From NCBI GenBank assembly GCA_018433595.1, contig JAHDQY010000009.1:124001-188000 (forward strand): a stretch of 64,000 bases of DNA, read 5' to 3'. Position 1 is the stretch's first letter; each line of letters starts with the position of its first letter. Shown one piece after another: positions 1 to 64,000 of this stretch. Made by a program: the position numbers and the translations under genes. Under the pieces are notes generated by a model. The model was not told the DNA's origin and did not search any database. It saw only the letters and a list, made by a program, of their open reading frames with translations. This stretch comes from Synergistales bacterium (GTDB taxonomy: Bacteria; Synergistota; Synergistia; Synergistales; Aminithiophilaceae).

Positions 1-1
1 C

Positions 2-1693
2 CAGCAGCTTCTGGACCATCTGGAACTGGAGCGGGAGCGGGGCATCACGATCAAACTTGTCCCCGTGAGGATGCATTACAGGGCTAAAGATGGTGTCGAT
101 TATCTCCTGAACCTGATCGACACGCCGGGACATGTGGATTTTACCTATGAGGTTTCCCGTTCCCTGGCGGCCTCGGAAGGGGCCGTTCTCGTCGTTGACG
201 CCGCCCAGGGGGTGGAGGCGCAGACCGTTGCCAACGCCTATCTCGCCGTCGATCAGGGTCTGGAGATCATCCCTGTCGTGAACAAGATTGATCTCCCGTC
301 GGCACAGCCCGAGAGAGCGAAGCAGGAGCTGGAGGATGTCGTCGGCATCGACGCCTCCGGAGCGATTCTCGCCAGCGCCAAAGAGGGGCGCGGCATCGAC
401 GAGATCCTTGAGGCGATCGTCGCCTCTGTCCCGCCTCCTGCCGGCAGCGCGGAAGCGCCTCTGCAGGCCCTCATTTTCGATTCGGTCTATGACAATTACC
501 GCGGTGTCATCTGTTACGTTCGCATCGTCAACGGATCGGTTCGAGCGGGGCAGGAGGTGACCTTCATGGCGACGGGACTGGTCTACCAGATCGAAGAGGT
601 CGGCGTCTTCCGCCCGCAGATGGCGCCCGTCGACGAGCTCGGCGCTGGAGAGGTGGGCTACATCGTTGCCAATATCAAAAGCCTCACCGAAGCTCACGTC
701 GGGGATACGGTGACCGATGCCAGAAGGCCGGCTTCGGCTCCCCTTCCGGGATACCGCAAGGTGAAGCCCGTCGTCTTTTGCGGCTTCTACCCCATCGAAA
801 GGGAGAATTACCCCCAGCTTCGAGAGGCGCTCGAGAAGCTTCAGCTGAACGATTCAGCCATCTTTTTTGAACCGGAGACGTCGACGGCCCTAGGGTTCGG
901 CTTCCGTTGCGGCTTCCTGGGGCTTTTGCACATGGATATCGCCAGGGAACGTCTCCAGAGGGAATTCAACGTCGACCTTGTCGCCACGGCGCCGAACGTC
1001 GTCTATCACGTTCTGCTCACCGACGGCGAGGTCCGGGAGATTCACAGCCCGGCCGGATTGCCCGAGATCACACGAGTCGAGGAGATCCGGGAGCCGATCA
1101 TCCGGATCACTGCCTTCATCCCTTCCGACTATGTCGGTAAAACGATGCAGCTCTGCCAGGATCGACGGGGTGTCTTCGTCTCCATGGATTACATCACTCC
1201 CGAACGGGTCCGTCTCGTCTACGACCTCCCTCTGGCGGAGTTCATCATCGATTTCCATGACCGCCTCAAGTCGGCGACGCGAGGCTACGCCTCTCTCGAT
1301 TACGAGCAGCGGGGTTTCCAGGCTGCCGACCTCGTCAAGGTCGACGTCCTCATCAACGAGGAGCCTGTTGACGCCTTCTCCTTCATCTGCCATCAGGAGG
1401 CGGCTTTCCATCGTGGTCAGGCTGTCGTCCGCAAGCTGAAGGAACTCATTCCACGACAGCTCTTCGAGGTGCCTCTGCAGGCTGCCGTCGGCAAGAGAGT
1501 CATCGTCCGCCAAAACGTCAAACCCCTGCGGAAGGATGTCCTGGCCAAGTGCTACGGGGGCGATATCACCCGCAAACGCAAGCTTCTGGAGAAGCAGAAA
1601 GAAGGGAAGAAACGGATGAAGCAGATCGGTCGTGTCTCCGTCCCCCAGGAGGCTTTCCTTGCCTTCCTGGATGTCGACAGCGATGACGACTGA
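2..1693 (+). CDS. lepA: Elongation factor 4 (LepA), 5'-truncated by window edge
   Basis: Ribosome-associated translational GTPase that acts on stalled or mistranslocated ribosomes in the cytosol. The frame is open from nt 2, so about 45 N-terminal residues including the P-loop are outside the window. Visible are switch I RGITIK (nt 38-55), DTPGHVDF (nt 119-142) and NKID (about nt 281), then domain II, the EF-G-like domains and the LepA-specific C-terminal domain ending in the basic [16 protein letters not shown] stretch. An internal GTG at nt 65 is not the start, because LepA sequence continues upstream of it. hemW overlaps the stop codon, as commonly found. Family identity is certain; only the 5' end is missing. 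Confidence 0.97.
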
Positions 1694-2837
1694 GGGAGGG
1701 CGCGATTGCTCTCTCCGCTGCGACAGGGAGCCTCTGTCCCTTTACGTTCATATCCCCTTCTGCCGGAGCAAGTGTCCCTATTGCGCCTTTTACAGCGTTG
1801 TCCCCGGCGAGGGGGAACTCGACGCCTACCTGGAGGGGCTTGAAGGGGAGATCCTTCTCAGGCGGGAACGGATCGGCACCCCGGTCCCTCTCCGCTCCGT
1901 CTATTTCGGCGGAGGGACGCCGACAATCCTCGATGCGAGGCGGTGGGAGCGTCTTGTGGAGATGATGGAGTCGGCCTTCTCCTTCCGGGCGACGACGGAG
2001 GTCACCGTCGAGGCGAATCCCGAATCGCTGACGGGGTCCCACATCCGTCTCTGGCGTGACTGGAGGGTGAGTCGCGTCAGTCTGGGGGTCCAGAGCCTCG
2101 ATGACGCAGAACTCTGCCTTCTTCGACGGCCTCATGACAGCCGTCTCGCCCGAGGGGCGCTGGCTGCGTTGGCCGCCTCCGGCCTTTCCTTCAGCGCCGA
2201 TCTCATCTTCAACCTTCCCGGTCAGACCCTGAGAGACTGGCATCGGACGCTGCGGGAGGTTCTTTCCTTCGGGATGGAGCATCTTTCGCTCTACGAGCTG
2301 ATGATCGAAAGGGAATCGGCCTGGGGGCGTTGCCCGCCTCCAGGAATGGCTTCGGGTTATCCCTTCTACCGCTGGGCTCAATGGTATTTGGCTTTGAGAG
2401 GGTTTTTTCAGTATGAGATCGCCAGCTTCGCTTTGAACCGTCGCTGGAGCCGCCATAATCTGGCCTATTGGACCCGTTCTCCTGTCCTCGGGGTTGGTCC
2501 GGGGGCCTGGGGGTTCTTGGGAGGGAAGCGTTACCGGAATGCCGCCGACTTGAGGGAGTATCTCAGGAATATCGAGAAGGGGAAGCTGCCTGATGTCTTT
2601 TCGGAACGGCTCTCTCCAGAGGAATCCTCCCGGGAGGCGGCGGTCCTTGCCCTAAGGACGGCCTGGGGGATACCGTTGCGGCTTTTTGCCCTTCGCTATG
2701 GGAAAGAGGCTCTCCGGACGGTTTTGGCGTCTCTTGAAACGCTGCCGGATTCCCTTTTCCTTCGCACGAAAGAACAAGTGGCCCTTTCTCCCAAGGGCAT
2801 GCGGGTGGCCAACGCAATCTGGGAACGGCTCGTATAG
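1683..2837 (+). CDS. hemW: HemW-family radical SAM protein (coproporphyrinogen oxidase-like)
   Basis: Radical SAM protein of the HemW/HemN family, best known as a heme chaperone rather than a true coproporphyrinogen III oxidase. With the ATG at 1683 it has 384 residues. The [4Fe-4S]-SAM motif CxxxCxxC is Cys27/Cys31/Cys34 in [12 protein letters not shown], followed by the GGGTPT glycine motif and SLGVQSLDD. The start overlaps the end of lepA by 11 nt; ATG 1671 and GTG 1632 are in frame but give tails not seen in the family. The lepA-hemW pairing is common in bacteria. No heme-synthesis gene lies nearby, so a chaperone role is inferred from the family only. Confidence 0.9.
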
Positions 2838-2852
2838 GCAGGAGGGGCGACC

Positions 2853-3440
2853 GTGGAGTGGAAAATTTTTGATATCGAGGGCGACGAAGAAGGGTTCTTC
2901 CAGTGGGTCCTTCTGACTCTTGCCGGAGCCTTCGAGTACAAGGAGTCGCCCTGTCCCGGCTATACCCGGACGGTGCGGGAGGATTTGCTTCCTTCCTTGC
3001 GTTTCCTCAAGGCCCCGACGGATCGGCGTCCCCTCTGGGGGCCCTTGCGGCTTTACGCGTCTTTGGGACGGAGCCGTTCTTTGGCGCTGCTTTGCGGCGA
3101 GGCTCTGGAAGGTCCTGTCGATTTTCTCCGCAAGCAGCAGGAATCCTCCTTCACGCTTCGGGACGCCCGGGCTGAACCGGCCGAAAGCAACTGGGGGCTT
3201 ATCGGCGTCACCTTTCCCGGTTGGGTGATCCTCTTCTCCGAAGATGTTGAAGAAGCCTGCCGTGACCGTTTTAACGACGGTTTTTCCGTGGCCTATCTGC
3301 CGGCGGGAAGCGTGAGTCTTTCCCTTCTGGATCCGGAACTTCCCGCCGAAGAGGCACTGCAGCTTCTTTTCGTCATGCTTCTCCAGTCGCTGCCTCTCCG
3401 CGAAAGTGCGGCAGGCAATGGCCCATCCGACGAATCTTAG
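2853..3440 (+). CDS. Uncharacterised protein, 195 aa
   Basis: I do not recognise this protein. It starts at GTG 2853 behind AGGAGGGG, 15 nt after hemW, so it is probably co-transcribed with lepA-hemW. It is soluble-looking, with no signal peptide or clear transmembrane segment, and has a mixed alpha/beta profile with a central hydrophobic strand (WVILFSEDVEE) and an aliphatic C-terminal helix. Its codon use resembles that of its neighbours, which supports it being a real gene. It ends 4 nt into the convergent yedF gene. No catalytic motif is visible and no function is proposed. Confidence 0.75.
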   Translation: MEWKIFDIEGDEEGFFQWVLLTLAGAFEYKESPCPGYTRTVREDLLPSLRFLKAPTDRRPLWGPLRLYASLGRSRSLALLCGEALEGPVDFLRKQQESSFTLRDARAEPAESNWGLIGVTFPGWVILFSEDVEEACRDRFNDGFSVAYLPAGSVSLSLLDPELPAEEALQLLFVMLLQSLPLRESAAGNGPSDES

Positions 3441-4033
3441 CCGATAGAGAGCCTTTTTGCCGCGGCGAAGAGAGCTTCGGTGATCTCGAACATGTTGGAG
3501 ATCGTACCGACGGAGACGCGCTCGGTGATTCCGAAGTGGTTGGTGCAGGTGCCGCAGACGAGAAGGCGGACTCCCCGGTCCTGAAGGGATTTGAGGCTTT
3601 CGCAGGTCGAGTGCTCCTCAAGGGTCAGAGTGACGGCCTCGTTCATGAGCGCCACCGTACGGGGCGGTTCGCTCCGCTGGGCGATAGTCCCAAGGAAGGC
3701 TTTCATCAGAACCTCTCCGAGAGCTTTATCGCTGCCTCCCAACGTGGCCGTGGCGATGAGAAGGCTCTCGTCGGCCAGGGCTGTCCTGGCCGACGCTCCC
3801 TCGTTCTTGGGTTCGGCGGATTTCCCCCGGCGTGCAGTGATGATGATTCGGGGTGCTGTGCCCTTCTTCTCCGTCTGCCAGCCGGCGTTTTCGAGGAAAC
3901 GCCTTACGTTTGAGGCGGAGATGGTATTGTCAACAAGGACTTCCACGGAGTCGGCCTCCGCGTCGAGGGCGGCTTTCGTCATCATGACGGGTTTGGGGCA
4001 GACCTGGCCTCGGGCATCGACGGTTGTTTTCAT
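3437..4033 (-). CDS. yedF: Sulfurtransferase-like selenium metabolism protein YedF
   Basis: A 198-residue two-domain protein. The N-terminal TusA-like fold carries the CPKP signature (Cys12, DARGQVCPKP); the C-terminal DsrE/F-like domain has CGTC near residue 160. YedF proteins co-occur with selenocysteine genes and are annotated as selenium metabolism factors, though the reaction is not settled. The start at 4033 is chosen because AGGAG lies about 10 nt upstream and the TusA domain begins there; the upstream open frame has no family similarity. The gene follows pncA on the minus strand and is divergent from selA-selB, which supports a selenium-linked role. Confidence 0.88.
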   Translation of the reverse strand: MKTTVDARGQVCPKPVMMTKAALDAEADSVEVLVDNTISASNVRRFLENAGWQTEKKGTAPRIIITARRGKSAEPKNEGASARTALADESLLIATATLGGSDKALGEVLMKAFLGTIAQRSEPPRTVALMNEAVTLTLEEHSTCESLKSLQDRGVRLLVCGTCTNHFGITERVSVGTISNMFEITEALFAAAKRLSIG

Positions 4034-4067
4034 GGTGTCAATCTCCTTCCCTGTAGCATCGCGTCTT

Positions 4068-4655
4068 TTACTGCCGGAGCAGGAGGAGTGAGAAGGATTC
4101 AATGACCAGTCCGCCCCTGTCGCGGATTTCTTCAAGAGCTCGAGTGTCGTCCCCCCTGTCGACGTTAACGCCTTTGACGGCATCGCTGACGACGTAAGTT
4201 TCAAGACCCAGAGAGAGGGAGTCAAGCGCCGTGGCTTTGACGCAATAGTCTGTGGCGAGGCCGACGATGAAGATCCTTTCGATGCCTTGCCCCGCCAGCT
4301 TTCTGCCAAGCTCCGTGCCGTCGAAGGCGGAAAGGGCCTCTTGTTCTCCGCAGGCCTTGCTGATGATCAACGGGTGGAGCGGGACCTTCAGTTCGGCATG
4401 AAAGGCTGCACCCTTCGTCCCGGCTACGCAATGAGGAGGCCAGGGGCCGCCTTGGGCGACGAAGCTGGTGTGGTCGGCCGGGTGCCAGTCCCGGCTGTAG
4501 GCGACAAGGGCCTTGGCCGACAGAAAACGGTCGACGAGCTCATTGATGACAGGGATGATTGCGTCGCCTTCTTCGACGGCAAGAGCGCCGCCGGGGCAGA
4601 AGTCGTTCTGGACATCGACGACGATGAGGGCGTCGGTTTCTCCGATTTTTTTCAT
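4068..4655 (-). CDS. pncA: Nicotinamidase / isochorismatase-family hydrolase
   Basis: Likely nicotinamidase, hydrolysing nicotinamide to nicotinate for NAD salvage in the cytosol. At 195 residues it matches the usual PncA size. The catalytic triad is Asp14 (VDVQNDF), Lys100 and Cys138 (GLATDYCVK); the metal site is Asp56, His58 and His62 in DWHPADHTSF. ATG 4655 is preferred because GGAGG (4664-4668 on the complement) lies 8 nt upstream; GTG 4664 would start inside that site. A TATAAT-like hexamer sits at 4676-4681 on the minus strand. It is first in a pncA-yedF pair divergent from selA. Other isochorismatase-family amidases remain possible, but the motif set is PncA-like. Confidence 0.85.
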   Translation of the reverse strand: MKKIGETDALIVVDVQNDFCPGGALAVEEGDAIIPVINELVDRFLSAKALVAYSRDWHPADHTSFVAQGGPWPPHCVAGTKGAAFHAELKVPLHPLIISKACGEQEALSAFDGTELGRKLAGQGIERIFIVGLATDYCVKATALDSLSLGLETYVVSDAVKGVNVDRGDDTRALEEIRDRGGLVIESFSLLLLRQ

Positions 4656-4778
4656 GGCTGTCACCTCCCATAAGGATTATACCTTCTCGACATAGTAAAG
4701 ACCCGTCTGCGATAGAATGGTTAGGAAGAGATGTTTTCGCCCGACTTTTTATTTGAGCAGAATCAGGAGGGAGAACTT

Positions 4779-6191
4779 GTGCGCGACGAGATTCACAACC
4801 TGCTGAGGCAGATTCCCCCTATGGACGAGCTGTTGTCCCGCCCCTGGGTGAGCGAGATTGAGCTTCTTCTCGGCCGTGAGGCCATGAAGTCCGTCTTTGC
4901 CGACGTGATCGGCGAGCTCCGAATGGACCTTCGCGAGGGGAAGAGCGTCGACATCAATGTCAGGCGTATCGAGGGAGAGGCTCGTAAACGGCTTCAATTG
5001 AAGGCTGCCGTAAGTCTTTGTCCCGTCATCAATGCGACGGGCATCGTCATTCACACCAACCTGGGGCGTTCCGTTCTGCCTCGCGAAGCCCTTGAGGCCG
5101 TCGTCGCTACAGGAGGGCGCTACAGCAACCTTGAGTATCGTCTTGACGAGGGGGGGAGGGGACAGCGCAACGATCACGTGGAATGGCTTCTCTGCCAGAT
5201 CACCGGTGCTGATGCGGCTCTTGTCGTCAATAACAACGCCGCCGCCGTCCTCCTCTGCCTCTCCGCTCTCGCCCGGGATCGCGAGGCCGTTGTCTCTCGC
5301 GGCGAGCTGGTAGAAATCGGCGGTTCTTTTCGGATACCCGATGTCATGGCCTTCGCCGGGACGAAGATGATCGAGGTCGGGACGACGAACCGAACGTATC
5401 TGGCCGACTATGCCGGGGCCGTTACGGCCGAGACCTCCATGCTTCTCAAGGTGCATCCCTCCAATTATCGGATCGTCGGCTTTCATGCTGAGGCCTCCCG
5501 TGAGGAACTTGCCGCTCTTGCCCGAGAGAAGGATCTGATCCTTCTCGAGGATCTCGGCAGTGGCGTTGTCACCGACCTCGCGTCCAGCGGTCTCGAAGGA
5601 GAGCCGACAGTGCGTCAATGCCTCCTGGCCGGCGTCGATGTCGTCACCTTCTCGGGAGATAAACTTCTCGGCGGTCCTCAGATCGGAGTGGTCGCAGGAC
5701 GGAAACAGATCGTCGAATGCCTTCGCCGTTTCCCCCTCCTGCGGGCCTTGAGAGTCGACAAGATGACCCTGGCGGCTCTTGAGATCGTTCTGCGCCTCTA
5801 CCTTCAGGGCAAGAGCGGGGCGATTCCGACGGTGCACATGCTCCGTCTTTCCGGCGAGGAGCTCCGTTCCCGTGCCCAGGCTCTGGCTTGCCGGCTGAGG
5901 GAGGTCTTTCCTCAGGGGACATTCGAGGCCATTCCCGCCGAAGACGCCGTCGGAGGGGGGGCCTTTCCGGAACACCCCTTGCCGGGCTGGGCCGTCGCCA
6001 TGACCTTCCCCGGCCTGTCGAGTTCCTCTCTCCAGAGGAAGCTGCGAAAGGGAGCGTTCCCTGCCGTCGTCGGTATCTGGAACGATCGGGTCACGGCCCA
6101 TGTGCGCACTCTGCTGGATGGTGATGAGGAAAGGCTCGTACAGGCGCTGAACGATCTCGTCGGAGAAGGAGCTGAAGGTCTTGAGCGATGA
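4779..6191 (+). CDS. selA: L-seryl-tRNA(Sec) selenium transferase SelA
   Basis: PLP enzyme that converts Ser-tRNA(Sec) to Sec-tRNA(Sec) using selenophosphate. GTG 4779 gives 470 residues and is chosen because AGGAGG (4765-4770) is 8 nt upstream, the SelA N-terminal motif (LLRQIPPMDELL) follows at once, and the PLP lysine in FSGDKLLGG falls at residue 295, the same number as in E. coli. ATG 4731 would add 16 residues. Fully conserved blocks include NATGIVIHTNLGRS and NNNAAAVLL. It overlaps selB by 11 nt. Its product pathway is completed by selD in the same window, which itself requires Sec insertion. Confidence 0.96.
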   Translation: MRDEIHNLLRQIPPMDELLSRPWVSEIELLLGREAMKSVFADVIGELRMDLREGKSVDINVRRIEGEARKRLQLKAAVSLCPVINATGIVIHTNLGRSVLPREALEAVVATGGRYSNLEYRLDEGGRGQRNDHVEWLLCQITGADAALVVNNNAAAVLLCLSALARDREAVVSRGELVEIGGSFRIPDVMAFAGTKMIEVGTTNRTYLADYAGAVTAETSMLLKVHPSNYRIVGFHAEASREELAALAREKDLILLEDLGSGVVTDLASSGLEGEPTVRQCLLAGVDVVTFSGDKLLGGPQIGVVAGRKQIVECLRRFPLLRALRVDKMTLAALEIVLRLYLQGKSGAIPTVHMLRLSGEELRSRAQALACRLREVFPQGTFEAIPAEDAVGGGAFPEHPLPGWAVAMTFPGLSSSSLQRKLRKGAFPAVVGIWNDRVTAHVRTLLDGDEERLVQALNDLVGEGAEGLER

Positions 6192-8097
6192 TTCTCGGGA
6201 ACTCTCTCTGGTTTTGGGAACGGCCGGTCATATCGATCACGGCAAGACTTCTTTGGTCCGGGCCCTGACGGGGACCGATTGTGATCGCCTTTCGGAGGAA
6301 AAAAAACGGGGAATCACCATTGAGCTCGGATTTGCCTCGCTGAGGCTGGCTGACGGCAGAATCGTCAGCATCGTCGACGTTCCCGGCCACGAACGGTTTA
6401 TCCGCCAGATGGTGGCCGGAGCGGCCGGGATCGACGCCGTTCTTTTCGTCGTCGCCGCCGATGAGGGCGTCATGCCTCAGACAAGGGAGCACCTGGAAAT
6501 TCTTTCGCTCCTGGGCATTCGCCGGGGAATCGTCGCCTTGACGAAAATCGATGCCGTCGATGACGATCTGCTGGAACTGGCTCGAATGGATGTCGAGACT
6601 CTTCTCAAGGGAACTTTCCTTGAAGGGGCTGCCATCGTTCCGCTCTCATCCGTGGACGGCAGGGGCATTGATGCCTTGAAGGCCGAGATCGGCCGTCTTG
6701 TCGACGAACTTCAGCCCCGGCGATGGGAGGGGCTTTTCTTCCTCCCCATCGACAGGGCTTTCCCCATCTCCGGGTTTGGCACTGTCGTCACGGGGACGGC
6801 TTACAGCGGGCGGATCCGTCTCGGTGAAGAGGTCTCTATCCTTCCCGCCGATGTCAGGGGGAAGGTCCGAAGCCTCCAGGTTCATGGCAAAGCCGTCGAA
6901 GCCGCTTCCGCAGGGCAGCGTGTGGCGCTTAATCTTGCCGGTATCTCCATCGATTCCTTGGAGAAAGGCGATGTCCTCTGCCCCTCCGACCTTTTCGAGC
7001 CGACCTCCTGTGTCGATGTCTCTTTCCAGCTCCTCCCTTCCGCCGCGGAGCCTCTTCGTCACTGGCAGCGGATCCGTCTTCATCTGGGGACTTCCGATGT
7101 GTTGGCCAGGATCTCCTTTCTTGACCGCAGTGAAATTCACGCCGGAGAGAGAGCTGTCGCTCAACTCGTCACGGAATCCCCCCTTGTCGGACTTCTGGGG
7201 CAGCCTTTCGTGGTGCGTTTCTACAGCCCCCTGAAAACGATAGGAGGGGGCAGAATTCTCAACGTCTACGGCCATAAGCCTCGTGGGGCTTCCGCACGCA
7301 GAGAGCGCCTTTCCTGGCTTTGTGATATCGAAGAGCGCCTTGAGGCAGGGAAGAGCCTTGTCGAGGTTTTTGTCGATCGTCATGGGCTGCTGCCGCTTCC
7401 CGAGGCTGTCCGCCTTCTGCAGGAGGTCCCGCTCGCCTTGACAGAGGCTGCCCAGAAGAATTCTTCGATGACTCTTTTAAGGGCAGGGTCGGAATATCTC
7501 CTCTCCTCTCGGTGGATGGCCTCCCTAGAAGGACGAGCCCAAAGAGCACTCAGCGTCTTTCACGAGAAGGAGCCCTTCCTTAAAGGTATTTCCCCGGAGC
7601 GTTTCTTCCGGGAGATCCTCCCCGGCGGGGATCTCAAGCTTCTCAAGGCCTTGGGCAAACTGCTTGTCGACAAGGGGACAGTCTGTTTCGACGAAGGGTT
7701 CTTTCGGCTTCCTTCTTTCGTTCCTACGCGCAATGAGCTCTTCCTTGAGCGGAGCGAAAAGCTGCTGGGGCTTTGCCGTGAGAGGAAATTTCAGTTTCCC
7801 GAGATCGAGGAGGCCCAATCCTTGCTGGGGCTGCCTGTCACCGAATTCCAGTCTTTGTTGAATGCCCTGAGACAGAAGAAGCAGGTCGCGATTCTTGCCG
7901 AAACCTTTCTTCTCTGCGAAGAGGTGGAAGAAGAGCTTCTTCGTCAGGTTGCGGCTCTTGGAGAGGCGATCACCCTTGCGTCTGTCCGGGATCTGACAGG
8001 GAGCACCAGACGATTTGTCCTCCCCCTCCTGGAGTATTGGGATTCACGGGGAATTACCCGACGAGTCGGTGACAAGCGCATTTTGCTTAAAAAGTAA
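6181..8097 (+). CDS. selB: Selenocysteine-specific elongation factor SelB
   Basis: GTPase that delivers Sec-tRNA(Sec) to UGA codons by binding the mRNA SECIS hairpin. It has 638 residues, starting at TTG 6181 inside the end of selA, with AGGAG upstream. The EF-Tu-like part has GHIDHGKT (residues 16-23), DVPGHERFI and TKID. Domains II/III follow, and the C-terminal third consists of winged-helix repeats that bind SECIS RNA. The start of the G domain allows only a very short N-terminal tail, so the TTG is well supported. With selA it forms a translationally coupled pair. The tRNA(Sec) gene was not found in the window. Confidence 0.96.
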
Positions 8098-8148
8098 TGA
8101 TCTCTTTGCTCTACGCTCATCAGGCCGCCGACCTCTTTCTGATTTGGC

Positions 8149-8177
8149 TTGTATAGTTCGAAATTGTGTGGTAAAAT
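8149..8177 (+). promoter_or_regulatory. Sigma70-type promoter for veg
   Basis: TTGTAT (8149-8154), a 17-nt spacer and TAAAAT (8172-8177) precede the veg start at 8209 by about 30 nt. It sits in the gap after selB, which suggests veg is transcribed separately. Confidence 0.6.
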
Positions 8178-8208
8178 GACACAAAACGTATTCCCAGGAG
8201 TGAGGCCC

Positions 8209-8457
8209 ATGAGCCGTAACAGTCTTTGCGGCATCCGAGAAAGGATCGCCTTGCATAAAGGTTCTCGTGTGAGGTATCGTGCCTCGAGAGGGCGGCGGAA
8301 GGTGGAGGAGCGTCAGGGAGTCATCCTCGAAACGTATCCCAATCTTTTCACTATGTATATCGAGTCCCAACAGAGTACCGTCTCCTTCCGTTACGCTGAA
8401 CTGCTCACCCGTGAGGTGGAGCTGGAGATCCTTCCGGGGCGGGAAAAGCTAGTTTAG
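8209..8457 (+). CDS. veg: Veg-family protein
   Basis: Small (82-residue) Veg-family protein (DUF1021). In Bacillus subtilis Veg is abundant and linked to biofilm gene control; its biochemical role is unclear. The conserved core GRRKVEERQGVILETYP, followed by an SFRYAELLT block, is plainly present at residues 25-66. ATG 8209 is preferred because the family begins about 20 residues before this core; a start 60 nt upstream would overlap the promoter. It is followed by a hairpin and then ispE; veg-ispE adjacency is also known in Firmicutes. Confidence 0.85.
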   Translation: MSRNSLCGIRERIALHKGSRVRYRASRGRRKVEERQGVILETYPNLFTMYIESQQSTVSFRYAELLTREVELEILPGREKLV

Positions 8458-8479
8458 CAGCCGTTTTTTTGCTCTCATC

Positions 8480-8504
8480 AGCCCCAGCCTTCAGCGCTGG
8501 GGCT
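8480..8504 (+). terminator. Hairpin after veg, probable terminator
   Basis: AGCCCCAGC (8480-8488) pairs perfectly with GCTGGGGCT (8496-8504) across a 7-nt loop, followed by only TTCCC, so termination may be partial and ispE could be reached by read-through. Confidence 0.6.
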
Positions 8505-8545
8505 TTCCCATGTCCGGTGCACCTGAGCCAAGGGGGAATTCGGTG

Positions 8546-9409
8546 ATGAATCATGTGGTTTACTCTCCGGCAAAGCTCAACCTGACTCTTCGTGTCGGCG
8601 GCAGAAATGGGGACGGATACCATGAGATTGTCTCCCTTTTTCTTCGTCTCCCCGCCGTGGAAACATTGACAATAAACAGGAAAGATGAGGATAATGTCAG
8701 GGACGACCTGGTGACGCACACCGTAGCCGTGCCGGGAGTGAATCTCGTCACGAAGGCAGCCGAAGGGCTCCGGAAGTTGGGGTGGCCTCTGCCGCCCCTT
8801 GAGATCTCGATATGGAAACAGGTGCCTCCCGGAACCGGGTTCGGGGCCGGGAGCGGCAATGCGGCGGCCTTTCTCGGGTGGGCATCCCGCTATTTGAGGC
8901 TCCCCCTTCCCTCTCATTTCGCGAAGTCTCTCGGTGCCGACGTGCCCTTCCTTCTGGGCGGATCCTCGCTTGCTCTTGCCGGCGGTGTCGGAGAACGGTT
9001 GGAGGCGCTGGAGCCGTTGCCGAGGCTGTCTGTCTTCCTTGTCGTTCCGACCTGGTCTTCGTCGACGGCCGAAGCCTTTGCCGATCTTGACTACCGCAGG
9101 AAAGCGGCGAAGAGGTCTGCCGGTGCTCTCGCGGACTATCGGAGTGAAATCGAAGGGGTTGTGAAAGCGCTTAGGCAGGGCCTTCCCATCGGCTTCTTGC
9201 CCAATGACTTCTCCGCCTTGTTGATTGAAAAACACCCTGATTACCTCGCTTTTTTTGCAGCGGCCCAAGAGGCGAAGAGCCTGGCCTGGGGCATCAGCGG
9301 AAGCGGCAGCGGTGCTTTTGCCCTTCTCGATGATGGACGCGGTCTTTCGGAGCTGATGAGCTGGGCCTCGTCCTCACCATGGATCACCCATCTTTTTGTA
9401 CTGGAGTGA
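8546..9409 (+). CDS. ispE: 4-diphosphocytidyl-2-C-methyl-D-erythritol kinase IspE
   Basis: GHMP kinase of the MEP (non-mevalonate) isoprenoid pathway; it phosphorylates CDP-methylerythritol. The 287-residue protein opens with YSPAKLNLTLRV and has the ATP-binding glycine motif PPGTGFGAGSGNAA near residues 93-106, plus the C-terminal GISGSGSGAFAL block. ATG 8546 is chosen with AGGGGG 9 nt upstream; GTG 8543 is an equally placed alternative. The final codons overlap the region just before purR, the arrangement also known in Bacillus (veg-ispE-purR). Confidence 0.92.
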   Translation: MNHVVYSPAKLNLTLRVGGRNGDGYHEIVSLFLRLPAVETLTINRKDEDNVRDDLVTHTVAVPGVNLVTKAAEGLRKLGWPLPPLEISIWKQVPPGTGFGAGSGNAAAFLGWASRYLRLPLPSHFAKSLGADVPFLLGGSSLALAGGVGERLEALEPLPRLSVFLVVPTWSSSTAEAFADLDYRRKAAKRSAGALADYRSEIEGVVKALRQGLPIGFLPNDFSALLIEKHPDYLAFFAAAQEAKSLAWGISGSGSGAFALLDDGRGLSELMSWASSSPWITHLFVLE

Positions 9410-9417
9410 GAGTCCGA

Positions 9418-10215
9418 ATGAGGGGACAGAGAACGGAGCGACTTGTCCGAATGGCTGCGCGGTTGCTTCTCTTTCCGGCGAAACAGGTTTCATTGACGCA
9501 GATGGCCAACGCCTTTCAGGTTTCGAAGACCGTGATCAGCGACGATGTCTCCATTATCGACAGCGCTCTTTCCCAGGAAGAGCTGGGGCGCGTCATCGTC
9601 GACAGAGGACGGAGCGGAGGTGCCTCCTTCGTGCCCGCTCTTACGGCTGGTCTGAGGCGAAAATGGCTGGAGGCCGTGGCGGAGCTGATCTCCCAGGAGG
9701 AGCGGGTGCTGCCCGGCGGCTTGCTCTATTACAGCGACATTCTCTTCGACCCCAATTATGCCCTGCCTCTGGGCCTGGCCCTTGCCTCCGATTTTGCCTC
9801 GGCAGGTGCGGACGTGGTGATGACGTCGGAGGTGAAGGGCATTCCTCTGGCTCTTTACGTAGCTCAAGCCCTAGGCACTCCCCTCGCCGTCTGCCGTTTC
9901 CGCAATCGAGCCAGCGACGGAGCTGCTGTCGGTGTTCATTTTCCCACCCTTTCCGGTGATGTGCGGACGATGTATATGGGAACACGACAGCTGCGCAAAG
10001 GTGCGAAGGTTCTAGTCATCGATGATTTCATGCGTGGCGGCAGCACCGTGGCGGGAATGTTGCTCGTTGCCCGCGAATTCGAAGCCGATGTCGTGGGGAC
10101 TGGCGTTTTTATCGCAGCCGCGGAGCCGGCGAAAAAGGCCGTCGACGATTATCGTGCCCTTTTTCAGCTCCAAAGGGAACCGGACGGAAGGGTTCGCATC
10201 GTGATCATCGATTAA
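9418..10215 (+). CDS. purR: Bacillus-type purine operon repressor PurR
   Basis: Transcriptional repressor of the Bacillus PurR type: a winged-helix N-terminal domain (residues 1-75) fused to a phosphoribosyltransferase-fold domain that senses PRPP. The PRPP motif VLVIDDFMRGGSTV lies around residue 200. It has 265 residues from ATG 9418; GTG 9406 is an in-frame alternative. It lies 8 nt after ispE as in Bacillus. No PurBox-regulated purine operon is nearby (purB lies about 51 kb away), so targets cannot be named from this window. Confidence 0.9.
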   Translation: MRGQRTERLVRMAARLLLFPAKQVSLTQMANAFQVSKTVISDDVSIIDSALSQEELGRVIVDRGRSGGASFVPALTAGLRRKWLEAVAELISQEERVLPGGLLYYSDILFDPNYALPLGLALASDFASAGADVVMTSEVKGIPLALYVAQALGTPLAVCRFRNRASDGAAVGVHFPTLSGDVRTMYMGTRQLRKGAKVLVIDDFMRGGSTVAGMLLVAREFEADVVGTGVFIAAAEPAKKAVDDYRALFQLQREPDGRVRIVIID

Positions 10216-10232
10216 ATTGCATGCACGTCTGA

Positions 10233-10261
10233 TTGACGTCTTGCACGGGCTGAGATACAAT
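10233..10261 (+). promoter_or_regulatory. Strong sigma70-type promoter for ferredoxin and tRNA(CAU)
   Basis: TTGACG (10233-10238), 17-nt spacer, TACAAT (10256-10261). It is 30 nt before the ferredoxin ATG. No other promoter fits upstream of the tRNA, so the tRNA may be co-transcribed up to the terminator at 10621. Confidence 0.7.
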
Positions 10262-10291
10262 GCCTTTTCGGAAGGGGGGTGAGGGAGACTC

Positions 10292-10477
10292 ATGGTCATT
10301 ACGCTGGACCAGGACGAATGTATCGGATGTGGTGTCTGTGCCCAGATCTGCCCTGAAGTCTTTGAACTGGACGAAGATGCGGGTAAGGCTAAAATCGTCC
10401 GCCCTGAAGGAGCTGATTGCGCTCTAGAGGCTGCTGACAGTTGCCCCGTTGGATGCATTCATGTAGCAGAAGCCTAG
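10292..10477 (+). CDS. Single-cluster 4Fe-4S ferredoxin
   Basis: A 61-residue electron carrier of the Thermotoga/Desulfovibrio FdI type, which holds one [4Fe-4S] cluster. Ligands are visible as CIGCGVC...CP near the N terminus (Cys10, Cys13, Cys16) with the fourth ligand in the C-terminal SCPVGC segment; the remaining cysteines could form the disulfide typical of one-cluster members. Start ATG 10292 has GGTGAGGGAG upstream. It has its own strong promoter. Such a ferredoxin fits an anaerobe in which pyruvate or amino-acid oxidation reduces ferredoxin; its partners are not in this window. Confidence 0.92.
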   Translation: MVITLDQDECIGCGVCAQICPEVFELDEDAGKAKIVRPEGADCALEAADSCPVGCIHVAEA

Positions 10478-10535
10478 GTCCTTTCACCGCATGGCATATC
10501 CTTCTTGTCTCCCGTTCTAACAAATTTCTTATAGA

Positions 10536-10611
10536 GGGCCCATAGCTCAAGGGTTAGAGCCACCGGCTCATAACCGGAAGGTTCCTGGTTCGAATCCAGG
10601 TGGGCCCACCA
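10536..10611 (+). tRNA. tRNA with CAU anticodon (elongator Met or Ile2)
   Basis: A 76-nt tRNA: acceptor GGGCCCA/TGGGCCC, D arm GCTC...GAGC, anticodon loop CTCATAA (CAU at 10569-10571), T arm CCTGG-TTCGAATC-CCAGG and an encoded CCA. G1:C72 pairing rules out initiator tRNA. The choice between elongator Met and lysidine-modified Ile2 cannot be made by eye. Pair 27:43 looks mismatched (A-A). Confidence 0.93.
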
Positions 10612-10620
10612 AGCCGCGAC

Positions 10621-10647
10621 AAAAGCCACCACTGCGGTGGCTTTTTT
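10621..10647 (+). terminator. Intrinsic terminator after tRNA(CAU)
   Basis: AAAAGCCACC, loop ACTGC, GGTGGC and a run of six T: a textbook hairpin plus T tract ending the ferredoxin-tRNA unit. Confidence 0.9.
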
Positions 10648-10690
10648 GTGTATCCTTATTGATGAAGACCTTGAAGGGAGGAGAACCCTC

Positions 10691-11491
10691 ATGGTTGTCG
10701 GCGATGTGGAGGACATTTTGGAGCAATGGCTTCCCTCCCGATGGGCGGAGGAATGGGATAACGTCGGCCTCCTCGTCGGTTGCCGTTCCTGGTCGGTCCG
10801 AGAGCCTGTGGCCGTTCTCGATGTGACGGAAGCGGTTCTGGAGGACGCCGTCTCGGCGGGTTCAACGTTTTTGCTTTCCCATCATCCGCTCCTTTTCTCG
10901 CCCCTTCTTCGCCTCGATTTTTCGACTCCCCAGGCCTCCCTGACAGCCAGGGCCCTTCTGGCCGGGATCTCGGTTTTTTCAGTTCATACCAATTGGGATG
11001 CCGCTCCCGACGGGGTTAACGTCTGCCTCGCCGAAACACTGGGTCTTGTCGAGACGGTTCCTCTTCAGGAGGGACATGACGGTTCCTGGGGCATGGGAGC
11101 CTTCGGGCTGCTGTCCCGCTCGGTTGGACCGGAGGAATTTCTTGACCGGCTGCGCCGACTCTGGGGCCTTTCTTGGGCTCATTATTACGGAACAGGAAAG
11201 CCGATTCGATCGGTGGCTCTCTGCGGGGGGGCGGGAGCCGATCTCTTCTCCCTCGCGTCAGCGCGCGGCGCCGACCTTTTTCTAACGGCCGACGTGAAGT
11301 ATCATCAGAAGGAGGCGATTCTGGCTCAAGGTCTGAGCCTGGTCGTTGTCGATCACGGCGAGATGGAACGCGTCAGTTTGCCCTTCTTGGCTCGGGGCCT
11401 TTCATCCCGGCTGGGCATTCCCGTCTCCTTCTCCGATCGACGAGCCGTTCCCGCCCCACTGGGGGCAATCTCACTTTCTTCCCACAGCTGA
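10691..11491 (+). CDS. Nif3-like dinuclear metal center protein
   Basis: Member of the Nif3/YbgI (DUF34) family, a dinuclear-metal protein of uncertain function, often labelled GTP cyclohydrolase I type 2 homolog. The metal-binding blocks are all present: LLSHHPLL near residue 65, VHTNWD near residue 100 and VVDHGEMER near residue 220. At 266 residues it is the short form, lacking the PII-like insert of longer Nif3 proteins. ATG 10691 follows GGGAGGAG; a longer reading would run into the preceding terminator. It lies 12 nt before trpS, so the two are likely one transcript. Confidence 0.88.
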   Translation: MVVGDVEDILEQWLPSRWAEEWDNVGLLVGCRSWSVREPVAVLDVTEAVLEDAVSAGSTFLLSHHPLLFSPLLRLDFSTPQASLTARALLAGISVFSVHTNWDAAPDGVNVCLAETLGLVETVPLQEGHDGSWGMGAFGLLSRSVGPEEFLDRLRRLWGLSWAHYYGTGKPIRSVALCGGAGADLFSLASARGADLFLTADVKYHQKEAILAQGLSLVVVDHGEMERVSLPFLARGLSSRLGIPVSFSDRRAVPAPLGAISLSSHS

Positions 11492-11502
11492 GGTGATCTG
11501 TG

Positions 11503-12489
11503 ATGAATCGTATTTTCAGCGGCATGAGGCCCACAGGGAAACTTCACATCGGCCATCTGGCCGGAGCCCTGACCAATTGGGTTCGCCTTCAGGAGGACTA
11601 CGACTGTTATTACGGTATCGTCGACTGGCACGCTCTCATGTCGGACTACGCCGACACGAGCCGTGTCCGGGAGAATTGCCGGGAGGTCCTGCTGGACTGG
11701 CTCGGAGCGGGACTTGATCCGGAAAAGTGCGCCATTTTCATCCAGTCTCATGTCGTGGAGCACACTGAGCTGGCCCTGGCCCTGGGGATGATCACGCCTC
11801 TGGGCTGGTTGGAACGGTGTCCCACGTACAAGGAGCAGATCCTCAATCTGCAGAACAAGGATCTGGGGACTTATGCCTTCCTGGGCTATCCGGTACTGAT
11901 GGCTGCCGACATCCTTCTTTATCGATCGGAAAAAGTTCCCGTCGGAGAGGACCAATCGGCTCATCTTGAAATAGCCCGTGAGATCGCCCGCCGGTTCAAC
12001 TACTTTTACGGGTCCACTTTTCCGGAGCCGGAGACGCTTCTGACGCCGACACCTAAAGTTCCCGGCATCGACGGCCGCAAGATGAGCAAATCCTACGGCA
12101 ACAGCATCAACATTTCCGATGATCTCCCGGAAATCTGGCAGAAGATGAGAACGATGATGACCGATCCCGCTCGGGAAAGGCGCTCCGATCCCGGTGATCC
12201 GGAAAAGTGCCCTGTCTGGGATATCCACCGGGTTTTCAATCCCGACGAGGATCAGAAATCCGAGATCGATCGGGGCTGCCGTACGGCCGGCATCGGCTGC
12301 ATCGACTGTAAGAAGATGCTTTTCAATCATGTCGAGCGCTGTCTCATGCCGATTCAGGAACGGAGACGTCGTTACGAAGGTCGCCCTGATCTTCTGCAAG
12401 ACGTTTTGCGCCAGGGCGCCGAAAAGGCAAGAAAGGTCGCCCGGCAGACGATGGTGGCCGTCAAGGAGGCCATGGGACTCTATATTTGA
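11503..12489 (+). CDS. trpS: Tryptophanyl-tRNA synthetase, Fe-S cluster type
   Basis: Class I aminoacyl-tRNA synthetase that charges tRNA-Trp. It has 328 residues from ATG 11503 with GAGG upstream; HIGH is at residues 15-18 and KMSKS at 193-197. It carries the C-x22-C-x6-C-x2-C pattern at Cys236, Cys259, Cys266 and Cys269, identical in spacing and numbering to the [4Fe-4S] cluster of Thermotoga maritima TrpS, where it contacts the anticodon region. It follows the Nif3-like gene by 11 nt and is nearly joined to scpA, so translation may be coupled. Confidence 0.96.
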   Translation: MNRIFSGMRPTGKLHIGHLAGALTNWVRLQEDYDCYYGIVDWHALMSDYADTSRVRENCREVLLDWLGAGLDPEKCAIFIQSHVVEHTELALALGMITPLGWLERCPTYKEQILNLQNKDLGTYAFLGYPVLMAADILLYRSEKVPVGEDQSAHLEIAREIARRFNYFYGSTFPEPETLLTPTPKVPGIDGRKMSKSYGNSINISDDLPEIWQKMRTMMTDPARERRSDPGDPEKCPVWDIHRVFNPDEDQKSEIDRGCRTAGIGCIDCKKMLFNHVERCLMPIQERRRRYEGRPDLLQDVLRQGAEKARKVARQTMVAVKEAMGLYI

Positions 12490-12491
12490 CG

Positions 12492-13274
12492 ATGACAAGG
12501 GAGACACAGCCGACTGCTCCGGAATCTCTTTCCTTCGATGTCGACTTCGATGGTTTTTCGGGTCCCCTGGATCTTCTCTGCCTGCTTGTGGAGAGCCGGG
12601 AGATCGAGGCTGCATCTGTGCCGTTGGCCGAAGTCATCCATCGCTACGCCTCTTTTCTCCTGCGGAGCCGCGAGGTTCCGATCTCCCGGGCGGCGGAGTT
12701 CCTCGCTTTGGCGGCAAGGCTCCTTTTGGGCAAGATCCGGGCTCTTTTCCCGGACAGATCCTGTGAAGAGGCCGTCGAAAATCAGGAAGAGGCGGAAGAA
12801 GATCTTTTGGTTCTCCTCGAACGTTACCGCCCCTATCGGCGGGCCGCCGCTCTTCTCGCAAGACTCCAGAAAGAGAGAGAACGGAGGTTTCTGCGCCCTT
12901 CCGAAGAAGGCCCCCTTTTTTATGACCTGGGCGATCTCTGGAGTCTCTCTCTGCTCTGGTGGGAGCGGATTGCGGCCTGCCGGAACCGACGCTCCGAAAC
13001 GGTTGTCGATGACGGGATAGGTCATGACGACGGAATTCCCGAGGTCATCCCTGATGAAGTCCAGGTCGAACGACGCATGGCGGAGCTTGCGCTTCTTGTG
13101 GCCGATGAGGTCGAAGAATGGACCCTTTCCCGTCTCATCCGTCGTGAGAGGGGGCGGATTGATCTGATCGTCACTCTTCTGGCCCTTCTGGAAATGTCGC
13201 GGCTGGGAAGGATTTCCCTGAAACAGGAGGAGATGCTCGGCGATGTGCAGATCCGGGGAACCGTTCTTTCTTGA
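12492..13274 (+). CDS. scpA: Segregation and condensation protein A
   Basis: Kleisin subunit of the Smc-ScpAB condensin, which bridges Smc heads in chromosome organisation. It has 260 residues with the hallmark FSGPLDLLCLLV block near residue 25, an acidic central linker and the C-terminal winged helix (IDLIVTLLALLEM). ATG 12492 is used; TTG 12486 overlaps the end of trpS. The 3' end overlaps scpB by 32 nt, the usual scpA-scpB coupling. Confidence 0.92.
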   Translation: MTRETQPTAPESLSFDVDFDGFSGPLDLLCLLVESREIEAASVPLAEVIHRYASFLLRSREVPISRAAEFLALAARLLLGKIRALFPDRSCEEAVENQEEAEEDLLVLLERYRPYRRAAALLARLQKERERRFLRPSEEGPLFYDLGDLWSLSLLWWERIAACRNRRSETVVDDGIGHDDGIPEVIPDEVQVERRMAELALLVADEVEEWTLSRLIRRERGRIDLIVTLLALLEMSRLGRISLKQEEMLGDVQIRGTVLS

Positions 13275-13815
13275 ACCGTCTGACGCTGTGGTGGAGGCCC
13301 TTCTTTTCATCGCCGTCGACCCCGTTTCGACGCGGGAGCTGGCTGAGGTGGCGGGATTGTCCGTCGCTTCCGCCGAAAAAACCCTCGAACGCCTGAAGCG
13401 TCATTACAGCGGGGGACACGGTCTCGCCCTGCTCTCTGTGGCCGGCGGGTGGCAGATGACGACCTCTCCCTCTGTTGAGGAAGCGGTGGCTTCCTTTCGC
13501 GAAACGGCTCAGAGCCAGAGAGTTCGGCTGAGCAAAGCGGCACTCGAGTCGCTGGCCGTCGTCGCCTACGATCAGCCGGTGACGCGATCGGAGATCGAGG
13601 AGATACGGGGAGTCCGCTGCGACAGGGTCCTTGATACGTTGCTCCGCTACGGTCTCATCCGTATTGCCGGCCGAAAAAAAGGGACGGGCAATCCCCTGCT
13701 TTATCGAACGACCTCCCGCTTCCTCGAAATTTTCGGTCTCGATGCCATCTCATCGTTGCCTCGCCTGGAGGATCTGGAGGAGGTCGTGGGTGATGACGAC
13801 GGGCCGGGGGAGTGA
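13243..13815 (+). CDS. scpB: Segregation and condensation protein B
   Basis: Second ScpAB subunit; two winged-helix domains dimerise and stabilise ScpA on Smc. It has 190 residues starting at GTG 13243 inside scpA, with AGGAGG 12 nt upstream. Family blocks include VEALLFIAVDPVS, LAVVAYDQPVTRSEIE near residue 105 and FLEIFGL near the end. The acidic C terminus (EEVVGDDDGPGE) overlaps the following pseudouridine synthase start. The scpA-scpB-rluB order is common across Firmicutes. Confidence 0.93.
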   Translation: MCRSGEPFFLEPSDAVVEALLFIAVDPVSTRELAEVAGLSVASAEKTLERLKRHYSGGHGLALLSVAGGWQMTTSPSVEEAVASFRETAQSQRVRLSKAALESLAVVAYDQPVTRSEIEEIRGVRCDRVLDTLLRYGLIRIAGRKKGTGNPLLYRTTSRFLEIFGLDAISSLPRLEDLEEVVGDDDGPGE

Positions 13816-14533
13816 AGGAGAGCGTCTCAACCGCTATCTTGCCCGTTGCGGCATCGGATCGAGACGGAAGGTGGAGGCCTTCATTTTCGATGGACGTGTC
13901 CATGTCGATGGCCGCATCGCCCTTTCTCCGGGAGAGCGGGTTGGAGGGGAGAGCGTGGTTACTCTTGACGGGAGGGTCTTGGCGCCTCAAGAGGGAATCT
14001 ATCTCGTCATGAACAAGCCGAGGGGGGTTGTCTGCGCCGTGACCGACCGGTTCGACAGGACAGTCATCGATCTTCTGCCTTCCTCTCTTTCCGAGAGGAA
14101 GCTCTTCCCCGTCGGTCGCCTGGACAAGGAGAGCGAAGGGCTCCTGCTTCTGACAAACGACGGTGATTTTGCCCAGCAGATCCTTCATCCCCGTTACGGC
14201 ATCGTGAAGAGCTATGAGGCCCGGCTTGACGGTCCCCTTTCTGAAGAGCTTCTTGATCGTTGGCGCCGAGGCGTTCAGCTCGAAGAGGGCTTTGTCGTTC
14301 CCGTCTCGCTGGAACGAGTCGGCGGGAGGGGGAGGGACTGGATTACGCTCTCCCTCAGAGAGGGCCTGAAACGTGAGATACGGCGCATGGCGGAAGCCTT
14401 GGGCTTTCGTGTCCTCCGTCTTCGCCGTCTGGCCATCGGCTCTCTGGCGCTTCGGAATTTGCCCGTCGGTGACTTCCTCGAGATCGATGGAGATCGGCTG
14501 TGGAAGATGATTAAGTCTGGTGGTATTCTATAA
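13793..14533 (+). CDS. rluB: RsuA/RluB-family pseudouridine synthase
   Basis: RNA pseudouridine synthase, by gene order most likely RluB (23S rRNA), though 16S-specific RsuA cannot be excluded. It has 246 residues: an N-terminal S4 RNA-binding domain (RLNRYLARCG... through HVDG) and a catalytic domain with Asp in GRLDKESEGLLLLTNDG near residue 105, then the REIRRM block. ATG 13793 lies within scpB behind GGAGGAGG; upstream sequence in this frame is not family-like. Confidence 0.9.
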   Translation: MTTGRGSEGERLNRYLARCGIGSRRKVEAFIFDGRVHVDGRIALSPGERVGGESVVTLDGRVLAPQEGIYLVMNKPRGVVCAVTDRFDRTVIDLLPSSLSERKLFPVGRLDKESEGLLLLTNDGDFAQQILHPRYGIVKSYEARLDGPLSEELLDRWRRGVQLEEGFVVPVSLERVGGRGRDWITLSLREGLKREIRRMAEALGFRVLRLRRLAIGSLALRNLPVGDFLEIDGDRLWKMIKSGGIL

Positions 14534-14564
14534 AGATAGCCTCGATCAATGGGAGGTGGGAGTT

Positions 14565-15467
14565 GTGCCATCCTTGGATGAGAGGACCCGAGGGCTGATC
14601 CGCCAGAGAATCGTCAGTCGTGTCAAGGATATTCCTTCCTTGCCGCAGATGGTCCTTCAGACCCTGAAGAAACTGGATGATCCCAAGAGCAGCGCTGCCG
14701 ACGTGGCCGGCCGCCTTTCCCGTGATGAAGGGCTCGTCCTGCGGGTGCTCAAGCTGGCCAATTCCGCTTATTACGGGATGCCCCGGCGCGTCTCCAGCGT
14801 GACCGAAGCCATTTCCTATCTGGGATACCGGACCGTAAAGAGCCTGGTTCTGGCGGCTTCGGTTTTCCAGCATATGGATAAACCGCTGGCGGGCTACGCC
14901 CTTGATCGAGGTGATCTGTGGCGCCACTCTCAGGCTGTCGCCGCTTCGTCTCGTCACATCGCCGGGAAGGTGCGGGGCCAAAAGATCGTCGACCCGGAAG
15001 AGGCCTATATCGCCGGAATGCTGCACGATATCGGCAAGATCGTTCTCAATGACTACATCCGCTTCGGCTACGGGCTGATCGTCCGCATGGTCGAGGAGGA
15101 ACAGGTCCCTTTTATGGAGGCCGAAAGAGGGGTGCTCGGCTTCGACCACGCCGAAGTGGGCGCCCAGCTGATCGAACAATGGCAGCTGCCGCCATCCTTC
15201 GTAGCCGTGGCCCGCTATCACCATGAGCCGGAGCTTCTTCCGGAAGAGGCTTCTCCGGGAGAACGGGTTCTTCTCGATGTGGTTCACGTCGCGAACGTGA
15301 TGACTCTCATGTTGGGAGCTGGCCTGGGGGCCGACGGCCTCCAGTACCCTCTTTCCGAGGCGGCCCTCGAGCGGCTGGCCGTCGATGAACCGGAGCTTCT
15401 GATGGCGGAACTGGTTGACTGCATCACCGCTCTTGATGAAGAGCTTCCCCTTGAGGGAGCCCGATGA
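14565..15467 (+). CDS. HDOD domain protein
   Basis: A 300-residue HDOD (HD-related output domain) protein. HDOD proteins act in signalling outputs; here there is no attached receiver or GGDEF domain. The domain starts at IPSLPQMVLQTLKKLDD and includes LKLANSAYYG and a retained HD pair in MLHDIGK near residue 160, with RYHHEP downstream, so metal phosphohydrolase activity is possible. GTG 14565 is used because GGGAGGTGGG lies just upstream. It overlaps cmk by 4 nt, so expression is coupled to nucleotide and lipid genes; the signal it serves is unknown. Confidence 0.85.
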   Translation: MPSLDERTRGLIRQRIVSRVKDIPSLPQMVLQTLKKLDDPKSSAADVAGRLSRDEGLVLRVLKLANSAYYGMPRRVSSVTEAISYLGYRTVKSLVLAASVFQHMDKPLAGYALDRGDLWRHSQAVAASSRHIAGKVRGQKIVDPEEAYIAGMLHDIGKIVLNDYIRFGYGLIVRMVEEEQVPFMEAERGVLGFDHAEVGAQLIEQWQLPPSFVAVARYHHEPELLPEEASPGERVLLDVVHVANVMTLMLGAGLGADGLQYPLSEAALERLAVDEPELLMAELVDCITALDEELPLEGAR

Positions 15468-16159
15468 TGCCGTCCCTTTATGTCGTCACCATCGATGGTC
15501 CGGCAGGAGCCGGAAAGAGCACCATCGCACGCCTTCTGGCCCGGCGGATCGGCGCCAATTATCTCGATACGGGAGCCCTCTACCGTGCCTTGGCTTTTTA
15601 CCTTGATGCCTCGGGGATCGCTCCCGCCAACGGGAAAAACGTTGCAGAGGCCCTTGGGGGCCTTGTCGTTTCCCTTCAAGGCGGGCGCGTCTTCGTCGAT
15701 TCCAGCGATGTCACGGATAAGATCCGGACGCCCCATATCGATGCCATTGTCAGTCGTTACGCCGAATTGCCCCTCTTGCGCGCGAGCCTGCTTGAGCTGC
15801 AGCGTTCCCAGGCGGCGGAGGGGCCTCTTGTCGCCGATGGGCGGGATATGGGGACCGTTGTCTTTCCCAAGGCGGACCTGAAGATCTTTCTTTCGGCGAC
15901 GGCCGAGGAGCGTGCCCGTCGCCGTTGGAAGGAACTGGCCGAAAGAGGGGAGAGAACCTCCTTTGAAGAGGTCCTCTCCCAGGTCATCCGGAGGGATGGA
16001 ATCGATTCGAGCCGAGCCCTGGCGCCTCTCCGCCAAGCTGAGGACGCTGTCGTGCTTGATACGACGGCTCTCTCCATCGAGGAGGTTCTGTCCCGTCTCT
16101 CGTCGCTTGTCGAAGAGCGTCTAAAGGAACGCCTGAACAGGGGGGGGAGAGATGTTTAA
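15464..16159 (+). CDS. cmk: Cytidylate kinase
   Basis: Phosphorylates CMP and dCMP with ATP in pyrimidine nucleotide metabolism. It has 231 residues, with P-loop GPAGAGKS near residue 12, YLDTGALYRA, and VADGRDMGTVVFP near residue 125. ATG 15464 overlaps the stop of the HDOD gene (ATGATG; the second ATG at 15467 is also possible). The C-terminal end overlaps plsC by 8 nt. The cmk-plsC pairing is widespread. Confidence 0.95.
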   Translation: MMPSLYVVTIDGPAGAGKSTIARLLARRIGANYLDTGALYRALAFYLDASGIAPANGKNVAEALGGLVVSLQGGRVFVDSSDVTDKIRTPHIDAIVSRYAELPLLRASLLELQRSQAAEGPLVADGRDMGTVVFPKADLKIFLSATAEERARRRWKELAERGERTSFEEVLSQVIRRDGIDSSRALAPLRQAEDAVVLDTTALSIEEVLSRLSSLVEERLKERLNRGGRDV

Positions 16160-16805
16160 CACTCTCCTTTACGGAGTCGTCAAAGCCTTTTGCCTGCTCT
16201 GGCTCCGCCTTTATCATCGGCTTTCCGTCGCGGCCGTCCACCATGTGCCGCATCAGGGGGCCTTTATCGTTGCCGCCAATCACTGCAGCAACCTCGATCC
16301 CGTTATCGTCGGCGTCGCCTGCCCTCGCAGGTTGCGCTTCATGGCCAAAGAGGAGCTTTTTCGCATTCCTCTTCTGGGGACGCTCATCGGAGCTCTCGGT
16401 GCCGTCCCGGTCCCACGCGCCGATCGTCAGGGGGCGGCTGCGGTGCTTCGGCTTACTCTGAGTCGGCTTGAGGGCAGGGAAAACGTTCTTGTCTTTCCCG
16501 AGGGGACCCGTTCACGCAATGGGAGACTGGGAGCGCTTGAAGGCGGTGTCGCCCTTCTGGCTGTCAAGACGGGGTTGCCTGTCGTTCCTGCCTATGTCGA
16601 CGGTAGTTACAGGGCCCTTCCAAGCGGGGCTTCTTTTCCCCATCCCATCAAGATCCGCCTTTTTTTCGGACAGCCTATCAGGGCCTCGGAGCTTGCGGGG
16701 GAGATGCCGGAACGGGAGATGCGCAAGCAATTCCTTCTCCGCCTGGAGGAGGAATTGAGAGGTTTGGAGAAGCAGGCGTCGGGGGGTGCTGGTCCTGCCT
16801 TATGA
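16152..16805 (+). CDS. plsC: 1-acyl-sn-glycerol-3-phosphate acyltransferase
   Basis: Membrane-associated acyltransferase making phosphatidic acid from lysophosphatidic acid. It has 217 residues, with the NHCSNLD (NHxxxxD) catalytic motif near residue 42 and FPEGTRS near residue 115; the N-terminal hydrophobic stretch (LLYGVVKAFCLLWL) likely associates with the membrane. ATG 16152 follows a G-rich GGGGGGGGAGAG Shine-Dalgarno. The gene overlaps hflX by 20 nt. PlsX, the first-step acyl donor enzyme, is encoded at 32.4 kb. Confidence 0.93.
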   Translation: MFNTLLYGVVKAFCLLWLRLYHRLSVAAVHHVPHQGAFIVAANHCSNLDPVIVGVACPRRLRFMAKEELFRIPLLGTLIGALGAVPVPRADRQGAAAVLRLTLSRLEGRENVLVFPEGTRSRNGRLGALEGGVALLAVKTGLPVVPAYVDGSYRALPSGASFPHPIKIRLFFGQPIRASELAGEMPEREMRKQFLLRLEEELRGLEKQASGGAGPAL

Positions 16806-17928
16806 AAGGAGAGAGGCTGTCGTCTTCGGCATCGAACGTCCGAGTGACGATGAAGGCTGGTCCTCTGCTGTCGAAGAGTTGAAACTGCTCCTGGAAAACC
16901 TCGACGTCGCGGTGATTGAGGCATCCTCTCAGAGACGGGCTCGTCCTGATCCGATGACCTTTATCGGTTCGGGCAAGGCGGAGGAGATCGGCGTCATCGC
17001 CAGAGAGATGGGGGCGACGCTCCTTGTCTGTACCGACGATCTCGGGCCGGGGCAACGGGCGGAACTTCAGGAGCTGACAAAACTGGAAGTCTGGGATTGG
17101 CCTCTGGTGATCATGAAAATTTTCGAGGCCCGAGCCCATACGGCCGAAGCGAAACTTCAGGTCGAGCTGGCTCGTGCCCGGTACGAGCTCCCTCAGCTCC
17201 GGGGTTTCGGCTCTCAGATGTCACGAACTGGAGGGGGCATCGGGACCCGGGGGCCGGGAGAAACCGAGTTCGAACGTCACCGCCGCAAGCTGGAGCGTCG
17301 GGTCAAGGAGATCCAGCGCAGGCTGGAACAGGTCCGCAGGCGCCGCCAGGGACAGAGGAAAAGGCGGTGCCGGGCCGGATTGCCGACGGTGGCCCTTGTC
17401 GGCTATACCAACAGCGGCAAAACGACGCTGCTTCGGCGTCTGAGCCACGATGCCAGCCTGATCGGTGAGGATCGGCTTTTCGCCACCCTCGATCCTTCGG
17501 TCCGCCGAGTTCGCCTTCCGGGAGGGGAAACCGCACTCTTCTCCGACACGGTGGGTTTTGTCCGCCGTCTTCCTCCCGATCTGGTGGCGGCTTTCCGGGC
17601 CACTCTTGAGGAGGTGGCCGGAGCCGATCTCGTGCTTCTGCTTCTTGACGTTGATGACGGGAGATTGCAGGAGACGCTGGAGACGGTCGAGTCGACGCTG
17701 AAGGCCATCGATGCGGCGACGGTGCCCTCCATTATCGTTCTGAACAAGGTGGATAAGGTCGAGGCGGCCCTGGTGGAGCATCAGGCGACAAGGCTGCGCA
17801 ACCGAGGAGACCGGGTGGTGCCCCTTTCGGCAAAAGAAGGCTGGGGCCAGAAAGAGCTCCTGTACCTTGTCGAGGAGCTGTTGTTTCCGAAGACGGAAGG
17901 GGAGAGTGAATCGTGTTCAGAAGCATGA
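16786..17928 (+). CDS. hflX: Ribosome-associated GTPase HflX
   Basis: GTPase that splits or rescues stalled ribosomes. It has 380 residues: the N-terminal HflX domain with PDPMTFIGSGKAEEI, a glycine-rich RGPGETEFE block, a basic coiled-coil linker (ERRVKEIQRRLEQVRRRR), then the G domain with GYTNSGKTT near residue 210, DTVGFV and NKVD. GTG 16786 begins inside plsC with GGGGG upstream. The C-terminal tail is short. It overlaps yicC by 16 nt, so it belongs to the long cmk-plsC-hflX-yicC-remA-gmk run. Confidence 0.95.
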   Translation: MLVLPYERREAVVFGIERPSDDEGWSSAVEELKLLLENLDVAVIEASSQRRARPDPMTFIGSGKAEEIGVIAREMGATLLVCTDDLGPGQRAELQELTKLEVWDWPLVIMKIFEARAHTAEAKLQVELARARYELPQLRGFGSQMSRTGGGIGTRGPGETEFERHRRKLERRVKEIQRRLEQVRRRRQGQRKRRCRAGLPTVALVGYTNSGKTTLLRRLSHDASLIGEDRLFATLDPSVRRVRLPGGETALFSDTVGFVRRLPPDLVAAFRATLEEVAGADLVLLLLDVDDGRLQETLETVESTLKAIDAATVPSIIVLNKVDKVEAALVEHQATRLRNRGDRVVPLSAKEGWGQKELLYLVEELLFPKTEGESESCSEA

Positions 17929-18806
17929 CCGGCTTCGGGAGAGCCCAGGCCGATCGGGCCTGGGGCTCTCTTGTCGTCGAGATCTCCAGTGTCAATCATC
18001 GATATCAGGAGATTTCTCTCCGGACCCCGAGAGATCTGGCTTTCCTGGAGCCTCAGGTACAGCAGATCCTGAAGGGGACCTACAACAGAGGCAAGACCTT
18101 TTTGCGCCTCGAAGTTCTTTGGAGTTCCGAGTTCCGTGCTCTGCCTCTCAATACGGATGTTCTCGAAAACTACCTGAACCAGCTTGAAGGGTTTGCCTCT
18201 TCTCTGGGGCGTCGGGAAGCTATCCCCCTCGAAAGCCTTCTGACCCTCCCGGGAGTGGCCGGGCAGGAAGGGGGACTTGGTGAGGAGCTTCGGGAAAGCC
18301 TTCTCGAGGCTCTCCGGGAGGCCCTGGCGGATGCCTGCGGGCAGTGGCAGGCCATGAGAGCCCAGGAAGGTCGGGATCTCCTTGAGGATGTGCAGACTCA
18401 TCTTGCCTGTTTTGAGGAGGAGCTTGACAAGGTTGAGAGCCTGTGGGCCAGTGCACGCGATGAAGCCCTGGAAGCGTTGAGAGTCCGTATCGGCCAGCTT
18501 CTGGGAGATCTGGTGCCGGGAACGGCCATCGACGAGGGGCGTCTGGCCCAGGAAATTGTCATCCTCAGCGACCGCTGGGACGTCTCCGAGGAAATCTCCC
18601 GAGCCAAGAGTCACCTGCAGAAGTTTCGTTCCTTCATGCGAGAGGAAGGGCCTCACGGCAGAAAGCTCGATTTTCTCGTCCAGGAGATGAATCGCGAAAT
18701 CAATACGCTCGGCTCCAAAATCTCCGATGCCGCCATACGCTGGACTGTCGTGGAGATCAAGTCCCTACTCGAGCGCATCCGGGAACAGATTCAGAACGTG
18801 GAGTGA
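17913..18806 (+). CDS. yicC: YicC-family protein (predicted endoribonuclease)
   Basis: YicC/YloC family, with endoribonuclease activity reported for E. coli and Bacillus members. It has 297 residues starting MTGFGRA after a GTG ([10 protein letters not shown]), with the family blocks [10 protein letters not shown] and a C-terminal [18 protein letters not shown]. It lies in the Firmicute-type order yicC-remA-gmk-rpoZ-coaBC-priA. Start GTG 17913 has GGGGAGAG upstream. Its RNA targets in this organism are unknown. Confidence 0.92.
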
Positions 18807-18811
18807 CCGTC

Positions 18812-19069
18812 GTGGCCAACCGATTGGTTCATGTCGGATTCGGCAATATGGTCGTCGCCGAGCGGGTTGTCGCCATCATCAACCCATCTTCGGCGCCGAT
18901 AAAGCGGCTCAGGGAAGAGGCCCGCGAGTCGGGGAAACTTATCGATGCTACTCAAGGCAGAAAAACCCGTGCCATCCTGATCACCGACAGCGATCATCTC
19001 ATCCTCTCCGCCGTTCAGCCTGAGACAGTGGCTAACCGCTACGAGGGGGACGAAGACGGTGAGAACTAG
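18812..19069 (+). CDS. remA: RemA-family DNA-binding regulator (DUF370)
   Basis: An 85-residue RemA/YlzA-family protein. In Bacillus subtilis RemA activates matrix and osmoprotection genes and forms DNA-wrapping oligomers; family members are widespread in species without such matrices. The conserved motifs [35 protein letters not shown] and [11 protein letters not shown] are all present. GTG 18812 is favoured over GTG 18803 because GGAG (18800-18803) is 8 nt upstream. It lies between yicC and gmk as in Bacillus. Its targets here cannot be inferred. Confidence 0.92.
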
Positions 19070-19072
19070 ACG

Positions 19073-19675
19073 ATGATGAGAGGACATCTTTTTGTCCTCT
19101 CCGGCCCCAGCGGTGCCGGCAAGGGGACGCTCCGAAAGGCCCTTTTCCGCTCTCTTCCCGACCTGGTCTATTCCATCTCCTGCACGACCCGGCCACCGAG
19201 GCACGGAGAGAGGGAGGGTATTGACTATCGCTTCATCAGTGCCGAGGGCTTTGAAGAGCTTGCGGTGGCCGGTGCCTTTCTTGAGGAGGCCTCCGTTCAT
19301 GGTCATCGGTACGGTACCTTGAGAGAGGATGTGGAGCGGCAGCTGGAAGCGGGGCGCGACGTCGTTCTGGAGATCGACGTTCAGGGAGCCCGGCAAATAA
19401 AGAGGCACTTCCCCGAAGCCGTTCTCCTTTTCGTTCTGCCCCCTTCGCTGGGAGAGCTGGAGCGACGCCTTCGCACCCGGGGGACGGAGAACGAGGAGAG
19501 CGTGATCCTCCGTCTGAAGAACGCCGAGTGCGAGATGGGGGAGGTCGGGGATTACGATCATTCCATCGTTAACGATGACTTCGTTCGGGCCGTCGCCGAG
19601 TTAAGAGCCATTGTGAAACGCTACAGAGAGCAGAGGCCGACAGGCCGAGGAGGCAAAGAACATGATCTTTCATGA
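19073..19675 (+). CDS. gmk: Guanylate kinase
   Basis: Converts GMP to GDP. It has 200 residues, with P-loop SGPSGAGKGT near residue 11, SCTTRPPRHGE and the DVQGARQIK block. Tandem ATGs at 19073 and 19076 are possible starts; the Shine-Dalgarno is weak, so translation may depend on coupling with remA, 3 nt upstream. It overlaps rpoZ by 14 nt. The gmk-rpoZ adjacency is near universal. Confidence 0.96.
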   Translation: MMRGHLFVLSGPSGAGKGTLRKALFRSLPDLVYSISCTTRPPRHGEREGIDYRFISAEGFEELAVAGAFLEEASVHGHRYGTLREDVERQLEAGRDVVLEIDVQGARQIKRHFPEAVLLFVLPPSLGELERRLRTRGTENEESVILRLKNAECEMGEVGDYDHSIVNDDFVRAVAELRAIVKRYREQRPTGRGGKEHDLS

Positions 19676-19922
19676 TCTGGAAGAACTGTTGAGGACAACG
19701 GGCATTCCCGACAAGTATGTATTGGCCCAGGTCGTTGCCATGAGAGCGCGTCAACTCAGTGAGCATCACAGCAGAATTCTTGTCGACGAGACCAGCGGGC
19801 GATGCATCAACGAAGCCGTCGAAGATGTCGCCAGCGGCCAGTTCAAAGTAGAGGTGAGCCTTGGTCTCGGTGAGACGGCTCTTGGAGCCTGTGAAGCTCT
19901 CCATGCTCCCCTGGAAGAGTGA
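19662..19922 (+). CDS. rpoZ: RNA polymerase omega subunit
   Basis: An 86-residue omega subunit that helps RNA polymerase assembly. The conserved helix DKYVLAQVVAMRARQL is clear, and the protein sits in the canonical slot after gmk. The C-terminal half is diverged and longer in beta-like residues than E. coli omega. Start ATG 19662 is backed by AGGAGG 8-9 nt upstream within gmk. It overlaps the beginning of coaBC by 20 nt. Confidence 0.88.
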   Translation: MIFHDLEELLRTTGIPDKYVLAQVVAMRARQLSEHHSRILVDETSGRCINEAVEDVASGQFKVEVSLGLGETALGACEALHAPLEE

Positions 19923-21117
19923 TCGCAGAATCCTCCTCGCTGTGACGGGAGGCATCGCTGCCTACAAGGCGCCGGAAATCGTCAGGGCTCTGAAAAAAGC
20001 GTCCTGTGACGTCGAAGTCCTTCTTTCGAAGGCGGCTGCTTTGATGGTGAGTCCCCTTGTTCTCTCCACTCTTGCCGGAAGACGCTGTCGGGTCGAGGAG
20101 GATTTTCTCTCTAATGATGAGGGGTGGAAGATCCCTCATATCTCTCTTGCCGACTGGGCTGAAGCCGTCCTCGTTGCTCCCTGCACGGCGGCGACCCTTC
20201 AAAGGGCGGCGACGGGGGGTGCCGACAGCCTTGTCTCTGCAACTCTCCTGGCCACCCGCGCCCCGGTCCTTCTTTGCCCTGCCATGAACGTGAAGATGTT
20301 GGAACATGGGGCAACACAGGCAAACATCGAACGTTGCCGTGAGCTCGGATACCAGCTCGTCGACCCTGAAACGGGCTATCTCGCCTGCGGTTATGAGGGC
20401 AAAGGAAGGCTTCCGGAGACGGAAGTTATCGTTGAGGCACTCTGGAAAACTCTCTCTCCCTGTCGTGATCTGGAGGGGAAAAAGGTGCTTGTCACGGCGG
20501 GACCGACCTGGGAGTTCCTGGATCCGGTCCGTTATATCGGTAATCCGAGCACGGGCCGAATGGGTTTTGCCGTGGCCCGAACCGCCTGGTATCGCGGGGC
20601 CGAGGTGACCGTTATTGCCGGACCAACTACGGTTCCGCCGCCTGTCGGAGTCAAGGTCATCTCTGTGACCTCGGCACAAGAGATGTATGAAGCGGTTCTG
20701 GAAGAGGCCGACGAGTCCGATGTCGTCGTGAAAGCCGCCGCCGTCGGGGACTTCCGGAGTGGCGAACGGGTCGAAGCCAAGATCAAGCGGGATTCCAGGG
20801 AGAGCCTCAATCTCTGCCTCATCCAGAACCCCGACATCGCTGCGGCGCTGGGCAAAAGGAAGCGGCCGGGTCAGCTTCTCGTCGGTTTCGCCGCCGAAAC
20901 AGAGGACCTCGAAGCCAACGCCCTGGCTAAAATGAGGCGCAAAGGGCTTGATGCTATCGTCGCCAACGATGTGACGGCGACTGGAGCCGGCTTCGGGTCG
21001 CCCGACAATCGCGTCGTCGTTTACGGCCCCGACGGGAGGAAAGAACCCTTTGCCGGCTCCAAGGAGGAGGTCGCCTGGTTCCTTTGGGATCTCCTGTCGG
21101 AATTTCCCGGGAGATGA
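19903..21117 (+). CDS. coaBC: Bifunctional phosphopantothenoylcysteine decarboxylase/synthase
   Basis: Two-domain coenzyme A enzyme (Dfp). The N-terminal flavin decarboxylase begins ILLAVTGGIAAYKAPE and has the catalytic His in PHISLADWAEA and the CPAMNVKM clamp; the C-terminal synthase has TAGPTWEFLDPVRY, NPSTGRMGFAVA and the Mg/CTP site. It has 404 residues from ATG 19903; GTG 19891 is possible. coaD, the next CoA-pathway enzyme but one, is at 27.8 kb. It overlaps priA by ATGA. Confidence 0.93.
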   Translation: MLPWKSDRRILLAVTGGIAAYKAPEIVRALKKASCDVEVLLSKAAALMVSPLVLSTLAGRRCRVEEDFLSNDEGWKIPHISLADWAEAVLVAPCTAATLQRAATGGADSLVSATLLATRAPVLLCPAMNVKMLEHGATQANIERCRELGYQLVDPETGYLACGYEGKGRLPETEVIVEALWKTLSPCRDLEGKKVLVTAGPTWEFLDPVRYIGNPSTGRMGFAVARTAWYRGAEVTVIAGPTTVPPPVGVKVISVTSAQEMYEAVLEEADESDVVVKAAAVGDFRSGERVEAKIKRDSRESLNLCLIQNPDIAAALGKRKRPGQLLVGFAAETEDLEANALAKMRRKGLDAIVANDVTATGAGFGSPDNRVVVYGPDGRKEPFAGSKEEVAWFLWDLLSEFPGR

Positions 21118-22901
21118 CGATTCATTACGTTGACGTCTTCCTCCCAGGTCCCTGGTGGAACGCCCTGACCTACCGGGCCGAAAGCCCCGTCAGGGAGGGG
21201 GTACGCGTTATTGCCCCCGTCGGACGGGGGGTGCGAGTCGGCTTTGCCCGTCCTTCGTCGGTACCTCCTCGAAATATCGAAATCAGGAACCTCAAGACGG
21301 TTCTCGACGACGTCCCTCCTCTCGGGGAGGATCTTTGGCTCCTGGCCCGATGGCTGAGCCGACGCGCTCTCTGCGGTTTCGGAGCGGCTCTGGCCTACTT
21401 CGCTCCCGCGCCTCTTCTTCGAGGAGAGAAGGTTGATCCGATGCCGCCGACTCCCAGACGGACCGGCTTATTCGAAGAACGGACCCTGTTCGATGTCGAT
21501 GAGCGGCTTCGCTGGTGTGAGTACGAAGACGAGCTGCATCGTGTCGAAGGCTTCCAGCTTCTTCTCTTCCCAGAACAGGCATCGGCCAGGAGGTTCTGGG
21601 AGCAGCTGCCGCAGTCGATGCGTCTCGAAGGGCTTCTCTGGCCCTCTCGAGCGGGGAAAGCCCGATGGGAGGCATGGAAACGGGTTCGCAGCGGCGAAAT
21701 CCGCCGCGTTGTCGGTTCTCCTGCGGCTCTTGCCGTCCCCTTTCCATCCCTGTCTCTTGTCGTTGTGGAAGAGGAGGGCCATGGCGGCTATCAGACGCTG
21801 GGGACCCCCTTCTTCTATGGTCGTAGTGTGGCTGCCGAGCGCGCCCGCCTTGCTTCGGCCCGTCTTGTCATCGGAGGCAGCCTGCCTTCGGCGCGCCTCT
21901 ATCGGAGCAGGCGGCCGCTGACTTCGAAGCCGCCGAAGGGGAAGGTCCGTTTCGTTGATCTTAGAGCTGTTTCGGGCACCGTTTTGCAGGGTGTCCGAGA
22001 TCCTCTCAAGATCAGCGAGCCTTTGCTGGAAGAGACGCTGGCCGTCGTCAACAGGGGAAAAAGGGCTCTCTGGATACTCGACAGGAAAGGATTCGCCGGA
22101 GAGGTCGCCTGTGAAGAGTGCGGCTCACCTCTTCTCTGCCGTCGCTGCGGGACCCTCTATCGCCTCAGCCGCCGGGAGCTGTATTGCCCGGTCTGCCGGG
22201 AACGGGTGCCCCTGCCTGAGAGCTGTCCTTGCTGTGGGGGACGTCTTCTTCAAGGGAGCAGGCCGGGGCTGGAGGCGCTGGAACTGATCGCATCAGCCCT
22301 TGCGGGAGGTGACGTACCTGTCAGGGTCTGGCAGGCTGATCTGGTCGGGGCCGAAAGGTGCGGCGATTCGGAACGGAAGCGGGGGGGAGGCAGCGTGATT
22401 GTCGGTTCTCGAGGGGCCCTTTCCTTTTGCGACGAAGGCGACGTGGCTCTTGTCGGCTGGATCGATGCAGACGCCGAAGCCCGAAAACCCTTCTTCGATG
22501 CCCGCTATCATGCCTTCCGCATGGTTTGGGAGTCCTGCTGGCGCGGACCCGGCAGTGCCGATCGACAGGTCCTCCTTCAGTCACGGGTTCCCGGGAAAGG
22601 GTGGCAGCAGGGGCTTATTTGGGGATGGGATCACTTTTGGGAGGCGGAATTGCGTGAGCGGGAAGCCCTTGCTCTTCCTCCTTCTGCGGCTCTTGTCGAG
22701 ATTAAAGGAGGCCGCCAGACGGCGGCTCTCGTGAAAGCGTTACGGCAAGGAGGGCTGGAACCCTTCGAAGGGGAAGAGACGGAGTCGCCTCTTTGGCTGA
22801 GTTGCCGAAGGCTTTCTCAGTTGAGAGCTCTGCTTGAGCCATTTTTTGACATCGGAAGGTCCCGCAGAGGTTTTCCCAAGCTTCGAATCTGGACTGATTG
22901 A
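21114..22901 (+). CDS. priA: PriA-like primosomal protein with degenerate helicase motor
   Basis: Replication-restart protein PriA by position and architecture: N-terminal 3'-DNA-binding domain (YVDVFLPGPWWNALTY) and the eight-cysteine zinc module (CEECGSPLLCRRCG ... CPVCRERV ... CPCCGG) near residues 335-385. At 595 residues it is shorter than typical PriA (about 730). I cannot find a Walker A (GxTGSGKT) motif; the expected DEEH is VVEEEGH and GSATPS is GGSLPS, so ATPase/helicase activity is probably lost, as in actinobacterial PriA. It may still act as a primosome-loading scaffold. ATG 21114 overlaps the coaBC stop codon. Confidence 0.82.
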   Translation: MTIHYVDVFLPGPWWNALTYRAESPVREGVRVIAPVGRGVRVGFARPSSVPPRNIEIRNLKTVLDDVPPLGEDLWLLARWLSRRALCGFGAALAYFAPAPLLRGEKVDPMPPTPRRTGLFEERTLFDVDERLRWCEYEDELHRVEGFQLLLFPEQASARRFWEQLPQSMRLEGLLWPSRAGKARWEAWKRVRSGEIRRVVGSPAALAVPFPSLSLVVVEEEGHGGYQTLGTPFFYGRSVAAERARLASARLVIGGSLPSARLYRSRRPLTSKPPKGKVRFVDLRAVSGTVLQGVRDPLKISEPLLEETLAVVNRGKRALWILDRKGFAGEVACEECGSPLLCRRCGTLYRLSRRELYCPVCRERVPLPESCPCCGGRLLQGSRPGLEALELIASALAGGDVPVRVWQADLVGAERCGDSERKRGGGSVIVGSRGALSFCDEGDVALVGWIDADAEARKPFFDARYHAFRMVWESCWRGPGSADRQVLLQSRVPGKGWQQGLIWGWDHFWEAELREREALALPPSAALVEIKGGRQTAALVKALRQGGLEPFEGEETESPLWLSCRRLSQLRALLEPFFDIGRSRRGFPKLRIWTD

Positions 22902-22926
22902 ATCTCTAACACAAGGTGTGATCTTT

Positions 22927-24258
22927 ATGGCGATTGTCTCCATCATTGGACGGCCCAACGTGGGCAAGTCGTCCTTGTTCAACCGTATCATCGGTCAGCG
23001 CATGGCCATCGTCGACGACTTGCCCGGCGTTACCCGGGATCGGCTCTATGCTCCTGTCACCGTCGATGATCGCGCCTTCTATCTTGTCGACACGGGAGGT
23101 CTTGAGGGGGCGGAGAGTGATCATCCTTTCGCCGAAATCGTCCGTCGTCAGGTTTACCTTGCGCTCAGCGAAAGCGATCTCGTTCTCTTCGTCGTCGACG
23201 GTCGACAGGGTCCCAACGCTCTTGACCGTGAAGTGGCGATGACCCTTCGTCGAAGTGAACGGCCCGTCATCGTTGTCGCCAACAAGATCGACGATCCTAA
23301 GCATGACGAAGCCTACTACGATGCTTTCGAACTTGGCTTCGATGAGGTGATTCCCGTCAGTGCCGAGCATAACCGGAATATAGCAACGCTCCTGGAAGCG
23401 ATTATGTCCAAACTGCCCGAAGAAGAGATCGAAGAGTCAGATGAGGAAATCCGCGTTGCGCTCATCGGGCGGCCCAACGTGGGCAAGTCGAGCTTGCTCA
23501 ACATGATATCGGGAGTGGAGCGATCTTTAGTCAGCGATATTCCGGGAACGACGAGAGATACCGTCGATAGTCTTGTCAATATCGAGGGCACGCGTTTTCG
23601 ATTCCTGGACACGGCCGGCCTGCGGAGAAAGAGCCGTATCGATTCCCGACTGGAGTATTACTCCACGGTGCGTACCTATCAGGCTGTCGATCGTTCCGAT
23701 GTGGTGCTCCTTGTCATGGAAGGGACGGAAGTGGCGACGGATCAGGACAAGCGCCTTGCCGGGCATGTAGCGGACCAGGGGCGGGGCTTGGTCCTCGTCG
23801 TCAATAAATGGGATCTTGTCCCCAAAGATCCCTCTTTCGGACCAAAGTTGCTCAAAAGAATCAAGGAAGAACTCTCCTTTGTGGATTACGCCCCTGTCAT
23901 CCTTGTTTCCGCGCTTAGCGGCCGCTCCGTCAGCCGCCTTCCCGAAATGATCCGCAGTGTTCAGGCGAGCCGTTGTCGTCGCATCCCGACATCGCGGCTC
24001 AACGAAATGCTCCGGGACATTCTCTCCTTTGAGCGCATGCCTGGCGATGGGAAGGGGCGTTATCTGAGAATTTCCTATCTCTCGCAAGTTTCGGTGGCTC
24101 CTCCGACCTTCGTCTTCTTCGTTAACGACCCGGCCCTGGCTACACCTGCCTTCGAACGGTATGTCGCGAGGCAATTGCGGAAGATGGAAAACTTCGAGGG
24201 AAGTCCTTTGAGGCTTTTTTGGAGAAAAAAAAGGTCGACCTTGCTCTCCCTATCTTGA
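22927..24258 (+). CDS. der: Ribosome assembly GTPase Der (EngA)
   Basis: Double-GTPase needed for 50S assembly. It has 443 residues: first G domain with GRPNVGKSSLFNR near residues 9-21, DTGG and NKID; second G domain repeating GRPNVGKSSLLN near residue 180, DTAGLRRKS and NKWD; then a KH-like domain. ATG 22927 has AAGGTG upstream; the longer frame overlaps priA. The 3' end has no clear terminator before the HU promoter. Confidence 0.97.
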   Translation: MAIVSIIGRPNVGKSSLFNRIIGQRMAIVDDLPGVTRDRLYAPVTVDDRAFYLVDTGGLEGAESDHPFAEIVRRQVYLALSESDLVLFVVDGRQGPNALDREVAMTLRRSERPVIVVANKIDDPKHDEAYYDAFELGFDEVIPVSAEHNRNIATLLEAIMSKLPEEEIEESDEEIRVALIGRPNVGKSSLLNMISGVERSLVSDIPGTTRDTVDSLVNIEGTRFRFLDTAGLRRKSRIDSRLEYYSTVRTYQAVDRSDVVLLVMEGTEVATDQDKRLAGHVADQGRGLVLVVNKWDLVPKDPSFGPKLLKRIKEELSFVDYAPVILVSALSGRSVSRLPEMIRSVQASRCRRIPTSRLNEMLRDILSFERMPGDGKGRYLRISYLSQVSVAPPTFVFFVNDPALATPAFERYVARQLRKMENFEGSPLRLFWRKKRSTLLSLS

Positions 24259-24283
24259 CCCGATAAGTTTTAACAGGTAATAA
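24255..24283 (+). promoter_or_regulatory. Sigma70-type promoter for HU gene
   Basis: TTGACC (24255-24260), 17-nt spacer, TAATAA (24278-24283), about 70 nt before the HU start. It overlaps the der stop codon. A small hairpin (AAGCCG/CGGCTT, 24304-24323) lies in the leader. Confidence 0.65.
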
Positions 24284-24353
24284 TGGTGGCTGAACTCGTG
24301 TCGAAGCCGCTTCCCATCGGCTTTGGACAACCTATAACAGGAGGTGGGCAGGA

Positions 24354-24632
24354 GTGACCAAGACAGAACTGGTTAATGCTGTAGCAAAAAAGACGGAGAT
24401 GAGCAAAAAGGCAGCAGGAGAAGCTGTTGAAGCTGTCTTCGAGGCGGTCCAGCAGGAGCTGGCCAAGGGCGGCAAGGTGCAGCTTGTCGGGTTCGGGACG
24501 TTCGAGGTTCGGGAGCGGGCTGCCCGGCAGGGGCGTAACCCTCAGGATTCAAAGAAAATCATCGAGATTCCGGCTAAAAAGGTCCCCGTTTTCAAGGCTG
24601 GCAAGGCTCTCAAGGAGAGCGTCGAAGGCTGA
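24354..24632 (+). CDS. hup: HU-family DNA-binding protein
   Basis: A 92-residue nucleoid protein of the HU/IHF family: N-terminal helices ([20 protein letters not shown]), the [18 protein letters not shown] arm, and the terminal helix ending in [12 protein letters not shown] 24354 follows AGGAGG at 9 nt. It has its own promoter and a hairpin terminator, consistent with high independent expression. Confidence 0.96.
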
Positions 24633-24666
24633 TCCCCCCCCACTGCTTTTATCCTGAAGTTTGGTT

Positions 24667-24698
24667 GAGGGCGAGAGAGCGAAGCCTCTTTCGCCCTC
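24667..24698. terminator. Hairpin between convergent HU and rsmA
   Basis: GAGGGCGA (24667-24674) pairs with TCGCCCTC (24691-24698) over a 16-nt loop and is followed by TTGTTG. It lies between convergent genes and may serve both. Confidence 0.55.
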
Positions 24699-24739
24699 TT
24701 GTTGTGCCGCTGAAAGTGTCCTCCGGAGTTTCTGTGCTC

Positions 24740-25588
24740 TTATGCGCCATCCGGTGCGGCAAAAGAGGGGAAAAGGGGGCGCAGCATTTCGGCGAGGGAG
24801 AGCCAGTATTCGCTCTCGAGGGCCTCGGCACGGACCTTTTCGTCCAATCCCAGGGAAAGGATTCTTTCTATGGCTTTCTCCCGGGGCAGCTTCAATGATG
24901 AAATAAGGTTGTTGACCAGGGTCTTGCGCCTCTGGCCGAAGGCCCCTGCCAGGAGGCGTCTCCAGAAGGCGTCGCGAGGAAGAGTCAAGCGTTGCCTGAT
25001 ATCGATCTCAATCAGCGCCGAGTCGACTCGGGGCATGGGCCGAAAGGCGCCGGGAGGCACTTTGCGGACTCGCCTCGTCTGTCCCATCAGGTCGAGGGTG
25101 ACGCCCAATGGGTAGCGCATTTTGGTCCCCGCCGGTGCCGTGAGCCTGTCTGCGGCCTCTTTCTGCACCATCAGAAGCATATAGCAGAGTCCCAGAGGGG
25201 CCAGATCCTCAAGAAGTCTCCATATCAGAGGGGTAGTGATGTGGTAGGGAATGTTGGCGATGACTTTCTGGGGTTTTTCTTCAAGCAAAAGGGCATAATC
25301 AAGTTGAACGGCATCGCCCCAAAGGATTGTCAGGTTCGGGAAGGAATCTTCAAGGTCTGTCAGGTTTCCTTCCAACCGTCGGTCTATTTCAACGGCGTAA
25401 AGTCGATGACAGCCGGAAAGAGCCAGTTGCTTTGTCAGGACACCCTGACCTGCGCCGACTTCGAGGATTGTCTGATCAGGCCCCGGAGCGGCCCTTTCGA
25501 TGATGAACTGCAGCACGGAAAGATCGACGAGAAAGTTCTGGCCCAGATCCGTGTTGTGCCTGAACACCTTTTCAGGTTCTCTCGACAC
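24740..25588 (-). CDS. rsmA: 16S rRNA dimethyladenosine transferase RsmA (KsgA)
   Basis: Dimethylates A1518/A1519 of 16S rRNA late in 30S assembly. It has 282 residues, with GQNFLVD, SAM motif EVGAGQGVLTKQL, catalytic NIPYH (for NIPYxxxxP) and the FxPxPxVDSALI block. GTG 25588 is chosen because GGAGGGGACACC lies directly before it on the minus strand. tRNA-Pro is 65 nt upstream on the same strand and a strong promoter precedes both, so they may be co-transcribed. Confidence 0.94.
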   Translation of the reverse strand: MSREPEKVFRHNTDLGQNFLVDLSVLQFIIERAAPGPDQTILEVGAGQGVLTKQLALSGCHRLYAVEIDRRLEGNLTDLEDSFPNLTILWGDAVQLDYALLLEEKPQKVIANIPYHITTPLIWRLLEDLAPLGLCYMLLMVQKEAADRLTAPAGTKMRYPLGVTLDLMGQTRRVRKVPPGAFRPMPRVDSALIEIDIRQRLTLPRDAFWRRLLAGAFGQRRKTLVNNLISSLKLPREKAIERILSLGLDEKVRAEALESEYWLSLAEMLRPLFPSFAAPDGA

Positions 25589-25653
25589 GGTGTCCCCTCC
25601 TTGAAAGCTGGAAACGAAAAAGCGGGAAACCCGAAGGTTCCCCGCGATCTTCC

Positions 25654-25731
25654 TGGTCGGGACGAGAGGATTCGAACCTCCGACCACCTGCACCCCATGC
25701 AGGTGCGCTAGCCAGGCTGCGCTACGTCCCG
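25654..25731 (-). tRNA. tRNA-Pro (GGG anticodon)
   Basis: On the minus strand a 78-nt tRNA with acceptor CGGGACG/CGTCCCG, anticodon stem CCTGC/GCAGG around the loop ATGGGGT (anticodon GGG), T loop TTCGAAT and encoded CCA at 25654-25656. Confidence 0.95.
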
Positions 25732-25743
25732 AAGACAAGGCGT

Positions 25744-25772
25744 ATTGTACCTTTCTCCGGAGCGTCGGTCAA
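25744..25772 (-). promoter_or_regulatory. Promoter for tRNA-Pro (and rsmA)
   Basis: Read on the minus strand: TTGACC (25772-25767), 17-nt spacer, TACAAT (25749-25744), 12 nt before the tRNA 5' end. Confidence 0.75.
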
Positions 25773-25797
25773 GAGGCCGAGTTGCCCCCGTGTGGCC

Positions 25798-25843
25798 GGA
25801 CAGGGATAATGTCACCCTTTAAGGGGACAGGGAAAATGTCACC
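25798..25843. repeat. Tandem 19-bp near-identical repeats
   Basis: GGACAGGGATAATGTCACC (25798-25816) and GGACAGGGAAAATGTCACC (25825-25843) differ at one base, with a 27-bp period. They lie in the gap between the tRNA-Pro promoter and trmB. I know similar repeats from ends of IS21-type elements, but no transposase is nearby. Confidence 0.8.
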
Positions 25844-25969
25844 TGTGATAACCAGGGCGAAGCTTGCTTTGCGAAAGAGGGGAAGCGTTTTTTGAAAGGG
25901 TAACTTTAGGAGGTGGCCAGGCAAGCTTTTGCGTATAATGGACGCGCATCCTTAAAAGGGGGAACACGC

Positions 25970-26908
25970 ATGGGCCATTCTCTGAAGGAGATGCTGGTCT
26001 ATCCTTCCCGTTGTGATCATCCGACGGACTGGGTCGGCATCCTTCCCTACTCGCGAAGAATCGTTGAAATCGGTTTTGGAAACGGTGATTTTCTGTATCA
26101 CCGGTCGGGTCTTGAGACAAAGGTTCTCCATGTAGGCATCGAAATATCGCTGCGTTGCATCGACAAGGCGGCAAGGCGGGTTTACGCTGCAGGGAGAGAC
26201 AACGTCCGGCTGGTTTTCGGCGATGCACGATTCCTTCTGCGCGAGGCATTTCCGGAAGCTTCCGTAGAGGCGGTCTTCATGCATTTCCCTTGCCCTTGGC
26301 CGAAGAATCGCCATGCGGGACGGCGTGTTACGACAGCCGGTTTCTCCGATGCACTGGCCTCGGTTCTGACCGTTGACGGTTTTTTCGAGCTTGTCACCGA
26401 CGACGAGGAATACGCCGGTGCCGCTCGCGAGGCCCTCGGCGAACATCCCTCCTTGGTCGTCCAGGCCTATGAGCCCAATCCGGTCAGACCGGTGACGACA
26501 AAATACGAGCGCAAATGGCTCGAGATGGGGAAAACGATCTTTCGACTTCGAGTCGCCAAGAAGGAGCCCTACCGGGCTTCAAGTCTGCTGAGGAGGAATG
26601 AGCCGATGCATGTTGTTCTTCCGGGGGTGACGCTCCCTGATGAGAGGCTGCAAGGAGTCGCCGCCCTTGAAGGAGGTGACGGCACGGCACGGTGGGTCGT
26701 TTGCAACAGCTACCGCGGGACCGACGGATCGGGCTTGGCCCAGGTCATCAGTTGCGATGACGGATTTGAGCAGCGTTTTTACCTCCGACTGATCCCTCGT
26801 GATGGGAACTGCCTCGTCAAGGTCGACGATGCCTCCTACCCCTTCAACACGCCGGCCGTTCAGGCGGCCCTGCGAGGTGTTGCCGAGGCCTTGAGGAGCG
26901 AGCCATGA
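25970..26908 (+). CDS. trmB: tRNA (guanine-N7)-methyltransferase TrmB with C-terminal extension
   Basis: Methylates G46 of tRNAs using SAM. The catalytic domain spans residues 1-215: SAM motif EIGFGNGDF (33-41) and the substrate motif HFPCPWPKNRH (105-115), where the more usual HFPDPWPK Asp is Cys108. With 312 residues it exceeds the usual 215-240; residues about 220-312 form an extra domain without known motifs, reminiscent of the longer TrmB of some thermophiles. ATG 25970 follows AAGGGGG. A TATAAT at 25934-25939 has no recognisable -35. It overlaps trmO by ATGA. Confidence 0.88.
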   Translation: MGHSLKEMLVYPSRCDHPTDWVGILPYSRRIVEIGFGNGDFLYHRSGLETKVLHVGIEISLRCIDKAARRVYAAGRDNVRLVFGDARFLLREAFPEASVEAVFMHFPCPWPKNRHAGRRVTTAGFSDALASVLTVDGFFELVTDDEEYAGAAREALGEHPSLVVQAYEPNPVRPVTTKYERKWLEMGKTIFRLRVAKKEPYRASSLLRRNEPMHVVLPGVTLPDERLQGVAALEGGDGTARWVVCNSYRGTDGSGLAQVISCDDGFEQRFYLRLIPRDGNCLVKVDDASYPFNTPAVQAALRGVAEALRSEP

Positions 26909-27306
26909 GGCCGCTTCATCTTTATCCGATCGGCTCTGTGTGCAACGGCAGGAGAGAGCTGGCTCCTCCCGATAGCTTCCGTGAGACGGAGTCGACGATT
27001 CTGTTCGAAGAGCTTCCTCCGGGTGTCCTCGACGGACTTGAACCAGGCGAGGATATCGTGGTTCTTTTCTGGTTCCACCGTCGCCAGGGTTACTTCCCGA
27101 AGGTTCACCCGAAAGGAGATCCCCGCAGGCCCCTGAAAGGCGTTTTTGCCACCTGCGCGCCCCAGCGGCCTAATCCGATTGGAGTCAGTCGCTGCACCCT
27201 TCTGAAGGTGGATCACGACAGCATCCAAGTTCGCGGGCTCGATGCCCTTGATGGGACGCCTGTTCTTGACATCAAGCCCTTTGCCATGGGAGCAAAAGGG
27301 CCTTGA
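26905..27306 (+). CDS. trmO: TrmO/TsaA-family tRNA methyltransferase
   Basis: Family of SAM-dependent enzymes (TsaA/YaeB) that methylate t6A37 of tRNA-Thr in E. coli. It has 133 residues, with the signature RPNPIGVS near residue 88, a HRR motif and LDALDGTPVLDIKPF at the end. It is the single-domain form. ATG 26905 overlaps the trmB stop, and the stop overlaps the rsmD start, making trmB-trmO-rsmD-coaD one coupled RNA-modification and CoA unit. Confidence 0.88.
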   Translation: MRPLHLYPIGSVCNGRRELAPPDSFRETESTILFEELPPGVLDGLEPGEDIVVLFWFHRRQGYFPKVHPKGDPRRPLKGVFATCAPQRPNPIGVSRCTLLKVDHDSIQVRGLDALDGTPVLDIKPFAMGAKGP

Positions 27307-27812
27307 AGGACGTCCGCCCCACATCGGCCAAGGTCCTCCAGGCCCTTTTCAACATTCTCGGTCCTTTACAGGGGCAAGCCTTCCTGGACCTCTTTTCCGG
27401 GACGGGGCGCGTCGCTCTTGAGGCCTGGAAACGCGGAGCCCGTCCCCTTTACGCCGTGGAACTTCTGAGGGGACGCTGTGAGGAGCTTCGAGCGCTGGGT
27501 CGGGACGAGAGCCTTCACGTATGGTTTCTCGATGTCCGCAAGGCCTTGAGGCGCCTTGAATCGAGAGAGGTGGTTTTTGACGTCGCCTTTGTTGATCCCC
27601 CGTACCATGGCGAGTGGGTGAAGACGCTCATCCCTCTCCTCGCGGCGCATCGCGCCCTTTTTCGCGAAACATCGCGCATCGTTCTGGAACGCTCTTTTCG
27701 TGAACCGCTGCCTGTCGATTTATGTGGTTTCATCCTTCAGGATGAACGGAAGTACGGAGAAACGGTTCTGAGCTTCCTAAGGCTTGCTGCCGGAGGGGAG
27801 ATGTCGTCGTGA
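27303..27812 (+). CDS. rsmD: 16S rRNA (guanine-N2)-methyltransferase RsmD
   Basis: Methylates G966 of 16S rRNA. It has 169 residues starting at TTG 27303: RPTSAKVLQALFNIL, SAM motif FLDLFSGTGRVALEA and catalytic VDPPYH near residue 97. It begins right at the RPT motif, so it lacks the short N-terminal extension of E. coli RsmD. rsmD-coaD is a widely conserved pair; here they overlap by 4 nt. Confidence 0.92.
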   Translation: MKDVRPTSAKVLQALFNILGPLQGQAFLDLFSGTGRVALEAWKRGARPLYAVELLRGRCEELRALGRDESLHVWFLDVRKALRRLESREVVFDVAFVDPPYHGEWVKTLIPLLAAHRALFRETSRIVLERSFREPLPVDLCGFILQDERKYGETVLSFLRLAAGGEMSS

Positions 27813-28303
27813 TTCGTGCGGTCTACCCGGGGTCTTTCGATCCCATCACCAACGGACATATCTATATCGCCGAGAGGGCGGCCTCCCTTTTCGACGAGCT
27901 TATCTTCGCCATTCTCGTCAATCCACAGAAACAGTCGACCTTCAGCGTCGAAGATCGACAGTCCATGGCACGGGAAGCCCTAAGCCACCTTCCTAACGTG
28001 AAAGTGACCTTCTTCCAGGGGCTTCTCGTCGATTTCATGCGTCGGGAGAAAAGCCGGATTGTCATTCGGGGGCTTCGCGCTCTCTCCGATTTTGAGTACG
28101 AGTTTCAGCTTTCTTTGATGAACCGGCAACTTGCACCGGAAATCGAGACTCTCTTCATCGTTACCGACGCTCAGTACTCCTATCTATCCAGCCGGGCCGT
28201 TAAAGAGGTCTTCCATTTCGGAGGTGCTGTCGGCGACATGGTCCCGCCCGGCGTTTTCCGTCGCCTTCGGGAGCATTTCCCCGACAAGCGATTCAGACCA
28301 TGA
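27809..28303 (+). CDS. coaD: Phosphopantetheine adenylyltransferase
   Basis: Penultimate CoA biosynthesis step, joining AMP to 4'-phosphopantetheine. It has 164 residues, with YPGSFDPITNGHIYIAER containing the nucleotidyltransferase HxGH-like TNGH, RGLRALSDFEYE and YLSSRAVKEV near residue 128. GTG 27809 lies in the rsmD stop region behind GGAGGGG. It converges on tmcAL with an 11-nt overlap. Confidence 0.96.
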   Translation: MIRAVYPGSFDPITNGHIYIAERAASLFDELIFAILVNPQKQSTFSVEDRQSMAREALSHLPNVKVTFFQGLLVDFMRREKSRIVIRGLRALSDFEYEFQLSLMNRQLAPEIETLFIVTDAQYSYLSSRAVKEVFHFGGAVGDMVPPGVFRRLREHFPDKRFRP

Positions 28304-29495
28304 GAGGGGGAGGGAAGGGCTTGGCCTGAGCTGAAGGGGGCAGCAGCCCCTCCCATATTTCGCCGGAGATCCGCCGGATCCGCTCCAATTCCTCGGCGGG
28401 CCCCTGAGGGATGTCGGCTCCTCGGGAGACGACGGGAAGGCTGCCGTTGCTTCTTATTGTCCGTAGAAGGGCACGTCCTCGCATGTTCGCGCCGAGAACC
28501 CTCAAATGAGTGGGCCCCAGCCGCTGGAAAGCCCTGTTGGTCCAATGATCCAGGCCGATTAAGCAGTGAATGAGCTGTCGCTGAATTCGTCCCCGGGGAT
28601 AGCGCTTTGACGTCAGACGATCGACGAACTCCGCCCAGCTCCGGCTCCGTCCAGCCTCGCGGGTAAAGGCTCCTTCGATCCCTTCGCTTATCTCTGCCAT
28701 CGCGGAGAGTTTTTCGGCTCCTTCCCGGATCAGAACAGTCCGAAGGACTCTCCAGAGAGAGTCGTAATTGGTAAGGCAGCGGCCTCTTCCAAAGGTTTCC
28801 CAGAGGGACCTGAAGGCTGCGGGCGGCATGGCTCCCTCAAGTGTTTCTCTGTCGCCGGCTGCAAGGGCCGACCTCAAGGCCGTAGCGGACATGATCACTC
28901 CCTTTGTCAGATCGTGATAGCCTGGCCCCAGTCTGGAGACGGCAACAGGTTCGAGGGGGTGGCGGGCCTTGAGGATTCGCATGACGTAGGCGAGAGCGAG
29001 ACTGTTGTTGGGGCGGGAGAGAATCGCCCCCGCTCCGGGCAGAAGATGATCGACGGCGCGATTTCTCGACTCGACATAGGAAAGTCCCGCGCCAAGGTTA
29101 TTCGTCAAGGCCTTCTTGAAAGGTGTCGGCTCGTCCAGTAATATAGACAAGATTGTCTTGGCTTCTGAGAGGTCGTCTTCCGTTCCAAACGCGACGTGGG
29201 TTACGACGCCCGTGGCCGCTAGGATATCGACGGCAGCCGAGGCGAATACGCCGGCGTTGTGGCAGGAGAAGGGAACGGGTAATTCCAGAACGAGATCGAC
29301 GCCGCCATCAAGAGCCATGGCGGTTCTCGTCCGAGGGTCGAGACATCCCGGTTCGCCTCTTTGGACAAAATGAGAGGAAAGAACGGCAACGACGGTGGAG
29401 GCCCCTGTCTCCTTTCTGGCCTGGGCCAGATGGTAGGCATGGCCACGATGAAACGGGTTGTATTCGGCAACGATCCCCACTACGGGTTCCACCAT
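28293..29495 (-). CDS. tmcAL: tRNA(Met) cytidine acetate ligase TmcAL
   Basis: ATP-dependent acetylation of the wobble cytidine of elongator tRNA-Met, a family first described in Bacillus (DUF795). It has 400 residues; nucleotidyltransferase-like start GIVAEYNPFHRGHAYHL contains HxGH, followed by SSHFVQRGEP and a conserved SRPNNSLALAY block. ATG 29495 follows GGAGGTGAG. It uses acetate, and ackA is divergently placed next to it. It converges on coaD. Confidence 0.92.
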   Translation of the reverse strand: MVEPVVGIVAEYNPFHRGHAYHLAQARKETGASTVVAVLSSHFVQRGEPGCLDPRTRTAMALDGGVDLVLELPVPFSCHNAGVFASAAVDILAATGVVTHVAFGTEDDLSEAKTILSILLDEPTPFKKALTNNLGAGLSYVESRNRAVDHLLPGAGAILSRPNNSLALAYVMRILKARHPLEPVAVSRLGPGYHDLTKGVIMSATALRSALAAGDRETLEGAMPPAAFRSLWETFGRGRCLTNYDSLWRVLRTVLIREGAEKLSAMAEISEGIEGAFTREAGRSRSWAEFVDRLTSKRYPRGRIQRQLIHCLIGLDHWTNRAFQRLGPTHLRVLGANMRGRALLRTIRSNGSLPVVSRGADIPQGPAEELERIRRISGEIWEGLLPPSAQAKPFPPPLMV

Positions 29496-29518
29496 CGTCT
29501 CACCTCCGCGTTTACGGT

Positions 29519-29548
29519 ACGATACGCTTTTGCGGACAGATCGGTCAA
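29519..29548 (-). promoter_or_regulatory. Promoter for tmcAL
   Basis: On the minus strand: TTGACC (29548-29543), 18-nt spacer, TATCGT (29524-29519), about 24 nt before the tmcAL ATG. Confidence 0.5.
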
Positions 29549-29564
29549 GGGAGGTCCAAAGGGT

Positions 29565-30764
29565 ATGAAGGTTCTCGTTCTTAACTGCGGCAGCTCATCT
29601 TTGAAATATCAGCTTTTCGACATGTCCGACGAATCGGTTCTCGCCAAGGGGCTCGTGGAGCGCATCGGCATCGAGGGCGCCAGGATCAAGCATGTCAAGA
29701 CCGGCATGGAACCTGTCGTCAGTGATTTGCCCATCCCCAACCACAAAAAAGCCGTTGAGTTTGTCCTCGAACGTCTTCTTGATGCTCAATGCGGAGTTCT
29801 CTCAAGCCTGGACGAGCTTTCGGCGGCGGGGCACCGCATCGTCCACGGAGGCGACCGCTTCGCCTCGTCGGTCAGAGTCGACGCCGAAGTCGTGAAGGGG
29901 ATCGAAGACGTTGTCCCTCTGGCGCCACTTCACAACCCGGCCAACCTGACGGGAATCAAGGCCATGATAGAGGTCCTTCCCCAACTGCCCCAGGTCGCCG
30001 TCTTCGATACGGCTTTCCATCAGACCATGCCTCCCAAGGCCTTCGTCTACGGTGTTCCCTATCGTTATTACAGCGAACACAAGATCCGCCGTTACGGTTT
30101 CCATGGAACGAGCACCAGCTATGTGGCCAACAGGGCTGCGGAAATGCTCGGACGCCCCATCGAGAGCCTCAAGATGGTAACCTGCCATCTTGGCAATGGC
30201 AGCTCCATCACGGCCGTCGACGGCGGTCGCTCCGTGGATACCAGCCTGGGTTTCGGTACCATCCCCGGCATCCTCATGGGAACGCGTTGCGGAGACGTGG
30301 ACCCTGTCGTCATCCTCTCCATCATGGAGGAGGAGGGGCTCGATCCGAAAGAGATGAGCCACATCCTCCATAAGGAAAGCGGCGTCTTCGGTATCTCCGG
30401 CATCAGCAGCGACCTCCGCGATATCGAAGAGGCGGCGGCCAAAGGCAACGAGAGAGCCCAGCTGGCTCTGGATATGCTTGTCTATCACATCAAACGGTAC
30501 ATCGGCGCCTATGCTGCCGCCATGGGAGGGCTTGATGCCGTCGTCTTCACGGCGGGCATCGGGGAGAACGGCATCCAGATCCGTGACGCCGTCTGCCGGG
30601 ATCTCGAGTTCCTCGGCGCCAAATTCGCTCCGGAAAAAAACAAGGTGCGTGGAGAAGAACAGCTTATCAGCGCCGACGATTCCAGAGTTGCTCTCATGGT
30701 TGTCCCCACCAACGAAGAACTCGTTATCGCCCGAGATACCGTCAGGCTGACGGCTGCTGAATAG
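29565..30764 (+). CDS. ackA: Acetate kinase
   Basis: Interconverts acetyl phosphate + ADP and acetate + ATP, the substrate-level phosphorylation step of acetogenic fermentation. It has 399 residues, with VLNCGSSSLKYQLF, FHGTSTSYVANRA near residue 180, GNGSSITAVDGG and FTAGIGENG. ATG 29565 follows GGAGGTCCAAAGGG. No pta gene is adjacent. The short gap to the YceD-family gene suggests read-through into that and rpmF. Confidence 0.97.
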   Translation: MKVLVLNCGSSSLKYQLFDMSDESVLAKGLVERIGIEGARIKHVKTGMEPVVSDLPIPNHKKAVEFVLERLLDAQCGVLSSLDELSAAGHRIVHGGDRFASSVRVDAEVVKGIEDVVPLAPLHNPANLTGIKAMIEVLPQLPQVAVFDTAFHQTMPPKAFVYGVPYRYYSEHKIRRYGFHGTSTSYVANRAAEMLGRPIESLKMVTCHLGNGSSITAVDGGRSVDTSLGFGTIPGILMGTRCGDVDPVVILSIMEEEGLDPKEMSHILHKESGVFGISGISSDLRDIEEAAAKGNERAQLALDMLVYHIKRYIGAYAAAMGGLDAVVFTAGIGENGIQIRDAVCRDLEFLGAKFAPEKNKVRGEEQLISADDSRVALMVVPTNEELVIARDTVRLTAAE

Positions 30765-30796
30765 CGCTCAATGGTCTGATGGAGGAGGTGACCCCG

Positions 30797-31375
30797 GTGA
30801 ATGATTTCCTCTGGGAGGGAAGAGCGCCGACGATTCCCCTGGTCGACCTGATCGAGGGGGCGCGCTCCTTTTTCTGGGAACTTCCCATGCCAGAAGAGAC
30901 GGGTTATTGGGGGATGGCCTATCGCTGGACTTCTCCTCTTGCTGTGGAGGCAGAGGCCTCCCGCCGGGGAGAGGGTATCGTTGTCACTCTGACCTTTTCG
31001 GCCAAAGCGATAACGGCCTGTTCTCGTTGTCTTGCGCCGACACCTCTTGCCATCGAGGGTAAAGTCCGCTATTTTTATTCTTTGCGGGGCGATGATCACG
31101 GAGAAGTCGAGTTCGATGAAGATCAGATCATCCATCTTGATCGATCCCAGAGAGAGATCGACTTGACGGCACCGATCCAGGAGAGCTTGATCCTTTCTCT
31201 GCCGGCGGCAGTTCTCTGCCGGGAGGATTGTCGCGGTCTTTGCCCTTGTTGCGGCTTCAATCTCAATCAGGGCAAATGCGCTTGTCCCGCTGATACCATC
31301 GATCCCCGCCTCGAAGCCTTTCGAGAGCTTGAAGGCCTTCGGGATGAAGAAGATTCTCCGAAAGGAGGGAATTGA
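30797..31375 (+). CDS. YceD-family protein (DUF177)
   Basis: A 192-residue DUF177/YceD family protein, usually encoded just upstream of rpmF and linked to 23S rRNA accumulation in other bacteria. A central CSRCL motif and the C-terminal cysteine cluster (LCREDCRGLCPCCG ... CAC) suggest a metal-binding end. GTG 30797 follows GGAGGAGGTG. Located 32 nt after ackA and a base before rpmF, so it is part of the ackA-yceD-rpmF unit. Confidence 0.85.
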   Translation: MNDFLWEGRAPTIPLVDLIEGARSFFWELPMPEETGYWGMAYRWTSPLAVEAEASRRGEGIVVTLTFSAKAITACSRCLAPTPLAIEGKVRYFYSLRGDDHGEVEFDEDQIIHLDRSQREIDLTAPIQESLILSLPAAVLCREDCRGLCPCCGFNLNQGKCACPADTIDPRLEAFRELEGLRDEEDSPKGGN

Positions 31376-31376
31376 C

Positions 31377-31571
31377 ATGGCAACCCCAAAACGACGCGTA
31401 TCTCACGCCGCGACGGCGAGCAGGAAGGCACAATGGCTAGGCGCCCTCAAGAGCCCCTCTGTGACGACCTGTCCTCACTGCGGTGAAATGATCACGACCT
31501 ATCGTGCCTGCCCCGCATGCGGGTATTACAGAGGCCGTAAGGCCGTCGAAACCGGCGAGGACAAGGCCTAA
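31377..31571 (+). CDS. rpmF: 50S ribosomal protein L32
   Basis: A 64-residue ribosomal protein. MATPKRRVSHAATASRKAQW is the L32 start, and four cysteines (CPHCGE...CPACG) form the zinc ribbon. ATG 31377 follows AAAGGAGG. It is followed by a strong terminator that separates it from fapR. Confidence 0.97.
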   Translation: MATPKRRVSHAATASRKAQWLGALKSPSVTTCPHCGEMITTYRACPACGYYRGRKAVETGEDKA

Positions 31572-31597
31572 AGGCCTCGAGACACTGTCGGGCAATT

Positions 31598-31637
31598 GTG
31601 CCGTTATCGACCTTCCGGTCGTGACGGCACCTTTTTT
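31598..31637 (+). terminator. Intrinsic terminator after rpmF
   Basis: GTGCCGTTA + CGACC (31598-31612, one bulged T) pairs with GGTCG + TGACGGCAC (31617-31630) around a TTCC loop, followed by CTTTTTT. Confidence 0.9.
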
Positions 31638-31691
31638 ATCGATATCGGGAAACCGAATCCTCTGCCTCGAACCAAGGCCTTCCTAAAGCCC

Positions 31692-31720
31692 TTGACCGAA
31701 AGAAAGGCTGCCTCTATACT
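31692..31720 (+). promoter_or_regulatory. Promoter of the fapR-fab operon
   Basis: TTGACC (31692-31697), 17-nt spacer, TATACT (31715-31720); predicted start about 31727, so the FapR box lies just downstream in the transcribed leader. Confidence 0.75.
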
Positions 31721-31742
31721 GACTCCATCATCAGAACTGCTG

Positions 31743-31759
31743 TTAGTACCAGATACTAA
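31743..31759 (+). promoter_or_regulatory. FapR operator
   Basis: TTAGTACCAGATACTAA, an almost perfect 17-bp inverted repeat matching the Bacillus FapR box (TTAGTACCTGGTACTAA type). It lies 16 nt before the fapR start, implying autoregulation by malonyl-CoA-sensing FapR. Confidence 0.88.
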
Positions 31760-31774
31760 AAAAGGGGGGATGTC

Positions 31775-32347
31775 ATGGCTCGATCGATCTTCAAACAGAT
31801 GCGACACAAGAATCTGCTTGAGCTTCTTGAGGCCAATCCCCTCTTGACCGACGAAGAGCTGGCACGGAACCTCAAGGTCAGCATCAGCACCATTCGCCTT
31901 GATCGAGCCCTTCTCGGCCTTCCTGAGCTCCGCGAAAGAATGCGCAGAATGGCGCAAAAAGCCAACCAACGCCTTCGCTCTCTGCGGCAGGAGGAGGTCA
32001 TCGGCGAGCTTCTTGAGCTGGAGCCCGATTGTCTTGCCCTCTCTTACCTGATGACGAGTAAGGAAATGGCCTTTCGCCATACAGGTATCGTCTGGGATCA
32101 CTATATCTACAGTCAGGCCAGCACTTTGGCCATGGCCGTCGTTGAGGCGGATATGGTCGTGACCGGAGCCGCGCGGGTCCGTTACAAGGCTCCCGCCCAT
32201 GTGGGCGACAAGCTGATCGCACGAGCCAAGGTCGGGGTTCGTAAGGGGAATAAAAACGTCGTCAGCGTCCGGACAAGGGTCGGTCAGCTGGAGATTTTTG
32301 TCGGGCGATTCATCGTCGTCGCCTGTTCCTCCGAAGTCGAAAACTGA
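31775..32347 (+). CDS. fapR: Fatty acid biosynthesis regulator FapR
   Basis: Malonyl-CoA-responsive repressor of lipid genes. It has 190 residues: N-terminal DeoR-like winged helix (LTDEELARNLKVSISTIRLDR, residues 24-44), an amphipathic linker, and a C-terminal hot-dog effector domain. The operator upstream of it and the clustered plsX and fab genes confirm the role. ATG 31775 follows AAGGGGGGA. In Bacillus, FapR controls fapR-plsX-fabD-fabG; here the operon also includes fabH, fabK, acpP, fabF and rnc. Confidence 0.95.
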   Translation: MARSIFKQMRHKNLLELLEANPLLTDEELARNLKVSISTIRLDRALLGLPELRERMRRMAQKANQRLRSLRQEEVIGELLELEPDCLALSYLMTSKEMAFRHTGIVWDHYIYSQASTLAMAVVEADMVVTGAARVRYKAPAHVGDKLIARAKVGVRKGNKNVVSVRTRVGQLEIFVGRFIVVACSSEVEN

Positions 32348-32368
32348 ACAGGAGAGGAGGTTGCCTCC

Positions 32369-33370
32369 TTGCTCTTAGCCGTAGATGCCATGGGCGGTGA
32401 TAATGCTCCGGCAGAAATCTGTCGCGGTGCCGTCGCGGCCTGCGAGCGTTTCCCCGACCTTGAGGTAGCCCTTGTGGGCTTGAAGCCTCGCATTGAGCCG
32501 CTCATCGCAGAAACCTTTTCATCGGCGACCAGCAGAATCCATGTGGTTCATGCCGAGGAAGTGATTTCCATGGACGAGTTGCCGTCCGTGGCCATTCGTA
32601 AAAAGCGGTGTTCCAGTCTGCGAATTGCCATGGAGATGGTCCGTTCCGGCGAGGCTCAAGGCTGTATCTCCGCCGGCAATACAGGTGCCATTGTGGCCGG
32701 AGGCGTCCTTGTCGTCGGCCGGATTCCCGGCATTGATCGTCCAGGGCTTGGAGTTCCCCTTCCGGCCATCGATCGTGTCCGCATGCTCATCGATGTCGGA
32801 GCGACGGTGAGGAGCAAGCCGTTGAACCTTGTCCAGTTCGCCCTTATGGGCGGGCTTTACATGAAGCATATTTTCGGAGTGGCTGAGCCCAAGGTGGCCC
32901 TTCTTGCCAACGGAGAAGAGGACATCAAGGGTGACGAGGCGATTGCTCAAGCTAGAGAGCTTCTGCGTCAGGGGCCCTTCCCCTTCATCGGGTATGTCGA
33001 AGGGAAAGACATTCCCATCGGGCCGGCTGATGTCGTCGCCTGTGACGGTTTCACGGGCAACATCCTTCTCAAGCTCATGGAGGGCCTGGGGACTGCAGTT
33101 TACTCCCTTCTCCGGGAAGAAATGGGTCAGAGAGTCCTGCCCAAGGTGGGAATGCTTTTCATGCTCCCCATGTTGAAGGAGCTCTGGACGCGTTTCGACT
33201 ACGAAAGTTACGGCGGCACTCCGTTGCTGGGCGTTCGTGGTGCCGTCATCAAGGCTCATGGCCGTTCCAAAGCTCCCGCTATTGCCAGTGCCCTTGGTGT
33301 TGCCAGGGATTTTGTCCTTAAACGTGGCGTCGAGCTGATCAGTCAGGAGATCACCCAAGGAGGAATGTAG
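32369..33370 (+). CDS. plsX: Phosphate acyltransferase PlsX
   Basis: Makes acyl-phosphate from acyl-ACP for phospholipid synthesis. It has 333 residues starting at TTG 32369 (LLAVDAMGGDNAP, a family-typical start; MDAMGGD motif); GNTGAIVAGG near residue 107 and CDGFTGNILLKLMEG near residue 230 are conserved. Its Shine-Dalgarno (AGGAGG, 32355-32360) can pair with CCTCCT just upstream of the start codon. It follows fapR by 21 nt. Confidence 0.96.
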   Translation: MLLAVDAMGGDNAPAEICRGAVAACERFPDLEVALVGLKPRIEPLIAETFSSATSRIHVVHAEEVISMDELPSVAIRKKRCSSLRIAMEMVRSGEAQGCISAGNTGAIVAGGVLVVGRIPGIDRPGLGVPLPAIDRVRMLIDVGATVRSKPLNLVQFALMGGLYMKHIFGVAEPKVALLANGEEDIKGDEAIAQARELLRQGPFPFIGYVEGKDIPIGPADVVACDGFTGNILLKLMEGLGTAVYSLLREEMGQRVLPKVGMLFMLPMLKELWTRFDYESYGGTPLLGVRGAVIKAHGRSKAPAIASALGVARDFVLKRGVELISQEITQGGM

Positions 33371-33371
33371 A

Positions 33372-34370
33372 ATGCCTCTTTTCACCGGCAGGAAGGTCGC
33401 TCTTTTGGGGACAGGGCTTTTTCTCCCCGAGAAACTTCTCACAAATGACGATCTCTCTAAAATGGTGGAAACCAGCGATGCCTGGATTCGGGAGAGAACG
33501 GGCATCAAGGTGCGGCACATTGCCGATGACGGCCAACTGACGAGCGAGCTCGCCGCCTGCGCTGCGCAAAACGCCCTGGCTTCAGCGGGAATCGGAGCTG
33601 ATGCCGTCGATATGATCCTTGTTGGGACCAATTCGCCGGACACGATTTTCCCCGGAGTGGGGCCGAAAGTACAGGCGGTCCTGGGGGCTTCCCGTGCCGG
33701 AGCCTGTGATGTTCAGGCTGGCTGTACCGGGTCAGTCTATGCTCTTGCCATGGCCGTGTCGGGCATCAGTTCAGGGCTCTGGCGGCATGTCCTTGTCATC
33801 GGAGCCGAGGTGCTCTCTCCTCTCCTGGACTGGGAGGATCGGAACACCTGTGTCCTCTTCGGTGACGGCGCAAGCGCGTTCCTCCTGGGGCCTGCCCCTG
33901 AGGACAAAAGAGGCTTTATTGCGGCGGATGTGAGGGCTGAAGGAGAATTCCATGATCTCATCTCCTTCCCTGCCGGCCTTGTTGAACGCCCTGCTTCGTC
34001 TGAAACGGTTGCAGCTCGAGAACATTATGTAAAAATGAAGGGCAACGACGTGTTTAAGTTCGTCAATCGGAAACTTCCGCCTTTTCTCAAGAGTTTTCTG
34101 GTTGAGTCGAACCTGAAGCCGGCCGACGTGACCAATTGGATCTTTCACCAGGCGAACCTTCGCATTATCGAAGGGGTGCTTCGTCGCCTCGATGTTGACC
34201 CGGCTAAGGCTTATGTCAACCTCGATCATTTGGGCAACACTTCGGCCGCCTCGGTCTTCATCGCACTTCACGAGGCAATGGAGCAGGGTGTTCTCAAAGG
34301 AGGCGACCTCGTGGTCATGACAAGCTTCGGTGCCGGAATGACTTATGGTGCCATTGCCTTTGAGCTGTGA
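33372..34370 (+). CDS. fabH: 3-oxoacyl-ACP synthase III (FabH)
   Basis: Initiates type II fatty acid synthesis by condensing acetyl-CoA (or branched acyl-CoA) with malonyl-ACP. It has 332 residues; catalytic Cys in VQAGCTGSVY near residue 118, His in IFHQANLRI near residue 258 and Asn in LDHLGNTSAA near residue 288. It starts 2 nt after plsX with GGAGG upstream. Substrate preference is not visible from the sequence. Confidence 0.97.
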   Translation: MPLFTGRKVALLGTGLFLPEKLLTNDDLSKMVETSDAWIRERTGIKVRHIADDGQLTSELAACAAQNALASAGIGADAVDMILVGTNSPDTIFPGVGPKVQAVLGASRAGACDVQAGCTGSVYALAMAVSGISSGLWRHVLVIGAEVLSPLLDWEDRNTCVLFGDGASAFLLGPAPEDKRGFIAADVRAEGEFHDLISFPAGLVERPASSETVAAREHYVKMKGNDVFKFVNRKLPPFLKSFLVESNLKPADVTNWIFHQANLRIIEGVLRRLDVDPAKAYVNLDHLGNTSAASVFIALHEAMEQGVLKGGDLVVMTSFGAGMTYGAIAFEL

Positions 34371-34388
34371 GCGGGGGAGGAGCTGCCT

Positions 34389-35357
34389 ATGGCTTTGAGC
34401 AACAACCTGACACAACTTCTGAAGACGGAGTATCCCCTTTTGCAGGGGGGGATGGCGTGGGTTGCCGATGCCAATCTGGCTGCAGCCGTATCCAACGGAG
34501 GTGGGCTGGGGGTCATTGCCGCCGCCAATATGCCGCCGAACCTGCTCGAAAAGGAGATTGTCAAGGTCCGATCGCTCACTGACCGGCCTTTTGGAGTCAA
34601 CATCATGCTGCTCTCGCCGACGGCCGACGATGCTCTTGCGCTCGTTGCCGATTATAGAGTACCCGTAGTTACCACAGGTGCAGGCAGCCCGGGCAAGGTG
34701 CTGGAGAAACTGAAACCGCTGGGAGCGATCGTTATTCCTGTTATCGCTTCCGTTGCCCATGCCCGACGTGTCGAGAAACAGGGGGCCGACGCCGTCGTTG
34801 CGGAAGGTTGTGAGGCCGGTGGTCATGTCGGCGAGACGACGACGATGGCTCTTGTCCCTCAGGTTGTCGATGCCGTCTCCATCCCTGTTATCGCCGCCGG
34901 AGGCATTGCTGACGGCAGGGGAGTGGCGGCGGCTTTTGCCCTCGGCGCTTCAGGCGTTCAGGTGGGGACCCGTTTTCTCTGTGCCCTGGAATGTCAGGCT
35001 CACGAGGCCTATAAAAAAGCGGTTCTGGAGGCGGGAGACCGGAGTACCGTTATAACCGGAAGACCGACGGGACATCCCGTCCGCGTGATTCGTAACAAGC
35101 TTGCCCGAAAGTTTGAAGACCTGGAGAAAAACCTCGCTTCCGTCGAGGAACTGGAGGCCCTTGGCAGCGGACGTCTTCGGGCTGCAGTCGTCGATGGCGA
35201 TGCCGATTGGGGGTCTCTCATGGCCGGTCAGATCTGTGGGCTGGTCCGCTCCATCGACCCGGCCGCGGCGATTATCAGAGGGCTTTTTGAAGAGGCTTCA
35301 GTTGTGATTGACAGACTTGGAAGCCTTGCTCCAAGCCGTAAAGAGAGGTGCAAGTGA
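34389..35357 (+). CDS. fabK: Enoyl-ACP reductase II (FabK)
   Basis: FMN-dependent enoyl-ACP reductase of the FabK type, replacing FabI in the final elongation step. It has 322 residues, a nitronate-monooxygenase-like TIM barrel: LLQGGMAWVADANLAAAVSNGGGLG, GCEAGGHVGETTTMALVPQVVDAV and AAGGIADGRG. FabK supplies enoyl reduction, while no fabI or fabL gene is visible here. It ends at the ATG of fabD. Confidence 0.95.
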   Translation: MALSNNLTQLLKTEYPLLQGGMAWVADANLAAAVSNGGGLGVIAAANMPPNLLEKEIVKVRSLTDRPFGVNIMLLSPTADDALALVADYRVPVVTTGAGSPGKVLEKLKPLGAIVIPVIASVAHARRVEKQGADAVVAEGCEAGGHVGETTTMALVPQVVDAVSIPVIAAGGIADGRGVAAAFALGASGVQVGTRFLCALECQAHEAYKKAVLEAGDRSTVITGRPTGHPVRVIRNKLARKFEDLEKNLASVEELEALGSGRLRAAVVDGDADWGSLMAGQICGLVRSIDPAAAIIRGLFEEASVVIDRLGSLAPSRKERCK

Positions 35358-36304
35358 TGAGTTACGCGCTGCTTTTTCCCGGCCAAGGGTCTCAAGAAGT
35401 GGGCATGGCTCAAAGCCTTGTCGAAAACTCTCAAACGGCCCGATCCCTTTTTCAGCGTGCCGACGAAGCGCTGGGATTTTCCTTGAGCAGAATCGTCGCT
35501 GAAGGTCCAGACGAGGAGTTGCGGAAGACGGAATTCACTCAACCGGCCATTCTTGTGGCCAGTCTTGCGGCTTTCGAAGTGTTGCGTGAGGAGATGGGGA
35601 GCGAACTTGCCCCATTTTATCTTGCCGGTCATAGCCTGGGAGAATATTCGGCCCTCGTCGCTTCCGGTGTTCTTGCCTTGGAAGACGGAGTCCGCCTTGT
35701 CCATCTTCGGGGTCGGCTGATGCAGGAGGCAGTTCCCCTCGGTGAAGGGGCGATGGCGGCTCTTCTCGGCCTTGCCGCCGAGCAGGTGCGAGAGATATGT
35801 GCCGTCGTTGACGGAGAGCGGGTCTGTGAAGCCGCCAACTTCAACGCGCCCGGCCAGATTGTCATTTCCGGCCACGTTGACGCCATCGATCAAGCCATCG
35901 AACTTGCCAAGTCCGCCGGTGCCAAGCGAGCCCTTCCGCTTAACGTGAGTGCTCCCTTTCACTGCCGCCTCATGCGCCCCGTTGCCGACCGCCTGGACGA
36001 GGCTTTCGCAGGTATTACCTGGTGTGATCCGATGTGGCCCATTGTGACCAATGTGTGGGCCACGGCTCAGGAGACGGTGGAGTCCCTTCAGAAGGCGCTT
36101 TTTGAGCAGACCTACAGACCCGTACTCTGGGAGGCATCAATGGCTTTGATGAACTCGAAGGGTGTTGACCGCTTCCTTGAGGTAGGGCCGGGAAAAGTCC
36201 TGACGGGACTCGCAAAGAAGTGCCTTAAAGGTTCCGCGATGGCCAACTTCTCCGAGTATGGTGATCTTGAGGGTACTATTGCCTTCCTGAAAGGGGGTCA
36301 ATAG
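35357..36304 (+). CDS. fabD: Malonyl-CoA:ACP transacylase (FabD)
   Basis: Loads malonyl onto ACP. It has 315 residues: LFPGQGSQEVGM at the start, the catalytic Ser in GHSLGEYSALVASG near residue 92 and His in NVSAPFHCRLM near residue 200. ATG 35357 overlaps the fabK stop. The fabK-fabD-fabG-acpP-fabF order is typical of Firmicute-like clusters. Confidence 0.96.
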   Translation: MSYALLFPGQGSQEVGMAQSLVENSQTARSLFQRADEALGFSLSRIVAEGPDEELRKTEFTQPAILVASLAAFEVLREEMGSELAPFYLAGHSLGEYSALVASGVLALEDGVRLVHLRGRLMQEAVPLGEGAMAALLGLAAEQVREICAVVDGERVCEAANFNAPGQIVISGHVDAIDQAIELAKSAGAKRALPLNVSAPFHCRLMRPVADRLDEAFAGITWCDPMWPIVTNVWATAQETVESLQKALFEQTYRPVLWEASMALMNSKGVDRFLEVGPGKVLTGLAKKCLKGSAMANFSEYGDLEGTIAFLKGGQ

Positions 36305-36305
36305 A

Positions 36306-37052
36306 ATGGGAGAGACCTGCCGTGTGGCTCTCGTCACTGGGGCGGGCAAGGGAATCGGCCGTGCCGTAGCTCTGGAGCTGGGGCGAAGAGGAATGGCTGT
36401 CGCCGTCAACTACAATCGCTCCGAGAAAGAGGCTTGGAAAGTCACGGAAGAGATCAACAGCCTGGGCCGTCGAGCCTTTTCTTTCCAGGCCGATGTTTCA
36501 GATGCCGCTTCAGTCAAAGATCTCTTTGCGGCTGTTAACGAAAAGCTGGGGCCGGTATCTGTCCTTATTAATAATTCAGGGATCACCCGGGACGGCCTTC
36601 TCCTGAGGATGAAAGACGATGACTGGAGATCCGTCCTTGACGTCAACCTCTCCTCGGTTTTCTACTGTTCCCGCGAGGCCCTTCGATTCATGGCCAAGGC
36701 CCGATGGGGCCGTATCATCAACGTCTCTTCCGTTGTGGCTCTCTGCGGTAACGTTGGTCAGGCGAACTATACTGCCGCGAAAGCGGGGATCATCGGCCTG
36801 ACGAAGACGATCGCCCGTGAGTTCGGCCCTCGGGGTATAACGGCAAATGTTGTCGCTCCCGGCTTCATCGAGACCGACATGACAAACGCTCTCAAGGAGG
36901 AAGTTCGCCAGAATCTGTTGCGTCAGGTTCCTCTTGGCCGCCCTGGGACGCCGGCAGATGTTGCCTCTCTCGTTGGTTTTCTGGCCTCGGAAGAGGCCGG
37001 CTACGTCTCCGGACAGACGATCGCCGTTGACGGCGGCATGTCCATGCAATAG
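36306..37052 (+). CDS. fabG: 3-oxoacyl-ACP reductase (FabG)
   Basis: NADPH-dependent short-chain dehydrogenase for the first reductive step of elongation. It has 248 residues, TGAGKGIGRA (residues 11-20), NNSGITRD, and the Ser-Tyr-Lys catalytic set in NVSSVVAL and YTAAKAG near residue 157. It is one base after fabD. SDR-family function is pinned to FabG by context. Confidence 0.96.
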   Translation: MGETCRVALVTGAGKGIGRAVALELGRRGMAVAVNYNRSEKEAWKVTEEINSLGRRAFSFQADVSDAASVKDLFAAVNEKLGPVSVLINNSGITRDGLLLRMKDDDWRSVLDVNLSSVFYCSREALRFMAKARWGRIINVSSVVALCGNVGQANYTAAKAGIIGLTKTIAREFGPRGITANVVAPGFIETDMTNALKEEVRQNLLRQVPLGRPGTPADVASLVGFLASEEAGYVSGQTIAVDGGMSMQ

Positions 37053-37082
37053 GCAGAGTCTCCCGAGAAGGAGGTGAAGAAC

Positions 37083-37334
37083 GTGAAGATGGAAGAGATT
37101 CAGAAGCGACTGAAGGATATCGTCATCGATCGCCTTGACGTTGAAGAGGAGCAGATCAAACCCGATGCCTCCTTTGTGGAAGACCTCGGCGCCGACTCCC
37201 TCGACATCGTCGAACTCATTATGGGAATCGAAGAGGAGTTTGACATCGAAATCCCCGATGAGGATGCCGAGAAACTGACCAACGTTGAGGAAGCCATGAA
37301 TTATGTGAAAAATAAGCTGGGACTCGAGGAGTAA
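37083..37334 (+). CDS. acpP: Acyl carrier protein
   Basis: Carries acyl chains on the phosphopantetheine attached to Ser in [12 protein letters not shown]. It has 83 residues from GTG 37083; AAGGAGG (37068-37074) is 8 nt upstream, which rules out the GTG at 37074. The sequence is highly acidic as expected. A strong hairpin after it (37349-37372) may stabilise its message relative to fabF. Confidence 0.96.
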
Positions 37335-37348
37335 TCCTGTCCCCGAGG

Positions 37349-37372
37349 GGCGCGGGGGACCTACCCCGCGCC
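37349..37372 (+). terminator. Intercistronic hairpin between acpP and fabF
   Basis: GGCGCGGGG/CCCCGCGCC with a 6-nt loop, followed by TTCCCTTT rather than a T tract. A partial terminator or 3'-end stabiliser that would raise acpP over fabF is possible. Confidence 0.5.
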
Positions 37373-37431
37373 TTCCCTTTCCGGATCGTCTCCAAACCTG
37401 GGGGTACCCCCGAACTGAAGGAGTGACTCGC

Positions 37432-38670
37432 TTGAAAAGAGTCGTCATCACCGGACTGGGCGTCGTTAGCCCGATCGGCCACGGAAGAGAAAAGTACTGG
37501 CAGGCTCTTAGGGAGGGACGCAACGGCATTGGTCCTATCGAGCTGTTTGATGCCACCGACTTTTCTGTCCGCATTTCCGGCGAGATTCGCGACTTTTCTC
37601 CGGAGCAGTGGATGGAAAGGAAAGAGGCCAGGCGTTCTGACAGGGTGATCCATTTCGCCGTTGCAGCCGCCGATCTGGCGGTGGCTGACGCCGGGCTGGA
37701 TGTGAAGAGCCTCGATCCCTATAAATTCGGTGTTTACCTCGGAAGCGGCGAAGGCGGAATCACGACGAGCTTCGAGAACATGAGCATCCTCATCCAAAAG
37801 GGGCCCTCTCGGGTCAGTCCCTTTTTTATCCCCATGATGATCAGCAACATGTCCGCCGCCTATCTCGGCATCCGCTATGGTGCCAAAGGTCCCAACCTTT
37901 CCGTTGTAACGGCCTGCGCCACGGCGACTCACACCATGGGCGAGGCCTATTATGCCATCCTCCGCGGCGATGCCGACATTATCCTTGCCGGCGGGGCGGA
38001 GGCCGCCATCACCCCCATCGGGACGGCCGGATTCGCTGCCATGAAGGCCCTTTCGACTCGTAACGATGATCCGGCTCATGCCTCCCGCCCCTTTGACATC
38101 GACAGGGACGGCTTTGTCCTTGGGGAAGGCGCCGGCGTTCTGGTTTTTGAAGAGCTTGATCATGCCATCAGGAGGGGTGCCACCATCTATGCCGAAGTCA
38201 AGGGCTACGGCCTGACCTGTGATGCCTATCACATCACGGCCCCCGACCCTGAAGGTGACGGTGCAGCGCGAGCCATGGCTCAGGCTGTGGAAAAGGCCGG
38301 TTGGCGACTGGCCGATGTGGAACTTATCAACGCTCACGGCACCTCAACGCCTCTCAATGACAAGATGGAGGCCATGGCCATTCGGCGTCTCTTCGGGGAT
38401 TTGGCCGATAAAATCCTCGTCAATTCGACGAAGTCGATGATTGGACACGCCCTGGGAGCCGCAGGTGCCGTCGAGACGATCGCGGCCATCCAGTCCATCG
38501 TTGAAGGAATCATCCACCCGACGATCAATGTCGAGCACCTCGACCCGGAATGCCCTCTCAATGTAGTGACCGAAACGATCGAAAATCATCCGATACGGCG
38601 CCTGTTGGTCAACAGTTTCGGTTTCGGAGGTCATAACGGGGTTCTCGCCCTGGAGGAGTACCGACCATAA
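37432..38670 (+). CDS. fabF: 3-oxoacyl-ACP synthase II (FabF)
   Basis: Elongating condensing enzyme. It has 412 residues from TTG 37432 (AAGGAG 8 nt upstream; KRVVITGLGVVSPIG). Cys in VTACATATHTMG near residue 163, His in NAHGTSTPLND near residue 303 and His in KSMIGHALGAAG near residue 340 complete the Cys-His-His site. It runs into rnc with no gap. Confidence 0.96.
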   Translation: MKRVVITGLGVVSPIGHGREKYWQALREGRNGIGPIELFDATDFSVRISGEIRDFSPEQWMERKEARRSDRVIHFAVAAADLAVADAGLDVKSLDPYKFGVYLGSGEGGITTSFENMSILIQKGPSRVSPFFIPMMISNMSAAYLGIRYGAKGPNLSVVTACATATHTMGEAYYAILRGDADIILAGGAEAAITPIGTAGFAAMKALSTRNDDPAHASRPFDIDRDGFVLGEGAGVLVFEELDHAIRRGATIYAEVKGYGLTCDAYHITAPDPEGDGAARAMAQAVEKAGWRLADVELINAHGTSTPLNDKMEAMAIRRLFGDLADKILVNSTKSMIGHALGAAGAVETIAAIQSIVEGIIHPTINVEHLDPECPLNVVTETIENHPIRRLLVNSFGFGGHNGVLALEEYRP

Positions 38671-39393
38671 ATGCAATCCTCTTACGAGGACCACAGGCCA
38701 TCTGTCGACTTGCTTCAGAATCGTCTGGGTTACCGTTTCCGAGATGCCGCTCTTTTAGAAAAGGCCCTGACTCATGCGAGTTTCGCTCATGAGTCAGGGC
38801 TCCCTTTTTGCAACGAGCGTCTCGAATATCTCGGCGATGCCGTCCTGGAGCTGACCGTCTCGGAATGGCTCTTCCTGGCTCATTCCGACTGGGATGAAGG
38901 ACAGTTGACCCAGGAGCGCGCCTCCATCGTCTGCTGCCGTTCCCTTGCTGAATGGGGGCGAGCTCTGGGAGTGCCGGAAAACCTCCTTCTCGGGCGAGGG
39001 CTTGACCTTCAGAAAGGCCGGGGTAGAGCCTCCCTGATCGCCGATGCTGTCGAGGCGCTTTTGGGTGCAATTTACCTTGACGGAGGGTTTGATGAGGTTC
39101 GCCGTGTCATCGGCAGATTCCTCTGGAGAAGACGCGATGAGGAAGAGACTCCGCCAGATGCCAAATCACGCCTTCAACAGCGCCTTCAGGCGGAAGGAAA
39201 GGATCTTCCGATTTACCATATCGTTGCGGAAGAGGGGCCGCCTCATGAGCGGCTCTTTGTCGTTGAAGTCTGGGCGGAAGGGAACCTCCTCGGCGTCGGA
39301 ACCGGCCCTTCCCGTAAGGAGGCGGAATTCAGCGCTGCGGGTAAAGCATTGGGGAATTTGATGCAACCGGTTGCATTAGACGATAAACCCTGA
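38671..39393 (+). CDS. rnc: Ribonuclease III
   Basis: Double-stranded RNA endonuclease for rRNA and mRNA processing. It has 240 residues, with signature ERLEYLGDAVLEL near residue 50, VEALLGAIYLDGG near residue 128 and a C-terminal dsRBD (DAKSRLQQRLQ ... RKEAEFSAAGKAL). It directly follows fabF, a conserved link. Its 3' end contains the palindrome ATGCAACCGGTTGCAT (39361-39376), which overlaps the pyr promoter. Confidence 0.96.
   Translation: MQSSYEDHRPSVDLLQNRLGYRFRDAALLEKALTHASFAHESGLPFCNERLEYLGDAVLELTVSEWLFLAHSDWDEGQLTQERASIVCCRSLAEWGRALGVPENLLLGRGLDLQKGRGRASLIADAVEALLGAIYLDGGFDEVRRVIGRFLWRRRDEEETPPDAKSRLQQRLQAEGKDLPIYHIVAEEGPPHERLFVVEVWAEGNLLGVGTGPSRKEAEFSAAGKALGNLMQPVALDDKP
39361..39376. 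repeat. Perfect 16-bp palindrome at the pyr promoter
   Basis: ATGCAACC/GGTTGCAT inside the 3' end of rnc; its right half contains the TTGCAT -35 element of the predicted pyr promoter, as an operator would. Confidence 0.8.
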
Positions 39394-39399
39394 TATGCT
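39371..39399 (+). promoter_or_regulatory. Predicted pyr operon promoter
   Basis: TTGCAT (39371-39376), 17-nt spacer, TATGCT (39394-39399) with TGA directly before it (extended -10, TGnTATGCT). Predicted transcription start near 39406. Confidence 0.6.
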
Positions 39400-39440
39400 G
39401 ATCCATGATGAGGCTTAGGCGTCAGGAGGAGGTCGTTGTC

Positions 39441-39551
39441 ATGGTGCACAGAGACTCATTCCCTATCGCTTGCGTTGGAAGGCCGCCGAAAGATCATGAC
39501 CTCGACAAAGGTCGTGATCTTTTTTGTATGGCAAGGAGGTTCTTTTTATGA
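39441..39551 (+). CDS. pyr leader peptide, 36 codons
   Basis: Short open frame with a strong Shine-Dalgarno (GGAGGAGG, 39425-39432, 8 nt before ATG 39441). It runs through the attenuator hairpin and ends with a TGA that overlaps the pyrR ATG (TTTTTATGA). Its predicted peptide ([13 protein letters not shown]...) resembles no known protein. Translation would take ribosomes across the terminator 5' arm, so it could couple translation to attenuation and to pyrR expression. No protein function is claimed. Confidence 0.55.
39489..39525 (+). terminator. pyr leader attenuator terminator
   Basis: AAAGATCATGACC pairs with GGTCGTGATCTTT (one G-T pair) over an 8-nt loop, ending in six T. Upstream GAGGTCGT (39429-39436) can pair with ATGACCTC of the 5' arm, an antiterminator; CCATGATGA with TTGTCATGG (39403-39444) could be an anti-antiterminator with a GAGGCT core like that of PyrR sites. 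Confidence 0.8.
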
Positions 39552-40108
39552 CCCTTCGAGAGAAGGCCAAAGTTCTTTCCGCCGAGGAGATGGAACGTGC
39601 CCTGAAGCGAATGGCACATGAGATCATCGAAAAAAATGGAGGACTCGACAAGGTTGTTCTTGTCGGGATTCAGCGCCGCGGCGTCTTCCTCGGAAGGCGA
39701 TTGGCGAAGTACCTTCAGTCGATAGAAGAGACGAAATTGTTCTCCGGAGAGCTCGATATCACGCTTTACCGGGACGATCTAACTCTGCTCCATGACCAGC
39801 CGGTGGTGCACAGCACCTCGATCCCCGTGGATATCAACGGCATGAAGGTCGTCCTCGTCGATGATGTCATTTACACAGGGAGAACGATCCGGGCCGCTCT
39901 TGATGCACTGATGGACATGGGGCGCCCCGAGGCCGTCCAACTGGCCGTTCTCATTGATCGGGGCCATCGAGAGCTGCCGATTCATCCCGATTATCAGGGG
40001 CGGGTCGTGCCGACGTCAAAATCGGAGATTGTAGAAGTCCGCGTCGAGGAGTATGACGGCAGCGATGAGGTCGTCATCTGCGAACAGGGGGATCATGCCG
40101 ATGTTTAG
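39548..40108 (+). CDS. pyrR: PyrR bifunctional attenuation regulator/uracil phosphoribosyltransferase
   Basis: UMP-sensing RNA-binding attenuator of pyr operons with weak UPRT activity. It has 186 residues, PRPP motif [18 protein letters not shown] near residue 98, [12 protein letters not shown] and [15 protein letters not shown] 39548 follows AAGGAGG, inside the leader frame. First gene of pyrR-B-C-K-D-F-E. The upstream terminator and alternative pairings support a PyrR-style control circuit, although a leader-peptide mechanism is also drawn in the sequence. Confidence 0.94.
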
Positions 40109-41030
40109 CTGGAAGCGGAGGGAACTCATCGATCTTGACGTCTGGACCCGGGAGGAAGTGATTCATCTTCTCGACCAGGCCGTCAATATGGAGGCTCTGA
40201 TGGATCGTCCCATCAAAAAGGTGCCGGCGTTGAGGGGGAAATTGGTCGTCAACCTTTTTTTCGAGGCTTCGACGCGGACGCGGGTCTCCTTCGAGCTAGC
40301 CGAAAAGATGCTCAGCGCCGATGTGGTGAACTGGTCGGCCTCAGGTTCGAGTGTCAGCAAGGGCGAGACGCTTCGTGACACGGCTTGGACCCTGGAGGCC
40401 ATGGGCGCTGATGCCGTCGTCATCCGTCACGGAGCCGTCGGCGTTCCCGCCTATCTTTCCAGACGACTGAAGCGGGCCTCCGTTTTCAATGCGGGCGACG
40501 GTGCCCACGCTCACCCCACCCAGGCCCTGCTCGACCTCTACACGGCACGGCGCCGTTTGGGCGAGCTTGATGGAGCCAAGGTCGCTATCGTCGGAGACGT
40601 CCTTCACAGCCGCGTTGTCCGCAGCGATATCATCGGTTTCACCAAGCTGGGAGCCGATGTGATTCTCTCGGGACCCTCGACGCTGATGCCCCTGGAGACG
40701 GAAGCTCTCGGTGTCCGCTACGAACCTGATCCCGTCGCTGCCGTGCGGGGAGCCGATATCGTCTACCTGCTGAGGATTCAGAGAGAGCGGCAGCAGGAGG
40801 GGCTTTTCCCCTCCGTCGATGAGTATCATCGCCGTTACGGAGCGACGGAAACGCTGGTCGCCGAGGCCAAACCTGAGGCCCTCGTGATGCATCCGGGGCC
40901 GATAAACCGAGGCGTCGAGATCGCCTCGGCCGTTGCCGACGGCCCCCAGAGCGTGATCCTGCCCCAGGTCCGCAGCGGCGTTGCCGTCAGGATGGCGCTG
41001 CTCTTTCTCTGCCTTGGAGGTGCTCGTTAA
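40095..41030 (+). CDS. pyrB: Aspartate carbamoyltransferase catalytic subunit
   Basis: Condenses carbamoyl phosphate with aspartate. It has 311 residues; carbamoyl-phosphate motif [13 protein letters not shown] near residue 52, [14 protein letters not shown] near residue 132, and [14 protein letters not shown] 40095 follows AGGGGG and overlaps the end of pyrR by 14 nt. No pyrI regulatory subunit is present, so it is likely a Bacillus-type unregulated trimer (inference). Confidence 0.96.
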
Positions 41031-42328
41031 TGCTGCTTCTGAAGAAGGCCCGACTTTTTGACGGCTGTCACCTCTCCTCGGAGACGACCGACCTGCTCCT
41101 GGCCGAAGGGCGCGTCGCCAGGATCGCTCACGATCTGGATCCTTCGTCGGAGGAGACGGAAGTTATCGATCTTGAGGGAAAGGTCCTCTCTCCCGGCTTC
41201 GTCGATCTCCATGCCCATTTCCGGGATCCCGGTCAGGAGTGGCGGGAAGATCTGATCTCGGGTGCCCGAGCGGCTGCCGCTGGGGGATACACGACCGTTG
41301 TCACCATGCCGAATACGGATCCGGCCATCGACGTCGCTCCCCTTGTCTCTTATGTCCTGGAGAAGGCATCAGGAGCCGGAGGTGCCCGGATCCTTCCTGC
41401 AGGAGCGGCGACGAAGGGTCGTAAAGGCGGAGAAATGGCCGAGCTGGCGACAATGGCCAAGGCGGGGGCGGTTTTTTTCACCGATGACGGGGCCCCTCTC
41501 TCCGATGCCGGGCTGCTGCGACGAGTTCTCCTTTACGCCCGTGATACCGGAATCCGCGTCATGGAACATCCCGAGGAGCCTTCTCTGACGGAGGGAGGAC
41601 AGGTCAACGAGGGACGTTGCTCCTCCCTCTCGGGACTCAAGGGATGGCCGGCCTCGGGAGAGATTGTCGATATTGCCCGGGGGATCGCCCTGGTTCGGGA
41701 GGCCGGCGCTCCCCTTCACTTCACCCATGTCAGTGTGGCAGGTGCCATCGAGCTGATTCGGCAGGCCAAGGCGGAGGGGCTGCCGGTAAGCTGCGATGTG
41801 ACCCCTCACCACCTGACTCTGACGGAAGAGGCGGTCATCGAGAGCGCCTACGATGCTCTTTTCAAAGTCAACCCGCCGCTGCGAAGCGTCAAGGACCAGG
41901 AGGCTCTCTGGCAGGGCCTCGCCGACGGAACTGTCGACGCCATCGCCACTGATCATGCTCCTTACCACGAGGACGAAAAGGATCTTCCCTTTCCCGAAGC
42001 TTCTTTCGGCATCGCTTCGCTGGAGTGTGCCGTTGCCGTCGTTCTTGATGCCTGGAAAAGACGAGGAGAGCCTTTGGCCTTGGAAAAGCTGCTTGCCCTT
42101 TTCACATCCAGGCCGGCGTCCCTGTTGCCTGAGCCCTGGAACCGCCTTGGCCGGGTCGAAGAGGGTGCCCCCGCCGATCTGGCCGTCATCGATCTGGGAG
42201 AGCTCCGCGTCGTCGACCGCGCCGAGTGGTGGAGCAAGGCCTGCAACTGTCCCTGGCAGGGGATGCTTCTTCAAGGATGGCCCGTCATGACCTTCCTTGG
42301 AGGTCTTCTCTTCAAAGGCCGGCAATAG
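41030..42328 (+). CDS. pyrC: Dihydroorotase (class I)
   Basis: Zinc amidohydrolase that cyclises carbamoyl aspartate. It has 432 residues; metal motif DLHAHFRDPG near residue 60, catalytic blocks THVSVAGAIELI, CDVTPHHLTLTEE near residue 265 and DAIATDHAPYH near residue 307. The start overlaps the pyrB stop (TAATG). Length and motifs match type I (Bacillus-like) dihydroorotase. Confidence 0.96.
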   Translation: MLLLKKARLFDGCHLSSETTDLLLAEGRVARIAHDLDPSSEETEVIDLEGKVLSPGFVDLHAHFRDPGQEWREDLISGARAAAAGGYTTVVTMPNTDPAIDVAPLVSYVLEKASGAGGARILPAGAATKGRKGGEMAELATMAKAGAVFFTDDGAPLSDAGLLRRVLLYARDTGIRVMEHPEEPSLTEGGQVNEGRCSSLSGLKGWPASGEIVDIARGIALVREAGAPLHFTHVSVAGAIELIRQAKAEGLPVSCDVTPHHLTLTEEAVIESAYDALFKVNPPLRSVKDQEALWQGLADGTVDAIATDHAPYHEDEKDLPFPEASFGIASLECAVAVVLDAWKRRGEPLALEKLLALFTSRPASLLPEPWNRLGRVEEGAPADLAVIDLGELRVVDRAEWWSKACNCPWQGMLLQGWPVMTFLGGLLFKGRQ

Positions 42329-42332
42329 CCTC

Positions 42333-43118
42333 ATGCCGTCGCGACAGGCCGTGCAGCTTCCACGAGACCGTCATGCCGTTGTCGACTCCCTGGAGGACCT
42401 TGGCGGAGGCCTTTTCTCCCTGGTCTTGAGATTTGCGGAGCCGTTCCATGCCGATCCAGGCCAGTTTGTCCTTATCCGAGATGCTCGGTGGGGGAGCGAT
42501 CCCTTGCTGGGCCGTCCCCTTGCGGTGGCCTGGCAGAAAAAGACGACGGCAGGTCTGCTTTTTCAGGTGCGGGGGCGTGGAACGGAGGCTTTCTCAAGCC
42601 TAGAGGAAGGAGCAACGCTGGAGGTCCGCGGTCCTCAGGGTAGAGGGTTTCCCGTTCCCGCTGGAGAACGGCTCTTGCTGGCAGCGGGAGCAATGGGGCT
42701 CGCCCCGCTCCTTTTTGCCTGGGAGCGTTACGGGGCGAGCCGTCCCGGCGAGCTTCTGCTCGGTGTCTCCTGTTCCCGTTGGACGGGACTTGTCGAATGG
42801 CTCCACCGGAGGGGTGTCCCCTGCACGGTTGCTTGTGACGATGGTTCAATCGGTCGGAAGGGAACCGTCGTGGACCTTCTCGAAAGGCTCATTCGAAAAG
42901 AGGATGAAGTCTGGGCCTGTGGTCCTCAGGCCATGATGGTTGCCGTCGCCGACCTGGCACCTGCCAGGTTTTTCGTCAGCCTTGAGGCCCGTATGGCTTG
43001 CGGTTATGGCGGTTGTCTGGGATGCGTCGTGCCGACTCGATCGGGAAGGTTGCGTGCCTGTGTTGACGGCCCCGTCTTTGACGGGAGGGAGGTGCTCTGG
43101 AATGACCTTCTCCACTGA
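42333..43118 (+). CDS. pyrK: Dihydroorotate dehydrogenase electron-transfer subunit PyrK
   Basis: FAD and [2Fe-2S] subunit of the NAD-dependent (class 1B) dehydrogenase. It has 261 residues; FAD motif DPLLGRPLAVAW, NAD-binding GAMGLAPLLFA and the Fe-S ligands in MACGYGGCLGC plus RACVDGPVF. ATG 42333 is the first start after pyrC; its Shine-Dalgarno is weak. Its last codons overlap pyrD, its partner, by 17 nt. Confidence 0.95.
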   Translation: MPSRQAVQLPRDRHAVVDSLEDLGGGLFSLVLRFAEPFHADPGQFVLIRDARWGSDPLLGRPLAVAWQKKTTAGLLFQVRGRGTEAFSSLEEGATLEVRGPQGRGFPVPAGERLLLAAGAMGLAPLLFAWERYGASRPGELLLGVSCSRWTGLVEWLHRRGVPCTVACDDGSIGRKGTVVDLLERLIRKEDEVWACGPQAMMVAVADLAPARFFVSLEARMACGYGGCLGCVVPTRSGRLRACVDGPVFDGREVLWNDLLH

Positions 43119-44040
43119 TCTTGCCGTCACCGTCGGCAGCGTCGCTATGGAGACGCCGCTGATCGTCGCCTCGGGCCTCTGGCCCTTCGACGGGCCTTTT
43201 TGGTGCGAGGAGGCCCTCGGCGGCATCGGCGCCGTTTCTTCCAAGGGGCTGACACTCCATCCCCGGCCTGGCAACGGGGGCGTGAGGGTCTGGGAGACGC
43301 CGTCAGGGTTGCTTAACAGCATCGGTCTCCAGAACCCCGGCGTGGAGGCCTTTGCCGGCGAGATCATCCCCGGTCTGCCTCGACGCCGCCCGCTGATTGC
43401 CAATGTGGCCGTCGAAAGGCTTGATGATCTGGAGCGCTCCCTCGATCTGCTGCAGGCGATGAATCTCCCTCCGGAAGTGGTGGAACTTAACGTCTCCTGT
43501 CCCAATGTGGACGGCGGCGGGATGGCTTGGGGCCTTGATGCTTCGGGAGTCCGACAGGTTCTCGACGTGGCTCGGCCGGTTTGGAGGGGGCCGCTCTGGC
43601 TGAAGCTGACGCCCCAGGCGCCCAGGCTCGATGAAATAACCGCCGCGGCCGAATCGGGAGGAGCCGATGCCCTCGTTGTGGCCAACACCTGGCTGGGCAT
43701 GGCCATCGACGTCGACAGGCGGTCTCCCGTCTTCGACAGGACCTTCGCCGGACTTTCCGGCCCGGCCGTTTTCCCCCTTTCGCTGCGTCTGCTCTGGGAG
43801 ACGGCGTCCCTGACGGCACTGCCCCTGATCGGGTGCGGTGGCGTCTCTTCCGGCAGGGATGTCCTGGCGATGATCATGGCCGGTGCTTCCGCCGTCGAGG
43901 TCGGGACCGCGCTGGTCCGGGAATTTCATGCCCCTCTGCGGTTCTGCCGGGAGATATCCGCCTATCTCGAAGAACGTGGGCTCCGCAGCGTTGCCTCCCT
44001 CTCGGGCTGTGCGCGGGAGGGGAGAAAGGAGAGACGATGA
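43102..44040 (+). CDS. pyrD: Dihydroorotate dehydrogenase catalytic subunit (class 1B)
   Basis: FMN subunit that oxidises dihydroorotate to orotate; with PyrK it passes electrons to NAD. It has 312 residues; GLQNPGVEAF, the catalytic Cys in ELNVSCPNVDGGG (about residue 134) and IGCGGVSSGRDVLAMIMAGAS are seen. GGGAGGTG precedes ATG 43102. Class 1B use of Cys (not Ser) agrees with the presence of pyrK. Overlaps pyrF by ATGA. Confidence 0.96.
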   Translation: MTFSTDLAVTVGSVAMETPLIVASGLWPFDGPFWCEEALGGIGAVSSKGLTLHPRPGNGGVRVWETPSGLLNSIGLQNPGVEAFAGEIIPGLPRRRPLIANVAVERLDDLERSLDLLQAMNLPPEVVELNVSCPNVDGGGMAWGLDASGVRQVLDVARPVWRGPLWLKLTPQAPRLDEITAAAESGGADALVVANTWLGMAIDVDRRSPVFDRTFAGLSGPAVFPLSLRLLWETASLTALPLIGCGGVSSGRDVLAMIMAGASAVEVGTALVREFHAPLRFCREISAYLEERGLRSVASLSGCAREGRKERR

Positions 44041-44732
44041 AGAATACCTCCAAGCTTATTGTCGCCCTTGATCTTTCGACTCCCGAGGAGGCTCTGTCCT
44101 ACCTTGACGAGACGGGCGATCTGCTGCCCTTCGTTAAGATCGGCCCGGGTCTTTTCTTCCAGGGGGGGAAAGCCCTTCTCAAGGAGATCATGGCCCGAGG
44201 ACATCGGGTCTTCCTCGATCTCAAACTTCATGACATTCCCAACACCGTTGCGTTGGGAGTCAGAGCCCTCAGCGAATTGGGACTTTGGGCTCTGACCCTT
44301 CACACCTGCGGTGGCGTTCCGATGATGGAGGCCGCTGTCAGAGAGAAGGGAGAAATGCTTCTTTGGGGCGTCACGGTGCTGACCAGCCTGGACGATGCTC
44401 AATGGGGCGAGGTCCATCCGCTCTCTCCGATGGACAAGGCCCTTGAGGCCAGGGCCCGGGCGGCGGAGCGGGCCTGCCTTGACGGTCTCGTCTGTTCGCC
44501 TCGCGATCTGGGGACGGTCCGCCGTGCCGCTTCGTTGATGACCGTCGTGCCCGGAATCCGTCCCTCTTGCAGAGGCGACGATCAGGCTCGTACAGCAGGA
44601 CCTAGGGAGGCTGTCGCCGCCGGAGCCGACTACCTCGTCGTCGGAAGACCGCTGATCCTGGCCCATGACCGGCGCCGTGCCGCTCAAGAGATTCTTATGG
44701 AGATCGAGGAGGGATTATCCTGCCGCAGTTGA
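44037..44732 (+). CDS. pyrF: Orotidine 5'-phosphate decarboxylase
   Basis: Decarboxylates OMP to UMP. It has 231 residues; LIVALDLSTPEEAL at the start, the catalytic DLKLHDIPNTV near residue 61 and VPGIRPSCRGDDQ near the end, followed by GADYLVVGRPL. ATG 44037 follows GGAAAGGAGAG. It runs into pyrE. Confidence 0.96.
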   Translation: MKNTSKLIVALDLSTPEEALSYLDETGDLLPFVKIGPGLFFQGGKALLKEIMARGHRVFLDLKLHDIPNTVALGVRALSELGLWALTLHTCGGVPMMEAAVREKGEMLLWGVTVLTSLDDAQWGEVHPLSPMDKALEARARAAERACLDGLVCSPRDLGTVRRAASLMTVVPGIRPSCRGDDQARTAGPREAVAAGADYLVVGRPLILAHDRRRAAQEILMEIEEGLSCRS

Positions 44733-45298
44733 CGGAAACAGAGCGTCTTCAGGAAATGCTCAGCGAAAGCGGTGCCCATCTTCAGGGCCATTTCTGCCTC
44801 ACTTCGGGGCTTCACAGCGCCAACTACCTTCAATGTGCCCTGCTGCTTCGTTTCCCCGCTTTCGCCGCCTTTGCGGGAGAAGCCCTGGCGCGGCGCCTTG
44901 AACCGTTCCGGCCCGATATTGTCCTCTCTCCGGCCATCGGCGGCCTCATCATCGGTCACGAGGTGGCCCGTGCCCTCGATGTCCCCTTCCTTTTCTGCGA
45001 ACGCCAGGAAGGTGTCATGACGCTACGGCGTTTCCCGCACCCTGGTCCGGTCTCTTTCGTCGTCGTCGAGGATGTCATCACGACAGGAGGATCCTCTCTC
45101 GAAGTCGGCAGCCTCATCGAACAGGGTGGAGCCAGGTGGGTGGGCACGGGCTGTATCGTCGATCGAAGCGGAGGCTCTCACCGTCTTCCCGGCGCCCTGC
45201 ACTCTCTTTGGGGGGTGCGCTTCGAGACGTGGAGCCCTGGAGAGTGTCCCCTCTGCGCCCAGGGGTTGCCGTTGGTAAAGCCCGGAAGCCGTGTCTGA
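44729..45298 (+). CDS. pyrE: Orotate phosphoribosyltransferase
   Basis: Attaches orotate to PRPP to give OMP. It has 189 residues; LTSGLHSANYLQC near residue 25 and PRPP motif VVVEDVITTGGSS near residue 112. The start is uncertain: TTG 44729 overlaps the pyrF stop but its Shine-Dalgarno (GGAGGG, 44708-44713) is 15 nt away; CTG 44720 is another option. Last gene of the operon. Confidence 0.93.
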   Translation: MTETERLQEMLSESGAHLQGHFCLTSGLHSANYLQCALLLRFPAFAAFAGEALARRLEPFRPDIVLSPAIGGLIIGHEVARALDVPFLFCERQEGVMTLRRFPHPGPVSFVVVEDVITTGGSSLEVGSLIEQGGARWVGTGCIVDRSGGSHRLPGALHSLWGVRFETWSPGECPLCAQGLPLVKPGSRV

Positions 45299-45343
45299 CC
45301 GGTATAGGGCGCTAAAGAGGAGATAGGGCACAAGGAGCCATGA

Positions 45344-45349
45344 TACAAT
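45344..45349 (+). promoter_or_regulatory. Extended -10 promoter element for folD-like gene
   Basis: TGATACAAT (TGn + TACAAT, -10 at 45344-45349), 38 nt before the start codon; no good -35, so it would rely on the extended -10. Confidence 0.5.
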
Positions 45350-45386
45350 ACCCCTCGTACGCGCAAGTAAGAGAGGGGGGTGCTGT

Positions 45387-46286
45387 GTGCTTGTTCTGGA
45401 TGGCCGGGAGCCGTCACGGAAAATGATGGATTGCTTGAAGGAAGAGGTAGAAAAGATCAAGCGTTCCAAGGGGTGGCAGCCCTGCCTAGCGACGATTCAG
45501 ATCGGTGAAGATCCAGCGGCGGCGGCCTACCTTCGGAGCCAGAGAAGGGCTTGCGAGCGTGTCGGTTTTGAAGCGAGGCGTTACGTCTTCGTCGAAGGGG
45601 TTGCTCTCAGCGAGGTTCAAACGCTTCTCCGAGAGCTCAGCGCCGATGAGACCGTAGATGCCGTTATGGTAGAGCGCCCTTTGCCGGCGACGTGGGACCT
45701 GGCCAAGCTGATGGATCTTGTTGATCCTGTAAAAGATGTGGAAGGCGTCCACCGTTCCAACCTGGGCAGTCTCTACCTAGGCGATCACAATGCGTCTCAT
45801 CCCTGTACGGCTCAGGCGATAATGACGCTTCTCAGTGAATACCATCTCGACGACCTGAAGGGAAAGAACGCTTCTGTCATCGGCGTCAGCCCCACTGTTG
45901 GGAAGGCTGTCGCCATGCTGCTTCTCCATCGAAGAGCTTCGGTGACGCTCCTTCACAGTCAGTCTCGGAGCGCGGAGGTCGTTCGGGCCCTGGAGCAGGC
46001 TGACGTCGTCGTTGTCGGTATCGGGAAACCTCGAATGATTACTGGGGATCTTCTCAAAAAGGGAGCAGTCGTTATCGATGTGGGCATTAACATCCTTGAA
46101 GACGGATCCGTAGTTGGAGACGTCGATTGGGAGAGCCTTAAAAATGTGGCCTTGGCTGCGACGCCTGTCCCTGGCGGTGTGGGTCCGTTGACCGTAGCTT
46201 CGTTGATGGAAAACGTTCTTCATTGTGCCAAGAAGAGGCGGCGGCCCCCTTTCGGGGTCGCATCGCAAAAGGGTGCAGATAGGTGA
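45387..46286 (+). CDS. folD: FolD-like methylenetetrahydrofolate dehydrogenase/cyclohydrolase with altered active site
   Basis: FolD fold: PGGVGPLTVASLMEN near the end, IGVSPTVGKAV (Rossmann loop) near residue 163 and PVKDVEGV near residue 117. FolD oxidises methylene-THF and hydrolyses methenyl-THF. Three positions important in characterised enzymes differ: the conserved Lys (human Lys56, E. coli Lys54) is Gln52, the Gln of VQLPLP is Glu96, and the Asp of KDVDG (human Asp125) is Glu119. The cyclohydrolase, or the whole activity, may be changed. It has 299 residues; GTG 45387 follows AGGGGGG. It is coupled to the next gene by GTGA overlap. Confidence 0.85.
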   Translation: MLVLDGREPSRKMMDCLKEEVEKIKRSKGWQPCLATIQIGEDPAAAAYLRSQRRACERVGFEARRYVFVEGVALSEVQTLLRELSADETVDAVMVERPLPATWDLAKLMDLVDPVKDVEGVHRSNLGSLYLGDHNASHPCTAQAIMTLLSEYHLDDLKGKNASVIGVSPTVGKAVAMLLLHRRASVTLLHSQSRSAEVVRALEQADVVVVGIGKPRMITGDLLKKGAVVIDVGINILEDGSVVGDVDWESLKNVALAATPVPGGVGPLTVASLMENVLHCAKKRRRPPFGVASQKGADR

Positions 46287-47140
46287 AGCGGAGCGGCAAA
46301 AAGTGCCTTTTCTTGCTCCTCCTGTTGTTTTTGTCCGGGTTCCGTTTTTGGGGTGTCCCCTTTTCGGAGGCCCAGGAGTCGGGGCGACGGTCTCTCTGGG
46401 TGACGTCGCCTTGGTTGGCGTTGATGTGCCGCTTTGTCGGAGGTGTCTATGTCGATGTCCATCCGTTGGCAGCCTGGGATGAGGGAGGAAACCTTTTGCT
46501 GGAGGCCAAGAGGCCTCCGGAAGGCGGGACAGTCATAGCCCTCGACAAGGAGGAGGGGCACCTCTACGGATTCAAGGGGAAAGATGTGGAGCTGCGGACT
46601 CTTTACAGTCGCCTTCCTCTCGGTGATGCCGAACGGGAGAGGCTTTTTCTTGATCCTGCCGGCCTGCCTTTTTTGGGGCAACGACTGTTGGTTGTTCTGG
46701 CGGACATCGATAGGGAGTGCTACGGTTATTATCAGAGGCGGCTTGCCGAATTTCAGTCACGTCTCGAAAGCACCGTGGACGTTGGGAGGCAGATCATCGG
46801 AGATGTTCTCCTGCTGGACCTTACCGGCCGGAGCTCCCTTTTAATCGAAGGAGCCGTCAAGGCGCCCATCAGGCCCCCTGAGGCGGTTTGGACGAAATGG
46901 GAGCAGGGCCAGGGACTCTCCTCGCTTAGGCTCTCTCTGCAGGAGGCGCGACGACGGGGCTGGCTTGTCGTCGTGGATGTCTGGACTCCGGAGGGAATAC
47001 GTCTGGAGGCGGAGACGACGGGCCCCATCGTTTTTCTGCCCGGTCCGTCAATCGAGCAGGATCTTTTCTTGTTCCTCTATGATCAGTATCTGGCGATATG
47101 GAATGCGATGAGGCAGAAAGAAAGCGGGAGAGGGGCTTAA
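46283..47140 (+). CDS. Signal-peptide protein resembling a TroA/ZnuA-type metal-binding receptor
   Basis: A 285-residue exported protein: basic N terminus, hydrophobic core (LLLLLFLSGFRFWGV) and likely cleavage after SEA. The body resembles ZnuA/TroA-type metal receptors in outline (SPWLALMCRFVGG near the start; DIDRECYGYYQRRLAEFQSRLE, the interdomain-helix pattern). The usual His ligands are not obvious, so metal binding is doubtful. GTG 46283 overlaps the folD-like stop. No ABC permease or ATPase is nearby. The family assignment is by pattern only and could be wrong. Confidence 0.5.
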   Translation: MKRSGKKCLFLLLLLFLSGFRFWGVPFSEAQESGRRSLWVTSPWLALMCRFVGGVYVDVHPLAAWDEGGNLLLEAKRPPEGGTVIALDKEEGHLYGFKGKDVELRTLYSRLPLGDAERERLFLDPAGLPFLGQRLLVVLADIDRECYGYYQRRLAEFQSRLESTVDVGRQIIGDVLLLDLTGRSSLLIEGAVKAPIRPPEAVWTKWEQGQGLSSLRLSLQEARRRGWLVVVDVWTPEGIRLEAETTGPIVFLPGPSIEQDLFLFLYDQYLAIWNAMRQKESGRGA

Positions 47141-47153
47141 CCCTCTCCCGCTT
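47122..47153. terminator. Terminator between convergent genes
   Basis: AAGCGGGAGAGGG/CCCTCTCCCGCTT (13-bp perfect stem, 6-nt loop). Read on the minus strand it is followed by TCTTTC, so it mainly ends selD; the TAA stop of the plus-strand gene lies in the loop. Confidence 0.8.
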
Positions 47154-47156
47154 CGG

Positions 47157-48188
47157 CTACCGGATGTCGATGCCGGATCCCGGCAGGAAGGTTCCGATCC
47201 GGCGGGCATCGGAAAATCCGATGTCGCGAAGAGAGGAGACGAAGGCAGAAACGACTTCCTCCGAAACGGCAATGAGAAGGCCTCCGGATGTCTGAGGATC
47301 GAAAAAAAGGTCGCTTCTTTCAGGAGGCAAGGTGTCGAGTCCCGTCACGCGGCTTGCGTAGAGGTCCCGGTTTTTGTAGGCTCCGGCAGGCACGAGTCCC
47401 ATGGAGGCCGCTTCGAGGACGCCCGGCAGAAGGGGGAGCGCTTCCGCCTCGATGCGGCAGCTCAAGTCTTCTTCTGCAAGCATGTCCAGAAGGTGACCTG
47501 CCAGTCCGAAACCGGTGACATCGGTACAGGCATGGACCTGGGAAAGCAACGGGCGTGGCAGCTTCAGGGGAACATCGTTGAGAGTCGCCATCGACGTCAG
47601 GGCCTTCTCTCCGTGGACGGTGTTGAAGAGCTGGGCCATCATCGCCGTTATGGCGATGCCCGTTCCCAGGGCTTTTGTCAGAATCAATGCGTCTTGATCT
47701 CGGGCGCCGGTGACGCGCCAGATGTCCTTACAGGAAACCTCTCCGTAGACGGCAAGGCCGAACTTGGGCTCCTGATCTTCGATGCTGTGGCCGCCTGCCA
47801 GGATGGCGCCGGCTTCAAGCGCCTTTTTCTGACCGCCTCGGAGAATGTCCTGAAGCATCTCCAGGGGGAGGCATCCGAGAGGGAAGCCGACAAAATTGAG
47901 GGCGATCAGCGGTCGTCCCCCCATGGCGAAGACGTCACTCAGAGCGTTGGCCGCAGCGATTTCGCCCCACAATTCACCGTCGTCGACGACAGGCGTAATA
48001 ACATCGAGCGTGAATATTCCCGCTCTCTCCTCATCAATTGCCCAAAGAGCGGCATCCTCGCCGTGCGCCCAGCCGGCAAGCAGACGATCCCCCCTTGCGG
48101 GGGCAAGGCCGTCAAGAACTTTCTGCAGGTCCGCCGGACCGATTTTCGCGGCTCACCCGCTGCTGTGACTCAGTTCCGTCAGTCTCAC
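47157..48188 (-). CDS. selD: Selenophosphate synthetase SelD, selenocysteine-containing (UGA at 48155-48153)
   Basis: Makes selenophosphate from selenide and ATP, the Se donor for SelA. The visible frame from 47972 lacks an N terminus, but upstream in the same frame the sequence MRLTELSHSSGUAAKIG reads through a TGA at 48155-48153. That UGA sits exactly where Cys17 of E. coli SelD is (pattern U-x2-Lys, Sec12 and Lys15), so it is selenocysteine. A SECIS-like hairpin follows (48128-48140). GTG 48188 gives 343 residues; AGGGGG is 8 nt upstream. GEDAALWAID, ITPVVDDGELWGEI and VTGFGLAGHLLDM are conserved. It follows birA on the minus strand. Standard gene callers would truncate it. Confidence 0.92.
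48128..48140 (-). promoter_or_regulatory. SECIS-like hairpin for selD UGA
   Basis: On the minus strand GGTCC-GGC-GGACC forms a perfect 5-bp stem with a 3-nt loop, beginning 12 nt after the UGA. The E. coli fdhF SECIS stem starts about 11 nt after its UGA, and GGUC is also its apical motif. Lower pairing GCCG (48152-48149) with CGGC downstream is possible. Confidence 0.7.
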
Positions 48189-48237
48189 TGCGGACACCCC
48201 CTTTCACTGGTGTCGGTGAAGAACATCTCCAAGGCTC

Positions 48238-49239
48238 TTAATGGCGAGGGCGCAGATGAACGACATCGGCTGCGGTGAAAGTCAAAAGCCCCCCCGCGGA
48301 TTCGATTCGCAGCGCTCCTTCGGGGCTGAGCTCGACAGCACGGCCTTCGTGGCACTGTTCTCCCGTCGTGACCCGGACTTCCCGGGTCAGTGTGTGGCAG
48401 CGACGGCTGTACTCCTTGACCAGCAAGGTATCTCCCCCTGGTTTTTCCAGAGCGGCGAGCCTTTCCTCAATGGCTCTGACGATGGCGGCAACGACGTTGC
48501 CGCGGTTGACGCTATGTCCCAAAATGGCAAAAAGAGAGCTTGCCTCCCCTTGCAGTTCTGGAGGCAAGGAATCAAGAGGTGTGTTGGCGTTGAGGCCGAT
48601 GCCTGTAACGGCGTAATGGACCCGATCGGCCTCGCTTGCTGCCTCGCTGAGAATGCCGCAGAGCTTCTTCTCCTGCCAGAGGATGTCGTTGGGCCACTTC
48701 AGTTGACAAGGGAGATCGAAGAGGTTCCAAAGGGCATCGCTGACGGCAAGGCCTGCAGCGAGGTTGAGGAGCTGAATCTTTGAGGGGACAAGCCTGGGAC
48801 GTGATAGGATGGAAAGATAAATCCCCCCTTTTTGGGGGGAAACCCAGCGGCGCCCTCGGCGTCCACGTCCCAGTGTCTGTTCCTCGGCAAGGCAAATGAC
48901 ACCGGCCGGGGCGTTGTTACGTGCCATTTGTTTGAGGACTTCCTGGGTCGATTCCAGCCGGTCCCACCACAGGACGGGATGCCCCCATGGGCAGTCTTTT
49001 AAAAGGAAATCGATCCAGGAGGGAGCCAGGTCCGGGAAAGAAGTCTCTTTCAGGGTATAGCCTTTTTGAGGTGACGAAAGAATGACGAACCCTTCTTCCC
49101 TCAGGGATTCGATCGCCTTCCAGATGGCCTGTCGTGTCACCCCCGCCTTGGTACGGAGCAATGCGCTGGAAACGAGTTTGTTCCGTTGGTCAAGGAACAT
49201 GGAGAGGACGGCGATTTTCGTGGGATTTGATCGCTGCAA
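48238..49239 (-). CDS. birA: Biotin-protein ligase / biotin repressor BirA
   Basis: Attaches biotin to carboxyl carrier proteins and probably represses biotin genes. It has 333 residues: an N-terminal winged helix (residues 1-65, ALLRTKAGVTRQAIWKAIESLREEG), then the ligase domain with GRGRRGRRWVSP near residue 135, KWPNDILW and GIGLNAN near residue 220, and a C-terminal SH3-like end. TTG 49239 is preferred: AGAGGTGG lies just upstream and the predicted promoter start (about 49266) is too close for ATG 49335, which would overlap prfB. It is transcribed toward selD. Confidence 0.85.
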   Translation of the reverse strand: MQRSNPTKIAVLSMFLDQRNKLVSSALLRTKAGVTRQAIWKAIESLREEGFVILSSPQKGYTLKETSFPDLAPSWIDFLLKDCPWGHPVLWWDRLESTQEVLKQMARNNAPAGVICLAEEQTLGRGRRGRRWVSPQKGGIYLSILSRPRLVPSKIQLLNLAAGLAVSDALWNLFDLPCQLKWPNDILWQEKKLCGILSEAASEADRVHYAVTGIGLNANTPLDSLPPELQGEASSLFAILGHSVNRGNVVAAIVRAIEERLAALEKPGGDTLLVKEYSRRCHTLTREVRVTTGEQCHEGRAVELSPEGALRIESAGGLLTFTAADVVHLRPRH

Positions 49240-49254
49240 TGAGGCCACCTCTTT

Positions 49255-49282
49255 TTGATAGAAATCGCTATGATGATATAAT
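49255..49282 (+). promoter_or_regulatory. Promoter for prfB
   Basis: TTGATA (49255-49260), 16-nt spacer, TATAAT (49277-49282). Predicted start near 49289, 45 nt before the prfB ATG. Confidence 0.75.
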
Positions 49283-49301
49283 GAAACACCATTGCTTTCA
49301 A
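49273..49301 (-). promoter_or_regulatory. Promoter for birA-selD
   Basis: On the minus strand TTGAAA (49301-49296), 17-nt spacer, TATCAT (49278-49273); it overlaps the prfB -10 on the other strand. Confidence 0.6.
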
Positions 49302-49333
49302 CGTCAGCTTTTTTCAAAAAAGGAGGTTCCGTC

Positions 49334-50435
49334 ATGGCGCAATTGCCGATTTCGACGGTAATGGAGGAACTGAGGGGCCTGGCAAAGGCTCTCCAGGACA
49401 GTCTTTGACCTTTCAGCAAAGGAAAGACGGGAGGATGAGCTTCTCCATGTGACTTCTCAGCAGAGCTTCTGGGAGAGAGAGGATGCGCAGGATCTCAGCC
49501 GGGAACTGGCGCGTCTTCAAGAGCTTCGCGAAGACTGGAGGCACGTGGAGGAGAGGCTTGATAACTTGGAGGCTCTGGCGGAGATTCTTGCTGAAGAGAG
49601 CGATTCCGAGTTAACGGAGGAATTTTATGCAGCCGCCTCGTCTTTCCGAAAGGCGATGGAGGAGAAGCAGACGCATCTTCTTCTCAACGGAGACTTCGAT
49701 GAGCGCAATGCCATTCTCACCATTCACGCTGGAGCCGGAGGGCTTGACTCTCAGGATTGGGCCGAAATGATGCTGAGGATGTATTTGCGGTGGTGTGAAA
49801 ACCGCGACTTCCACGTCCAGGTCCTCGATGTTCAGAATGACGGCGAAGCGGGCATCAAAAGTACCGTTATTCTGGTGAAAGGTCCTTATGCGTTCGGTTA
49901 TCTGCGAGCCGAAGTCGGCGTTCACCGTCTTGTGCGGATTTCACCTTTTGATGCCGCGAAGAAACGCCATACGAGTTTTGCTTCTGTTCACGTGATTCCG
50001 GAATTGCCTGATGATCTGGAGGTCCATATCAGGCCTGAAGATCTGAGAATCGATACCTACCGGGCCAGCGGCGCCGGTGGACAGTATGTTAATATGACCG
50101 ACTCCGCCGTGAGAATCACCCACATCCCTTCCGGCATCGTTGCAAGCTGCCAGGACGAGCGTTCTCAGCACATGAACAGGCAGGTCGCGATGAAGGTACT
50201 CAAGGCCAGGCTTTACGAACTGCAACAGAGGGAGCGCCATGAGCAATTGGAGAACCTTCAGGGAGAAAAAAAGGAAATCGGCTGGAGCAGTCAGATCCGT
50301 TCCTATGTGCTGCATCCCTACACGATGGTCAAGGACCATCGGACGGGGTGTGAGGTCGGGAATGTCCAGGCCGTTCTTGACGGTGATCTAGACCCCTTCA
50401 TTTTTGCCTTCCTGCGCTTCAGCAAGACGGCGTAA
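49334..50435 (+). CDS. prfB: Peptide chain release factor 2 with programmed +1 frameshift
   Basis: Recognises UAA/UGA and releases the nascent chain. The N terminus is in frame 49334-49405 (24 codons ending SL), then a UGA (49406-49408); the rest continues +1 from GAC 49407. The joined product has 366 residues, the E. coli length. It has SPF (codon specificity) near residue 205 and the catalytic GGQ in SGAGGQYVN near residue 250. ATG 49334 follows AGGAGG at 7 nt. The UGA is the site by which RF2 senses its own level: low RF2 favours the frameshift. Confidence 0.96.
49395..49409 (+). other. Programmed +1 frameshift signal of prfB
   Basis: AGGA (49395-49398), 4 nt, then CTT TGA C (49403-49409): CUU-UGA-C is the canonical slippery site, with a Shine-Dalgarno-like element just upstream, as in other prfB genes. 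Confidence 0.92.
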
Positions 50436-50460
50436 GTCGTGTGGCGAGAGGTAGGGAATC

Positions 50461-52230
50461 GTGAAAACAATTAAAGTTGCGGTCTTGTGTCTTTTCGTGC
50501 TGCTTCTCGCCTCCATGTCGTCGGCTCTAGGGAGAGGGTTCAAGCCCGGGGTGGAGACGATGCCCCTCGAAGAGATTCGTCCGGGGCTAAAAGGTGAGGC
50601 CAGGACGGTCATTTCGGGCGAGGAAATCCTCTCCTTCCCTGTCGAGATTGTCAGCGTGATTCAACGACGGAGCACTCCCAAGAATTTCATTCTGGTTCGG
50701 GCTGAAGGTCCTCTCATCGAGAAAACTGGCGGAATCGCTGCCGGTATGAGCGGTAGCCCCGTTTACATTGGCGGGCGCCTGGTGGGGGCCATCGGCTACG
50801 GGTGGAATTTCAGCGACCATCGGCTGGGTCTTGTGACGCCCATTGAGGAAATGGCAGAAACCTGGGAATGGCCGGCCTCGTCGGTGTCGATGCCTGATCC
50901 GGTTCCTCTCTCGGCTCCGGAGAGCGGAGACGCCCTTTCCGAGGAAGTTGCTCTTCAGGACGAGGTCCTCGATAAGGAGGTTTCACCTGATGCAAGGGTG
51001 TTGCTCCTTGCCGATGGACTTAGCCCCAGAGCCGGCGAAGCCTTAGGACGTCGCCTGGGCGTGACGGTTTATCCCCTCGCAGGCGGTGGAGGAGCCCCTT
51101 CTCTGCCTGTCGAAGAGGACTGGAAGCCCTCACCCGGCGCTGCCATCGGTGTTCAGCTTGCCTGGGGCGATGTTTCCCTCGGTGCAACCGGGACGCTGAC
51201 GGCTCTTGATGATCAGGGCCGTTTTGTGGCCTTTGCTCATCCTTTCCTTAATCGCGGTCCCGTCGCCTACCCGGTTGTTCGATCGGTGGTTCACGCTGTT
51301 GTCCCCAGTCTCGAAAGCCCTTTCAAAATCGGTGAAGCGAAGGCCATTGTCGGGACGGTGACTCAGGATCGCCCTCAGGCTGTTGGAGGGCGGCTTGGTT
51401 TCTTTGCTCCCTCCGTCTCCGTCTCCGTGACGTTTCGGGATGTGGACATGAAGAGGGAAAGTCGAAAGAGGTTTCACATCGTCAATGACCCTTATCTTTT
51501 CGCTTCCATCGTTCCTGATGCCATGCTGGGTCTTCTTGACGATCTTTGGGGACGGCTTGGTGAAGGAACGATCCGGTCAACCGTTTCTATTGAGGGGCGT
51601 CACCTTGTCCGTGGCTGGACGAGGAAGAATATGTTTTTCTCGGACAGCGATGTCGTCTCCTCTCTCGTCAATGAATTCCATCTTTTGACGGACATCGTCG
51701 CTTTGAATCCTTTTAAGGAGGTTTTCCCTCTCGGCCTTCATGTTGACCTGGAGATTACCCGTGTCCCCCGGGTTCTCCTCATTGAAGATGTTACTGTCAA
51801 GGAGAAAGAGGTCCTGCCGGGCGGCAAGGTGGAGGTCGAGGTCAAGCTACGTCCCTACCGCAAGCAACAGGAAACGCGGACTTTCACTCTCGCTGTCCCC
51901 TCCGATGCCTCCGGCCCCTGTGAGATCATCGTCCGAGGAGGAGGGATCGCCGAGCCGGAACAGGAGTCTCTGCTGGCCGGATGGCGATCCATAACGGATC
52001 TGGAGGGTTTGTTGACGGAAGTCAATGCCAAGGAGGCCAACAATGAGGTCATTATCGAACTGCTTTCACCTCCCAAAGACCCTCTTGCCGGAGCAGAGGA
52101 GGAGCAGAAGCTTTTGAGCGAGGTCAAAAAAGAGCGTCTCAAAGAGGGGACGCTGCGGGTCTTTCGCTCGAATTACTACGTCGAGGGCTTCATGCGGAGG
52201 CTTGTGACTGTCAAGGGAGAGAATCCCTAA
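50461..52230 (+). CDS. SpoIVB-like S55 peptidase-domain protein
   Basis: Exported 589-residue protein with signal peptide (VAVLCLFVLLLASMSSALG). The N-terminal ~150 residues are an S55 domain: GVETMPLEEIRPGLKGEARTV and the catalytic Ser in GGIAAGMSGSPVYIGG (about residue 100). A second conserved block, FVAFAHPFLNRG near residue 260, fits the same family. In Bacillus SpoIVB is a sporulation serine peptidase, but related proteins occur in non-sporulating diderms. It is followed 21 nt later by mlaEFD. Peptidase activity and target are inference; the extra C-terminal beta-rich half has no known match. Confidence 0.8.
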   Translation: MKTIKVAVLCLFVLLLASMSSALGRGFKPGVETMPLEEIRPGLKGEARTVISGEEILSFPVEIVSVIQRRSTPKNFILVRAEGPLIEKTGGIAAGMSGSPVYIGGRLVGAIGYGWNFSDHRLGLVTPIEEMAETWEWPASSVSMPDPVPLSAPESGDALSEEVALQDEVLDKEVSPDARVLLLADGLSPRAGEALGRRLGVTVYPLAGGGGAPSLPVEEDWKPSPGAAIGVQLAWGDVSLGATGTLTALDDQGRFVAFAHPFLNRGPVAYPVVRSVVHAVVPSLESPFKIGEAKAIVGTVTQDRPQAVGGRLGFFAPSVSVSVTFRDVDMKRESRKRFHIVNDPYLFASIVPDAMLGLLDDLWGRLGEGTIRSTVSIEGRHLVRGWTRKNMFFSDSDVVSSLVNEFHLLTDIVALNPFKEVFPLGLHVDLEITRVPRVLLIEDVTVKEKEVLPGGKVEVEVKLRPYRKQQETRTFTLAVPSDASGPCEIIVRGGGIAEPEQESLLAGWRSITDLEGLLTEVNAKEANNEVIIELLSPPKDPLAGAEEEQKLLSEVKKERLKEGTLRVFRSNYYVEGFMRRLVTVKGENP

Positions 52231-52251
52231 AGGCTTTGAGTGAGGGAGCTC

Positions 52252-53028
52252 ATGAAACCCTTTCTGTTTTGGCTCGGTGCTCATACGTTGCGACTTTTTC
52301 AACGGTTGGGCCTTTTTGTCTTTTTTTTGGGCCATGTCATCAAAGGGTTCTTTCGGGGCGTTTGGAGTCGCCGGGAACTTATGGATCAGATGGAGCGCAT
52401 CGGAGTTGGTTCTGTGTTCATGGTCTCCGTTACCAGCGCCTTCGTCGGGATGGTTCTGGCAGTTCAGACTCTGGATCAGTTCGTCCGTTTCGGAGCGACT
52501 TCCTATATCGGGGGTGTCTTGGCTCTCAGCCTTGTGCGAGAGATGTCCCCCGTTTTGACGGGGCTCGTCGTGACAGGGCGTGTCGGAGCCGCGATGGCCG
52601 CGGAAATCAGTTCCATGAAGGTGACCGAGCAGCTGGATGCCCTTCGTGCTTTCGGCCTCGATGATGTGACTTTTGTCGGTGTTCCCCGTTTTATCGCCTC
52701 AATGTTGATGCTTCCTCTTTTGACAATCTACTCGTTTGTTGTCGGTATCTCAGGCGGCTTTCTTTACGTTTACGCCCACGGGGTAAGCCCCCAGATCTTC
52801 CGGCGTTCCGTCGAGATTCTGCTTGAGCCTGCTGATCTGTTCGGAGGTCTGTTGAAGGGGGCCCTTTTCGGCATCATTATCGCCGTTACGGCTTGTTCCG
52901 AGGGTTTCCACGCGGAAACAGGGGCGCGAGGGGTTGGCTCGGCGACGACGCAGGCAGTCATCTGGGGAAATATGCTGATCCTTGTTTTCAACTACATAAT
53001 GTCCGCCTTCCTTTTCGGTGGAAGCTGA
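52252..53028 (+). CDS. mlaE: Mla phospholipid transport permease MlaE
   Basis: Integral-membrane permease of the MlaFEDB-type ABC system that moves phospholipids between inner and outer membrane. It has 258 residues with five or so hydrophobic segments and the family block FALVREMSPVLTGLVVTGRVGAAMAAEI near residue 95, then EQLDALRAFGLD. ATG 52252 follows GAGGGAG. The GTGACC/ATG overlap with mlaF shows coupling. No mlaB or mlaC gene is nearby. Confidence 0.93.
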   Translation: MKPFLFWLGAHTLRLFQRLGLFVFFLGHVIKGFFRGVWSRRELMDQMERIGVGSVFMVSVTSAFVGMVLAVQTLDQFVRFGATSYIGGVLALSLVREMSPVLTGLVVTGRVGAAMAAEISSMKVTEQLDALRAFGLDDVTFVGVPRFIASMLMLPLLTIYSFVVGISGGFLYVYAHGVSPQIFRRSVEILLEPADLFGGLLKGALFGIIIAVTACSEGFHAETGARGVGSATTQAVIWGNMLILVFNYIMSAFLFGGS

Positions 53029-53801
53029 TGGCGTTTCTTGTGGAAATCGAGGACCTCAAAAAATCTTTCGGCCCTCAAGTCGTTCTTGACGGGGTGAATC
53101 TGATTCTGGAGGGTGGAACGATTCTGGGATTGATGGGGCCCTCCGGATGCGGGAAAACGACGGTCCTTCGCATTATCGCAGGTCTGACCATGCCGGATGC
53201 CGGGCGTGTTGCCGTATTCGGGCACAGCCTTCTGGATCAGGAAAACCCCGAGGCGGCAGGAGCCCTTCGACGTCAGATCGGTGTGGTCTTCCAGGGGGGA
53301 GCCCTTTTCGACTCCCTTACGGTCGAGGAGAACATCGCTTTCCCGCTTCGCTATTGCCTGGGGATGACCGCAGGAGAGCGGATTTCGGTGGAGGTTCGGC
53401 GGGCCTTGTCCGAGGTGGATCTTGAGGGCGTTGAGGACCGTTATCCGTCGGAGCTTTCCGGAGGGATGAGAAAGCGCGCCGCTATCGCTCGAGCCCTTGT
53501 CTACCGACCGGAGTTGGTGCTCCTGGACGAGCCGACGACGGGTCTTGACCCTGAGACGGCCCGAAATATCGACAGACTCGTTCTCTCCCTGGCGCGCCAG
53601 TTGAATCTGGGAGTGCTCGTCGTGACGCATGATCTGACATCGGCTTTCGGGATCTGCGATCGCATCGCTCTTCTCGATGAGGGACGCGTTGTCTGGTGCG
53701 GTCTCCCATCGCAGTGGGATCGGGCCGATCACCCGACGGTGCGTCGCTTTGCCAGCGGTATGCTGCCTATCGGGAAGGAGGTCCGCCATCCTGAGCAATA
53801 A
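53028..53801 (+). CDS. mlaF: Mla phospholipid transport ATPase MlaF
   Basis: ABC ATPase subunit powering MlaE/MlaD. It has 257 residues; Walker A GPSGCGKTT (37-45), Q-loop VVFQGGALF, signature LSGGMRKRAAIARAL and Walker B LVLLDEPT, then the H-loop VTHD. The start ATG overlaps the mlaE stop. Helical content near the Q-loop is typical of MlaF. It is followed by mlaD within the coding end. Confidence 0.95.
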   Translation: MAFLVEIEDLKKSFGPQVVLDGVNLILEGGTILGLMGPSGCGKTTVLRIIAGLTMPDAGRVAVFGHSLLDQENPEAAGALRRQIGVVFQGGALFDSLTVEENIAFPLRYCLGMTAGERISVEVRRALSEVDLEGVEDRYPSELSGGMRKRAAIARALVYRPELVLLDEPTTGLDPETARNIDRLVLSLARQLNLGVLVVTHDLTSAFGICDRIALLDEGRVVWCGLPSQWDRADHPTVRRFASGMLPIGKEVRHPEQ

Positions 53802-55155
53802 GGAAGTCAAAGTCGGTTTTGTCGTTTTTATCGCCCTTGTCTTCCTGTCTCTGCTGGTCTCCGTCGCGGGAGGCCTCCGCTGGCGTCATCGGGGCTTCGA
53901 TCTCTGGGTTCTCTTTCCCGATGTCAGGGGCCTTGAGGCGGGAGGTGCCGTCTTCGTTTCCGGCGTCGAGAGAGGACGCGTCGATACGATCGAGCTTTCT
54001 CCCGATGGCGTCAGGGTCAAGCTTTCTCTTGTCCCTGATGTGATTCTTCCTGTGGACAGCCGTTTTGTCATTGATTCAGGAGGCCTTTTGGGTGAGTCCC
54101 GCATCAACATAACGCGGGGAAAACTTGAGGAGAGACTTCAAGGCGGGGCTGAGGTACAAGGTGAGGTTCCCCCCTCCTTCGATGAAGTCATCGGACGTTT
54201 TGAAAAGGATCTAAGTGAGATCCGACGCACCTTTTCCCATGTCAACGCCATCCTGGGAGACGAGGAGGTTCAACGGGGACTTCGAAGCTCCGCCCAAAGT
54301 TTCCCCCTCCTGCTTGAAGAGGGGCAATCGATGATCGAAATGATCGGACGGGCGGCCGAAGCCTACACACAGCTGGCCGCCGACATCGGGAGCGAAGTCG
54401 GCTCTATCGGTGAAGAGGCCCGCGATCTCTCGGGATCGCTGCGCGCCGTCATCTCCGGCAACGAAGAGAGTCTCCGATCGGCTCTGTCCAGTCTGGATTC
54501 CTTCATGGCTCGACTTGACCGTGTTCTGGCGGATTTTGATGCCGATGGGAAATCCGGTGAGGCGTTACGCCGTACCGTTGGAGACTTGAGCCGAGCGGCC
54601 CAGGAGATCGAGAAACTGGCCCATGATCTCGGAGAGGAACTCATGGCGCCTTCGGGGACAGGCGGAGAGGCTTCCACGGTGAGGAGTCTGCGGTCTGCGG
54701 CAACAAAGGCAGACAAGCTCCTGTCAAGTGTGGAGTCTTTTCGTTTTGGGGGAGTCGTCGGATTGCATCAGGCCTATTCAGGTTTTGACGATGGCGCGCG
54801 CCTTGTTGACCTCGATCTTAATTTTTACCGGGAAAACAGTCCCTGGAGGTTTTCTCTTGCGGTTGAAGATATCGGCGGTGCCGATCAAATTTCCGCAGCA
54901 GTCGATTATCCCCTTCTGAAGGGGATCGATCTTTCAGCCGGGTTGATCCGAGGCGAGCCGGGAGGCGGAGTCATCTTCCGTCTTCAGGAATGGGGGCTGC
55001 CTCTTTCCCTCCGCTGGCGCTGGTGGGATGAAGATGGCGGAGCCTGGAGCGCGGAAGAATGGCTTCACCTTAATGACCAATGGGGAGTCTTTCACCGGAG
55101 AGTGGAATGTTCTGACGAGGGGCGGGATTCAGTAGGCCTTTTTTATCGTTTCTAG
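53791..55155 (+). CDS. mlaD: MCE-domain protein MlaD with long coiled-coil and C-terminal barrel-like domain
   Basis: Lipid-binding MCE subunit of the Mla system. It has 454 residues: N-terminal TM (VGFVVFIALVFLSLLVSVAG), one MCE domain (VLFPDVRGLEAGGAVFVSGVE... to DSGGLLGES), then about 180 residues of helical coiled coil, then about 140 residues of alternating beta-like segments ending in Phe (GLFYRF), as outer-membrane barrels do. It resembles the envelope-spanning MlaD reported for Veillonella. No ATG, GTG or TTG lies in frame near the Shine-Dalgarno (AAGGAGG, 53775-53781); CTG 53791, 9 nt downstream, is the best start. Confidence 0.82.
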   Translation: MSNKEVKVGFVVFIALVFLSLLVSVAGGLRWRHRGFDLWVLFPDVRGLEAGGAVFVSGVERGRVDTIELSPDGVRVKLSLVPDVILPVDSRFVIDSGGLLGESRINITRGKLEERLQGGAEVQGEVPPSFDEVIGRFEKDLSEIRRTFSHVNAILGDEEVQRGLRSSAQSFPLLLEEGQSMIEMIGRAAEAYTQLAADIGSEVGSIGEEARDLSGSLRAVISGNEESLRSALSSLDSFMARLDRVLADFDADGKSGEALRRTVGDLSRAAQEIEKLAHDLGEELMAPSGTGGEASTVRSLRSAATKADKLLSSVESFRFGGVVGLHQAYSGFDDGARLVDLDLNFYRENSPWRFSLAVEDIGGADQISAAVDYPLLKGIDLSAGLIRGEPGGGVIFRLQEWGLPLSLRWRWWDEDGGAWSAEEWLHLNDQWGVFHRRVECSDEGRDSVGLFYRF

Positions 55156-55186
55156 ATCGGATATGGACGAAACGAGGTGACCGGCG

Positions 55187-55801
55187 TTGTTCATAACTTT
55201 TGAAGGCATCGATGGTTGCGGGAAGACAACACAAACATGCAGGATCGCCGACTACCTCGAATCCCGTCTGGGTGAAGGAGCGGTGCTGCTGACTCAGGAG
55301 CCGGGCGGCTGGCCTCAGGGGGAGAAAATTCGAGAGATACTTCTTGCCGGACACCTGGAGCATTCCCTGAGTGAGCTTTTTCTCTTTCTTGTTGACCGAT
55401 GCGAGCATCTCAGCCAGGTCATCCTGCCGGCTCTCAATGAAGGTCGGGTTGTATTATGTGATCGCTACACCGACTCGACGCTGGCTTATCAGGCCTGGGG
55501 GCGCGGCCTCCCGAGGGCGCGGATTGAGGCGCTCTTCGATTGGTGTGCCTTTCCACGTCCGGACTTAACCTTCTGGTTCGCTCTTCCTCCTGCGGTGGCG
55601 GCGGAACGTCTGAAGCGCAGAGGAGGGACGGATCGCATCGAGTCCGCTGACGATGCCTTCCTTGATCGCGTCGTCGCAGGCTATGAGGCTCTCTGGCGGG
55701 AAGATTCAGCCAGGATATGTCGCATCGATGCTTCCCGGGACGAGGAGCATCTTTTTGCCTCGCTTCGCCTCATCGTGACGGAAACCGTTGAGGCCCGATG
55801 A
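55187..55801 (+). CDS. tmk: Thymidylate kinase
   Basis: Phosphorylates dTMP. It has 204 residues; P-loop FEGIDGCGKTTQ (5-16), the DR-Y motif DRYTDSTLAY near residue 95, and RGGTDRIE in the lid. TTG 55187 has GAGGTGACC upstream. It starts the tmk-yaaR-holB-ricT set shared with Bacillus (there also with yaaQ). The stop overlaps the yaaR ATG. Confidence 0.95.
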   Translation: MFITFEGIDGCGKTTQTCRIADYLESRLGEGAVLLTQEPGGWPQGEKIREILLAGHLEHSLSELFLFLVDRCEHLSQVILPALNEGRVVLCDRYTDSTLAYQAWGRGLPRARIEALFDWCAFPRPDLTFWFALPPAVAAERLKRRGGTDRIESADDAFLDRVVAGYEALWREDSARICRIDASRDEEHLFASLRLIVTETVEAR

Positions 55802-56232
55802 AAGTCGAGGGTGCCGGAGGCCGCCAACCCCGTAAGGGTGAGATCTTGAGGGGGAGAAGACATGCAAGCCTTTCTCCTCAGAAATCCGATCCACCTCCCT
55901 CCTTCGACGAGGCTTTCGACGCGTTGGAACTCGACCGCCTTTTCAGGAAACTTGAGGAAATCTCGGCTCGATTGGGTCGTTACCCCTCAAGGACTCTTCT
56001 CTTGGAGTATCGGGTCATCGTCGGTGAGCTTCTCCGGAGAGAGGCAAGAGCCAATCGCCTCCGCGAGGATTATCGCTGGCGTCGTGCGACAAGGACTCGA
56101 TTCATCCTTGTCGAAAGGGTAGAGGAGGCCCTGGGGGAAATCGAGGCCGTCCTGGAACGGGAAGGGGAGCGCGTCACCCTTTTGAAACTCATGGAGGAGG
56201 TGAAAGGGTGTTTGATCTCCCTGCTTTTGTAA
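55798..56232 (+). CDS. yaaR: YaaR-family protein (DUF327)
   Basis: A 144-residue DUF327/YaaR-like protein of unknown biochemical function; the assignment rests mainly on its place between tmk and holB, as in Bacillus, plus an all-helical Arg-rich C-terminal block (LLLEYRVIVGELLRREAR ... YRWRRATRTRFILVERVEEAL). It has 4-nt overlap with tmk and 25-nt overlap with holB, so it is co-translated with them. The N-terminal 35 residues look disordered. Confidence 0.75.
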   Translation: MKVEGAGGRQPRKGEILRGRRHASLSPQKSDPPPSFDEAFDALELDRLFRKLEEISARLGRYPSRTLLLEYRVIVGELLRREARANRLREDYRWRRATRTRFILVERVEEALGEIEAVLEREGERVTLLKLMEEVKGCLISLLL

Positions 56233-56972
56233 GTGAAAACGAACCGTGGAAACATCTGCTGACGCTTGTCGCCGAGAACAGGAGCCCCCAGTCCCTTGCC
56301 CTTTCCGCTCCGTCCATCTGCCACGGCTCTCTTGTTTCCAGTTATGCTCAATCTCTCCTGTGCTCCGCCGGCACAGGAGATGATGGTTGCCTTGCCTGTG
56401 CGGCCTGGGCAAGCGGGGCTCATCCCGACCTTCTGCTTTGCGGCGAGGAAGGTTCTCCGCCGGGAATCGACGATTGCCGACGGCTCTGGGGAGATCTTTC
56501 CCTATGTCCTGTGGTGGCCCCATGGCGTTTGGGTGTCGTTTTTGCAGCCGATCATTTGTCGCTTCCAGCGGCAAACAGCCTTCTCAAGATGACGGAAGAA
56601 CCCCCCCAGAGGGCTCGTCTCCTTTTCCTCCTTGATGACGGAGAATTGATTCCGACCTTGAGAAGTCGCTGCTGGAATCTTTCGCTTGCGCCGACGGAGA
56701 GAGAAGGGGCGGAGCCTCCGCCGCAATCCGTTCAACAGTGGGCTCAGTCGTTTTCGGAATCCAAATCCGGTGGGCAGGACGCCCTGATCCGTTTGAGGAG
56801 ATGGACATCGTCACTGCTGGAGCGGGGAGATGTCGATTTGGCCTGTTCCCTGGAATCGGTTAGACTTTTCGCGGAGCGGACCCGACTGAGCGAGTCCATG
56901 CTGCAGGATCTGACCTATTTGGTTCTTAAGGGGGATCTGTCGCTTGAGCAGATTTTTAGTGATTTTTGGTAA
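56208..56972 (+). CDS. holB: DNA polymerase III delta' subunit (HolB-like)
   Basis: Clamp-loader delta' component. It has 254 residues, starting at GTG 56208. Family features are C..C zinc-like cysteines (LLCSAGTGDDGCLACAAW), HPDL, SLPAANSLLKMTEEPP and DGELIPTLRSRCW. The AAA+ P-loop is absent, as in delta' proteins generally. It overlaps yaaR and ricT, in keeping with the Bacillus order. Confidence 0.85.
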   Translation: MFDLPAFVSENEPWKHLLTLVAENRSPQSLALSAPSICHGSLVSSYAQSLLCSAGTGDDGCLACAAWASGAHPDLLLCGEEGSPPGIDDCRRLWGDLSLCPVVAPWRLGVVFAADHLSLPAANSLLKMTEEPPQRARLLFLLDDGELIPTLRSRCWNLSLAPTEREGAEPPPQSVQQWAQSFSESKSGGQDALIRLRRWTSSLLERGDVDLACSLESVRLFAERTRLSESMLQDLTYLVLKGDLSLEQIFSDFW

Positions 56973-58245
56973 ACCTCGCTACCTGGGGTTGCTCGAAGCA
57001 TCAGAGGAACAGCCTTTCTCCAAGGGTGATTTTCTGGTCGTCGAATCTTCGCGAGGATTGGAATGTGCTGTCGTTGCCGGAGAGATCTCTCCGGATCAGG
57101 AGCAGATTTATCGCGAATCCCGATCTGGAGAGTCCGATGGGCTGGCTCGAGGCGGTGAACCTCTCCTTCAGGATGTGGGTTACATCCGTTTTGGTTCGGC
57201 TGAAGATGAAGCAGAGACTCTTCTTCAGAGAACGGAAGAGGGAGAGATTCTCAAAAAAGCACGAGCGATTCTCGAGGGGCACGGCCTGACGATGAAACTT
57301 GTCGATGTCGAATTTTTGCTCGATAGGAAGAAGCTCTTTTTCTATTTCACGGCAGAGCAGCGCGTCGACTTCAGGGCCTTTGTCCGGGATTTGGCTCGAG
57401 AATTCCGGACCCGCATCGAGCTTAGGCAGATCGGGATCCGGGACGAAGCGAAGGTTGTCAGAGGCCTTGCACCTTGTGGCCTCTCCTGTTGCTGCAGCTA
57501 CTGGCTCCATCGCTTCATGCCCATCTGCATCAAGATGGTGAAGGAGCAGAACCTGGCTCTTAACCCGACGAAGATTTCAGGTCTTTGCGGGCGTCTCATG
57601 TGCTGCATGAGCTATGAGCACGATGTCTATCACGATCTTTGGAAAGAGCTTCCCAACCCTGGGAGCAAGGTCCGGACTCCGGCAGGAACCTATATCCTCT
57701 GTGGAGTCGACCTTGTCGCCGAATCGGTTCGTGTCCTGGCTCCCGGAGGAGGAGACTTGCTTGTTCCTGTCAAGCGCTTTGCCGAGTTCCGGCAAGTAGT
57801 GACCGAGGGTGGCATCTGGGATCAGGAAGATGAAGATCATAAGGCCCTGAGAGAGGTCGAGGCGGAAAGGGAATTTCCAGCGGGCAGGGTGAACGACGTC
57901 GAAAAGAAAGCCCCCCGAAATGTTCACCGAGAGCCCCCCTCTTTGAAAGAGGAAGCCCGCACTTCACGAGAAAGAGGGCCGGAGGAAGAAAAGAGCCAAA
58001 CCTTGGCGCTGAACAAAACGGAAGGGGAAGAACAGACTCCCAAGAAACGGCGCCGGCGCCGTAAAAGCAGAAACAAGTCCAAGGTGGCAGTGAAGGAACA
58101 GGACAAGCCGGAATCGGTCGAGTTAAAACCGATCCCCTCAAAACCTGCCCCTCAGGGAGAGGGAGATCACCCCAAAAAGAAAAGACGACGGCCACGGAAC
58201 CGGAAGCCGAAGCCTCCCAAGGGCGAATCCGGAGAAGAAGTCTAG
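56944..58245 (+). CDS. ricT: PSP1-domain protein RicT (YaaT) with basic tail
   Basis: Homolog of Bacillus RicT, a subunit of the RicA-RicF-RicT complex that assists RNase Y and carries Fe-S clusters. It has 433 residues: PSP1 domain with GLAPCGLSCCCSYW and GLCGRLMCCMSYEHDVY near residues 176-225, containing the conserved Cys set. Residues about 300-433 are a low-complexity, very basic tail (e.g. KKRRRRRRKSRNKS) that Bacillus RicT lacks at this length. TTG 56944 overlaps holB. No ricA or ricF seen here. Confidence 0.88.
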   Translation: MSRFLVIFGKPRYLGLLEASEEQPFSKGDFLVVESSRGLECAVVAGEISPDQEQIYRESRSGESDGLARGGEPLLQDVGYIRFGSAEDEAETLLQRTEEGEILKKARAILEGHGLTMKLVDVEFLLDRKKLFFYFTAEQRVDFRAFVRDLAREFRTRIELRQIGIRDEAKVVRGLAPCGLSCCCSYWLHRFMPICIKMVKEQNLALNPTKISGLCGRLMCCMSYEHDVYHDLWKELPNPGSKVRTPAGTYILCGVDLVAESVRVLAPGGGDLLVPVKRFAEFRQVVTEGGIWDQEDEDHKALREVEAEREFPAGRVNDVEKKAPRNVHREPPSLKEEARTSRERGPEEEKSQTLALNKTEGEEQTPKKRRRRRKSRNKSKVAVKEQDKPESVELKPIPSKPAPQGEGDHPKKKRRRPRNRKPKPPKGESGEEV

Positions 58246-58296
58246 AGAAAACCGGGAAAACTTGCAGGTGACTGAAGAACAGAAGGAGGCCGTGCC

Positions 58297-59214
58297 GTGG
58301 TTTTTTGGGACAGACTCAAAGAGAGTCTCAAGGGAGTGCGTGACCGCTGGAGTCGGGGCATATCGGCTCTATTCCTGGGTGGGGCCGTCTCGGAGGAGTT
58401 CTGGGTTGATCTGGAGGATCTCCTCATTTCGGGCGATGTCGGCGTCGATCTGGCCGAAGGCCTCATTGCCGAACTCAAAGAGTATGCCAAAAGAGAGCGC
58501 CTTTCAGAGACGTCCCAACTGAGAGAGCGCTTTCTGGGCCTGCTTGAAGAGCGGCTGATCTCCGTCCCGAAAATGGGTGAACCCCTCTTTATGGCTTGCC
58601 GCCCCTCTTTGACGCTTCTTGTCGGCGTGAACGGGAGTGGCAAGACGACGACGACAGGCAAGCTCGCCGCTCAATATGTGAAACAAGGGCACCGCGTTCT
58701 GCTCGCTGCCGCCGATACCTATCGGGCTGCGGCCATTGAGCAGCTTAAGGCATGGGGGGAGCGGGCGGGATGCCGGGTTATTGCCCAGGCGCCGGGGAGC
58801 GACGCGGCAGCCGTCGTTTTTGATGCCATCCAGGCAGCCAAATCGACGGGAACCGATCTTATATTGGTCGATTCGGCCGGAAGGCTGCACACGAAGCACA
58901 ACCTCATGGAGGAGTTGCGCAAACTGAGGCGGATCATCGACAGAGAGCTGCCGCCTGAGTCGGTCGAAGTTCTTCTTGTCCTCGATGCCGTCATGGGGCA
59001 GAACGGTTTCCGTCAAGCCGAGGCTTTCCACGAGGCTCTCGGCCTCACCGGCGTTATCCTGACGAAATACGACAACACCGCCAAAGGCGGAATCCTTCTG
59101 GCCGTGGCAGACCGGCTGAAACTACCTATCCGTTACGTCGGCCTTGGTGAGGACATCGAGGATCTTCGCCTTTTTGCCCCGAGAGATTTCGTCGAGGGGC
59201 TTCTTTCCGATTGA
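58297..59214 (+). CDS. ftsY: Signal recognition particle receptor FtsY
   Basis: GTPase receptor that docks SRP-ribosome complexes at the membrane. It has 305 residues (NG domain only): G1 GVNGSGKTTT near residue 107, DTYRAAAIEQL, DSAGRLH, TKYD. It lacks the acidic A domain of E. coli FtsY but has the amphipathic start (FWDRLKESLKGV) used for membrane contact. GTG 58297 follows AAGGAGG at 7 nt. ffh is not in this window. Confidence 0.96.
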   Translation: MVFWDRLKESLKGVRDRWSRGISALFLGGAVSEEFWVDLEDLLISGDVGVDLAEGLIAELKEYAKRERLSETSQLRERFLGLLEERLISVPKMGEPLFMACRPSLTLLVGVNGSGKTTTTGKLAAQYVKQGHRVLLAAADTYRAAAIEQLKAWGERAGCRVIAQAPGSDAAAVVFDAIQAAKSTGTDLILVDSAGRLHTKHNLMEELRKLRRIIDRELPPESVEVLLVLDAVMGQNGFRQAEAFHEALGLTGVILTKYDNTAKGGILLAVADRLKLPIRYVGLGEDIEDLRLFAPRDFVEGLLSD

Positions 59215-59224
59215 GGTGACGACC

Positions 59225-59965
59225 ATGGAAGAGCTTGCGCGAAACTTTTCCGAAACGTCGTCGATACAGCAACTGTTGCGGGCTCTTTTTTGCATGCAAG
59301 CGGACTTGGTCCGACTGCGGATTGAAGGACAGGAGCGTTTCCTCCCCAAGGAACAGCTGATCGCTCTCATCGAACGGGGAAGGGGCGGTGAAACGGCAGT
59401 CTCACTCTCCGTGGGGGTCGGTTTGGAGAGCGCTTTCCTTAGTCACATGGATCCTGACAGCCTGATACTCGATCTCACCGAAGGTCCAGGGCGTCTTCGA
59501 AGGCTGGCCGATCTCGGACAGGTTTCAGCTCCCGACCCCTCCTTTGAGGCTTCCTTGCCACTTCTCCGCCTTCGGAGAGGGCGACTGGAATTTAATGAGG
59601 CGGCCCGTTCTCGATGGGGAAATCCTCAATTGCCCCTTGAAGAGCTTCGTGTCCTGCCTTTGGGTGAGGAGGCGACTTTTGTTTCCGACGAAGGGCGGCA
59701 TTTCATGATCCGCCATTTCAGGGAGGGCTGCTTCCTCGTCGACGATGTCTCTCTCGACGTCGTGGCGGCCAGGGAAATCGCCTGGTGGGCCGCTGTAGGG
59801 AAAGCCCTTGTCACCAGAATGAAGGAAAATGGTGCTGTCATCGGCACCTTGGAGCCCGACTGTCCGGAAGCCTTATGGGACTCTTCGTTGATTCCCTGTC
59901 GATGGGAAGGACGTCTTTTAGGTTACCTCACTGTCAAAGAAGGAAAGGAAGATGAAGAAGCGTGA
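59225..59965 (+). CDS. Uncharacterised protein, 246 aa
   Basis: I do not recognise a family. It lies 10 nt after ftsY (ATG 59225, GAGGTGACG upstream) and overlaps the DUF4416-like gene by 4 nt, so the genes are co-translated. Sequence is globular: N-terminal helices (ARNFSETSSIQQLLRALF), a middle beta-rich segment with a short repeat of Leu-rich strands, and a C-terminal strand block (LLGYLTVKEGKED). No signal peptide. It is probably a conserved protein of this lineage; no function is proposed. Confidence 0.7.
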   Translation: MEELARNFSETSSIQQLLRALFCMQADLVRLRIEGQERFLPKEQLIALIERGRGGETAVSLSVGVGLESAFLSHMDPDSLILDLTEGPGRLRRLADLGQVSAPDPSFEASLPLLRLRRGRLEFNEAARSRWGNPQLPLEELRVLPLGEEATFVSDEGRHFMIRHFREGCFLVDDVSLDVVAAREIAWWAAVGKALVTRMKENGAVIGTLEPDCPEALWDSSLIPCRWEGRLLGYLTVKEGKEDEEA

Positions 59966-60471
59966 CCTGCCGAGTCAAACGGATTACGGCACTTCTTTAT
60001 CCCGATCGGGAGTGGCTTCAATGGAGCCTTGATCGCATTTCGGCTCTATGGGGTCGACCTGAACGGTTGCTTGAGGACCTTTCCTTCACTGCGACGGACT
60101 ACTATCGAGACATTGCTCCCACCCTCTATCGGGCCTTTTATTCCTTTCCCACCCTTCAGCCCGCAGAGGACCTGCCGTTGTGGAAAAAAACAGCCATAAA
60201 CCTGGAGAAAGCCAGCGGATCCCAGAGGAGAATCAACATCGACCCCGGCTATGTCGATGGGGCAAGGCTCGTTCTTGCTTCGACGAAAGATCATGGCCAC
60301 CGCATCTATCTGGGAGGGGGTATCTTCGCCGAGGTTACCCTCTGTTTCCGCAAGGGGCATTGGTGCCCGCTGGAGTATACGTATCCTGATTTCAGGAGCG
60401 GTCTTTACGACGACTTCCTCAACGAGGTGCGTCGGGACTGGCTTCTTCAGAGCAAGGAGGATCGCCGATGA
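59962..60471 (+). CDS. DUF4416-family protein
   Basis: A 169-residue protein with the DUF4416 hallmark: INIDPGYVDGARLVLASTKD followed by HRIYLGGGIFAEVTL and TYPDFRSGLYDDF. The family occurs mainly in anaerobic, diderm or thermophilic bacteria and has no known function. GTG 59962 overlaps the previous gene and its stop overlaps purB, so it belongs to the ftsY-purB unit. The short basic tail is not distinctive. Confidence 0.78.
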   Translation: MTCRVKRITALLYPDREWLQWSLDRISALWGRPERLLEDLSFTATDYYRDIAPTLYRAFYSFPTLQPAEDLPLWKKTAINLEKASGSQRRINIDPGYVDGARLVLASTKDHGHRIYLGGGIFAEVTLCFRKGHWCPLEYTYPDFRSGLYDDFLNEVRRDWLLQSKEDRR

Positions 60472-61766
60472 TCGAAAGATATCAGACGGAACTCATGAAC
60501 CAAATCTGGTCCGAGCGAAATAAATTCCAGACGTGGCTCAATGTGGAGCTTGCCGTCTGCCGGGTCTGGAACGAAAAAGGCGTTATCCCTGATGAGGCTT
60601 TGGCGGAGATTGTCGATCGAGCCGACTTCGATGTTCAACGGATCGCTGAAATAGAATCCCAGGTGCATCACGACATGATTGCTTTTGTAAGCAGCGTTTC
60701 GGAAAAGATCGGCGATGCCGGACGATTTGTCCATCTGGGCCTGACGAGCAGCGATGTCCTTGATACGGCCTCGGCGCTCCTCCTGCGACAAAGCCTTGAT
60801 GTCGTCATCGAAGAGACGGAGGGACTGGCTGCGGATCTCCTCGATCAGGCATGGCGCTACAAGGAAACTCTCTGTGTCGGGAGAACTCACGGAATTCACG
60901 GAGAACCCACGACCTTCGGCCTTAAGCTGTTGAATCACTACGATCAGTTGACTCATGACCTGCGACGGCTTTGCGCTGCCCGGGAAAGCATCGGTTACGG
61001 CAAGATGTCGGGGGCTGTCGGAACCTATGCCCACTGTGCCCCTGAAATCGAAGCCAGGGTTTGTGCCCTTCTGGGGATCAAGGCCGCTCCCATTTCAACG
61101 CAGGTGATTCAGCGAGATCGCCATGGTGAAGTCATGATGACTCTTTCTTTGCTGGGAACGGCCCTGGAGCGGCTGAGCCTGGAGATTCGCCATCTCCAGC
61201 GGACGGAAGTCAGGGAGGCTTTTGAACCTTTCGGGAAGGGCCAAAAGGGCTCGTCCGCCATGCCGCACAAAAGGAATCCCATCCTCTGCGAGCGCGTCTG
61301 TGGTATGGCGCGCCTGCTTCGCGCTTACGGACAGACTGCCTTGGAGAACGTCGCCCTCTGGCATGAGCGGGATATCAGCCATTCCTCGGTGGAGCGTATT
61401 ATCTGGCCCGATGCCTTTCACCTGGTGCATTATGCCCTTCGCATCAGCCGGAAAATCGTCAGGAACCTCGAAGTCGACGAAGCACGCATGAAGCAGAACC
61501 TGGAAATGACACAGGGCCTCGTTTTCAGTCAAAGGGTTCTGCTCGAGCTCGTTGAACGTTTTGGCCTGAGTCGCGAGGAAGCCTACAGCATCGTTCAGGA
61601 ACAGGCGATGCGCTGCTGGCGGGGAGAGGGACATTTCCGAGACCTCCTTCTTGCCGATGCCAGGTTGAAAAACCGCCTTTCCAGTCTGCAAATGGAGGCG
61701 CTTTTTGATGTGGGGCATTATACTCGGTACGTGGATACGATTTTTTCCCGTTTCCCAAAGTCATGA
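60468..61766 (+). CDS. purB: Adenylosuccinate lyase
   Basis: Acts twice in purine synthesis, cleaving SAICAR and adenylosuccinate to release fumarate. It has 432 residues; FVHLGLTSSDVLDT near residue 85, GRTHGIHGEPTTFGLK near residue 142, and signature KGSSAMPHKRNP near residue 262. ATG 60468 overlaps the DUF4416 stop. PurR (9.4 kb) is a candidate regulator, but no PurBox was identified by eye. Confidence 0.97.
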   Translation: MIERYQTELMNQIWSERNKFQTWLNVELAVCRVWNEKGVIPDEALAEIVDRADFDVQRIAEIESQVHHDMIAFVSSVSEKIGDAGRFVHLGLTSSDVLDTASALLLRQSLDVVIEETEGLAADLLDQAWRYKETLCVGRTHGIHGEPTTFGLKLLNHYDQLTHDLRRLCAARESIGYGKMSGAVGTYAHCAPEIEARVCALLGIKAAPISTQVIQRDRHGEVMMTLSLLGTALERLSLEIRHLQRTEVREAFEPFGKGQKGSSAMPHKRNPILCERVCGMARLLRAYGQTALENVALWHERDISHSSVERIIWPDAFHLVHYALRISRKIVRNLEVDEARMKQNLEMTQGLVFSQRVLLELVERFGLSREEAYSIVQEQAMRCWRGEGHFRDLLLADARLKNRLSSLQMEALFDVGHYTRYVDTIFSRFPKS

Positions 61767-61807
61767 GCCCGATCGGCTCGTGAGTCTCCTAGGAGGTGTG
61801 GGTTACC

Positions 61808-62794
61808 ATGTCTGTCCCTGAGAGAAACATGGCCCTTGAATTGGTGAGAGCGACGGAATCAGCGGCGATGGCGGCTGGACGGTGGATGGGACGAGGGGAT
61901 AAAAACGGAGCCGATCAGGCGGCGGTTGATGCCATGCGCTTCATGCTCAATACCATTGCCATGGAGGGCATTGTCGTTATCGGCGAGGGGGAGAAGGACG
62001 AGGCTCCCATGCTCTTCAACGGAGAACATCTGGGTACGGGGACGGAGCCGCAAGTGGACATCGCTGTCGATCCCATCGACGGAACCCGCCTTTGCGCCTT
62101 GGGGCGTCCCAACTCGGTCAGCGTTGTTGCCGTCGGCGAGAGGGGAACCTTTTTCGATCCCAAGCACATTTTCTATATGAACAAATTGGCGACAGGCCCC
62201 AGCGCAGCCGACGCCATCGACATTACCCTGCCGATCGAGGAAAACATCGCCCGCGTCGCCGAGGCGAAGCACAAACAGGCTCGCGATGTGACAGCCGTTG
62301 TCCTTGACAGGCCTCGCCATGAAGAACTGATCGCCGCGATCCGTTCCACCGGGGCCAGGATCCGCCTTATCCCTGACGGCGATGTGGCTGGAGCGCTCAT
62401 GACCTGCAAAGAGGAGAGCGGCATCGATCTTCTGGCCGGAGTCGGGGGATCTCCCGAAGCCGTCATTTCCGCCGCGGCCCTTAAGTGCGTCGGCGGCAAC
62501 ATCCAGTGCACCCTTTGGCCTCGCAATGCCGAGGAGGCCGAGAAGTGCCGCGAAGTTGGTTTGGACCTCGATGCCGTCCTGTCGCTGGAGGATCTCGTCA
62601 AAGGAGAGAACGTTTTCTTTGCGGCCACGGGAGTGACCGACGGAGAGCTTCTTAAGGGAGTCCGCTACGAAGGAAAAAGAATCAGGACGACATCCTTGGT
62701 CATGCGGGCTAAAAGCGGCACAATCCGCTATGTCGAGGCGGTTCACAGCGCGGCAAAGCTTCGTAAAATCAGCGGGATCAACTATGATTCCTAG
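61808..62794 (+). CDS. glpX: Class II fructose-1,6-bisphosphatase
   Basis: Gluconeogenic phosphatase converting fructose-1,6-bisphosphate to fructose 6-phosphate. It has 328 residues; metal-binding blocks [13 protein letters not shown] near residue 57 and AVDPIDGT near residue 84, the sequence [14 protein letters not shown] near residue 213 and a conserved IQCTLWPR block. ATG 61808 is preceded by AGGAGG, but 11 nt away. It lies 41 nt after purB. No terminator is seen after it. Confidence 0.95.
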
Positions 62795-62939
62795 GTTCCT
62801 GCCCATTTTTTGCTGAGGCTTGCCTTCTGCGGCTGTCGAAACGGTAGCATCACCCTGGAGCTAATCCGGAGCGGTTATCGCAAAAGAAACATTCACTTTT
62901 CTTATGCTGGTTTTTCTTTTGATTCAGATGCTATTTGCC

Positions 62940-62949
62940 GGGGGGGGGG
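62940..62949 (+). repeat. Homopolymeric G10 tract
   Basis: Ten consecutive G just upstream of the likely TTG start of the last gene. An upstream ATG frame (62904, MLVFLLIQMLF) reads into it out of frame with that gene; one more or two fewer G would join them. Confidence 0.7.
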
Positions 62950-62956
62950 AACCAAT

Positions 62957-64000
62957 TTGTCTCATCCAAAAAGGGAAACTCGACGTTTTCCCCCGGAAAG
63001 GGCGGTCGCAGCTGAAAGGGTTGGGGTCCCTTGGCTTAAACTCCTTGGGGAGATTGATACCCCTTTATCTGGGTACTCGGACCGGACCCGACAGAATGCC
63101 ATCGACATCTGGGGAGTATCGCGGGACCTGACGCCCCTTGGCGCTTTCGACGGAAGGGCTTCGACTGATTCAGCAGAGCAGCCGGCGACGCATGATTTGC
63201 CCTGGGCCCATGCGTTGATTGTCTCCTCTGGCGCTCAGGTGAAAGAAACTCATTCCGAAACGTCTTTCACGAAACCGGAACAACCGTCGGAGGCTGAAGC
63301 GGAAGCGATTTCTGAGGCGAAGGAAGCCTTGTCCGTTGAGATATTGCCCGATGCGTCTTTCCCACCTGCTAAAGACGAGGAAAGCCCTGCCGCTCGCTTT
63401 CAAGGGAATGGCGTTGATGAAAAGGGTGAAGAGGATGAACCGGATGTCGTCGCGTCGCCTCCCGATGAGGGAGTTTTTTCTGAGGCGACGGGGGCCTTGT
63501 CTGTGGAGGTTCCGTCCGCTGCACCTCTTTTCTCCGCCTCGGACGAAGAAAGTCCCGCAACCTTCCGGAGCGATGAACAGGATCCCTCTCTACTCATTCG
63601 GATCCTTTCAGGTCAGGGGAAATCCTTCGATCCGTCGGTTTTTGATGACGAGGCGGCCGATTCCGCTTCCCCGGAGAGTCCCTCAGAAACAGACGCAGTG
63701 GAACCGATTCCCTTGAGGGTCTTGGTGGAGAGCCCCGCCCTGGAAGCCTCTCAAGAAGGGGATGCCGACGCCACATCCGGGGGCGAGGAGAACCCGGCAG
63801 CTTTGTTGTTGCCGGCTTCTCCGAAAGAACGTTCTCCCCTTCATCGACGGCGGGTGATATGGGGCATCGCCTTCGTGGCCTTGTCCCTAACGGTAGGTGG
63901 CGGATATCTCTATTTTCAAAAGAGCCTGCTTCCTCGGAAGTGGCAGATCGCCGTTCAGACAGCCGTTGAACGGGGCGACCTCCCTTCCGCCAGGCTTTTT
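62957..64000 (+). CDS. Acidic, membrane-anchored protein (truncated by window edge)
   Basis: Open reading frame with no stop from here to the right edge (348 codons visible). TTG 62957 is the first plausible start, 7 nt after a G10 tract that may act as its Shine-Dalgarno; the true start may differ. The N-terminal ~275 residues are Glu/Asp/Ser/Pro-rich and likely disordered, with an imperfect repeat (EALSVEI...DEESPA and GALSVEV...DEESPA, 56 codons apart). A single hydrophobic helix near residue 300 (GIAFVALSLTVGGGYLYF) follows HRRR, so an N-in topology is likely, and a C-terminal part, possibly a repeat domain, starts at the edge. No family assigned. Confidence 0.7.
   Translation, partial: MSHPKRETRRFPPERAVAAERVGVPWLKLLGEIDTPLSGYSDRTRQNAIDIWGVSRDLTPLGAFDGRASTDSAEQPATHDLPWAHALIVSSGAQVKETHSETSFTKPEQPSEAEAEAISEAKEALSVEILPDASFPPAKDEESPAARFQGNGVDEKGEEDEPDVVASPPDEGVFSEATGALSVEVPSAAPLFSASDEESPATFRSDEQDPSLLIRILSGQGKSFDPSVFDDEAADSASPESPSETDAVEPIPLRVLVESPALEASQEGDADATSGGEENPAALLLPASPKERSPLHRRRVIWGIAFVALSLTVGGGYLYFQKSLLPRKWQIAVQTAVERGDLPSARLF

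Follow-up and report, generated by a model that had tools for sequence, protein, structure and literature searches.

An in-frame UGA at the catalytic position of selD in a Synergistales bacterium, very probably read as selenocysteine

Sequence comparison indicates that, in this Synergistales bacterium, an in-frame UGA in the selenophosphate synthetase gene selD is almost certainly decoded as selenocysteine (Sec) at the catalytic site of the product. The gene (47157 to 48188) lies on the minus strand of the window, that is, the whole 64,000-nucleotide stretch of DNA analyzed, and runs from a GTG start at 48188 through one in-frame UGA to a TAG stop at 47157. Conservation of the UGA, coding constraint on both sides of it, constraint on the RNA of a downstream hairpin, and the presence of selA, selB, and selC are established. 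The initial annotation of this DNA had proposed SelD as a selenoprotein with an in-frame UGA and a SECIS-like hairpin, and its main points all turned out to be right.

Under ordinary open reading frame (ORF) rules, the selD frame opens only at TTG 47972 and yields 271 aa. This is where the frame had initially appeared to begin, with its N terminus to be recovered upstream, and read-through does extend it to GTG 48188. The resulting 343-residue product, once aligned with known SelDs, showed a full SelD domain, scoring 338.7 bits against the curated model TIGR00476 (equivalog cutoff, 125). It aligns with Escherichia coli SelD (PDB 3u0o) from the first residue (residues 1 to 339; E value, 1.5e-60) and with Aquifex SelD (2yye) nearly from the first residue. 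In same-genus relatives the homologous start codon is ATG, an argument for starting at GTG 48188, and a putative Shine-Dalgarno-like element, AAAGGGGG, was found by inspection 8 nt upstream of it (48197 to 48204, minus strand). Directly upstream of selD on the same strand is a birA-like gene (48238 to 49419; TIGR00121, 182.5 bits), whose stop is separated from the selD start by 49 nt, and the two genes probably share one transcript.

Two neighbors of selD are also worth recording. The convergent gene at 46283 to 47140 (plus strand) encodes 285 aa with a secreted-protein-like N terminus and matched no NCBIfam model. The gene for release factor 2, prfB (49334 to 50435, plus strand), has the classic programmed +1 frameshift: translation starts at ATG 49334 and meets an in-frame CTT TGA C at 49403, where a one-base shift joins both frames into full RF2. 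Simple ORF annotation starts this gene at 49449, and the arrangement is ordinary.

The UGA (48153 to 48155, minus strand) sits in the context SHSSG-U-AAKIG. When aligned with 3u0o, U12 falls on the catalytic Cys17 and K15 on Lys20; in the alignment with 2yye, the UGA is likewise opposite the catalytic Cys, and K15 again matches the Lys. The codon, its context, and its pairing with Cys17 and Lys20 are thus as first described. From the UGA to TTG 47972, where the next possible start lies, a same-genus copy, one of the two closest full ones, differs synonymously at 24 codons and nonsynonymously at 9, and third positions take 30 of the 40 base changes, so this stretch is translated. UGA also serves as an ordinary stop codon here, ending 11 of the 27 window genes checked, so that recoding is a local matter and leaves the genetic code of this genome unchanged.

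Conservation across the order bears directly on how the UGA is read. SelD with TGA at exactly this position was found in 84 of 121 genomes, representing 84 of the 87 genomes that carry SelD and 87 of the order's 90 SelD loci. TGA is present in both of the closest full copies, which are 75% identical to the window SelD, and the same TGA and hairpin recur in independent genomes whose identity goes down to about 52%, complete single-contig ones included. It is conceivable that the UGA is a real stop, so that selD is broken or makes a short SelD from TTG 47972, as the 271-aa ORF given by ordinary rules would have it. However, the identical TGA is kept in 84 genomes, the stretch from there to the TTG has the substitution pattern of coding sequence, and the short form would be without the catalytic Sec/Lys loop, which makes a real stop extremely unlikely. 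Less probable still, to the point of being negligible, is a sequencing or assembly error in a TGC or TGT Cys codon: one base change would suffice, but the sharing of TGA and hairpin by relatives as distant as about 52% identity, complete genomes among them, already refutes it.

The initial annotation had also held that related strains with a sense codon at this site would speak against recoding. Such codons occur only in the three other SelD genomes, where the site is TGC (Cys) and SelD is divergent. We rejected these copies as counterevidence, as their identity is about 43 to 45%, they branch outside the main clade, and they come from genomes without Sec machinery. Indeed, selB and selC are both present in 77 of the 84 Sec-SelD genomes and at least one of them is present in all 84, while the three Cys-SelD genomes have neither.

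The remaining genomes differ in what they contain. SelD, selB, and selC are all missing from 21 of the 121. Another 11 have selB and selC, with no SelD above the curated cutoff and no UGA-hairpin sequence (G007, G017, G024, G025, G028, G040, G041, G050, G068, G092, and G094); several of these come from just two genera, g16 and g7. All 11 are at most 96% complete, so assembly gaps are likely. In genome G054, selD (L017 and L097) is divided between two contigs whose ends overlap, the break lying in the UGA-hairpin stretch. It is possible that this highly conserved stretch breaks metagenome assemblies and hides selD. Sec-SelD is present twice in each of two genomes, G104 (the second copy being L091) and G087 (L076 and L089).

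In the bSECIS elements of E. coli formate dehydrogenases, a small hairpin whose apical loop is rich in G follows the UGA directly and is read by SelB. In the window selD, a 12-nt spacer coding for AAKI (48141 to 48152, minus strand), ungapped across 76 distinct sequences, separates the UGA from a candidate bSECIS hairpin, GGUCC-GGC-GGACC (48128 to 48140, minus strand; apical loop, 48135 to 48133), supported by codon freezing, pair counts, and a consensus fold. Its DNA sequence, GGTCC-GGC-GGACC, therefore begins 12 nt after the UGA, at 48140 to 48128, just as had been claimed. A published bSECIS model (PMC13188914) allows a loop of 3 to 9 nt with G in the first two loop positions, an upper stem of 4 to 16 bp, 16 to 37 nt from UGA to loop, and a minimum free energy of at most -7.5 kcal/mol. 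The selD hairpin is within all the geometric limits, having a 3-nt GGC loop with G first, 5 bp, and 17 nt from TGA to apical loop; unlike the formate dehydrogenase elements, it has a loop and a stem close to the smallest sizes that the model allows. The best fold has an energy of -7.2 kcal/mol over 21 nt and -8.2 kcal/mol over 41 nt, which is borderline with respect to that model; versions from relatives give -7.9 and -9.3 kcal/mol.

Folding and chance occurrence do not by themselves single out the hairpin. Longer stretches of the window sequence alone favor other folds with unremarkable z-scores, and single-sequence folding with flanks produced no significant hairpin; such folding was consequently left out of the support. 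An Rfam search at the selD UGA site returned no SECIS match, and its only hit there, a weak CRISPR-repeat match on the opposite strand, was dismissed as chance. Some bSECIS-like hairpin follows 203 of the 2,064 TGA triplets in the window (10%), and for this reason we rejected the hairpin alone as proof, although the exact geometry of this hairpin occurs only at the selD TGA. In the aligned sequences, joint conservation of TGA and hairpin across the order is far beyond chance, and it is this conservation that decides.

Codon choice and base pairing across the order indicate that the hairpin is under selection as RNA, beyond the demands of the protein. Relative to expectations from codon usage in the same genes, the hairpin Gly codon is GGT in 74 of 75 cases (11.4 expected), the Pro codon CCG in 77 of 82 (27.3 expected), and the Ala codon GCG in 71 of 71 (20.4 expected). 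Synonymous difference at these three codons is 0.00 to 0.12, versus 0.5 to 0.8 at most neighboring codons. For the Ile codon that precedes the stem, 68 of 77 cases are ATA, a codon that accounts for 36% of Ile elsewhere in the genes concerned; in most relatives it adds a sixth pair, A-U, which is absent in the genome studied here. True two-sided covariation is found at one stem pair only, the second (alignment columns 17 and 27), which in the 76 distinct sequences is G-C in 47, G-U in 13, C-G in 7, and mismatched in 9, with 7 cells showing two-sided change versus 1.5 in shuffles. All nine mismatches are G-G; like the missing sixth pair and the small size of the hairpin, they weigh against a bSECIS. 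In part of family f5, the pair has gone from G-C to C-G through a joint change of Gly to Ala and Asp to Glu, and this flip apparently passed through the G-G state still present in relatives.

The genome also encodes the machinery for Sec insertion. Absence of selC had been named as an argument against recoding, and the search for it found a tRNA-Sec with anticodon UCA (Rfam RF01852, 78 bits). The initial annotation had placed selA, selB, and yedF in the same window, and curated models match all three: selA, for Sec synthase (4731 to 6191, plus strand; TIGR00474, 547.3 bits); selB, for the Sec elongation factor (6181 to 8097, plus strand; TIGR00475, 358.7 bits); and yedF, for a selenium-metabolism protein (ORF 3437 to 4309, minus strand; TIGR03527, 173.6 bits), the true start of which is probably inside that ORF. 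Other genes of the same genome, serving as controls, have in-frame TGA as well: GrdA (CFV-U-TAA), two GrdB (TSTUGTCTRCG), and two FdhA with one TGA each. The two grdB-like genes with the TSTUGTCTRCG motif, L130 (C60) and L131 (C29), are also matched weakly, below cutoff, by the PrdB model. A selenouridine synthase was sought in this genome and none was found, which leaves selenoproteins as the evident clients of SelD, genes for Se cofactors being set aside.

A further possibility is that a near-cognate tRNA (Cys, Trp, or Arg) reads the UGA in place of SelB and tRNA-Sec, with the hairpin merely slowing termination. Hairpin-aided, Sec-independent read-through has been proposed for insect SPS1-UGA genes (PMC4561486). 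The hymenopterans with SPS1-UGA, however, are described as selenoproteinless, and selA, selB, and selC are all present here. Across the order, moreover, the TGA form is accompanied by selB and/or selC in 84 of 84 genomes and the Cys form occurs without them, and the spacing, loop, and stem are within bSECIS limits (PMC13188914). We consider near-cognate reading very unlikely.

The main Sec-SelDs of the order fall into a single clade with strong support in a tree built from 112 SelDs; it comprises 83 rows, every one with Sec. The odd copies of family f5, three with Cys and three with Sec, fall outside it among other phyla, which suggests lateral gain, their exact places being unsure given several long branches and open forks. 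Also, the second SelD of G104, L091, groups with a Tissierellia SelD (support, 99/90) and has no GGUCC hairpin; these features suggest that it too was gained laterally. Outside the phylum, GGUCC-GGC-GGACC recurs unchanged in a Sec-SelD from Anaeroferrophillacea. In a clostridial Sec-SelD the third pair is turned around (GGACC-GGA-GGUCC), and one from Bacillales reads GGUCC-UGA-GGACC. Bacillaceae Cys-SelDs cluster with this last one; they share the KIGPADL peptide and have no such hairpin, so the hairpin tracks Sec and not the peptide. Some distant Sec-SelDs have other stems instead, and two from Chloroflexota showed no hairpin in a simple scan.

Sec-containing SelD is an established family, known from other bacteria as the initial annotation had stated: it makes up about 19% of SelDs in a set of 223 prokaryote genomes (PMC4561486), and examples include Aquifex aeolicus (PMC1242214) and Pasteurellales. 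The window SelD resembles known Sec-SelDs in its UGA at the catalytic position, its SSG-U-AAK type of motif (SSGCAAK in the Aquifex chain 2yye), the hairpin immediately downstream, and the presence of selA, selB, and selC in the genome. It differs in that the SelDs of the order form their own well-supported clade with a near-invariant GGUCC-GGC-GGACC. E. coli SelD (3u0o), in contrast, has Cys for Sec and no SECIS, and its Cys19 corresponds to Ala in the window SelD. A study of Synergistetes selenoproteomes (PMC5029168) reported the Sec trait in 13 of 14 genomes of this selenoprotein-rich phylum; the present analysis adds the SelD pattern per genome for 121 genomes. Both Sec-SelD and the selenoprotein richness of Synergistetes are therefore already published, and the window selD is a further case. 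Being of a published kind and near-universal in the order, it is real but ordinary.

Taken together, these data leave us with very little doubt that selD encodes a selenophosphate synthetase that is itself a selenoprotein, with Sec directed to the UGA by SelB and the hairpin. From the sequences we infer insertion, catalysis, and feedback as follows. SelB with GTP and Sec-tRNA(Sec) would bind the hairpin downstream of the UGA and bring Sec to the ribosome. In the flexible N-terminal loop of the product, Sec12 and Lys15 would convert selenide and ATP to selenophosphate, with which SelA would produce Sec-tRNA(Sec) to supply SelD itself as well as the cell's other selenoproteins, GrdA, GrdB, and FdhA. 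Without Sec, the ribosome would halt after 11 residues of SelD. A search of the genome found no second SelD, so that SelD depends on its own product.

The UGA might additionally act as a selenium-sensing switch, low Sec-tRNA stopping SelD after 11 residues in a self-reinforcing and possibly all-or-none manner. Dependence of the sole SelD on its own product follows from this anatomy; yet the same dependence exists in every organism with only Sec-SelD, and there is no sign of its use for control, so we regard a switch as rather unlikely. We would likewise entertain only tentatively the broader idea that the RNA hairpin dictates the SelD protein in this order and, combined with a single self-dependent SelD, could provide a selenium-triggered on/off switch for the selenoproteome. 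If true, residues beside the catalytic loop would follow the SECIS and not the reverse.

That SelD needs its own product brings up a known question, namely how such cells begin to make selenoproteins, and this dependence is not unique to the present genome. As ordinary gene calling starts selD at 47972 and thereby loses the catalytic residue, the correct call matters for selenium annotation in Synergistota. The order-wide alignment of 76 distinct sequences, in turn, provides a clean natural data set on the limits that a bacterial SECIS sets to codon and amino acid choice.
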